From: a virus
Virus record (IMG/VR): IMGVR_UViG_3300042482_000882
Span: 1-26,212 of that record
DNA length: 26,212 nt
Reading direction: 5' to 3' (one strand)
This document shows, piece by piece, positions 1 through 26,212 of the stretch (positions are counted from its first letter, which is position 1; each line of letters starts with the position of its first letter). The notes under the pieces were generated by a model. That model did not search any database and had not been told where the DNA came from. It was given only the letters and a program-made list of their open reading frames with translations. The translations under genes were made by a program, and so were the position numbers.

Positions 1-59
1 CCGCCCCGCCCCCCCCAAAAAGACGGAGTAGTATCTCTTTACGCGACCCTTGCGTAGCC

Positions 60-1079
60 CTAAACCCTCCACCAAGCCCGCCAGTCCGCCTTACGCGAAG
101 GCACCGCGTAGGTCTTGAGCACCAGCGCCGTCGAAGAATGCCCCATCTGATGCGCTGTTTTGCCAGCATCCTGGCACCGTCCGAGGTGGTAGGTAGCGAA
201 GGAGTGGCGGAGGGCATTTTCCGGCAGCATGGCCCACGGCACCACGCCCTCGTTGTTCAGCCGCTCGATCAAAGCCTCCCTCTCCCGATAAAGCCGGAGC
301 GATTTCGCCGGCACGATCAGCCCCGATTTTCCTTTGAAAAATTCCTTCCGCCTCGCCAGCGGCTCCGTGAAATCCACGATCCGCTCCGGCAGGCCCGAGC
401 TCTGTTTAGAAACCTCCCGCCGAACCTCAATCTGGCCGGTCTTGGGATCGACATCCTCCCACCGCATTCGATGGACCTCGATGGACCGCAGGCCCGCAAA
501 GGCACCGAGAAGAAACCAAGCGCGCAAAGCATCCGACATCTCCGCATCCAGAATCGACCGCAGTTCCTTCGCCGAGATCAGGGACCGTTTACTCTCAGCC
601 TCCGGCGCCACGACGCGGCGGAATGGATTTCGGTCTAGAAGCTCCATGTCGACGCACCACCGAAAGAACCCGGAGGCGTAACGATGCCACCCCGCCCGCG
701 TGGTCGGCGCGCCCTTAATCTTTCCAAAGACCCGAGCCGCCTGCATCGGCGACACCGCCGCCACCGCGCCAGGGAACGCAACCAAAAGCTCCCCGCATAT
801 TTTTTCCAGTTTCTCACGATGCCGCTCCGAAGCCCCCACCTTGCTCGCTATGTAATCCCGCACCGCCGACTTCATCGACATCCCCGAAGCCGACTGCTCC
901 AAGAGCGAATCCGTCCCACCCTTCTGAAGTTTCTCCAAAAGCCCCGGCCCCGCCGCCCAAGCCTCCGCCTCGGTGCGGTAAAACCGGCGGATCCTTTTGC
1001 CAAAAATTTTCTGTGGAATCGTCAACTTCCAAGGCGTCGAAGGGCGCTGCGGGTAGGGAGTGACAAGATAGGCGCTCAT
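60..1079 (-). CDS. int: Tyrosine recombinase (phage integrase)
   Basis: This is a 339-residue site-specific recombinase that would integrate and excise the phage at a tRNA gene. An N-terminal arm-binding region covers about residues 1-60, a SAM-like core-binding domain about 66-155 (ending RWCVDMELLDRNPF), and the catalytic domain about 165-335. Catalytic residues visible are R198 (AGLRSIE), K225, R291 in NALRHSFATY, H314 (MGHSS) and nucleophile Y324 (LKTYAVP). The usual first histidine of the HxxR box is N288, a variant seen in some integrases. The frame is open to 1121, but I chose the ATG at 1079. The longer start would place the three TGTTGCCC repeats (1084-1111) inside the gene, whereas they look like integrase arm sites. 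The gene sits beside the att core, as expected. No structure was recognised after the stop; positions 1-59 hold only a C-rich tract. Confidence 0.95.
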   Translation of the reverse strand: MSAYLVTPYPQRPSTPWKLTIPQKIFGKRIRRFYRTEAEAWAAGPGLLEKLQKGGTDSLLEQSASGMSMKSAVRDYIASKVGASERHREKLEKICGELLVAFPGAVAAVSPMQAARVFGKIKGAPTTRAGWHRYASGFFRWCVDMELLDRNPFRRVVAPEAESKRSLISAKELRSILDAEMSDALRAWFLLGAFAGLRSIEVHRMRWEDVDPKTGQIEVRREVSKQSSGLPERIVDFTEPLARRKEFFKGKSGLIVPAKSLRLYREREALIERLNNEGVVPWAMLPENALRHSFATYHLGRCQDAGKTAHQMGHSSTALVLKTYAVPSRKADWRAWWRV

Positions 1080-1083
1080 GGTC

Positions 1084-1111
1084 TGTTGCCCACTTGTTGC
1101 CCGTGTTGCCC
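1084..1111. promoter_or_regulatory. Three direct repeats, putative integrase arm-type sites
   Basis: The word TGTTGCCC occurs at 1084-1091, 1095-1102 and 1104-1111, all in the same orientation and spaced 11 and 9 bp. They lie immediately upstream of the integrase ATG and on one side of the tRNA-derived core at 1222-1277. Two more copies in the same orientation lie on the other side at 1314-1331. This is the arrangement of arm-type integrase binding sites in an attP, with the near set also placed for autoregulation of the integrase gene. The repeats are seen directly; the role is inferred. Confidence 0.7.
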
Positions 1112-1221
1112 GAAATCGCAACTATTTTCTTCCACTAGCCTCCACATCCCTCCCGTTGTTTCTGAAAGCCAACCACCCGCCAACCCGCATAAAACCTAGC
1201 CCAAATCGTCACAAGTCGCTC

Positions 1222-1277
1222 TGCCGGCGGCGGGACTCGAACCCGCACTCCGCTTTCGCGAAAACGGATTTTAAGTC
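1222..1277 (-). other. attP core: 3' fragment of tRNA-Leu(UAA)
   Basis: Read on the minus strand, this stretch matches the 3' part of a bacterial tRNA-Leu(UAA). It has the anticodon loop CTTAAAA, the 3' anticodon stem TCCGT, a long class II variable arm, the T arm (GCGGG, TTCGAGT, CCCGC), a 7-nt acceptor strand CGCCGGC and discriminator A. No CCA follows. The 5' half is absent: the bases before the loop (AGCGA) cannot pair with TCCGT. Phages that integrate into tRNA genes carry such a 3' fragment in attP to restore the gene. The predicted attB is therefore a host tRNA-Leu(UAA) gene. Confidence 0.85.
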
Positions 1278-1313
1278 GCTTTCTCGGGTTTGTTTTTCAA
1301 TGACTTGCGGGAG

Positions 1314-1331
1314 TGTTGCCCGTTGTTGCCC
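1314..1331. promoter_or_regulatory. Two direct repeats, putative second arm of attP
   Basis: TGTTGCCC occurs at 1314-1321 and 1324-1331, 10 bp apart and in the same orientation as the three copies at 1084-1111. The tRNA-derived core lies between the two groups. The last base overlaps the stop codon of the amidase gene. A single copy in the opposite orientation at 1460-1467 is inside the amidase coding sequence and is probably chance. Confidence 0.65.
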
Positions 1332-1939
1332 TAAAGGACTTTATTTAGAGCCGCGAGGAGGGCGGCGTGGGCGGCGGGGGAGCAGTCGTCTTTGCGGCCG
1401 GGGGCGATGTCGGCGTGGCGCAGGATGTTTGCGAGGGGGATGTGGTGTTCGCGGAGGATGGGCAACAAGTATTCCACGGCGCTGAGGAGGGCGTCTTCGC
1501 TGAGCGGAGTTTGATAGGTGTCTCCTTCCCAGGCCATGCCGACGCTGAATGAGTTGGCGTCTTTGCGACCTTGCCACGAGGAGACTCCGGCGTGCCAGGT
1601 TCGCTGGGTGGGGAGGGCGAGAGTCGTGCGTTTTCCGTTGCGGGCGATTATGCAGTGATACGAGACTTTGCTCACGGGGTCACAGCACCATGAGACGCTG
1701 CCCGCGTAGGCTCCGCTCGTGTGGTGCAAGATCACATGGGTGGGCTTGATGACGCGGCCCGCGCTGATGTTTGGGGTGCGCTTGTTCGTCTGCTGGTAAA
1801 ACTTCGGCTCGGGCTTGAGGGTGCCGGAGGTTTTGGCCGGGGAGGTTTTGGCGGGCTTCGCGGGCTTCGGCTCAGGCGCGGGCGCGGGGGATTGCGCCGG
1901 GCGTGGCAACATGAAGAAGCGGGCGAGGAGCGAAATCAT
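1331..1939 (-). CDS. N-acetylmuramoyl-L-alanine amidase (endolysin)
   Basis: This 202-residue lysis enzyme would cleave the amide bond between N-acetylmuramate and the peptide stem at the end of infection. The Amidase_2 (T7 lysozyme-like) domain covers about residues 65-200. Probable zinc ligands are H72 or H73 (ILHHTSG), H175 (LRHADIAPGRKDDCSP) and C186, with H116 also nearby. The N-terminus begins with a short hydrophobic stretch (residues 1-12), then a Pro/Ala/Lys-rich linker to about residue 45. It could be a weak signal anchor, but is too short to be sure. The ATG at 1939 overlaps the TGA of the upstream lipoprotein gene (ATGA), and a Shine-Dalgarno-like AAGGA lies 4 nt before the start. 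It is the last gene of the lysis cassette and abuts attP. Confidence 0.93.
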   Translation of the reverse strand: MISLLARFFMLPRPAQSPAPAPEPKPAKPAKTSPAKTSGTLKPEPKFYQQTNKRTPNISAGRVIKPTHVILHHTSGAYAGSVSWCCDPVSKVSYHCIIARNGKRTTLALPTQRTWHAGVSSWQGRKDANSFSVGMAWEGDTYQTPLSEDALLSAVEYLLPILREHHIPLANILRHADIAPGRKDDCSPAAHAALLAALNKVL

Positions 1940-2187
1940 TTGTCCTTCAGGGCGGGCATGGTTTTTTGGAACTCGCCGAGGGCGTTCCAGAGGTCGCGGT
2001 TCGCGGCTTCGCCTTCGCTGAGGCGTGGCTCAAAGCGCACGGTGGCGCGGATGTGGAGCGTGCCAGCCTCGCCGATCCGGTCGCCGAATGGAGGCATCGG
2101 GACGGCCACGCACGAGGTCAGGAAGGCCATTGCGAGGAAGAGCCAGCCGAGGATCATCAACACGGCGGCGACTTGCTTGGGGGTCAT
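1936..2187 (-). CDS. Small lipoprotein, possible outer-membrane spanin
   Basis: This 83-residue protein has a signal peptide with a hydrophobic core at about residues 6-24 and a lipobox LTSC, so C26 is the probable lipidated residue. The mature part is about 58 residues with no recognised domain. Between a holin-like gene and the endolysin gene, a short lipoprotein is most simply an o-spanin (Rz1-like), which disrupts the outer membrane with an inner-membrane partner. The likely partner is the protein at 2385-2654. The start overlaps the upstream stop (ATGA), and its own stop overlaps the amidase start. Lipoprotein nature is well supported; the spanin role is inferred from context. Confidence 0.7.
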   Translation of the reverse strand: MTPKQVAAVLMILGWLFLAMAFLTSCVAVPMPPFGDRIGEAGTLHIRATVRFEPRLSEGEAANRDLWNALGEFQKTMPALKDK

Positions 2188-2357
2188 TTTTCTTTTCGCA
2201 GCAGATTGATCAATCCCGTGAGGCCGAGCCCCGCCGCCACGATTTGGTTCTGGAGCTCGGGTTCCAGACGCAGGCCCAGAGCAGTGGCCAGTAAAATCGC
2301 ACCCCTCCAGGAAGACGATTCGGAGGCTCTGTCGAGAATGTAAAAGATTGCTTTCAT
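2184..2357 (-). CDS. Small holin-like membrane protein
   Basis: This 57-residue protein starts MKAIFYILDR and ends NLLRKEK. A central WRGAILLATALGL stretch and a C-terminal IVAAGLGLTGLINLL stretch form two short hydrophobic segments separated by LEPELQNQ. The pattern is common among tiny phage lysis-cassette membrane proteins thought to act as holins. The ATG at 2357 lies 21 nt after a TTTGACAC word, and the stop overlaps the lipoprotein ATG (ATGA). With the amidase and two spanin-like genes, it completes a plausible lysis cassette. The reading frame is convincing; the holin role is inferred from size, hydrophobicity and place. Confidence 0.65.
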   Translation of the reverse strand: MKAIFYILDRASESSSWRGAILLATALGLRLEPELQNQIVAAGLGLTGLINLLRKEK

Positions 2358-2370
2358 GCTTCGCGGCGGG

Positions 2371-2378
2371 GTGTCAAA
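2371..2378 (-). repeat. TTTGACAC junction word (first of about ten)
   Basis: The minus strand reads TTTGACAC here, 21 nt before the start of the holin-like gene. Other exact copies are at 8803-8810, 11479-11486, 18581-18588, 19321-19328, 20645-20652, 23260-23267 and 23551-23558. One-mismatch copies (TTTGACAA) are at 6925-6932 and 21168-21175. All exact copies lie at junctions between consecutive genes. The distance to the next start is 20-21 nt in five cases, 26-27 in two and 55-58 in three. At 6925, 18581, 20645 and 23260 the embedded TGA is the stop of the upstream gene. The function is unknown. Confidence 0.75.
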
Positions 2379-2384
2379 GGCCGC

Positions 2385-2654
2385 TCACTGGCGGTTGGCG
2401 AGGATTTGCTCGATGCGTTTGGTTCTCTCGTCAATGCGGGCCAATGTCTCGGCTCGGTCGGCGGCGACGGCTTCGATTTTTTGCAAGCGGGCTTCCTGCT
2501 TTTCGTTTTCGATCTCCACGCGGGTGACTTTTTCGGGGAGAATCCACCAAGCCTGGCTGATCGAAAATATCGTGGCGACGAGCGCCAGCGCGGCGATGGC
2601 CTCCCCGATGGAGAGGCGCACGCCGGGGCGATTGCGGACGGTTTCGGTAGACAT
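2385..2654 (-). CDS. Single-span membrane protein with coiled coil, possible inner-membrane spanin
   Basis: This 89-residue protein has a basic N-terminus, one transmembrane segment at about residues 17-38 (ending AWWILP), then a charged helical tail to the end with heptad-like spacing (VEIENEKQEARLQKIEA). By the positive-inside rule the tail would be periplasmic. That is the topology of an i-spanin (Rz-like), and a lipoprotein partner lies two genes downstream. Alternatives are an accessory holin or a haemolysin XhlA-like protein. The ATG overlaps the TAA of the large fibre gene by one base (TAATG). The gene and topology are well supported; the name is tentative. Confidence 0.6.
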   Translation of the reverse strand: MSTETVRNRPGVRLSIGEAIAALALVATIFSISQAWWILPEKVTRVEIENEKQEARLQKIEAVAADRAETLARIDERTKRIEQILANRQ

Positions 2655-5185
2655 TAGCTGTTAGCCTGGGCGATGAGATTTCCGACGATGGCCGTGGTAG
2701 CCACATTGGCGAGGCGCTCGGTGTTCAAGGCCGAAACTTTCGTGAGTTCGGTGCTTAACTCGGAACGCACGGCTGATGCCACGGTGGCCGCTGAGGGCGC
2801 TGCGACCCCGGCGATGGCGGCCTCGAGAAGGCTTTGGTCTGCGGGATCGCTCGGCAGCGCATCGGTCTTCGATTTGATCGCCGAAAGCTGGGTCGAGTTG
2901 CTATCGAGTTCTTGGCGAATCTCGATGGCGGTCGGGCCGCTGGCGCTGGTGAGCGTGCGGGCATTGTAGTCCCAGATGTCGGCGGGAGTGACTGATGCCG
3001 GCGCGTTCGTGAGGTTTGTCACCGTGGCAAGCGTGCCGGATGGCGAGAGTCTCGAAGACACCGAGGCATCCAGACGCCCGAGTTCTGTTGCGAGTTCAGT
3101 TCGCACAGCTCCGGCCACTGTTGAGGCTGATGGCGCCGAGGATGTCGGGATGCTGTCGATTTTTCCGCCGACGCGCTCGAGGTCGCTGCGGATGGCTGCG
3201 ACAAGCGAAACTTCCGAGAGGTTCTGGTTGCCGATCGCTCCCACGATTGCGTTGAGCACGGCTTGGCCGTCGCCTTCGTTGAGGAGCGAGCCTTCCACGG
3301 CGGCGCTGATCTGCGCGGTGGTGGGGATGTCGGAGACCGCTGCGGGCGAGGCCGGGAGGTTGTCGGTTTTGCTTTTGATCGCAGAGATGTCCGAGTTGGC
3401 TGGCGCGGTGTAAGAGGCCGAGGCCAGTCGGCTTGAAACGGAGGCGTCGAGATTGCTGAGTTCGGTCAGCTCGGCGCGAACGGCTGAAGCCACAGCGGCG
3501 GCTGTCGGGGCGCTGGTCGGGGCTGTGTAGGCTGCCGAGGCCAGTCGGCTAGAAACCGAGGCATCCAGATTAGAAAGCTCGGTCAGTTCGGTGCGAACGG
3601 CGGAGGCCACAGAGGCGGCACTAGGCACGCTCGGCAGGTCGCCGGTCGTGAGGGTTGAGCGGCTGGAGATCGTGGCGTCGAGGTTGGCGAGCTTGGTCGA
3701 GTTGGAATCCATTTCCTCACGGATTTGGACGACGCTGGGGATCGTGAGACCAAAGATGGCAGCTTCAACGAGGCTTTGGTCGGCGGGGTCGCTCGGCAAC
3801 GCATCGGTCTTGCTCTTGATGGCCGAGATGTCCGAGGTCGGGATGTCAGCGGCCACGGCGCGGGTGCTGGTGGCGACATCCAAGCGCGAAAGCTCGGTGG
3901 ATAGCTCCGTTCTCACCTGGCTGGCGATTTGGCTCGGCGTCGGCACGGTCGGCGCATTGGTAAGGGTTGTCGCGGTATCGACCAATCCGCCGGTGATGGT
4001 GCGCGTTGCAGCAGCCCAAACGGCATTTGCAACATCCGACGCACTTAGCGCCGCAGTGCCGACGGTATTATCGACGGGGACTCCCGTTGCCACGGTTGCA
4101 GGGCTTGGAACGGCGCAGGCGCCGGTCAACGCGCCGCTCGCGTAGCTCACGCCGAGGCGGACATTGCCGACCGCTGGCATTTCGCCTTGCGTTGCGTCCA
4201 CAAGTATTTTTGCAGCGCCGGAATCGACCCAGTTAAAAATCGCTTGATTCAGCGAGTTCCTTTTGAGGCGGACGAATCCGGTGACGGGTGACATCCCGCG
4301 CAGGCCATATTCTAACTCGCGGACCTCGACTACTCCTGCATTCCCACTATTGGCAATGCCGGTTGCCGCAGTGAGACCGACCGAGCCTAAGCCAAAGGCA
4401 TTCCCGACGGCGCGGGTGGCGGTGACAGACCCGCTGGACGCGTTTGTGACGCCAGGACCAGAGACACCGCCGGTTGCATTGCCGGTAATGGCAATAACTC
4501 CCCCAGCAGCATTATTTACGCCACTGCCACCTGATGCACTTCCGCCGGTTGCATTCCCGGTAATGTTGATCGTGCCGGTGGAAGCGTTTCCTACAGCGGG
4601 ACCGACTGCTCCGAGGCAGTTGCCCGTGATGTTGATCGTGCCGGCGCTGAAATTTTCAAGTGCATTGCCTCCAGCTCCGCCGCCGCCAGTAGCCGTGCCG
4701 ACAAAATTGATTGTTCCACCCCATACATTGCCAATCGCACCGCCTAAGCTTGAAGATTTCATATCCCCCGTTGCGTTGCCGGTAAAATTCAGCGTGCCAT
4801 TTCCCGTCAGGTTTACCGGGCGGCTGCCGCCACTCGTATTAACCGAGGTCACATTGCCGACAATCGAGGCGGAAAGCGGTGCGCTAAATGCGCAGTTGAC
4901 AACGTTCGCCACGCCGGATACATTATTTTGCAAAATGTTGGCGGTCAGAGTCAAGCCAGCGGCGAGGGTAAATGTGCCGCCTGCTGTGGCACCACCGAAA
5001 GTGTCGTTACGCAGTTGGCCGGAGCCTCCGAGGTTAGTATCGACATTGATCGCGATGGCAAATGAGTTTGAGACCAGGACATCGCCTGCGGCGAATGTGA
5101 CAGCCGATGCCGTGCCGCCGGGCGCGGTCGCCCAGACATCGGTGGCGTTGATGTTTCCTGCCTTGCGGGCGTAGTATGTAGGCAT
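2654..5185 (-). CDS. Large repetitive tail fibre or tail spike protein
   Basis: At 843 residues this is the largest fibre-type protein here. Residues about 60-270 are rich in Gly, Asn, Thr and Val with recurring NxTGNxTG turns (such as GTINITGNATGG), which suggests a beta-helix or beta-solenoid. Residues about 370-830 hold repeats of the type AVRTELTELSNLDASVSSRL, interspersed with DISAIKSKTDALPSDPADQS units, and look like a helical or trimeric shaft. An AAGGA lies about 10 nt before the ATG at 5185, one of the few Shine-Dalgarno sites in the window. It follows a 95-residue gene and precedes the lysis cassette, so it is the last structural gene. A receptor-binding or host-surface role is inferred; no enzymatic motif was seen. 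Confidence 0.8.
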   Translation of the reverse strand: MPTYYARKAGNINATDVWATAPGGTASAVTFAAGDVLVSNSFAIAINVDTNLGGSGQLRNDTFGGATAGGTFTLAAGLTLTANILQNNVSGVANVVNCAFSAPLSASIVGNVTSVNTSGGSRPVNLTGNGTLNFTGNATGDMKSSSLGGAIGNVWGGTINFVGTATGGGGAGGNALENFSAGTINITGNCLGAVGPAVGNASTGTINITGNATGGSASGGSGVNNAAGGVIAITGNATGGVSGPGVTNASSGSVTATRAVGNAFGLGSVGLTAATGIANSGNAGVVEVRELEYGLRGMSPVTGFVRLKRNSLNQAIFNWVDSGAAKILVDATQGEMPAVGNVRLGVSYASGALTGACAVPSPATVATGVPVDNTVGTAALSASDVANAVWAAATRTITGGLVDTATTLTNAPTVPTPSQIASQVRTELSTELSRLDVATSTRAVAADIPTSDISAIKSKTDALPSDPADQSLVEAAIFGLTIPSVVQIREEMDSNSTKLANLDATISSRSTLTTGDLPSVPSAASVASAVRTELTELSNLDASVSSRLASAAYTAPTSAPTAAAVASAVRAELTELSNLDASVSSRLASASYTAPANSDISAIKSKTDNLPASPAAVSDIPTTAQISAAVEGSLLNEGDGQAVLNAIVGAIGNQNLSEVSLVAAIRSDLERVGGKIDSIPTSSAPSASTVAGAVRTELATELGRLDASVSSRLSPSGTLATVTNLTNAPASVTPADIWDYNARTLTSASGPTAIEIRQELDSNSTQLSAIKSKTDALPSDPADQSLLEAAIAGVAAPSAATVASAVRSELSTELTKVSALNTERLANVATTAIVGNLIAQANS
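3417..3650 (-). repeat. 117-bp tandem repeat inside the fibre gene
   Basis: Two adjacent units begin at 3417 and 3534, each with GCCGAGGCCAGTCGG. They encode near-identical 39-residue blocks containing LTELSNLDASVSSRLASA, YTAP and AAVASAVR. The spacing is an exact multiple of three, so unit gain or loss would keep the frame and change fibre length. More diverged copies occur at about 2745-2830, 3050-3130 and 3860-3930. Confidence 0.75.
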
Positions 5186-5188
5186 GGC

Positions 5189-5476
5189 TTAGAGTCCTTT
5201 CGCGACGAGGTAGGATTGAAGGGCGGCTTGGATCGCGCCGATGGCGGTTTGCTCTTCAGCGGAGGCTTGGGAGAGCGATCCGAGGACCACGGCTTTGCGG
5301 TGTTCCATGCCTGCCTGCTCGACCACACCATCTTCGATTCGGGTCGGGATGAGGGACATGGCTACATTCGCGTCTGGTTGTCCAGTTTCGGGTTTGTAAA
5401 ATCCAGTGATCGCCAGTTGGAGAGAATAACGGTCGTAGGATTTTGAGTCGATTTGGAGTGGAGTGGATGCTGTCAT
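5189..5476 (-). CDS. Small tail-region protein, unknown function
   Basis: This 95-residue protein begins MTASTPLQIDSKSYDRYSLQ and contains PTRIEDGVVEQAGMEHRKAV, then an Ala/Gln-rich helix ending LVAKGL. I chose the ATG at 5476; the frame runs upstream to 5695, but that part overlaps the previous gene and has low-complexity His/Arg composition. The stop is 3 nt before the large fibre start, so the two are probably co-translated. No domain was recognised. The position between fibre genes suggests a tail-tip component or fibre-assembly helper. Confidence 0.75.
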   Translation of the reverse strand: MTASTPLQIDSKSYDRYSLQLAITGFYKPETGQPDANVAMSLIPTRIEDGVVEQAGMEHRKAVVLGSLSQASAEEQTAIGAIQAALQSYLVAKGL

Positions 5477-5493
5477 GGTGTTGGATTTGAGGT

Positions 5494-5874
5494 TTAAGAA
5501 AATTGGAGGTTGGTTTTGTTCGACCACGCGCCGGTGGCGGAGCTTTCGGTGCTGGTGGTGCCGGAGGCGTTGAAGATGGTGCGGGAGATTTCCCAGGCGG
5601 CGCTGTCGTAGACGCTGCCGGTGTTGGGGAAGTCCGAGTAAAGGAGAAAGCCGAGGAAGGTGGTGGTGCCGTCGGAGGAGAGATCGAATGCCCACACGCG
5701 GTCGGGGGCGTCTTTTGTGCCGGCCAATTTGTAGACTTCGCCGGTGGAGGGGTGCTTGGCGTAGATTCGGCGGTCGGTGTGATTGACCGAGATCGCGCCG
5801 GGGGCGAGCTGGTCGGCGGTTGGGATTTTGCCCGCGACCGTCGAGAGTTTGGGAACGATTTGTGTGTTTGCCAT
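5494..5874 (-). CDS. Small fibre-type protein sharing a C-terminal domain with the 543-aa fibre
   Basis: This 126-residue protein has an N-terminal part (TQIVPKLSTVAGKIPTADQL, then SVNHTDRRIYAKHPSTGEVY) typical of short phage tail-tip modules that precede a display domain. Its C-terminal half, about residues 60-126, resembles the C-terminus of the 7152-8783 fibre. The shared pattern is FDxSxDGxTTxxGxLL, a Trp followed by xxxRxxxNAxG, then SATGxWxN and a final LxF. The same domain is thus presented by two genes in one genome. The exact role is unknown; structural tail or fibre tip is likely. Confidence 0.75.
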   Translation of the reverse strand: MANTQIVPKLSTVAGKIPTADQLAPGAISVNHTDRRIYAKHPSTGEVYKLAGTKDAPDRVWAFDLSSDGTTTFLGFLLYSDFPNTGSVYDSAAWEISRTIFNASGTTSTESSATGAWSNKTNLQFS

Positions 5875-5913
5875 GTGGCGGGTTTTGATTTCGCGGAGTT
5901 AGACCCCCCGCGT

Positions 5914-5940
5914 GGCGGAGCGCTATTTGAGCGCCCCGCC
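5914..5940 (-). terminator. Strong 11-bp hairpin between fibre genes
   Basis: An inverted repeat with arms GGCGGGGCGCT and AGCGCTCCGCC (minus-strand sense) and a CAAAT loop lies between the coiled-coil fibre gene and the 126-residue gene. In the minus-strand transcript the one non-Watson-Crick pair is G-U; in the opposite transcript it would be A-C, so the structure suits minus-strand RNA. No U tract follows. It may be a weak terminator, an RNA-stability element or an attenuator. Confidence 0.55.
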
Positions 5941-5956
5941 GGGGTTGGGTTAGTTA

Positions 5957-6874
5957 CTAGTAGCTGCCGCCGTCGATCGTGGTCTCGAGGGCAGTGATGC
6001 GGGTCTCGTGGTCGGCCACATCGGCCTCGACTGCGTCCAGGCGGCTGTCCGCGCTGGCGTTTTCGAGGGTGGTGATTCTGTTGGACAACGAGGTATCGGC
6101 TGTCGAACGAGTCGAGCTTTCCGAATCCAGATTGCTCTGGACTGCGGCGATGTCGGACTCGAGGCCGGACACATCCGATGCGCGGGAAGCGGCTTCGGCT
6201 GAGACTGCGGCGATGCGAGCGGATTCCTCGGAAACGATATCTGCTTCCGCTGCGGTGACTCGTGTCGTCAGCGCGCTGAGGTCGCTCGAGACGCCATTGA
6301 TCGAGGTCTGAAGACCGGAGTCGCCAGCGATGCGTGCGGTCTCTTCAGCGGCGATGTCGTCGTTGATCGCGAGGATGGCGGCTGCCAGGGCGTTGTCGTT
6401 GGTCAGATCGACCGAATTGATCAGGGTGACGATTTCCGCGAAGCTGTCCTTGTCGGCGCTTGATGCTGAGAGGATCGCGTCGATGCGGCCTTTTTCCGTG
6501 GTGATCTTGCCGTCGAGAACGAGGTCGGCTGCTTCGCGAGCGGATTGCTCGGCGGAAACTGCCGCGATGCGCGCTGTCTCCTCAGCGGAGATGTCGTCAG
6601 CGAGGTCGCTTTCGGCACCTTGGGCGCGGGAGATTTCGGCGTTGAGGTTCGAGGTGAGAGTCGAATCCGCTGCGCTGCGCAGGTCGGCTTCGGCTTGGAC
6701 CGCGTCGTTGACGAAGGTCTTTGTTGCGAATGTGTGGCTGCCGCCGATTGCGACTGGGCCGTTTGCTGTTCCTACAAAAAGTGAGGAATTTTGAAGGTCC
6801 ATTGCCAACTCGCCAGTCTGAAGACTGATCGGAGCGCCTGAACCGCGTTTGATTTTAAGGATTGGATTTGCCAT
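5957..6874 (-). CDS. Coiled-coil tail fibre protein
   Basis: This 305-residue protein opens with KIKRGSGAPISLQTGELAMD and SSLFVGTANGPVAIGG. That motif is common at the N-terminus of phage tail fibres and tropism-type proteins and probably anchors them to the tail tip. The rest, about residues 50-300, is a long Ala/Glu/Ser-rich coiled coil with repeats such as AEETARIAAVSAEQSAREAA and ends LETTIDGGSY, without a large globular tip. It may need a partner to supply the tip. The start at 6874 lies 58 nt after a TTTGACAA word, with a CCACC-rich leader and no Shine-Dalgarno site. Confidence 0.85.
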   Translation of the reverse strand: MANPILKIKRGSGAPISLQTGELAMDLQNSSLFVGTANGPVAIGGSHTFATKTFVNDAVQAEADLRSAADSTLTSNLNAEISRAQGAESDLADDISAEETARIAAVSAEQSAREAADLVLDGKITTEKGRIDAILSASSADKDSFAEIVTLINSVDLTNDNALAAAILAINDDIAAEETARIAGDSGLQTSINGVSSDLSALTTRVTAAEADIVSEESARIAAVSAEAASRASDVSGLESDIAAVQSNLDSESSTRSTADTSLSNRITTLENASADSRLDAVEADVADHETRITALETTIDGGSY

Positions 6875-6927
6875 GGCTGATTAGGTGGTGGTGGTTGTTG
6901 TTTGGGCTGTTCGTGGTGGGGTGATTG

Positions 6928-7155
6928 TCAAAAAGTGCCGGCGTCGATGACGGGGATCATGAGGGCGTAGGCGCTCGCGGAGGGCGACCATCGGTAGGGC
7001 ATTCCCTCGTCAAGGGCCATGTAGAGGCGGTCGGTTTTTCCGATGCTCGGAAAGCTCGAGCGGCTCGGGTATTCGACGACGCTCGGCGGGAGGGTGAGTT
7101 CGAACGAGGAGAGGTCGAGCGTCTGCGTGAGGTTGCTTTCGGTGATTGTTGTCAT
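6928..7155 (-). CDS. Small tail-tip protein
   Basis: This 75-residue protein carries EYPSRSSFPSIGKTDRLYMA and LDEGMPYRWSPS. This short module (a FPSxG turn, then a LYxALD strand and a YRW strand) is frequent in phage tail and fibre proteins. Its ATG overlaps the stop of the 543-residue fibre gene (ATGA), so it is probably translated by reinitiation and made with it. Its stop lies inside TTTTTGACAAT, one of the junction words. It may be an adaptor or trimerisation module; the function is not certain. Confidence 0.75.
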   Translation of the reverse strand: MTTITESNLTQTLDLSSFELTLPPSVVEYPSRSSFPSIGKTDRLYMALDEGMPYRWSPSASAYALMIPVIDAGTF

Positions 7156-8783
7156 GCGAATGCAAGGGTCTCCCGGTTAGCCCACGATCCGGTGGCGGAG
7201 GCGGTGGCGAGGATTTGGCCGGCGGCGTTGAGGGTGGATCGCTTGACGGTCCAGCTTGTGGCGGTCTCGGGGAGTGCTGGCGCGGCTGGGCGGTCGGCAT
7301 TGAGGAGGCGACCGCTGTAGGTCGTGAGGCCGTCCGCGCTGATGTCGAAGGCGTAGAGGTAAAGCGTCGGATCGATTGGCGGCTGGACGGTGCGGAGGCC
7401 TAGGGCGGTGCAGGAGATTTGCATTCCGGCGCTCGGGGCGGTGTCGAAGGTGATCGTGCCGGTGGCTTCCGAAACGAGGTAGTCGGTGCCGGGGGTTTGC
7501 GTGACGCCGTTGAGGGCGACGAGGACATGCTCGGGGTCGGAGCTGACGAGGCCGTCGATCAAGAAGGTGGTGGCAACGCCGTTGCCGATGCGGACGGTGG
7601 TGTTGATCGAGAGGCCGGGGGCCGAGGCGATGATGTAGGACGAAAGGCCAGTGATCTCGGTGGCGGCGTGGGTGTGGACCGTGTCGGCTTTTGAAAGATC
7701 GACCCAGAGCTTGAATGCGGGGGAGGCGGAGGGATCGAAGGCGGCCCAGTAGCTGCCGGGCGGTGGATATCCGGGGTTCGGCTCTCCGATGCGGATGTAG
7801 AGTTCGCCGTTGTGGCTGACGACTTGGCCGGGGAAATAGTCCGCGCCGTTGTTGTAGGCTCCTTGGTAGTCTACTGGCTCGGGTTGGAGGGCGGTGTCGG
7901 CGAGAGCGCCCTGTGCGGAGGTGGCTTTGCCGTCTATCTGGGTTTGCAGGCTCCCGATGCTGGCGGCGGCTTCGGCGATGGAATCCAGCGCGGCAGGATC
8001 AAGGTTCGCGGCGAGGTAGTCGATTCTCTGGCCGAGGGCTGTGTCTGCGCTGGCAAGGTCGGCGAGGTCGGCAGGCAGGCCGGTGATCTCGCTCTTGAGG
8101 TGGGTGTGCGCGGAAGGAGTGAAGGTCGTTGGCTTGCCGGTCAGGCTGGACCAATCGACGGGCGGGGAGACGGCGACGACGGCGCTTGCAAAGTCGGTGA
8201 TCTGCGATGCGGTGTGCGTGTGGCTGCTCGGCGGGAAGGTGGCAGGCTTGTTGAGGACGCTGTCCCAGGTCGGCGGCGGGGCGAGCTGCGCGATGGCTTG
8301 GGCCGTTCGGAGCGGGGTCATCCATTTCGCGTTATCGGTGCCTGCGGTGGCTTCGGCTTGGGTCGCCTTGCCGTCGGGGAGCGCGGCGGGGGTGGCTTCG
8401 TCGCCGAGGATGACGGAGTTTTGAACTTCGACTTGGAGCGTGGCGGTGCGCAATGCCTGGCTCGGTGCGGTCCAGCGGATCTCGAGGAAGGCGCTGATGC
8501 TGGCAGGATCGGAGGAGAAGGCGGCCTCGACCGGGACGGTGTTGAGATCAAGGATGGTTTGGCCGGGGGCCGCCAAAGCGAGAAAGTTAGAGTCGGAGAA
8601 GGAGGACTTGAGGGCGATGGTGGTCTGGGTGCCTGCGGGGGGATCGACGGCCACGCCGTTTTCGACAAAGACGACCTCGATGGGGACTTGGTCGCGGCGT
8701 TTTAGGACGAGCGTCTGCAATGCGACATTGCTCGCGGCGGACTTAACGAATCGCCGGTTTTTTGAATCGAGGAAGAGTTTCAT
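7152..8783 (-). CDS. Tail fibre protein, paralogue A
   Basis: This 543-residue protein is a clear paralogue of the 10435-11460 product. Both start with a beta-rich domain (KRRD, PxEVxF, PASIxAxLE, a Trp, then VIxGDE) and continue with an ATQAEAxAGxDNxKWMxPLR type linker at about residues 155-180. This linker is well known from phage tail fibres. Next come repeated collar units of the DLTxKPxTFxPSxHTH type and a helical stretch. A beta-rich C-terminal domain with FDISADGLTTY and SATGSWANRETLAF matches the end of the 126-residue protein at 5494. It probably forms side fibres that touch the host surface. A 6-bp hairpin lies directly before the ATG, and a TTTGACAC word lies 27 nt upstream. Confidence 0.88.
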   Translation of the reverse strand: MKLFLDSKNRRFVKSAASNVALQTLVLKRRDQVPIEVVFVENGVAVDPPAGTQTTIALKSSFSDSNFLALAAPGQTILDLNTVPVEAAFSSDPASISAFLEIRWTAPSQALRTATLQVEVQNSVILGDEATPAALPDGKATQAEATAGTDNAKWMTPLRTAQAIAQLAPPPTWDSVLNKPATFPPSSHTHTASQITDFASAVVAVSPPVDWSSLTGKPTTFTPSAHTHLKSEITGLPADLADLASADTALGQRIDYLAANLDPAALDSIAEAAASIGSLQTQIDGKATSAQGALADTALQPEPVDYQGAYNNGADYFPGQVVSHNGELYIRIGEPNPGYPPPGSYWAAFDPSASPAFKLWVDLSKADTVHTHAATEITGLSSYIIASAPGLSINTTVRIGNGVATTFLIDGLVSSDPEHVLVALNGVTQTPGTDYLVSEATGTITFDTAPSAGMQISCTALGLRTVQPPIDPTLYLYAFDISADGLTTYSGRLLNADRPAAPALPETATSWTVKRSTLNAAGQILATASATGSWANRETLAFA

Positions 8784-8800
8784 GCCGCTGACCCAGCGGC
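8784..8800 (-). promoter_or_regulatory. Hairpin touching the start codon of fibre A
   Basis: The arms GCCGCT and AGCGGC around a GGGTC loop end exactly at the ATG of the 543-residue fibre gene. Upstream lie TTTGACAC (8803-8810) and the dispersed repeat (8856-8882). A hairpin flush against a start codon could control ribosome access. The structure is seen; the role is inferred. Confidence 0.5.
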
Positions 8801-8855
8801 GGGTGTCAAATCGAGCGACTCTCCGAGTCTTTACTGAAGCGGCTCGGAGGGGTTG

Positions 8856-8882
8856 ACCACAGAGGACACAGAGGACACGGAG
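8856..8882. repeat. Dispersed CACAGAGGACACAGAG-type repeat, copy 1
   Basis: The plus strand reads ACCACAGAGGACACAGAGG and continues ACACGGAG. Such 9-bp periodic repeats are scattered between genes in many Verrucomicrobiota, Planctomycetota and related genomes. Related copies here are at 19337-19372 and 23569-23605. An additional inverted repeat (CTCCGAG at 8821-8827, CTCGGAG at 8843-8849) lies between this copy and the fibre gene. Confidence 0.7.
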
Positions 8883-8928
8883 CGACTAGGTCCAAAAAAC
8901 GCTGCCGGAAAAGGAGAGTGCGGCAAGG

Positions 8929-9048
8929 CTATTGACCTGTGCAGTCGCCAAGGTTGGCGAGGTCGAGCTGCCCCCAGTCGCGTGGAACCCATTTCCACTT
9001 CGGTCTTCCCATCGCCGGACGGGGGAGGAATTCGTCAGCCTGGCACAT
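8929..9048 (-). CDS. Possible 39-residue protein after the adhesin gene
   Basis: A short frame starts at an ATG overlapping the end of the adhesin gene in another frame and ends at a TAG. The predicted product (MCQADEFLPRPAMGRPKWKW, then VPRDWGQLDLANLGDCTGQ) has three Trp residues and two Cys, and looks more protein-like than shadow frames. It may be a real short gene, or the remnant of an adhesin C-terminus disrupted by a frameshift. There is no Shine-Dalgarno site. Support is weak. Confidence 0.3.
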   Translation of the reverse strand: MCQADEFLPRPAMGRPKWKWVPRDWGQLDLANLGDCTGQ

Positions 9049-10438
9049 TCCAAAGCAGTTGCGGGCCGTAATAGACCGCCTTGGCTTCGGTATAGCCTGC
9101 GTAGACGGCGGCAACACGGGGAGCGCCGTAGTTAAAGGCAGAGCTTACCAACAAAGAAATTGTTTCCGTTGAAGTCCCCCCTGGCCCGCTGGCTGTGATC
9201 GTGACGGTGAAGGGTCCCTCGGTGGTGGCTAGCCCGGAGATGAGACCTGTTGAGGCATTTATGCTTAACCCCTCCGGCAGACCGCTGGCTGACCATGCTG
9301 TGATTTGTCGATTCAAGCCATCTGCCAAAACAGAAGGTGTTCCGCTGAAATTTGCGTTTGCAGTTAGACTGAAATTTTGACCCGCAATAATTTCAGGGGC
9401 GTAATAGGTAACTTCTGAAATCGTGCTTTTGTAAACTTCTACAGCTTTTGAGCTAGGTGTCGGCCAAATATCAAAAGCGAGGTATTCAGCCCCCGCCGAA
9501 ATATCACCTTCTTCCCCAAAATAACCGGTAAAGCCAGAGGGGGGCGGAATCTCAATCCTGTTTAATTTTTCCCACTTTTCGCCCCATGAAAATGTGTCCA
9601 CATAAAACGAATTGCGGTGAATGAGAATTGTCCCGTCCGCAGATAACGATATTTCAGATTGGGTTTGGGGCTGGAGAAAATTGATAGTGCTGCCGACTTG
9701 AGTCCATGCTCCAGAGATTAAATCGTAGGTTCGGATTGTATTTAAACCCATCGCCACAACTCGCGTTCCAGAGTTGTTTATTTTAACCGAATAAAGTGTC
9801 GAGTCTGGCAGAGTGATGTTTGCGCCAACTCGGACAGCTCCCGACCCTGAGACGCCTTGAAAAACGGCAATCGTCTTTTGAGAATTAAAGCTTCCAAATA
9901 CAACGCAATACAATCCGTTTCTGGACAAAGAACAATCGCCCGCAAAATCTATATTGAAATTGTTATATGTTTTTGAAGAAATAAATTGAGTTGGACTTCC
10001 GCTGCTTATCTGCCCCCATTTTATATATTTATAATTGTATGAAACGGCCTGAGATGTTTGCCCCTGCGCATGTGCAGAATAAGCAAGATACCTGTCGCTA
10101 GTCGCATCGAACCCGTAAACAAGATCGTTATTGGTCGATGCGGTGAATGTATAGAGTTGACCTGAGACACTTATGTAAATGCCAGCATGTATCCGGTAAG
10201 CGTAATTACTAGACCCTATTTCTAGGCATTTTACAAAAGTTGCGCCAGAAGAGTTTACCGTTTGCTGTAATTGCGAGGTAAAGGTCGGCTGACTAAAAGT
10301 CCATCTCTTATATATATTTGGTGTAGAATATGCAAGATCCCCGAAGGACGAAACCCGCAAACTATTAAACTGTTCAAAATCCGAGGCTGAGATTGCCCCG
10401 AGTCGGCTCCACCCGACTTGCTTAAGCGTCACGCTCAT
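9035..10438 (-). CDS. Putative tail adhesin: propeller-like region plus Ig-like (He_PIG) domain
   Basis: This 467-residue protein starts at the ATG overlapping the stop of the upstream fibre gene (ATGA). Residues about 160-310 hold beta-propeller-like blades with recurring SLSxNGxYC, KINNSGTRVVAMGLNTIRTY and SLSADGTILIHR patterns. Residues about 350-430 look like a putative Ig / He_PIG domain: ASGLPEGLSINASTGLISGL followed by PFTVTITASGPGGTSTETIS. The last 25 residues repeat a Y-x-G pattern (VYAGYTEAKAVYYGPQLLW) seen at the ends of some phage tail proteins. The coding DNA is visibly more AT-rich than the flanking fibre genes, which suggests recent exchange. A receptor-binding role is inferred; it might also be a decoration or tail-tip protein. 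Confidence 0.8.
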   Translation of the reverse strand: MSVTLKQVGWSRLGAISASDFEQFNSLRVSSFGDLAYSTPNIYKRWTFSQPTFTSQLQQTVNSSGATFVKCLEIGSSNYAYRIHAGIYISVSGQLYTFTASTNNDLVYGFDATSDRYLAYSAHAQGQTSQAVSYNYKYIKWGQISSGSPTQFISSKTYNNFNIDFAGDCSLSRNGLYCVVFGSFNSQKTIAVFQGVSGSGAVRVGANITLPDSTLYSVKINNSGTRVVAMGLNTIRTYDLISGAWTQVGSTINFLQPQTQSEISLSADGTILIHRNSFYVDTFSWGEKWEKLNRIEIPPPSGFTGYFGEEGDISAGAEYLAFDIWPTPSSKAVEVYKSTISEVTYYAPEIIAGQNFSLTANANFSGTPSVLADGLNRQITAWSASGLPEGLSINASTGLISGLATTEGPFTVTITASGPGGTSTETISLLVSSAFNYGAPRVAAVYAGYTEAKAVYYGPQLLWNVPG

Positions 10439-11460
10439 GCTGTGACAATATAGAGCGTCGTGGCGCTGGGCGAAGCTGGCATGGTGGCGACGACGGCGAT
10501 GGCGGTGATGCCCCCCGTAATAGTCAAAAGCCGCGAGTCGTTGCCTTGGCAGAAGGTCCCGGCAGTCGTCCCAAAAGTGTGCGTGTGGTCTCCAAGTGCC
10601 ACCGTGCTGGATGTTGTGCCGGTCGGGATGCGGGCGAGGGCGAGCGTGCCGCTGGTGATGTCGGCGGCGGCGTGGGTGTGGGTAGACGGCGGGAAGGTGC
10701 TGGGGATATCGGTGAGGTCTTCGTAGCTGGTGACGCCGCCGCCGCTTGGCGTCTGCGGCACCCACGCGGTGCCGTTCCATGTGACGACTTGGCCGCTCGT
10801 GGCGCTCGATTGCGTGAGGGCTGAGAGCGGGTGCGTGTGAGTCGATGGCGGGAATGTGGAGGGCTTGTCGGTCAGGTCATTCCATGACGAGACGCCTCCG
10901 CCGCCGCCGAGCTCTTCGATGGCTTGGGCCACGCGCAAGGGCGACATCCACTTTGTATTGTCAGACCCGGCTTCGGCTTCGGCCTGGGTGGCGAGGAAAT
11001 TGGATGTCTCGCTGGTGTAAAAGAGCGGCAAGTCGGCTGGCGCGCCTTCGTCGCCGCGAATGACATCGTTGAAGATCGTGATCGGGAGCGTTAGCGAGGA
11101 TCCGACGGAGGTGCCACTCATCCATTGCACCTCGAGCATGGCGGTGATGCTGGCCGGTTCTGTAGGGAAAAGGGCCTCGAGTGCCGTGGTGTTGAGGTTA
11201 AATGCTCCACGGTAAACGGTGTCCGCGCCTGTGCCAGTGACTGAGAGCGTGTCGGTGGCAAGAAACTCCCCGGCGAAATCCGCCGAGGCCTTCACGCCCA
11301 CGCGGGCGATCGTGCCGACGGGCAGCGACTGGACGGCCCCGGCGCGCAGGAACTGCACCTCGAAAGCGTCGTTGTCTCGCCGTTTGAATTCCAGACGGGT
11401 GGCAGGGCGGGTGGCAGTGGTGAGAATCCGCCGCGTGTCGATGTCGATGTAGATGCGCAT
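10435..11460 (-). CDS. Tail fibre protein, paralogue B
   Basis: This 341-residue protein is a paralogue of the 7152-8783 fibre. The N-terminal domain runs to about residue 145 (LEFKRRDNDAFEVQFLRAG, PASITAMLEVQW, VIRGDEGAPADLP), followed by ATQAEAEAGSDNTKWMSPLR. Two collar units, WNDLTDKPSTFPPSTHTH and YEDLTDIPSTFPPSTHTH, come next, then a short Thr/Gly-rich end finishing ATTLYIVTA. It lacks the long C-terminal region of paralogue A; instead the AT-rich adhesin gene overlaps its stop, as if the distal tip were encoded separately. The start at 11460 lies 26 nt after a TTTGACAC word. Confidence 0.87.
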   Translation of the reverse strand: MRIYIDIDTRRILTTATRPATRLEFKRRDNDAFEVQFLRAGAVQSLPVGTIARVGVKASADFAGEFLATDTLSVTGTGADTVYRGAFNLNTTALEALFPTEPASITAMLEVQWMSGTSVGSSLTLPITIFNDVIRGDEGAPADLPLFYTSETSNFLATQAEAEAGSDNTKWMSPLRVAQAIEELGGGGGVSSWNDLTDKPSTFPPSTHTHPLSALTQSSATSGQVVTWNGTAWVPQTPSGGGVTSYEDLTDIPSTFPPSTHTHAAADITSGTLALARIPTGTTSSTVALGDHTHTFGTTAGTFCQGNDSRLLTITGGITAIAVVATMPASPSATTLYIVTA

Positions 11461-11462
11461 GG

Positions 11463-11747
11463 CTACTGTGTTGGGCTGGTGTCAAAGGCCTCCCACTTGC
11501 CGAGCGGGCAGCGCTCGGTGGCCATGCGCAATTTCGCCCAAGTGCTACAGCCACACTTGCGGCAACGGCCGGTGGCGTTCAGCGCGGCGGCGTCCCACTC
11601 GGGGCAGGCTTTGCATGTTTCTTCTCGGGTGGCAAGGGCTTCGGGTGGGGTGGTGGTGAAGCCGCTGCGGGCGAAGCGATGCGCGGCTTGGCCGAATTTG
11701 GCAAAAGCATTTTCGCGAAATGCAATGATGTGCTGTGGGAAATTCAA
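11463..11747 (-). CDS. Small zinc-ribbon-like protein in the tail module
   Basis: Four CxxC-type positions are visible: CKACPEW, then CRKCGC and RCPLGKW. This pattern is typical of a small zinc ribbon often found beside phage tail-tip genes. The start is uncertain because no ATG is available. I chose the TTG at 11747, which overlaps the upstream TGA and gives 94 residues starting with NFPQHIIAFRENAF. A TTG at 11795 would give 110 residues and a 52-nt overlap. The coding end contains TTTGACAC in frame (Phe-Asp-Thr), just before the fibre B start. A structural or assembly role is possible; no function can be assigned. Confidence 0.7.
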   Translation of the reverse strand: MNFPQHIIAFRENAFAKFGQAAHRFARSGFTTTPPEALATREETCKACPEWDAAALNATGRCRKCGCSTWAKLRMATERCPLGKWEAFDTSPTQ

Positions 11748-12292
11748 GAGAAGGTCAGAGTAACTATTGCTTTTTCTTCTTCGAAAGAAACCCAATCAGC
11801 GGGATAAACGCGACCATTTATTGAAACGCTTGTTTCTGCGTATTCGGTAACACCGCACCGCATCCATATTTGCCCACCGATATATCCGTCCATAATTTCG
11901 AAATAAATAAAGCCTTCATCAGTAATATAAACATCTGCAAACATTGTGTATTCAACTAAAAATCCAGATGAATTTGTTACTGATGAATCATATTCAGATT
12001 CTCCACAATTTGGAGTAAACACAACACCGCTCTCCCCCGTCTCAGGATCAGGGCAAGACCCGTTGGTTATGTTAAATGTTCCGCTTCTTTGTGGAAGCCA
12101 ATCTTGAAAAGCTGGCCAAGTGTAATCAATTTGTAATGTATTCCAATTTAATAAAATGCCCTGCAAGGCGGGGGACGGCGCTACGCACCCACCCCCACCC
12201 CCGCAACACGCGCACTCGACGGCGCGGAGGCCGCCGCCTTCGGTGTCGGTTTTGACCTTGATGGCTCCTGTGGATGTGCGGCCGAGGGTCAT
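11744..12292 (-). CDS. Cys-rich tail-module protein, unknown function
   Basis: The product has 182 residues. The N-terminus (GAIKVKTDTEGGGLRAVECA, then CCGGGGGC) carries a C-x-C-C-Gly5-C cluster that could bind metal or form disulphides. The remainder is beta-strand rich and acidic (EYTMFADVYITDEGFIYFEI, ending VTLTFS). DNA of the C-terminal two thirds is AT-rich compared with the N-terminus, suggesting a mosaic joint near 12170. The heptad repeat at 12301-12394 precedes the start. I do not recognise the family; the position suggests a tail-tip or baseplate protein. Confidence 0.7.
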   Translation of the reverse strand: MTLGRTSTGAIKVKTDTEGGGLRAVECACCGGGGGCVAPSPALQGILLNWNTLQIDYTWPAFQDWLPQRSGTFNITNGSCPDPETGESGVVFTPNCGESEYDSSVTNSSGFLVEYTMFADVYITDEGFIYFEIMDGYIGGQIWMRCGVTEYAETSVSINGRVYPADWVSFEEEKAIVTLTFS

Positions 12293-12300
12293 GGCAGAGA

Positions 12301-12394
12301 GTTTTAAGTTTTAAGAATTAAGTTTTAAGTGGCGGTTTGCGTGATTGTCTCGGTGGTCAGTCTTAAAACTTACAAACTTAAGACTTAAGACTTG
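12301..12394. repeat. Heptanucleotide repeat arrays in inverted orientation
   Basis: On the plus strand 12302-12330 is a run with 7-bp period (TTAAGTT, TTAAGAA, TTAAGTT, TTAAGTG). About 30 bp later, 12361-12394 carries the complementary type (CTTAAAA, CTTACAA, then CTTAAGA twice). The two arrays can pair as an AT-rich stem-loop and fill the 104-bp gap between two minus-strand tail genes. The function is unknown; it might act as a transcription attenuator or be a mobile dispersed repeat of the host. Confidence 0.75.
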
Positions 12395-12396
12395 TT

Positions 12397-12753
12397 CTAG
12401 CATTCCTCCGTTGAGATCCAAGCCAGCGCGCCACCCACCGCGCCGAGGACATGGGTTCCCGAGTCAGGGACTTGCAGCCATGTCAGCGCGCCGCCGAGAA
12501 CCGCAAAGACCGCATCCTTCGACGGCGCGGCGGGCTGGAAAATGAGGCGGCGTTGAGTGTGCCCACCCGGCCCAGTTATTTCATCAACCGAAAACGGCTG
12601 TTGATTTCCTTGTGGCGAGGTGTCGGAAACCTCGAGCGTGGCGTAGGTGAAGTTTGCATCAAGATCATTTGCAGAAATCTGGATAGGGTAGCCTCCGGCC
12701 CCACTCTTCGAGGCGCCGGCTTTTCCTGCAAAGCTGACCGGTGGCTTCGTCAT
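12397..12753 (-). CDS. Small tail-module protein, unknown function
   Basis: This 118-residue protein begins MTKPPVSFAGKAGASKSGAG, has a central beta-rich part (ATLEVSDTSPQGNQQPFSVD) and ends with hydrophobic AVLGGALTWLQVPDSGTHVL and LAWISTEEC. Two copies of a short LGGALxW / VGGALAW motif occur near the C-terminus. The ATG overlaps the TGA of the upstream gene (ATGA). No family was recognised; the context after the tape measure suggests a minor tail or tail-tip protein. Confidence 0.7.
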   Translation of the reverse strand: MTKPPVSFAGKAGASKSGAGGYPIQISANDLDANFTYATLEVSDTSPQGNQQPFSVDEITGPGGHTQRRLIFQPAAPSKDAVFAVLGGALTWLQVPDSGTHVLGAVGGALAWISTEEC

Positions 12754-13343
12754 GCTATCGTTGCGCTGAGAGAACTCACGATATCCACCTCATCAAAGAT
12801 GCCGAAATTGCGCCGCGTCACGCTGGAGACTTGCGATGTCCAGGTAATCGAGAGGGAAGACACCGTTGAAATTTCGCTTGGCTTATTGCCAGTAATGACG
12901 CGCTTGAGCATTCGCTTGCTGAGTGAGTTTTGCGATACCATTAAATTAACACTGACGAGCGAGGCCGATAAAACTTTGCGTTCTGTAAAAGAATCCGCGA
13001 ACCAGGTTTCTGTAATTGTCCAGTTAAAGTCTCTAGTCGGTAAACTTTCTTGTTCGATACTAACACTGAATGATTTCGACAGATTCAGCACCTCCGTGCC
13101 AAAAACGCCTGATGCGGCCCCCGTGTCGGTGTAGGCATCGAAGCTCATTTCCAGCAGGCCCATGTCCGTCGTGCGAATTTGCGGGTCAGGGAAAACCGAT
13201 CCGCTTTCTTCGGCCAAAGCGAGCGCTTTGCCCTCCTGCCCAGGCTTGAACAAAATCGTGCCGTGGGTTTTTTTTAGCCCATAGACCGACTGGGATTCCG
13301 TAGAACCGGGAACGAGGACAGGGAATGTGCCGTAGAGTGTCAT
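12750..13343 (-). CDS. Minor tail protein, unknown family
   Basis: This 197-residue beta-rich protein starts MTLYGTFPVLVPGSTESQSV, 2 nt after the tape-measure stop. Alternating hydrophobic strands (SFDAYTDTGAASGVFGTEVL, VSIEQESLPTRDFNWTITET) are typical of distal tail or tail-tip proteins, the genes that normally follow the tape measure. DNA of the second half (about 12780-13130) is AT-richer than the flanks. The name rests on position and strand composition only. Confidence 0.72.
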   Translation of the reverse strand: MTLYGTFPVLVPGSTESQSVYGLKKTHGTILFKPGQEGKALALAEESGSVFPDPQIRTTDMGLLEMSFDAYTDTGAASGVFGTEVLNLSKSFSVSIEQESLPTRDFNWTITETWFADSFTERKVLSASLVSVNLMVSQNSLSKRMLKRVITGNKPSEISTVSSLSITWTSQVSSVTRRNFGIFDEVDIVSSLSATIA

Positions 13344-13345
13344 GG

Positions 13346-16252
13346 TTAGGCGGTAAGCGCTGCGACCGGCAGACGTGGTTCGATTTTGCCGACGAGGGTT
13401 TTGATCTCACTGACGAAGGTTTTGATCTCGCCGAGGATTTTGCTGCCTTCGCCAGTGGTGATGGCCAAATCGATGTTTTCTTTGAGCTTGGATTTGATCG
13501 ACTCGATGGAGGCGGAGGCGTCGAGGTTGAGGGGTTGCTGGGTGGTGCCGAGCTTGGTGATTTCGGCTTGGATGTTTTGCAGGGAGTTCTTGCCGCCTTG
13601 CTCATCGATCGGCTGGATGCCGGTGAGTTCGCCGCGCTTGCTGGCAATGTGGGCGAGAATTTGGTTCATCTGCTCGGTGCCGGTGTCTCCGAGGTTCTTG
13701 ATGCCAAGCTCGCGGGCGATATCGGGGAAGGATTTATTTTTGAGATCCGTGCCGATGTATTCGCCGAAAGCGGTGATTTCTCTGCGGGCATCGGCGGTCT
13801 GCTCTTTGAGGCTCTTCACGGGCGCGGAGGGGTCCACGCCTTGGATGTAATCAAGCCAGGTTGCGAAGGATTTCGCGGCGGTGGCGGCTTCGGCGGCTTC
13901 CTTCTTGGCCTCGGTGACGGTGGTGGGGTTCACTGCAACCCCGGCGGCGGCGTCTTTGGCGTTGACGAAATTGGTGGCGAGGCGGGCGGCTTCGTCGGCA
14001 TTCACGCCGAGCTTGGTCTTGTATTCCTCGGTGAGCTTGGCGATTTCCTGCTGGCCTTCGAGGCGCTTCTTTTCGCTCTCTAAGGATTTGAGCAACTCTT
14101 CGTTGCCGCCTGCTTTGGCTGCGTTGATGGCGGTCTCGAGTTCGACCAGGGCGACGGCGTTGGCTTGCTCGGTGGCAGCAGCGGCTTCGGCAGCGGCGCG
14201 GAGTTCTTGGCGCTTGGCGAGTTCGGCTTCGGTTTGAGCGGTGGTGGCAGCGCGCTGATCGTTGGTGGCGGCAACTCGCGTGGCGATTTCGGCCTCGATG
14301 TCGGCGACTTTTTGAGCCTGCTCTCCGGTATTGAAAAACTCGGTGTTTGCTTCGGAGAGGTTTTCTTTAAAACGATCCACGCTCCCCGCGAGATTGGTGC
14401 CGATGTCTTCGGCGGCGAGTTCGGCGGCGATGGGGATGCGTTGGAGTGCGAGTTCGGCGGAGGTGGCTCCGGCCTCGGCGCTCTGTTTTAGGCTCTCGGC
14501 CATGCCGGAAAACATTGGCCCCATGCCTGCAAAAGTGTCGGCGAGAGACCCGGCGACTTTTTCTTTTACATATCCGGCGACGAAATCGAAAGCCGACTTG
14601 ATGACCATGAGCGTGGGGCCATCAGAGCGGAAAACATTGGCGATGATTTCGGCGACGGTATCAAAGGCGGCAGAGAAAATGTTGATAATCGAGTTGCCGG
14701 TCTGCATGACCTGGAGCTTTGCGGACTCGAAGAAGGCTTTGAAGGCGAGGCTGATTTCGCCGACCGAGATGGCATCCACGGCGGACTGAAAGCCTTTCAT
14801 GGCTTGCTGACCGCCGAGGAAGGAATTGGCGAGGTCTTGGCCGATCTTGGCGGCGTCGATGCGGGAGAGTGCCGAAGTGATGGCGTCGATGGCGGGGAGG
14901 GCTTTGTCGAGGATACCTGCGGCGAAGTCTCGGACCTTTTCGCCGATGGTTTTGAAGCGGTCGCCTACGGCGTCGAAGGTGGCGTTGCGGCGGTCCATGA
15001 TCTCGGCCATGGAGCCGACGGTGTCGCGGGCTTCGCCGAGCTCGCCTTCGAGATTGGTGAGGAGGGGCAGGAGTTCGGCACCGGATTTGCCAAAGACTCC
15101 CATGGCGGCGGCGGCGCGCTGGGTGGGGTCGTCGATCGATTGGATGCCAGAGGAAAGGATTTTGAATTGCTCGGTGGGGAGCTTGCCTTCGAGTTCGTCC
15201 ACGGAAACGCCCATGGCTGCGAAGGCATTCGCGGCGGTGCCGGAGCCGTCGCGGGCGTCCTCGATGTTTTTCTGCATCTTGGCGATCGAGCTGCCGACTT
15301 TCTCCGCGCCGATGCCGGAATTGTCGAAGGCGCGCTCGAGCACGAGGAGCTTGCCTGCGGTCTCGCCGGTGCTGGCGGAGAGGTCGGATAGGCGGCCGCC
15401 GAGGTCGAGGGCGTCAGTGAAGCCTTGGATCGTGCCACGCACGGCGGCGAAGGCGGAATCGAGGACGGCGGTGAAGGCTTTGGCGGCGACTTGCCCAAGG
15501 CCGACGCCAGCAACAAACTTTCCAAATCCCATGCCGCTCTGCTCGCCCATTTTCTCGCTCTTGTTCCCGGCGTCTTGGATGTCCTTGCCGATCTCTTCGA
15601 CTTGCGGGGATGCGGCAGCGAGCTTGGCGTCGGCTTTGCCTACAGCCTTCTCGAAGGTTTCCATCGAGATTCGGCCTTCGGAAAGATGCTTTTGGAGTTC
15701 TTCGACTTCTTGATTGTAGATTTCCGTCGCGGAGCGGTTGGCTTTTGTGATGGCCTCGGCTTTTTTCTGTTCTTCCGATAGTGCCTTTGTTTCCTGCTCG
15801 GCTTTTTTAAGGGAGGCTTCGAGTTCTTCGTTGGCGCGCTTGGCTTCTTCCGTTTGCGGGGTCGCGGCTTTGAGTGCGGCCTCGGCTTTATCGATGGCGG
15901 AGGCGTAGGTTTTTTGAGAGATCGCCCCGGCATCGAGGAGCTTTTGCAGTTCGTCCACCGTTTCGCTGTAAACCTCAATCGCGGTCCGATTAGATTTCGT
16001 GACGGCCTCGGCGCGGCGAGTTTGGTCTTCAAGTTCTTTGAAGCTCTTTGCCGCTTCGCTGACTTCGCCGCCGAGCTTTGCGAAAATGCCTTCGGCTGTT
16101 TTGATCTCCCGCATCTTTTGCGAGATTTCTTGAAAGGACAGGGTGCCGCTATCGACCTCGCCTTGGAGCGAAACCATCTGGTCTTGGATGGTCTTGAGGG
16201 TCTTTTCGAGCCCGACATCCTTGGCTCCAAATTCTACGCTGACATCGGCCAT
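13346..16252 (-). CDS. Tape measure protein
   Basis: This 968-residue protein would set tail length and assist DNA ejection. It is almost wholly helical with very high Ala, Glu and Lys content. Residues 81-137 and 165-221 are a tandem repeat with period 84, anchored by AEAVTKSNRTAIEVY and AEAITKANRSATEIY; a weaker copy precedes them. About residues 230-470 hold the conserved tape-measure region (GMGFGKFVAGVGLG, LSASTGETAGKLLVLERAF, AAMGVFGKSGAELLPLLTNL). A hydrophobic stretch near 540-620 may reach the membrane. It is the longest gene, between the chaperone genes and tail-tip genes, as expected. GGAGG lies too far upstream of the ATG to be a good ribosome site. Confidence 0.93.
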   Translation of the reverse strand: MADVSVEFGAKDVGLEKTLKTIQDQMVSLQGEVDSGTLSFQEISQKMREIKTAEGIFAKLGGEVSEAAKSFKELEDQTRRAEAVTKSNRTAIEVYSETVDELQKLLDAGAISQKTYASAIDKAEAALKAATPQTEEAKRANEELEASLKKAEQETKALSEEQKKAEAITKANRSATEIYNQEVEELQKHLSEGRISMETFEKAVGKADAKLAAASPQVEEIGKDIQDAGNKSEKMGEQSGMGFGKFVAGVGLGQVAAKAFTAVLDSAFAAVRGTIQGFTDALDLGGRLSDLSASTGETAGKLLVLERAFDNSGIGAEKVGSSIAKMQKNIEDARDGSGTAANAFAAMGVSVDELEGKLPTEQFKILSSGIQSIDDPTQRAAAAMGVFGKSGAELLPLLTNLEGELGEARDTVGSMAEIMDRRNATFDAVGDRFKTIGEKVRDFAAGILDKALPAIDAITSALSRIDAAKIGQDLANSFLGGQQAMKGFQSAVDAISVGEISLAFKAFFESAKLQVMQTGNSIINIFSAAFDTVAEIIANVFRSDGPTLMVIKSAFDFVAGYVKEKVAGSLADTFAGMGPMFSGMAESLKQSAEAGATSAELALQRIPIAAELAAEDIGTNLAGSVDRFKENLSEANTEFFNTGEQAQKVADIEAEIATRVAATNDQRAATTAQTEAELAKRQELRAAAEAAAATEQANAVALVELETAINAAKAGGNEELLKSLESEKKRLEGQQEIAKLTEEYKTKLGVNADEAARLATNFVNAKDAAAGVAVNPTTVTEAKKEAAEAATAAKSFATWLDYIQGVDPSAPVKSLKEQTADARREITAFGEYIGTDLKNKSFPDIARELGIKNLGDTGTEQMNQILAHIASKRGELTGIQPIDEQGGKNSLQNIQAEITKLGTTQQPLNLDASASIESIKSKLKENIDLAITTGEGSKILGEIKTFVSEIKTLVGKIEPRLPVAALTA

Positions 16253-16255
16253 GGC

Positions 16256-17071
16256 TTACGCGGCCTCCTGGAGTTTGAGTTTTCTATGTTTCAAGATCCG
16301 CTCCATTTGCTTTTTCATTTTGCCTGCGACGATCGAGAGCCCTTGGAGCTTTTCGGTTTCACGCAAAACCTTGTCGGCATATCGGCAGGTGTTCGTGAGG
16401 ACGACGGTGGGAGAAAAGATGTTGCCCGTGCGGTCTTCGACCGTGCCGAAATTGTAATCTCCAAGATGCCGCGTGACCCATCCGGGAATATCTCGAGTCA
16501 TTGATCCAGAGCCGACTTTTTTGAGCTGCTTGGCGCAAGCTGCCCAACCGGATTTGGCTAAGCCTGACTTGGCTTGTTGGGATTTCACATAGTCCGAAAG
16601 CGTGGTGTCTGGGACGAAGTATTTATCCACAAACCTCCATCGCCCTATGTTTCGCGTGCCACTGCCTGCGCTGGACATCCTGCCGTTTTGAAAAGCTCCC
16701 TTGTGGATTTGGCGTAAGGTTGCAGCGGTAGCGCCATCAAGAAAGTGCGCGGTGTCGGTGCCATAGACGGTGCCGTCTTTTTTTACAAAAAGCCGGATAT
16801 TTCCTGTCTTATATCTCTCGTAATTTGAGGCTACGAAAGCCGTGAGTGTAGAAAAGATGCCGTATCGTTTTTTCCCGCCAAGCAGGTCGCGGGCGATGGC
16901 TGCTTTGCCTACTTTGTCGTCTTTACCGAATGGCTGAGTGCGGCGGGCAAATTCGACACACAGAAGCCGAGCATTCATGTGGACGGCGTCGGGAATAGTT
17001 TTCTCTTGGATCTCGGCGTAGTCCTTAATGATCTGCTCGAATTTGAGGTTTTCTAATTTGATTTTGGGCAT
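16256..17071 (-). CDS. Unknown tail-module protein between chaperone and tape-measure genes
   Basis: This 271-residue basic protein starts MPKIKLENLKFEQIIKDYAE and ends ILKHRKLKLQEAA. It has a central Gly-rich part (SSAGSGTRNIGRWRFVDKYF) and helical ends. In lambda-like phages the tape measure normally follows the G/GT genes directly, so an extra gene of this size here is unusual. The start lies 2 nt after the stop of the -1 frame of the chaperone fusion, so ribosomes that frameshift end exactly at it. It might be a minor tail protein or chaperone. I do not recognise a domain. Confidence 0.75.
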   Translation of the reverse strand: MPKIKLENLKFEQIIKDYAEIQEKTIPDAVHMNARLLCVEFARRTQPFGKDDKVGKAAIARDLLGGKKRYGIFSTLTAFVASNYERYKTGNIRLFVKKDGTVYGTDTAHFLDGATAATLRQIHKGAFQNGRMSSAGSGTRNIGRWRFVDKYFVPDTTLSDYVKSQQAKSGLAKSGWAACAKQLKKVGSGSMTRDIPGWVTRHLGDYNFGTVEDRTGNIFSPTVVLTNTCRYADKVLRETEKLQGLSIVAGKMKKQMERILKHRKLKLQEAA

Positions 17072-17072
17072 C

Positions 17073-17707
17073 TCAGGTCAGGTTCTCGAAAGCGGCTTCT
17101 ATGGCAGCGAGTGAGTCAAAATCGGTCGCTCGGTTGTTGCGGCCCCAGACTCGTTTGCGCCCGTGCGCGAAGTCGTCGGCGTGGAGGATTTGAAGGCCTG
17201 CCGCGAACGGGAGGTCTTCGAGGATTTCGCGGAAGCCCCAGCCGGTGATCTTGGCGATGCGGTAGACATAGCTCGCGAGCCAGCCGGGGCTGTTTAGTTT
17301 CCCGCCGAATCCTTCGCGCCGGGCTGACTGCTGTAGCTGGCGAAGTATTCGTTCGTCCGCTCGAGGCAGAGGCTTTGGAGGTCGGCGATTTCTTGGGCAC
17401 TCGGCGATTGTTTTTCCATCCAGTCATCGACGGCAGCGGCGAAGCGGGGGAAGTCGTTCACGACGGCGCGGACGCTGGCCTTGGGCGCTCCGTGGATGAA
17501 GCCGAAGCCGCTTGCTCGCCACATGATGTCCATGTCGGTGGTGAGGATTTTGTTGCGCTGCATCCAGCTGATCTCGAGCGCGGCGGTCGGGCGGAGCTCC
17601 CAACGGGAGAGTTTTTGCGGGCCGCTGGTCATGGCTTGCTCGCGGAGGACTTCGTCGTCGGTCTCGAGGGTTTCGTTCGTGGTGGATTTGTCGTTGTTTT
17701 TTTTCAT
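17073..17707 (-). CDS. Tail assembly chaperone fusion made by -1 frameshift (GT-like)
   Basis: The protein would be 211 residues: the 137 residues encoded at 17294-17707, then a 74-residue extension read in the -1 frame from 17297 to a TGA at 17073. The extension has no start of its own but is clearly coding: LNSPGWLASYVYRIAKITGW, GFREILEDLPFAAGLQILHA, ending AAIEAAFENLT. In lambda and many tailed phages such a G/GT pair binds the tape measure during tail assembly, and the rare frameshift product recruits tube subunits. The site is GGGAAAC followed by TAA. A simple gene caller would miss this extension. Confidence 0.87.
17294..17707 (-). CDS. Tail assembly chaperone (G-like)
   Basis: This 137-residue protein is made when ribosomes read the 0 frame to the TAA at 17294. 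The acidic N-terminus (MKKNNDKSTTNETLETDDEV) leads into a helical domain with LSRWELRPTAALEISWMQRN and ends PGAKDSAGN. The size, position before the tape measure and shared start with a frameshift product match the lambda gpG type. I took the ATG at 17707, which overlaps the TGA of the upstream gene (ATGA); the longer open frame is a shadow of that gene. Confidence 0.85.
   Translation of the reverse strand: MKKNNDKSTTNETLETDDEVLREQAMTSGPQKLSRWELRPTAALEISWMQRNKILTTDMDIMWRASGFGFIHGAPKASVRAVVNDFPRFAAAVDDWMEKQSPSAQEIADLQSLCLERTNEYFASYSSQPGAKDSAGN
17297..17303 (-). promoter_or_regulatory. -1 ribosomal frameshift site GGGAAAC
   Basis: On the minus strand the last sense codons of the G-like gene are GCG GGA AAC followed by TAA. 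The heptamer G GGA AAC fits the X XXY YYZ rule, with tRNAs re-pairing to GGG and AAA. Lambda uses GGGAAAG. After a 4-nt spacer, CAGC and GCTG can form a short stem with loop CCCG, and a palindrome GCTCGCGAGC follows. Either could stimulate pausing. Confidence 0.85.
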
Positions 17708-18105
17708 AGAAATTTGGCGAACCGCTTCTTGTCGGCTTCGGTGGCGTTCTCGGAGATGCTCACGATCTTGCCGTTGCGCTCGAAAACGAGTTGGCGCGGG
17801 GTGGCTTTGACGACGCTGACGAGCGTGTCGCGGTTGCGGAGGGCGGCGATGAGGTAGGCGACCGGGTGCTCGGGGTTTTTCTCCAAGAAAATGTCGGCAT
17901 CGCGGAACCACTCCATGACCTGGTTGGCCTGCTGGCCGCTGGTCGGATGGTTGGCGAGGAAGTGGAAGACGGTCGTCTCGTCGCCGGAATCGCGGCGGAT
18001 GCGCGTGGCGGGAGCGGCGGGGTTCTCGGGCTCGAAGCCGAGCGTCAAAAGAATCGTGGCGAGCTTGAGGTCGCGGGTGGAAAAGACTGCGAGAGGTTTT
18101 GTCAT
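17704..18105 (-). CDS. Small tail-module protein, DUF5659-like N-terminus
   Basis: This 133-residue protein starts MTKPLAVFSTRDLKLATILL, then TLGFEPENP and ETTVFHFLAN. The pattern (a strand, xTxDLxLAxxLLxxGF, then a strand with VFxF) resembles the small DUF5659-type domain found in several phages. The rest is helical and ends ENATEADKKRFAKFL. Its place between the putative tube protein and the G-like chaperone suggests a tail-assembly role. The stop overlaps the G-like start (ATGA). A strong hairpin 15 nt before the ATG may lower its expression relative to the tube protein. The domain resemblance is by eye only. Confidence 0.72.
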   Translation of the reverse strand: MTKPLAVFSTRDLKLATILLTLGFEPENPAAPATRIRRDSGDETTVFHFLANHPTSGQQANQVMEWFRDADIFLEKNPEHPVAYLIAALRNRDTLVSVVKATPRQLVFERNGKIVSISENATEADKKRFAKFL

Positions 18106-18120
18106 AATTTGTCGTAGGGA

Positions 18121-18150
18121 GCCCGGCGCGGTGAATCACACGCGCCGGGC
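18121..18150 (-). terminator. 10-bp perfect GC hairpin after the putative tube gene
   Basis: The arms GCCCGGCGCG and CGCGCCGGGC flank a 10-nt loop that can add a GTG/CAC pairing. The hairpin lies 12 nt after the stop of the tube-type gene and 15 nt before the next ATG. There is no U tract on either side. It could act as a leaky terminator or protect the 3' end of an abundant tail-tube mRNA. Confidence 0.6.
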
Positions 18151-18162
18151 GCTGGCGTTGGC

Positions 18163-18531
18163 TTAGGAAGCCGTCATCGTGGTCTGGTAGGAGCGGGCGG
18201 TCAGAGAGACGGTCTCAAATTGTTCCGCCGCGAAGTTCGAGGTCAGGCCAGTCACGATCGTGGTGGCGCCGAGATCCACGGAGCCTGGCATGGTGATGGT
18301 CAACGCGCTGCCGACCGAAGCGGAGAAGGTGCCGGTGCGCATTCCTTCGATGGAGATTTCTTGGATTGGCTCAGCGACCGCCACGGCGACAACTCCGCCT
18401 TGGTCGTCTTTGACCTCGGAGAGTGCGGCGGTTTCGTTGACGGAAAAGCTAGTGACGATGAGCCCTGTGACATTGGGCGTGCCGTATTCGGCGGAGCTGA
18501 CTGCAGTGGAGCGGTAGAGTGTGGCGGCCAT
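18163..18531 (-). CDS. Putative major tail tube protein
   Basis: This 122-residue protein is beta-rich (GLIVTSFSVNETAALSEVKD, VAEPIQEISIEGMRTG, ending TARSYQTTMTAS). Size, strand pattern and position (after head-tail completion genes, before chaperones and tape measure) fit a small siphovirus tail tube subunit. A strong hairpin follows the gene, as expected for a highly expressed structural gene. The start has a CCACC-rich leader without Shine-Dalgarno and lies 57 nt after TTTGACAC. The call depends mostly on synteny; a baseplate or decoration protein cannot be excluded. Confidence 0.65.
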   Translation of the reverse strand: MAATLYRSTAVSSAEYGTPNVTGLIVTSFSVNETAALSEVKDDQGGVVAVAVAEPIQEISIEGMRTGTFSASVGSALTITMPGSVDLGATTIVTGLTSNFAAEQFETVSLTARSYQTTMTAS

Positions 18532-18583
18532 GGTGGTGGTGGAGTTGGGTTGGTGGTTGCGGGTTTCGGAAGGGAGTCGCGTG

Positions 18584-18991
18584 TCAAATGCCGGACGCGG
18601 TGAAGGCCAGCGTCAGAGCGGCGGTGGTGACCCAGCGGCCGTCGCTCTGCGTGTCGTCCACGCTGCGGAGGTCAGCGCCGGCGAGGGTCAGGTCGGGCTC
18701 GAAGGCGTCGGCGAGATCGGCGGCGGAAAGGAGGGAGGCGCGGAGGGATTCGGCGAGCGCGGCGTGCGCTTCGAGGGATCCTTCGATGACGGAGGGAGTG
18801 ACCAGCACGATGCTCGCGGTCGCTTTGTAGAATCCACGGGCGACGGCTTCGGTGGATTCGCACCCGGCGAGAAGGACGCTCTGGTCCTGCGGGATCGTGT
18901 CGGCGGATTGGCCGGTGTGACACGGGATGCCGTCAAAGGCGGGCTGGCTGCGGAGCCACGCGGCGAGGGAGGACTCGACGGGGATGTTCAT
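18584..18991 (-). CDS. Putative tail terminator / completion protein
   Basis: This 135-residue protein starts MNIPVESSLAAWLRSQPAFD and ends ALTLAFTASGI. It combines an N-terminal helix, strands with TASIVLVTPSVIEG, a helix (AHAALAESLRASLLS) and C-terminal strands, resembling small tail-completion proteins of the gpU type. It lies directly upstream of the tube-type gene. The ATG overlaps the stop of the previous gene (ATGA) and has a good AGGAGGT site 7 nt upstream, rare in this genome. The stop is the TGA within TTTGACAC. Function is inferred from position and size. Confidence 0.65.
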   Translation of the reverse strand: MNIPVESSLAAWLRSQPAFDGIPCHTGQSADTIPQDQSVLLAGCESTEAVARGFYKATASIVLVTPSVIEGSLEAHAALAESLRASLLSAADLADAFEPDLTLAGADLRSVDDTQSDGRWVTTAALTLAFTASGI

Positions 18992-19308
18992 GCCGCACCT
19001 CCTGGGGACATGGTGGCGAGGTATTCGCCGGGGGCGTGGGTCTCGCTGATCTGCGAGAGGAAATAGGTCTTGGCGCTGAACGAAACGGCTTCGCCTCGGC
19101 GGGGTGGCGATTGCAGGTCGGCGGCTAGGAAGCGGATCGAAAACTCACCGCCTTGGCGGAGGCCGCCGGTCTCGAGGTCGAGGCCGATAGAAACGGGGGC
19201 GAGGCAGACGCGGATTTCAGCCTGGCGGAACTTGACCGGCGTGCCGTGGGCGGTTTGGCGCAGTTGCGCGGAGCGGAGAGCGAGGGCGTTGCGAGCGGTG
19301 GGCGACAC
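18988..19308 (-). CDS. Putative head-tail joining protein
   Basis: This 106-residue protein has a GTG start. It begins MSPTARNALALRSAQLRQTA, followed by beta-rich segments (ICLAPVSIGLDL-type strands, FSAKTYFLSQISET). Size and position, after the capsid and before the tail-completion gene, fit a head-closure or joining protein of the lambda FII type. The GTG sits inside a hairpin (19304-19325) whose other arm belongs to TTTGACACG. This is the first gene after the intrinsic terminator at 19365-19410, so it needs readthrough, antitermination or its own promoter; I could not find a convincing promoter. The name is inferred from synteny. Confidence 0.62.
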   Translation of the reverse strand: MSPTARNALALRSAQLRQTAHGTPVKFRQAEIRVCLAPVSIGLDLETGGLRQGGEFSIRFLAADLQSPPRRGEAVSFSAKTYFLSQISETHAPGEYLATMSPGGAA

Positions 19309-19325
19309 GAACCTCGCGGCGTGTC
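19304..19325 (-). promoter_or_regulatory. Hairpin enclosing the GTG start of the head-tail joining gene
   Basis: Arms GACACG and CGTGTC pair perfectly around a 10-nt loop. The 5' arm is part of TTTTGACACG; the 3' arm contains the GTG start codon (19306-19308). The start would be hidden in the folded RNA. The same design recurs at 23243-23264 and 23536-23553. Confidence 0.6.
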
Positions 19326-19336
19326 AAAAGATTTGC

Positions 19337-19372
19337 TCTCACGGAGGCGCGGAGACACGGAGGGGAAAAAAG
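19337..19372. repeat. Dispersed CGGAGACACGGAGG-type repeat, copy 2
   Basis: The plus strand reads TCTCACGGAGGCGCGGAGAC and continues ACGGAGG. It is related in period and composition to the copies at 8856 and 23569. It lies between the head-operon terminator and a TTTGACAC word, in the same order as at the other two copies. Confidence 0.6.
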
Positions 19373-19410
19373 AAAAGCCCCCGGCAGGAGTGAGACTGCC
19401 GAGGGCTTTT
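19365..19410 (-). terminator. Rho-independent terminator of the head operon
   Basis: In minus-strand RNA, AAAAGCCC, U and CGGCAG pair with CUGCCG, G and GGGCUUUU around an 8-nt loop. The 15-bp stem has one U-G wobble and is followed by a further C then U6. On the other strand the wobble becomes C-A, so it is built for minus-strand transcription. It ends the portal-protease-capsid segment. Confidence 0.88.
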
Positions 19411-19446
19411 GCGGGCGAGGAGCGCGGTGCGGGCGCTTTGCGGGAA

Positions 19447-19686
19447 TTACTTCTTTTTCTTTGGCGACTCTTCGGCTTCCACCTCAACGGCGGGAGCTGG
19501 CTTGGCTTTGCAGATGTGGCGCTTGAGCGTGTCGCCGAGGGAGACGACGAGCGTCTCGTCTGCGGTCAACTCGCCGGCCACTTGCTTGGCCTTGAAGGCT
19601 GCGAGCTGCTCGCCGAGCGGGACACTCGGAAGGCTTTCGACCTTCCAAGTGTCGCCGGTGCGAGTGAGCGTGATTGCTAGGCGCAT
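19447..19686 (-). CDS. Small protein downstream of the capsid gene, unknown function
   Basis: This 79-residue protein starts MRLAITLTRTGDTWKVESLP, 5 nt after the capsid stop, and ends with an acidic-then-basic tail (EVEAEESPKKKK). The C-terminal lysine run could contact DNA or nucleic acid inside or on the head. It is co-transcribed with the capsid gene and followed by a strong terminator. A decoration or head-completion protein (lambda FI/D neighbourhood) is possible, but no family was recognised. Confidence 0.68.
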   Translation of the reverse strand: MRLAITLTRTGDTWKVESLPSVPLGEQLAAFKAKQVAGELTADETLVVSLGDTLKRHICKAKPAPAVEVEAEESPKKKK

Positions 19687-19691
19687 CAGGC

Positions 19692-20597
19692 TTAGGCGCT
19701 GACGATGCGCTTGAGGGCGGCGGCGTGGCCGAGGGCGTAGCCGTAGTTGACCTCGAGGACTTGTTTTTCGGTGTCGGTGTCGGGGTCAGCCCATGCGCGA
19801 TACTCGATGGTGAGGCCGGTCTCGGGATCGACGGCGGTCTCGTAGCTGGTGAGGTGGTTGAGCACGCCGGGGGATGGCTGGATGGGCGAGAAGGCGACCA
19901 AGATCGACTCGGGGAGTGCGACCATGCCGACGAGGTTCTGGCTGTTGCCGGGGATGAGGTTGGTTCCGATAACATCGAATCCAGCGATCTGTGGCAGGCG
20001 TCCGTTCTGGATCGCGGTGGCGCTGCCGACTGCGGCGGCGTTTTTGATGCCGGCGTCCTTGAGGAGCGCGCCTTCATAGGAGTTGTCGAGGATCATCACG
20101 CGGCTGGACTTGGACCATTTGGCTTGGTCGAGCGCGGTCTTGATGTTGACCATGTCCTCGCTGTCGAACGCGGAGGCCGCGCCGGTGTGGATCGCCGCGC
20201 CGTAGTTGGCGAGGGTGACGATTGAGAGGATGTCGCGGAGGATGTCCTCGGCGAGTTTGCGGCCTTTCAAGAAGCCGAGCTGCTCGGGGTTGAAGTAGGG
20301 CTGGCGGGCGAGTTCGCTCGATGTGAAGGACAGCGCTTGATACTTGCGCTTGTTGACCGTGATCTCGCGGGAGTTGATCGCGTTCGTGTCACCGAAAGCG
20401 TAGGTGCCGTTGAAGTCGCTCGTCGCATCAGTGGCGAGAGGGAAAAACGGAACCGAGATTTTGTCGGTGCCTTGCAGTGGGACCGAGTTGAACACGGTCG
20501 AGAAGGAGTTGATCGGGAGAAGTGCCTCGCGGAGCGCGATGAGGGCGCTGTCGAGGACGACATTCAGTTTGAGTTCGGAGCTGATGGTAGTGGCCAT
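19692..20597 (-). CDS. Major capsid protein
   Basis: At 301 residues it follows the protease gene as in HK97- and lambda-type head modules. It begins MATTISSELKLNVVLDSALI and contains SREITVNKRKYQALSFTSSE, a helix with GRKLAEDILRDILSIV, MILDNSYEGALLKDAGIK, then IAGFDVIGTNLIP and a C-terminal part VLEVNYGYALGHAAALKRIV. These features fit the HK97-fold coat proteins: an E-loop-like region, a spine helix, a P-domain strand and a final NPxxG-type strand pair. No N-terminal delta domain is obvious, consistent with the scaffold being fused to the protease. The start has a CCACC-rich leader 55 nt after TTTGACAC and no Shine-Dalgarno. Confidence 0.88.
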   Translation of the reverse strand: MATTISSELKLNVVLDSALIALREALLPINSFSTVFNSVPLQGTDKISVPFFPLATDATSDFNGTYAFGDTNAINSREITVNKRKYQALSFTSSELARQPYFNPEQLGFLKGRKLAEDILRDILSIVTLANYGAAIHTGAASAFDSEDMVNIKTALDQAKWSKSSRVMILDNSYEGALLKDAGIKNAAAVGSATAIQNGRLPQIAGFDVIGTNLIPGNSQNLVGMVALPESILVAFSPIQPSPGVLNHLTSYETAVDPETGLTIEYRAWADPDTDTEKQVLEVNYGYALGHAAALKRIVSA

Positions 20598-20647
20598 ATT
20601 AGTGGGTGGTGGTTAGGTGAGGTTGGGTTTCGTGGAGTGGTGGGGTG

Positions 20648-21154
20648 TCAAACGCCGTGCAGTCTCGAGTGGGCTTCGAGGGCTTTGCGGTTGGCGCGGA
20701 AAATCCGGGTCTTGTCGGCTCCGGTTGCGCTTTTCCACTGGTCGTAAATCGATCCGGAGTCTTGCACTTGGTCGACGGCGGGGACGACGCGGGCGGGCGA
20801 GAGGCCGAGGGAACGCTCGAGGCGGTCGAGGTCTTCGCACTTGGTGGCGAGTTCGCTTTTTACGAGGTCGAGCTTGGCTTCGATCGCTTTGGCGTGAGCT
20901 TCGGCGGCTTCGGCACGGGCGATCACTTCGTTGTATTTGGCGAGGATCGCGTCGGCTGCGGTGGCGCGAGCTTGTGGTTCGGCGGGAGCGGGTTGCTCTG
21001 GCTCGGGGGTTGGCTCGACGGAATCGGCAGGGACTGCCACCTCTTCGACGATTTCGGGGGCGGGAGTTTCGACAACTTCGGGAGCGGATTCGCTGACGAC
21101 GGTGTCTAGGACTTCGGGAGCGGTGGGCTCTTGGGTTTCAGGCTGCTGGGTCAT
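20648..21154 (-). CDS. Possible nested scaffold protein (Nu3-like), internal start
   Basis: An in-frame ATG (Met204 of the protease gene) at 21154 would give a 168-residue protein. It would hold only the acidic linker, coiled coil and basic C-terminus, beginning MTQQPETQEPTAPE. It lies at the boundary between protease domain and linker. TTTGACAA occurs 21 nt upstream, the same distance as at several true junctions, and CAGGG lies just before the ATG. In lambda the scaffold Nu3 is made from such an internal start in C. The evidence is positional. Confidence 0.45.
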   Translation of the reverse strand: MTQQPETQEPTAPEVLDTVVSESAPEVVETPAPEIVEEVAVPADSVEPTPEPEQPAPAEPQARATAADAILAKYNEVIARAEAAEAHAKAIEAKLDLVKSELATKCEDLDRLERSLGLSPARVVPAVDQVQDSGSIYDQWKSATGADKTRIFRANRKALEAHSRLHGV

Positions 21155-21763
21155 GCCCTGCGCGAACTTGTCAAATCGGGCGCGGAGTTGGGCGGGGGTC
21201 GCAGTGGCTGCGGCGGCGACGCCTTCCTCGATGGCATCGGCGAATCCGAGGGCCACGGCTTCGACGGCGTCGAGCCAGGTTTCTTCGTCCATCATTTGGG
21301 CGATACGGTCAGCCTCCATGCCGGTCTTGCGGACATACGCGTTGCGGAGGGAGTCTTTGAGTTTGTCGAGGAGAGCGGCTTCGCGGCGGAGCTGGTCGCT
21401 GTCTCCCATGCTGACGGTCCACGGGTTGTGGATCATGAGCAGGGCGTTGTCGGCGATGTAGACGGGAGCGCCTGCCATGGCGATGACCGAGGCCATCGAG
21501 GCGGCGAGCGCGTCGATGTGGACGGTCAGCCCGCCTTTGTGGCGGCGAAGGGCGTTGTAAATGGCCGTTCCCTCAACCACGGACCCACCGGGCGAGTTGA
21601 TGCGGAGGTGGATGTGCTGGCCTTCGAGCTTGCCGAGGTCGGCGAGGAATTCTTTTGAGCCTGAGCCGAAAGCACCGACCTCATCATAGAGATGGATCGT
21701 TGCTTCGCCGTTGTCGGATTTTTCCAATGCATAAAATTTCGGGGTGGATGTGGGTGTGGTCAT
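20648..21763 (-). CDS. ClpP-type head maturation protease with C-terminal scaffold-like region
   Basis: This 371-residue prohead protease would cut scaffold and core proteins during capsid maturation. The ClpP-like (S14) domain covers about residues 10-185: LRINSPGGSVVEGTAIYNAL, nucleophile S89 in ALAASMASVIAMAG and H112 in NALLMIHNPW. A Pro/Glu-rich linker spans about 205-265. Residues about 267-315 form an Ala/Glu coiled coil, and the end (SIYDQWKSATGADKTRIFRA) is basic. Protease plus scaffold in one gene recalls lambda C/Nu3. Met204 could start a separate scaffold. The ATG overlaps the portal stop (ATGA), and the stop is the TGA of a TTTGACAC word. Confidence 0.9.
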   Translation of the reverse strand: MTTPTSTPKFYALEKSDNGEATIHLYDEVGAFGSGSKEFLADLGKLEGQHIHLRINSPGGSVVEGTAIYNALRRHKGGLTVHIDALAASMASVIAMAGAPVYIADNALLMIHNPWTVSMGDSDQLRREAALLDKLKDSLRNAYVRKTGMEADRIAQMMDEETWLDAVEAVALGFADAIEEGVAAAATATPAQLRARFDKFAQGMTQQPETQEPTAPEVLDTVVSESAPEVVETPAPEIVEEVAVPADSVEPTPEPEQPAPAEPQARATAADAILAKYNEVIARAEAAEAHAKAIEAKLDLVKSELATKCEDLDRLERSLGLSPARVVPAVDQVQDSGSIYDQWKSATGADKTRIFRANRKALEAHSRLHGV

Positions 21764-23247
21764 GGTTGCGCGGGTGGTTGAATTGGTTGATCGTCGTCAT
21801 CCGGCTCGGCGGGTTGTTGCGCGGCGATGCCGTTGCGGAGGGAGTTCGGGAAGACCTGCGAAACATCGAGGCCGAGGGCGTCGCACTTGGCTTTGCGGCG
21901 GAGGTAGGTGTCGATGACATCGTCCTCTTCCTCGGTGGCGCGGAGGCCGAGCATGTTGTAGTAGCGGGTCGGGCTGAGGTGGCCTTTGTCGAGTTGCTCG
22001 CTGTAAGCGCGGGCGTCGCGGCCGGAATCAACCGTGATCTTGCGCGGGGCGAGCCATTCGTGGCGCCACCAGTCATCGCCGGGGTATTCGAGGCGACCGG
22101 CCTGCATTTCATGCCAGAGCCAATACTTGTAGAAGGGCCGGCAGAACTGATCGATGACCTGCTGTTGCAGGCGCTCGAGGAAATTTTGTGTGACCTCGAG
22201 GACGGCGCGTTGCTCGGTGCCAGCGAGGCCGACATTGACCATCATGGCCTCGGGCGGGAGACCGATGGCAAAGGCGACATCGGAGCGGAGGGCGCGCATG
22301 ACGGCTTCGTAGGTCTGGCCGGGGATGTCGTTCTTGAAGGCTTCGAGCTTTTCGCCTGGCTTGAGGCGCGGGAGGAGGATGCCGTTCGGGAGGTCGCTGG
22401 TCGTGAGGTCGCCGACTTCGTTGCTGGTCGTTTTCATGCCAGCGCCGAGGCCGATTTTGGCGACTTCGGTGCTAGTGACCATGTATCCGATTTGAGCGCC
22501 GGCCTTATACGCGCCCTTAACGAATCCGTTAATTTCGGAGATGTCGCGGAGGTTGGCGGCGGCGGAGTGAAACCACGAGACGCCGCGGGGTTGGCCTTGG
22601 CGGCGGATGTGGCGGAAGTGGAGGATGTCTTCGGCTGGGACGCGGAGGCCGTCTTCACTGTTGAGCGTGTAGGCTACGGGCGCGCCGTAGCGGTCGAGGA
22701 TGACGCCGTCGTGCGAATCGGTGGCGAAGGATCCGGCACCGCCGATGGACTCGCCGCCGAGGAATCGGACGCGGGCCGCGCCTTCTTTGGTCTGGAGGAA
22801 TTGCGCGAAAAAGTCGCCGTCGATGGCGACCTGGCGAAGGATGAGACTTTGCGCGGTATAAAAATTGACCTGCGCTCCGGCGTCGAATGCCCACGCTTCG
22901 GCGCAGTTGCGGTCTTCAAAATACTGATCAACCTTTTTGTTCCACTCGGTGTTCGAGGTTTTGGGTTGGACGACGATGCCGGTGCCGATCGCGCGCTGGG
23001 CGAGGTGTTCGACAATGTAGGTGGCTTGGGGGGCGTTGTTGTAGAGCCAGCGCGAAACTTTGAGGATTTCAAGTCGGCTGTGCGCCGTGAGTTCGCGCTT
23101 CGGGTCGGTCGTCGGAACCCATATGAGGCCGCGATTTAAAGAGGGCTGGGCGGCCTCGAACGCGGCAGCTTTGGCGTCGAGCTTGCGGGGTCGGCCTGCT
23201 CCGGGGCGATTGCCTCCCCAACTTGATTTTTTTGATTTCGCGGACAC
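21760..23247 (-). CDS. Portal protein (lambda gpB family)
   Basis: This 495-residue protein would form the dodecameric DNA gate of the head. Typical lambda-family features are visible: RELTAHSRLEILKVSRWLYN, VEHLAQRAIGTGIVVQPK, RQVAIDGDFFAQF, YTLNSEDGLRVPAEDILHFR, and ALRSDVAFAIGLPPEAMMVN in the C-terminal half. The N-terminus is basic with GGNRPGAGRPRK, which resembles an AT-hook, and the C-terminus is Pro/Asp-rich. The start is GTG, inside a hairpin with the preceding TTTGACACGC. The upstream gene stops at the TGA of that same word, 16 nt before, so translation may depend on termination-reinitiation. Confidence 0.93.
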   Translation of the reverse strand: MSAKSKKSSWGGNRPGAGRPRKLDAKAAAFEAAQPSLNRGLIWVPTTDPKRELTAHSRLEILKVSRWLYNNAPQATYIVEHLAQRAIGTGIVVQPKTSNTEWNKKVDQYFEDRNCAEAWAFDAGAQVNFYTAQSLILRQVAIDGDFFAQFLQTKEGAARVRFLGGESIGGAGSFATDSHDGVILDRYGAPVAYTLNSEDGLRVPAEDILHFRHIRRQGQPRGVSWFHSAAANLRDISEINGFVKGAYKAGAQIGYMVTSTEVAKIGLGAGMKTTSNEVGDLTTSDLPNGILLPRLKPGEKLEAFKNDIPGQTYEAVMRALRSDVAFAIGLPPEAMMVNVGLAGTEQRAVLEVTQNFLERLQQQVIDQFCRPFYKYWLWHEMQAGRLEYPGDDWWRHEWLAPRKITVDSGRDARAYSEQLDKGHLSPTRYYNMLGLRATEEEDDVIDTYLRRKAKCDALGLDVSQVFPNSLRNGIAAQQPAEPDDDDQPIQPPAQP

Positions 23248-23264
23248 GCCCGAGGGCGCGTGTC
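23243..23264 (-). promoter_or_regulatory. Hairpin enclosing the GTG start of the portal gene
   Basis: Arms GACACGC and GCGTGTC pair over 7 bp with an 8-nt loop. The 5' arm overlaps the TGA stop of the upstream gene within TTTGACACGC, and the 3' arm contains the GTG start (23245-23247). A ribosome ending on the TGA would open the structure. This is the clearest of the three copies of this design. Confidence 0.65.
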
Positions 23265-23538
23265 AAATGGCGGTGCCGTAGCGGGAGCGGTCGGCGATGT
23301 TGAAAAGTTGGCGTCCGTTCGGGCCTTCGGAGAGGATTTCCTCGAGGGCTTGCAGGAGGAGCCATTTTGGAAAACTGACCTGTCCGCTCGAGGCGGTGCC
23401 GTCGCCGGAAATGGAGGTTATGACGACTTCCTCGGACGCAGAAAGAAAAGCCGCGTCGGCGAGTGCCTGGAGTTCGGCGGTGTTCTTGGTGCGGCGGAGG
23501 TAGCTTTTAACGCCGCTGATTTTGTCGAGGTCGGTCAC
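23263..23538 (-). CDS. gpW-like head-tail connector candidate
   Basis: This 91-residue protein has a GTG start. The helix KSYLRRTKNTAELQALADAA leads to strands VVITSISGDGTASSGQVSF and then a helix LLLQALEEILSEGPNGRQ. Helix, two strands, helix is the general layout of lambda gpW. In lambda, W lies exactly between terminase A and portal B, as here between the terminase region and portal. The product is somewhat longer than gpW (68 residues). The name rests on layout and synteny. Confidence 0.6.
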   Translation of the reverse strand: MTDLDKISGVKSYLRRTKNTAELQALADAAFLSASEEVVITSISGDGTASSGQVSFPKWLLLQALEEILSEGPNGRQLFNIADRSRYGTAI

Positions 23539-23553
23539 GCCTCGGCGGGCGTG
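23536..23553 (-). promoter_or_regulatory. Hairpin enclosing the GTG start of the gpW-like gene
   Basis: Arms CACGCC and GGCGTG pair over 6 bp with a 6-nt loop. The 5' arm continues from TTTGACACGCC (23551-23558), and the 3' arm contains the GTG (23536-23538). No gene ends at this copy; the dispersed repeat at 23569-23605 precedes it. Confidence 0.6.
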
Positions 23554-23568
23554 TCAAAGAATCAGCGG

Positions 23569-23605
23569 TTTAACCACAGAGAGCACAGAGGACACAGAGG
23601 GGGAG
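23569..23605. repeat. Dispersed CACAGAGGACACAGAG-type repeat, copy 3
   Basis: The plus strand reads TTTAACCACAGAGAGCACAG, then AGGACACAGAGG. It closely matches the copy at 8856-8882, fills the gap between the ribbon-helix-helix gene and the gpW-like gene, and precedes TTTGACAC on the minus strand as at the other copies. Confidence 0.7.
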
Positions 23606-23609
23606 GAAT

Positions 23610-23801
23610 TCAAAGGCGGGACTCGATATACTTCCCGCGTGATTGATCGCCGCGCTGGCGGTCGAGCTTGTCCCAACTCTCGGGCTGCATGGAGACGGAG
23701 CGCGTGACGGCGGTTCGGCCTTTGGCGTTTTTGCTCTTCGCGCCTTTGGGGCGGCCCGATCCTTTGCGCGGGCCGCCGTGGGTGGTGGGCTTTTTGCTCA
23801 T
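23610..23801 (-). CDS. Small DNA-binding protein: AT-hook-like N-terminus plus ribbon-helix-helix
   Basis: This 63-residue, very basic protein starts MSKKPTTHGGPRKGSGRPKG. The GRPKGAK core resembles an AT-hook. It continues TAVTRSVSMQPESWDKLDRQ and ends SRGKYIESRL. The second half fits a CopG/Arc-type ribbon-helix-helix (a beta strand of alternating residues, a helix, a turn with SRxxYI, and a second helix start). It may be a regulator of this operon or a DNA-organising protein. I chose the ATG at 23801, which overlaps the stop of the upstream small gene; the longer open frame is a shadow. Confidence 0.68.
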   Translation of the reverse strand: MSKKPTTHGGPRKGSGRPKGAKSKNAKGRTAVTRSVSMQPESWDKLDRQRGDQSRGKYIESRL

Positions 23802-23944
23802 GGCCTTGGGTAGTAGCCGGAGGGAGTGTCCACTTGGGTGATGTTTGGATTCTTTTGCATGATTTCGGCGGCCTGCGCGGGGGTGATTTCCTTTGAGACG
23901 ATGGCTCGAGTTCCGATGGTTTTGAATTTGATTTCGGTTTTCAT
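23798..23944 (-). CDS. Small hypothetical protein (48 aa)
   Basis: The product starts MKTEIKFKTIGTRAIVSKEI, then TPAQAAEIMQKNPNITQVDT, and ends SGYYPRP. It looks like one compact domain of a strand, a helix and a strand. The ATG at 23944 overlaps the upstream stop and follows the ACAAAATGAAAAC leader shared by its neighbours. It is part of the ATGA-linked chain of small genes. The function is unknown. Confidence 0.62.
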   Translation of the reverse strand: MKTEIKFKTIGTRAIVSKEITPAQAAEIMQKNPNITQVDTPSGYYPRP

Positions 23945-24216
23945 TTTGTTGGAACGATAAATTTTGCAACCAGTTTTCCGAGCGTCAGGGTTTGAAAATC
24001 GGGGTCTTCGTCCTCGCCGTCCCATTTGTAAATCTCATATTCGTGGCGGGTGTTGCTTAATCTTCCGCCGTTATCGTCCCAGTCCCAGCGCCGGAGCACT
24101 GCGAGCTCTCCCCATATTGCCTGGCCTGCGTTGTGAGGGTTGCCCTGGTCTTCCGGTGGCGTTATGTAGGTGAGGCTTTCGATTTCGTCTTGTTCTTGTG
24201 GTGATAGTGTTTTCAT
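23941..24216 (-). CDS. Small acidic hypothetical protein (about 91 aa)
   Basis: I chose the start MKTLSPQEQDEIESLTYITP at 24216 because it has the ACAAAATGAAAAC leader found before the other small genes. An in-frame ATG at 24240 overlapping the upstream stop would add eight residues (MTPNQPNK). The product is acidic and Trp-rich (AIWGELAVLRRWDWDDNGGR, YEIYKWDGEDED) and ends LGKLVAKFIVPTK. Small acidic phage proteins can mimic DNA or inhibit host enzymes, but nothing specific identifies that here. The stop overlaps the next start (ATGA). Confidence 0.65.
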   Translation of the reverse strand: MKTLSPQEQDEIESLTYITPPEDQGNPHNAGQAIWGELAVLRRWDWDDNGGRLSNTRHEYEIYKWDGEDEDPDFQTLTLGKLVAKFIVPTK

Positions 24217-24236
24217 TTTGTTGGGTTGGTTGGGGG

Positions 24237-24578
24237 TCATTTTAGAATCACGCGATAACAGGGGTTGTTGCCATAGTCGATGTGATCGCCGGTCCCGTCT
24301 TGCACGACTTCGGCGACGCCTGGCAAATTTTCGATTTGCGAAATGATGTTGTCACGGGCGTTGCCTCGCTTGTGTTCGTCGGCTGCCGAAAAGGTTCGGT
24401 AGGCGTAAATGTCGAGCGATATCCAAAGCGTTCCGTCGTCGATGGCGTCTTGCAAGGTTGTGTCGGCGTGGATGCTTCCGTCTTCATTGTTTGCGACGCA
24501 GGAGATTTCTGCAATTTCCTCGGGTGTTTTGAGGCTGTTGATTTTGTCGATGAGGTTGTTGATTTCTTGGATTTTCAT
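24237..24578 (-). CDS. Small hypothetical protein (113 aa)
   Basis: It starts MKIQEINNLIDKINSLKTPE, a helical N-terminus, and continues with an acidic mixed region (IAEISCVANNEDGSIHADTT, LWISLDIYAYRTFSAADEHK) and ends YGNNPCYRVILK. The ATG overlaps the stop of a 53-residue gene (ATGA), and the stop overlaps an ATG of the next frame. The coding DNA is AT-richer than the head genes. No family was recognised. Confidence 0.68.
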   Translation of the reverse strand: MKIQEINNLIDKINSLKTPEEIAEISCVANNEDGSIHADTTLQDAIDDGTLWISLDIYAYRTFSAADEHKRGNARDNIISQIENLPGVAEVVQDGTGDHIDYGNNPCYRVILK

Positions 24579-24736
24579 TTTTTTAAGCGGGTGGAGGTTT
24601 TGAGGTTGTGGGCGATGAGGATTTGTTCGGATTTTTGGAGGGCAAGGGCTAAGTCTTCAAGCGTGCTTTTCAGTTCTTTGCCGAGGATCACAAGGCAGGC
24701 CAGCGAATTGTAGAGGCTTCGGTCGTTGGTTTTCAT
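24575..24736 (-). CDS. Very small helical protein (53 aa)
   Basis: The product starts MKTNDRSLYNSLACLVILGK, then ELKSTLEDLALALQKSEQIL, and ends HNLKTSTRLKK. It is predicted to be almost wholly helical with leucines at coiled-coil-like spacing, so it may dimerise or bind another small protein. The start has the A-rich leader common to this cassette, and the stop overlaps the next ATG (ATGA). It is short but supported by both junctions. The function is unknown. Confidence 0.6.
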   Translation of the reverse strand: MKTNDRSLYNSLACLVILGKELKSTLEDLALALQKSEQILIAHNLKTSTRLKK

Positions 24737-24745
24737 TTTTGTCGT

Positions 24746-24785
24746 TGGTTGGTAGCGCGGGGATCGAACCCGCGCCTAGTGGGGT
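24746..24785 (-). other. tRNA 3' fragment with encoded CCA
   Basis: On the minus strand the T arm GCGGG, TTCGATC, CCCGC is followed by a 7-nt strand GCTACCA, discriminator A and CCA. The matching 5' acceptor strand TGGTAGC is absent upstream, and the preceding bases do not form an anticodon arm. It is thus a fragment, not a gene. It starts right after the stop of the 82-residue gene and runs into the leader of the 53-residue gene. It is unrelated to the tRNA-Leu fragment in attP. Confidence 0.75.
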
Positions 24786-25033
24786 TAGTTCGTGGCGCTT
24801 TTGATGGCTTGTGTGATATTTTCACACCAAGAACCTGCCCAGTAATCGCTCATGGTGTCGTCTTGAGCATTTTCATGTAGGCATCTGATGCTCGCTACAA
24901 TTTCAGAAGTCCCGCTACGAAAGAACTCAATGATGTTTTCGCACCCTTCTTTTTTTGCATAAAAAATGTCGTTTTTTTCGCTTATTTGAAATCCGGCTTT
25001 GTTCAGTTTTTTGATGGCGTTGATCATTTTCAT
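24785..25033 (-). CDS. Small hypothetical protein (82 aa), first gene of the cassette
   Basis: It starts MKMINAIKKLNKAGFQISEK, then NDIFYAKKEGCENIIEFFRS, and has a conserved-looking end DDTMSDYWAGSWCENITQAI. The D-x-x-SDYxAGSxxENxxQAI stretch reminds me of small domains seen in phage and plasmid proteins, but I cannot name a family. I chose the ATG at 25033 because the predicted transcript begins near 25088, after the longer in-frame start at 25096. Its leader holds three AAAAACC repeats. Confidence 0.68.
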   Translation of the reverse strand: MKMINAIKKLNKAGFQISEKNDIFYAKKEGCENIIEFFRSGTSEIVASIRCLHENAQDDTMSDYWAGSWCENITQAIKSATN

Positions 25034-25042
25034 TTTTCGTTT

Positions 25043-25063
25043 GGTTTTTGGTTTTTGGTTTTT
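25043..25063 (-). repeat. Three AAAAACC repeats in the 5' leader
   Basis: On the minus strand AAAAACC is repeated three times in tandem (7-bp period) 10-30 nt before the ATG at 25033. A C-A-rich unstructured leader could favour ribosome entry without a Shine-Dalgarno site. Confidence 0.6.
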
Positions 25064-25094
25064 GTCTCTGCCGTGGTGGCTTCGATCTGTGGAC

Positions 25095-25122
25095 ACTCTA
25101 AGCCATCTTGATTTCTCGTCAA
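25095..25122 (-). promoter_or_regulatory. Sigma70-like promoter for the small-gene cassette
   Basis: On the minus strand TTGACG is followed after 16 nt by TAGAGT. The matches to TTGACA and TATAAT are 5/6 and 4/6. Upstream lies an AT-rich, UP-element-like tract (25122-25160). Transcription would start near 25088 and drive the genes from 25033 leftwards, perhaps including the head genes. It is the only convincing promoter I found. Confidence 0.6.
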
Positions 25123-25203
25123 CAACTTTTTTTCAAGAAAATGAAAATATTTTTGAAGGCTTGCGGAGCCGCTTAAAACCTAGCTCGGCGGGCGGGGGTC
25201 ATT

Positions 25204-25219
25204 TCGGTGAGCGCACCGA
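25204..25219 (-). other. 6-bp hairpin after the terminase gene
   Basis: Arms TCGGTG and CACCGA around a 4-nt loop lie 5 nt after the terminase stop. No U tract follows, so termination is not assured. It separates the terminase gene from the promoter of the small-gene cassette. Confidence 0.4.
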
Positions 25220-25224
25220 GATGA

Positions 25225-26212
25225 TCAGTTTTTCAAGATGTGCCAGGCGACATGGCAGAGTTTCACGGCGTCCATGTAGTGATCTTGCGCGACGGATTTC
25301 CACACGAACTCTTGCCCGGTGGCGGTCTTGCGGGGGACGAGGCGCTGTCCGCTCATGCCGCGAAGGAAGTCCTCGGTGGTGTCGCGCGGGATGGCGAGCG
25401 GGGGCTTGCCGTTGCGGATGCGGTCGATGAAGAGTTCTGTTTTGATGGCGTGGTCCACGAAGGTGTAGAGCACGACGCCGGGGAAGTCGTCGATGACGGT
25501 GCGCCCGATGCGGCTGCCGAAGGTGGCGCCGGAGCCTTTGGCGGCGTGCCAGAATCCGGCGCTGACTTGGCAGGCGGTATAAACGCGGAAGGTGGCGAAG
25601 CCGGAATCCATGAGGCCGCACTCGGGGCGGACTTCCTGCCCGCTGGGCGTGCGGTAGATGCGGCGGGGCGAGTCGGCGAGGAGGTCTTCGATGGTGAGCG
25701 TGGTTCCGTAGTCGAGGACGAAACTCTGGCCGTTGGCGTCGAAGGCGACCGTGGTCCAGTGCTGTTTATCCTGGCCGATGTCGGCGCAAGTGACGATGTG
25801 CGCTGGCTCGATCGGGCAGGTGCCGCGTGTGTAGTCGCCGCGTAGGCTGAGAATGTTGGCGTCGCCGATGCTGGTCTCGACCTGTTCCCACGGCATGGCC
25901 ATCGTGCTGTTAGTGAAATCTTGGAGGCCGTTGAGCGTGTCCTTGTCGCGTAGGAATTTCACGGCGAGCGCGCCGAAGGTGCAGGAGCGCCACGGCGCGT
26001 AGAGGGAGTTCAGGTGGAAGCTGCGGAAGCCGCGCTGGGCGCTGGGGTTTGTGGCCTGCCACTTGCCGTCTTGGAGGGCTTCGATCTTCTGGCCGTCGTT
26101 CCACTCGCCTCCGCACCGCTGGCAAATGTAGCGCGCGGATTCTTCGACTCGGGCCATGTTCCACTTGCCGGCCACTTTCGCGTCGGTGTCCCACTTGACC
26201 TGTTCCCACAAA
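25225..26212 (-). CDS. terL: Terminase large subunit, GpA family (5' end outside the window)
   Basis: At least 328 residues of the C-terminal part are present; the gene runs off the right edge, so the N-terminal ATPase motor is not seen. This portion includes a zinc-binding-like CQRCGGEW, the family motif RGFRSFHLNSLYAPW, and a nuclease core with VTCADIGQDKQHWTTVAFDA, GLMDSGFAT and a C-terminal AQDHYMDAVKLCH. D in ADIGQD, D in LMDSG and D in HYMDA are plausible metal-binding residues. GpA-type terminases cut at cos sites, so this phage probably has cohesive ends. The downstream order (W-like, portal, protease) agrees with lambda. Confidence 0.93.
   Translation of the reverse strand, partial: LWEQVKWDTDAKVAGKWNMARVEESARYICQRCGGEWNDGQKIEALQDGKWQATNPSAQRGFRSFHLNSLYAPWRSCTFGALAVKFLRDKDTLNGLQDFTNSTMAMPWEQVETSIGDANILSLRGDYTRGTCPIEPAHIVTCADIGQDKQHWTTVAFDANGQSFVLDYGTTLTIEDLLADSPRRIYRTPSGQEVRPECGLMDSGFATFRVYTACQVSAGFWHAAKGSGATFGSRIGRTVIDDFPGVVLYTFVDHAIKTELFIDRIRNGKPPLAIPRDTTEDFLRGMSGQRLVPRKTATGQEFVWKSVAQDHYMDAVKLCHVAWHILKN

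Follow-up and report, generated by a model that had tools for sequence, protein, structure and literature searches.

The stretch of DNA analysed here, in the following called the window, comprises 26,212 nucleotides of a viral IMG/VR record (Table 1). All of its recognisable phage genes, as judged from profile and PHROG matches, are encoded on the minus strand and form a series that runs from the terminase at the right end through the portal, tape measure and tail proteins to an amidase, a putative phage attachment site (attP) and an integrase. The amidase matches PF01510 (E 7.3e-20) as well as PHROG lysis families. Proteins encoded in the tail region (window positions 7152–11460) show many matches to repeat-type PHROG tail-fibre families and to a putative Ig domain (He_PIG). 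At its left edge the window ends 59 bp past the integrase stop codon; a C-rich run (CCGCCCCGCCCCCCCC) at positions 1–20, about 60 bp after this stop, opens the contig and may be an assembly break point. Neither a direct terminal repeat of the window nor a complete tRNA gene inside it was found.

Table 1. Features of the window and of its putative attP; the arm-type sites are predictions.
Feature	Position	Strand	Description
Window	1–26,212		IMG/VR record IMGVR_UViG_3300042482_000882
Tyrosine integrase gene	60–1121	-	ORF of 353 aa from TTG
Integrase-side arm-type site 3	1084–1091	-	GGGCAACA; optional third copy; predicted
Integrase-side arm-type site 2	1095–1102	-	GGGCAACA; predicted
Integrase-side arm-type site 1	1104–1111	-	GGGCAACA; 9 bp from site 2; predicted
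attP core	1222–1277	-	56-bp 3' part of tRNA-Leu(UAA), GACTTAAAATCC...CCGCCGGCA
Anticodon loop CTTAAAA	1269–1275	-	Putative strand-exchange (overlap) region
Lysis-side arm-type site, inner	1314–1321	-	GGGCAACA; predicted
Lysis-side arm-type site, outer	1324–1331	-	GGGCAACA; predicted; one-base overlap with the amidase stop codon
Amidase gene	1331–1939	-	N-acetylmuramoyl-L-alanine amidase (endolysin); phage flank of attP

The core starts within the 5' anticodon stem of the tRNA, of which it includes the final 2 bp, runs to the discriminator base and is accompanied by five copies of the octamer TGTTGCCC (plus strand), which reads GGGCAACA on the minus, coding strand, all in a single orientation. 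On both strands of the whole window this octamer occurs seven times, compared with 0.94 expected and a maximum of four in 100 shuffles. When positions 1050–1360 were shuffled with dinucleotides preserved (n=2000), the top 8-mer reached three copies once and never five; among the other 311-bp stretches scanned, none contained five copies of one 8-mer. The integrase-side trio stops 4 bp ahead of the probable integrase start codon, the ATG at 1079–1077, from which a protein of 339 aa is encoded; in relatives with a different spacing of the third repeat, the frame upstream of this ATG is interrupted. If the TTG start were used, the integrase-side repeats would be in frame, and they were thus also considered as coding sequence. 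This reading was rejected because in relatives the spacing of the third copy shifts by non-multiples of three and the downstream ATG is kept. Terminator-like matches such as that at 1105–1122 were no more numerous than expected by chance. A first-pass annotation of this DNA had described a 3' fragment of tRNA-Leu(UAA) as the core, with lysis and integrase genes on either side, and a repeat present three times on the integrase side and twice on the lysis side in the same orientation. Core, loop and all five copies are found exactly as described (Table 1), and the flanking genes are confirmed as an amidase and a tyrosine integrase. The "3+2" arrangement proposed in the same annotation is exact for the window and its clade, whereas the family-wide constant is, on comparison of the relatives, 2+2 with an optional third integrase-side copy, since this copy is the least conserved of the five.

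The integrase matches PF00589 (E 3.2e-06, above the cut-off) and the integrase family PHROG 1 (E 1.9e-28). The best structural matches of its model are lambda Int and Tn1549 Int (Z 15.4–15.8, about residues 66–331 of the model), and the matched region corresponds to the core-binding and catalytic domains of the lambda-Int type. For the N-terminal domain, two strands and a helix are modelled within residues 5–54 at low confidence (pLDDT 50–67), and full-length lambda Int aligns to the model from residue 17 or 30. Arm-binding domains are a hallmark of the tyrosine recombinases of mobile elements (PMC8138268). The catalytic residues R198, K225, R291 and Y324 are invariant in the aligned family, the HxxR motif reads NxxR (N288) in all of its members, and the GH-box H is missing in two relatives (L143, L144). 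Three other relatives (L246, L260, L263) carry an inserted gene for a 67-aa HTH_17 protein resembling Xis; this gene separates the arm repeats from the integrase, lies about 200 bp upstream of int and overlaps the int start. The genome G020 carries another small HTH gene behind int (L180:1346–1579).

The arrangement of core and repeats is shared by a large set of relatives. In IMG/VR, 64 distinct loci are related to the integrase, and the core is carried by 68 viral contigs, nearly all of which share the repeats and their register; in nearly all contigs that reach far enough, the repeats lie at offsets of -56, -46, +164, +173 and about +184 from the core. Conservation in the region, compared across 49 distinct sequences, peaks at the core and the arms and the spacers vary. 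Across the 104 distinct integrases scored, with identities as low as about 46%, the two pairs are always 219–222 bp apart, although the spacers no longer align. Within the pairs the spacing is 10 bp on the lysis side and 9 bp on the integrase side, with slightly different pair spacing in some variants (L299–L306, L317–L337). Distinct clades use distinct arm words, namely GGGCAACA, GGGTAACA, GGACAACA, TGGCACAA, TGCCACAA and TGGCACT. Nearly all copies within one attP agree, and the occasional one- or two-base deviations are found mostly in the lysis-side copies. When placed on the integrase tree, the arm words require three changes, which is the minimum, compared with a mean of 11.6 after shuffling. 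The strict spacing and the concerted variation of repeat word and integrase clade support the idea that the repeats behave as arm-type sites of the integrase. One clade contains both GGGC and GGGT words, and the four residues that separate the two groups all fall within residues 7–31 of Int, a clustering with a chance probability of 0.0016 given the variable columns. The separation is, however, a single evolutionary event. As the arm sites adjoin the N-terminal codons and the two could be exchanged together by phage recombination, linkage could contribute to this association. The N-terminal focus is not repeated for TGGCACAA and TGCCACAA, since here the 16 fixed differences are distributed along the whole integrase, with 6 of them in the first 62 residues.

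The repeats could instead serve as operators for a different regulator, such as an excisionase or an int repressor, as they abut the int start codon and as the HTH_17 gene of L246, L260 and L263 lies directly behind them. We consider this unlikely: the repeats stand on both sides of the core, and their fixed spacing of 219–222 bp is kept where no HTH gene is present at this position. Moreover, the repeat word follows the integrase clade, with the residues that separate GGGC from GGGT located in the N-terminal domain, and in integrated relatives a repeat pair always precedes the integrase. Recognition of the repeats by Int itself is the reading retained below.

Several lines of evidence bear on whether the stretch is an attP or, alternatively, the attL or attR of an integrated prophage, or a joint of two neighbouring elements, on a chromosomal contig. 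Because the left end lies only 59 bp past the integrase stop, the window alone cannot show what follows the integrase, and the local sequence would be no different in tandem prophages. However, in longer relatives phage genes are present on both sides of the attP, with the integrase beside the core, and the sequence past the integrase encodes an HTH_17 protein, a Sak4-like annealing protein, an exonuclease, DNA methyltransferases and a DnaB helicase, followed by the terminase. Two relatives have overlapping ends of 221 and 290 bp (96–97% identity); the map therefore closes on itself and includes the attP, as expected of a genome that is excised, circularised or concatemeric. Both arm pairs are present in the window and its core comes without the 5' half of the tRNA, whereas the attL sites of relatives consist of a whole tRNA and only one pair. 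A search of viral contigs for a host-tRNA junction, that is, the 5' half together with the anticodon region, gave none for the window's core, in a database whose provirus trimming could hide some junctions. The 15 matches that this search returned were rejected: all are whole tRNA-Leu genes carried by phages, their acceptor stems differ, and no such integrase accompanies them. A chromosomal junction is thus very improbable, and the first-pass assignment to attP rather than attL or attR is borne out by relatives in which the sequence beyond the position of the window's left edge encodes phage rather than host genes.

Two side observations concern the organisation of these related genomes. In L005 (positions 3345–4790) and similarly in L007, L011, L019, L020, L022 and L036, about 1.4 kb of extra genes, one with a weak metallophosphoesterase match, are located between the amidase and the attP, and this interval is likely a cargo site in part of the relatives. 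In the 44.5-kb genome G030 (IMGVR_UViG_3300027736_000079), positions 1–2628 are repeated close to the other end, at 36621–39274, with 93–95% identity, as would arise if two related genomes had been merged or if a circular genome had been read beyond its starting point.

Integrated relatives are found in bacterial genomes of the hosts' order, in which integrases with 38–57% identity lie directly behind whole tRNA genes for Ser(CGA), Leu(UAA), Leu(UAG), Arg(UCU) or Arg(ACG). The layout is always the same: the tRNA is followed by 108–131 bp, one direct-repeat pair and the integrase start, and the lysis-side pair is absent at the tRNA junction. This layout is the attL expected from the attP of the window. 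The integrated relatives are known from the attL side only; a search for the attR of the prophage in G039 with exact 20–25-mers of its tRNA-Ser core did not locate another copy in the roughly 66 kb that follow on the prophage side. A single verrucomicrobial MAG (G227) encodes six integrase relatives (L372, L374–L378), five of which are each located directly behind a different whole tRNA (Ser-CGA, Leu-UAA, Leu-UAG, Arg-UCU and Arg-ACG) with a repeat pair of their own.

The tRNA genes of prospective hosts were sought with a 53-base core pattern, with N at the variable positions, in bacterial contigs. All 12 matching contigs belong to Verrucomicrobiota MAGs, labelled mostly as Spartobacteria, Chthoniobacter or Terrimicrobiaceae, and each contains a complete tRNA-Leu(UAA). 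The first-pass annotation had proposed to look for a complete host tRNA-Leu(UAA) whose 3' part equals 1222–1277; complete genes with a matching 3' part are present in 12 MAGs, but a host genome with exactly the 56-bp core of the window is not contained in the collection. The host genes compared differ from the window core at 1–7 of the 56 positions, with a single mismatch in the nearest (L073, L074 and L077) and seven in L071 and L078, whose sequence is identical to an alternative core allele of the relatives. When the 5' half of the host gene was joined in silico to the window core, a tRNA-Leu(UAA) was called in five of five hosts, and no tRNA was called in the reciprocal joint (attR) or in the attP itself. 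The sequence of the long variable arm varies between the core alleles and its pairing is preserved, and a third allele (CCCTT, for example in L028 and L055) matches the anticodon stem of hosts L074 and L077. Therefore, a phage seems to be matched to the tRNA version of its host lineage. More broadly, as seen at L018, L028, L071, L074 and other phage and host loci, the attP cores occur as several alleles with compensated changes in the variable arm and anticodon stem, and each is identical or close to the tRNA-Leu(UAA) gene of particular hosts. That the locus is a decayed, non-functional relic, a tRNA fragment and repeats left by an old insertion, is very improbable: a lysogen of the window phage with both attL and attR was not found, but the core and arms are the most conserved parts of the 49 distinct sequences among variable spacers, the core alleles keep their variable-arm and anticodon-stem pairing, and the integrase frame is open in full-length relatives.

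Taken as a whole, positions 1084–1331 are very probably the intact attP of a temperate, tailed freshwater phage of Verrucomicrobiota of the Chthoniobacterales/Terrimicrobiaceae type. The sequence basis of this proposal comprises the core, the repeats, the flanking genes, the conservation in the family, the host genes, the regenerated tRNA and the integrated relatives; binding, the position of the crossover and autoregulation are the parts that we infer. Int is probably an arm-binding tyrosine recombinase of the lambda-Int kind, the N-terminal domain of which would occupy the direct repeats. It would bridge the arm repeats to the core and capture the tRNA-Leu(UAA) gene of the host, and strand exchange would take place between the anticodon-loop segment and the same segment of this gene. 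The crossover is placed here because identity with the host tRNA starts 2 bp ahead of the anticodon loop and because GA-CT(T/C)(A/G)AAA-TC is common to the family attPs of tRNA-Leu(UAA), tRNA-Leu(CAA) and tRNA-Ser(CGA); an anticodon-centred crossover is one of the known classes (PMC4383910). The 3' part contributed by the phage would complete the host tRNA gene on the integrase side, forming attL, and the displaced host 3' part would join the lysis-side pair, forming attR. After integration, the integrase gene would lie behind the tRNA, share its orientation and have arm sites 4–32 bp before its start codon, an arrangement from which we suggest that Int probably represses its own gene. As no sigma-70 promoter was recognised by consensus over the arms, this suggestion draws on analogy with intS of KplE1, where Int represses its own promoter in a tRNA-to-int locus of the same direction (PMC2951348).

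The tRNA attP of the window is of a well-known, ordinary kind. Similarities to the lambda system include a tyrosine integrase with N-terminal, core-binding and catalytic domains, although the first of these is poorly modelled in the window's protein, arm-type sites, predicted ones in the window, on both sides of the core within an attP of about 250 bp, and a gene order of head, tail, attP, int and early genes. The attB of lambda is intergenic and its arms include inverted sites. In contrast, the core of the window is part of a tRNA gene, and its five arms are without exception direct repeats, arranged as evenly spaced pairs; the identity to lambda Int in the structural alignment is about 15%. 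The intS/attL locus of KplE1 (CPS-53) at argW likewise combines a tRNA attB with a downstream int in the same direction and arm-type sites at the int promoter (PMC2951348). It differs in tRNA, host and arm word, and negative autoregulation has been shown for KplE1 whereas it is proposed by analogy for the window. In Islander-type islands and prophages of the 'A' subsite, with a crossover centred on the anticodon, the attP likewise includes everything from the anticodon loop to the 3' end of the tRNA, and the gene is restored on integration (PMC4383910); there is no difference in principle, and the window is an example from an uncultured verrucomicrobial phage. The closest isolates are the Akkermansia phages Chantilly and Moulinsart, which are also Verrucomicrobiota phages with a tyrosine integrase. 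Their integrases are only 23–24% identical to that of the window, and no isolate phage closer than 24% in integrase was present in the phage collection searched.

The useful outcome is a natural series of integrases and arm sites that is both large and regular. For these uncultured freshwater phages, the attP fixes the lifestyle, the insertion site and the probable host group, and the core allele, through its version of the anticodon stem and variable arm, hints at the host lineage that could be lysogenised without damage to the tRNA. The series comprises at least six arm words on one scaffold of two pairs about 220 bp apart and a tRNA core, with further words beside integrated copies. It is possible, albeit a tentative proposal, that in this verrucomicrobial family arm-binding domains and arm words form a naturally matched series with a readable code, in which residues near the Int N-terminus, at aligned positions 7, 9, 24 and 31 of the window's protein, would set base 4 of the arm. 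If so, new pairs of arm domain and arm word would be predictable from sequence, and with matched Int N-termini and arm words on a constant scaffold, such an arm-recognition code could be tested by swapping natural parts.

Follow-up and report, generated by a model that had tools for sequence, protein, structure and literature searches.

Gene layout of the fibre locus

The window, by which we mean the whole stretch of DNA analysed (26,212 nucleotides), is a virus record of 26.2 kb (IMG/VR IMGVR_UViG_3300042482_000882). It encodes two tail fibre proteins, A and B, an adhesin gene located between them and a shorter gene for a 126-residue protein, all on the - strand. The features used in the subsequent analyses are the following.

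5494..5874, - strand: 126-aa protein; its start is of the fibre type and its C-terminal module is that of A
7152..8783, - strand: fibre A, 543 aa; the core paralogue, which lacks both a shaft end and a docking partner
7155..7358, - strand: C-terminal module of A, common to the 126-aa protein (41%, E 5.9e-12)
9035..10438, - strand: adhesin, 467 aa; read as the exchangeable tip of B
9050..9118, - strand: docking repeat of the adhesin, RVAAVYAGYTEAKAVYYGPQLLW; found by pattern and by an independent model
9146..9391, - strand: He_PIG Ig-like domain of the adhesin (Pfam, 38.9 bits)
10435..11460, - strand: fibre B, 341 aa; N-terminal module, TQAEA linker, HTH collars and conserved end; read as a shaft
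10438..10515, - strand: shaft end of B, its last 26 residues, final letters VVATMPASPSATTLYIVTA

The ATG of the adhesin overlaps the stop codon of B as ATGA, an overlap that the first-pass annotation had noted. Since it appears to be an ordinary stop-start arrangement, we rejected a frameshift fusion of B and the adhesin as the normal product. We also rejected an assembly artefact, because the order B, tip, A recurs in the loci L038, L040, L043, L066, L080, L104, and L114.

Relatives of fibre A are encoded by 118 viral stretches, and the best 80 of the 118 were kept; relatives of the tape-measure protein are present in 27 loci. A contig of a lake Verrucomicrobia assembly encodes a close relative of fibre A (76%), the sole other match being weak and in an actinobacterium. 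Because of this single contig, the host probably belongs to the Verrucomicrobia.

Fibres A and B are related by an old split

The first-pass annotation had described A and B as fibres that share their N-terminal domain, the TQAEA linker, and the HTH collars. The homology is far above chance. A tblastn search of A on its own contig aligned A residues 1-218 with B at 41% identity (E 3.3e-35), and the profile-profile comparison gave 198 aligned columns at 42% identity (E 1.1e-39), a stretch that takes in the linker and the first HTH collar. The same tblastn search matched A residues 476-542 to the protein at 5494 (41%, E 5.9e-12), in agreement with the C-terminal domain that had been assigned to both. 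A Pfam scan found no family in fibre B at E up to 1, and BppU_N (PF10651) matched neither A nor B at that threshold.

We inferred a tree of 88 N-terminal modules, which has few columns and in which many inner forks are unresolved. The 13 B-type modules group together with support 100/99; they sit on a branch of about 2.4 changes per column, distant from every A module. Of the 60 distinct spanning loci, which cover both fibre A and the tail genes beside it, 9 carry B and 51 lack it; two of the nine (L114 and L118) came from a search with B itself, so that 7/58 is the fairer share. This distant single clade and this patchy presence argue against a duplication within this phage lineage. The finer branching points the same way. 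The B of the window is nearest to those of L104, L038, L113, and L114, whereas the A genes of L038, L113, and L114 belong to a different supported clade from the A of L104 and of L006, the latter being identical to that of the window. The disagreement between the clades implies that B moved between lineages or was often lost, and that it is no fresh local copy. Judging from these sequences, we regard B as an old paralogue, patchily inherited or transferred, which split from A long ago. Hence, of the duplication followed by tip swapping that had been suggested, the homology and the swapping find support, and the duplication within this lineage does not.

One locus has more than one module of each type: along L118 (10001-16783), B-type and A-type N-terminal modules alternate as B, A, B, A.

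The adhesin gene is replaced as a unit

The adhesin contains an Ig-like domain of the He_PIG family (PF05345, 38.9 bits for a cut-off of 24). The repeats N-terminal to it read, by eye, like a beta-propeller. The adhesin matches the L080 tip (28%, E 9e-25), in which PD40 scores 20.8 bits, under its cut-off of 20.9. The structural model of the adhesin, built with two sequences only, is poor (mean pLDDT 37), with the exception of the Ig-like domain. The adhesin is most closely related to the start of a tail protein of 2,024 residues in L015 (54-55%). No further relative was confirmed when the window protein served as query, the two-row alignment led back only to the L015 contig, and a search of phage records gave three weak matches, restricted to the Ig-like and C-terminal parts. 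Inside the L015 protein (331-6405) there is also an N-terminal module of the fibre-A type, together with about ten He_PIG stretches; the adhesin module thus occurs both free and within a giant protein.

The GC content is 0.42-0.44 at 9401-10400, within the adhesin, versus 0.59-0.68 in the neighbouring fibre genes; the tips of seven other B carriers have 0.45-0.52. When the window is compared with L104, the DNA of B matches at 92% across the first 660 bases and 88% across the last 155, nothing matches in the tip, and the match returns at 82% just before fibre A. More generally, the tip DNA has no match at E 1e-5 in any of the ten B-carrying loci compared. Because the tip lacks a DNA match between matching flanks, we interpret the gene as a cassette that is replaced as a unit.

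A conserved shaft end precedes a docking repeat

The first-pass annotation stated that B ends early. Its end, VVxx(M/L)PxxPxxxTLYIV or near it, is instead kept in 12/12 contigs with this B type, and we rejected a truncation for this reason. The gene after B carries a repeat, YxG..YYG..LW, in 11 of these 12 contigs by pattern, and L040 has a divergent form of it at the start of the tip; the pattern was written after the first tips had been seen, and L038 and L039 are identical across the compared 4.5 kb, which leaves 11 distinct contigs among the 12. Across 114 loci, the pattern turned up in none of the remaining ORFs of 50 residues or more on the oriented strand. Many tips have little in common beyond this docking repeat, and its place in them varies. 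It is at the tip end in the window and in L038, L039, L043, L080, L104, L113, and L114, mid-tip in L066 and L118, and at the tip start in L016 and L040. In L016, the pair of B and tip is located between two other tail genes, and not before fibre A. In two loci (L120 and L121), a B-type start is combined with a different end; there, fibre A comes directly next, without a docking-repeat gene.

The pairing recurs in other phages

Outside this family, the pairing was first seen in a mycobacterial prophage (L125), found via collar similarity, where two adjoining gene pairs show it. Three phage records with collar similarity alone (L124, L126, and L127) had neither element in the genes read. Further records were chosen by one element alone. 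In those chosen by the docking repeat (L128-L138), the preceding gene has the shaft-end motif in 11/11 cases; in those chosen by the shaft end (L139-L150), the next gene has the docking repeat in 11/12, the exception being Limnohabitans phage DC31, which has no docking gene adjoining. These records were picked for variety rather than randomly, many are actinophages and partly related, and the motifs and several partners were assigned by eye. The proteins encoded after the shafts of other phages include Gly_rich_2 and DUF7257 proteins and, as annotated, a purple acid phosphatase and a BACON-domain protein. In Streptococcus phage Javan440 (L145, 2500-2925), an unannotated ORF after the shaft gene bears the docking repeat.

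We then built two profile models, one of the shaft end and one of the docking repeat, from 23 pairs of other phages, leaving out the family of the window, and ran them on 14,432 ORFs of 115 loci. The docking model matched 14 ORFs (10 contigs, some present in two or three loci), every one directly after B, and it matched the window adhesin with E 9.4e-4. The shaft model matched the B ends in 10 contigs, with that of L104 at only E 0.11; residues 321-341 of the window B were matched with E 0.0028. Its remaining matches are internal sites of fused fibre proteins. L016 and L040 were missed by both models at E 0.5, and reversed ORFs, used as a control, gave zero matches. In 27 phage regions (1,268 ORFs, training pairs included), a script found that 23 of the 24 docking matches follow a C-terminal shaft match; the 24th (Soups) also follows a shaft end, on reading. 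The one C-terminal shaft match without a partner in these regions is that of DC31.

Natural fusions and bacterial genomes

Seven loci (L058, L061, L064, L073, L074, L090, and L104) carry the shaft motif inside one fibre-A-type protein with a further domain. The order is the same in all of them: the shaft motif, immediately a docking-like stretch (GATTASAVxLG), a glycine-rich linker, and the domain. Scores of the docking-like stretch are low (3 to 7 bits), and in 7/7 it lies directly after the shaft motif. The fused domain resembles the separate tip of L016 at 30-31% across about 260 residues (E 7e-24 for L090, 1e-23 for L104). We call this domain LamG-like because the L016 tip weakly matches the L066 tip (E 5e-5), which has a clear Laminin_G_3 domain; L016 and L073 have no Pfam match to Laminin_G_3 of their own. 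The same kind of tip is thus fused in some phages and separate in another, which is the usual sign of parts that work together.

The Pfam family PF24243 (Phage_tail_C, a phage tail tip domain) scored 52.2 bits in the Troje shaft and 22.1 in that of phage 29, for a cut-off of 23.7, these being the two other-phage shafts scanned; the shaft end of fibre B has no match to it. In 288 Verrucomicrobiota genomes, the family occurs at 17 places in 12 genomes, with 12 places above the cut-off. By eye, 3 of the 17 (L152, L154, and L165) have it at a protein end with a docking-like repeat starting the next gene, and 11 have a single docking-like repeat (e.g., IYLGSxxLN) straight after the motif in the same protein; three weak places (L160-L162) misfit or cannot be judged. 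The docking model gave one correctly placed match in these loci (L165, E 0.16), the other partners being assigned by eye, which makes for a softer count. A search of 296 Actinomycetota genomes gave no match to PF24243 at E 1e-4, which does not establish its absence.

Comparison with known systems

The model of fibre A residues 1-120 has a pLDDT of about 80-89. Foldseek matched it best to NF5 (E 3.9e-4) and to baseplate chains of Staphylococcus phage 80alpha (E 5.2e-4), with large rmsd; the shorter 80alpha chains reach TM scores of 0.47-0.51 on the target. Phage 29 follows the pairing, and its shaft aligns with FibU (gp68) of 80alpha along all 390 residues. FibU and the phage 29 shaft have a BppU-type anchor, to which the N-terminal module of B may correspond. 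They are like B in having a shaft and a similar shaft end, followed in phage 29 by a gene with a docking repeat, and unlike it in that a collagen-like shaft replaces the HTH collars. The gene after the phage 29 shaft is itself unlike the adhesin, encoding a dissimilar protein of 131 aa, and goes unnamed in the consulted part of the 80alpha study (PMC7048315). According to that part, FibU has no density past residue 123, class averages show thin fibres with a terminal 4 nm knob, which the authors think is perhaps FibU, and deletion of FibU leaves infectivity unaffected (PMC7048315). The knob could be the C-terminal part of FibU itself or the product of the next gene.

Mycobacteriophage pairs (e.g., Seanderson gp6/gp7) have the same succession of a shaft end and a docking-repeat gene, annotated as a minor tail protein. 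Their docking repeat is mostly at the tip start, whereas that of the window is at the tip end. The shaft of a Seanderson-type pair is nearly identical to a solved chain, "tail collar fibers, gp4" (9d93), which we take to be from Bxb1. No solved chain matched the Seanderson and Midas2 tips, and a comparison of four docking-type tips with solved structures returned nothing relevant.

A separately encoded adhesin on a fibre is a known kind of arrangement. In T-even phages, the fibre made of gp37 is capped by gp38, a separately encoded and exchangeable adhesin; the likeness lies in this exchangeable part, and we claim no common motif. Lactococcus phage TP901-1 similarly has a BppU-anchored protein with its receptor-binding protein, BppL, encoded directly after it, but its BppU lacks the shaft end and the docking model scores only 1.5 bits in BppL. 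What may be new, to judge by the searched literature, is the common connector and how widely it is spread. We did not find the pairing of shaft end and docking repeat in that literature, which excluded most subscription journals; the consulted parts of the reports on mycobacteriophages Douge, Corndog, and Mysterious do not describe it (PMC13033339, PMC13252515), nor does the consulted part of PMC6949934.

A probable two-piece fibre with an exchangeable tip

We consider it probable, from the gene sequences and their recurrence, that B and the adhesin make up one two-piece host-recognition fibre with an exchangeable tip. B would be the shaft, held at the tail tip by its N-terminal module and ending in a docking element of about 26 residues. 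The adhesin would be a separately translated tip, translationally coupled to B via the ATGA overlap, that plugs onto the end of B through the short YxG..YYG..LW repeat, whatever the position of this repeat in the tip. Unrelated tips could then swap as gene cassettes after the conserved shaft; they would be interchangeable because the contact is limited to two short elements. The sequences show that both elements are conserved, that they adjoin here and in other phages, that relatives have them joined in one polypeptide, and that the tip gene is flanked by a mosaic junction; from this we infer the contact between B and the adhesin, their presence in the virion, assembly, and receptor binding. 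Weighing against the reading are the misses of L016 and L040 by the models, the lone shaft end of DC31, the low scores of the docking-like stretch in the fusions, the partners assigned by eye, and the intact infectivity of 80alpha after deletion of FibU, whose phage 29 homologue has the shaft-end motif. Two receptor specificities on one virion, as the first-pass annotation proposed, are plausible.

The other accounts of these genes fare less well. The first-pass annotation took the adhesin for an insert between two fibres and proposed duplication with tip swapping; in such a history, A and B would be copies that arose in this lineage and later exchanged tips, and the adhesin would be a gene of its own. 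A and B are indeed adjoining homologues, and the GC content of the adhesin is foreign to its neighbours. We nevertheless think this history improbable, as B belongs to one old clade that spans phages and is lacking from most spanning loci, a repeat of the adhesin type occurs only after B, and B and its tip sit together at another site in L016. The pairing of repeat and shaft end, the models, and the fusions make the tip of B the better reading of the adhesin.

Conservation of tail gene order could also keep the two elements side by side while they do separate jobs and never touch. Tail gene order is kept, and the relatedness among the sampled actinophages would favour such a reading, to which we give slightly less credit again: many tips share little beyond the repeat, whose position ranges from start to end, the pair has moved jointly in L016, and the elements lie back to back in the fusions. 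Small genes directly after fibre genes often encode chaperones, and on this ground the adhesin-type protein might be an assembly chaperone of B with no part in the fibre. This strikes us as very improbable in view of how diverse the genes after the shaft are (Ig-like, LamG, Gly_rich_2, DUF7257, purple acid phosphatase, and BACON) and of the fused versions, which retain the tip within the fibre protein.

We are evenly divided on the broader proposition that a single connector is common to tailed phages of several bacterial phyla, with the shaft end and the YxG repeat as parts of one split folding unit. Because the docking element comes after the shaft element whether the two are in the same protein or in adjoining ones, they might be halves of a hairpin-like unit divided between proteins, of which we are less sure still. 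If the proposition is true, a tip could be swapped as a complete gene whatever its fold, and the crAssphage BACON protein, the product of the gene after the 80alpha-type upper fibre, and the products of other genes in this position, at present without assignment or annotated as "minor tail protein", would be recognition-fibre tips. Should the pairing itself hold, it would provide a sequence rule that assigns a small tail gene as tip to its fibre across phages with mostly unassigned receptor-binding parts. It would also offer a candidate identity for the knob of the 80alpha upper fibre and for unassigned mycobacteriophage minor tail proteins, and explain how very different adhesins are exchanged without rebuilding the shaft.

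Neighbouring elements and other variable genes

Directly before the start of fibre A (8784-8810) are a TTTGACA element and a short GCCGC/GCGGC hairpin that touches the ATG. Upstream of fibre A, TTTGACA is found in 68 and the hairpin in 63 of 70 distinct stretches, by a pattern written after some of them had been seen. They perhaps serve in translation control. The gap after the adhesin holds the repeat TCCGTGTCCTCTGTGTCCTCTGTGG (8857-8881), of which a Verrucomicrobia genome has 15 copies when up to 2 mismatches are allowed (control 0). The viral loci contain 26 distinct exact 15-base occurrences, of which 14 lie 86-88 bases before fibre A, five lie 24 bases before a g182-type gene, and seven lie on the opposite strand. 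Both spots adjoin the two sites of the B cassette, so the repeat may have a role in recombination.

A second variable low-GC gene (about 0.43) is located beside the fibres (11744-12292). It encodes a 182-aa protein whose first 30 or so residues are kept in most matching relatives and whose remainder differs. Finally, fibre A is split in L073, L074, L077, L090, L095, and L104: a first ORF bears a tip of its own, a small one of 82-95 residues comes next, and a third encodes the remainder.
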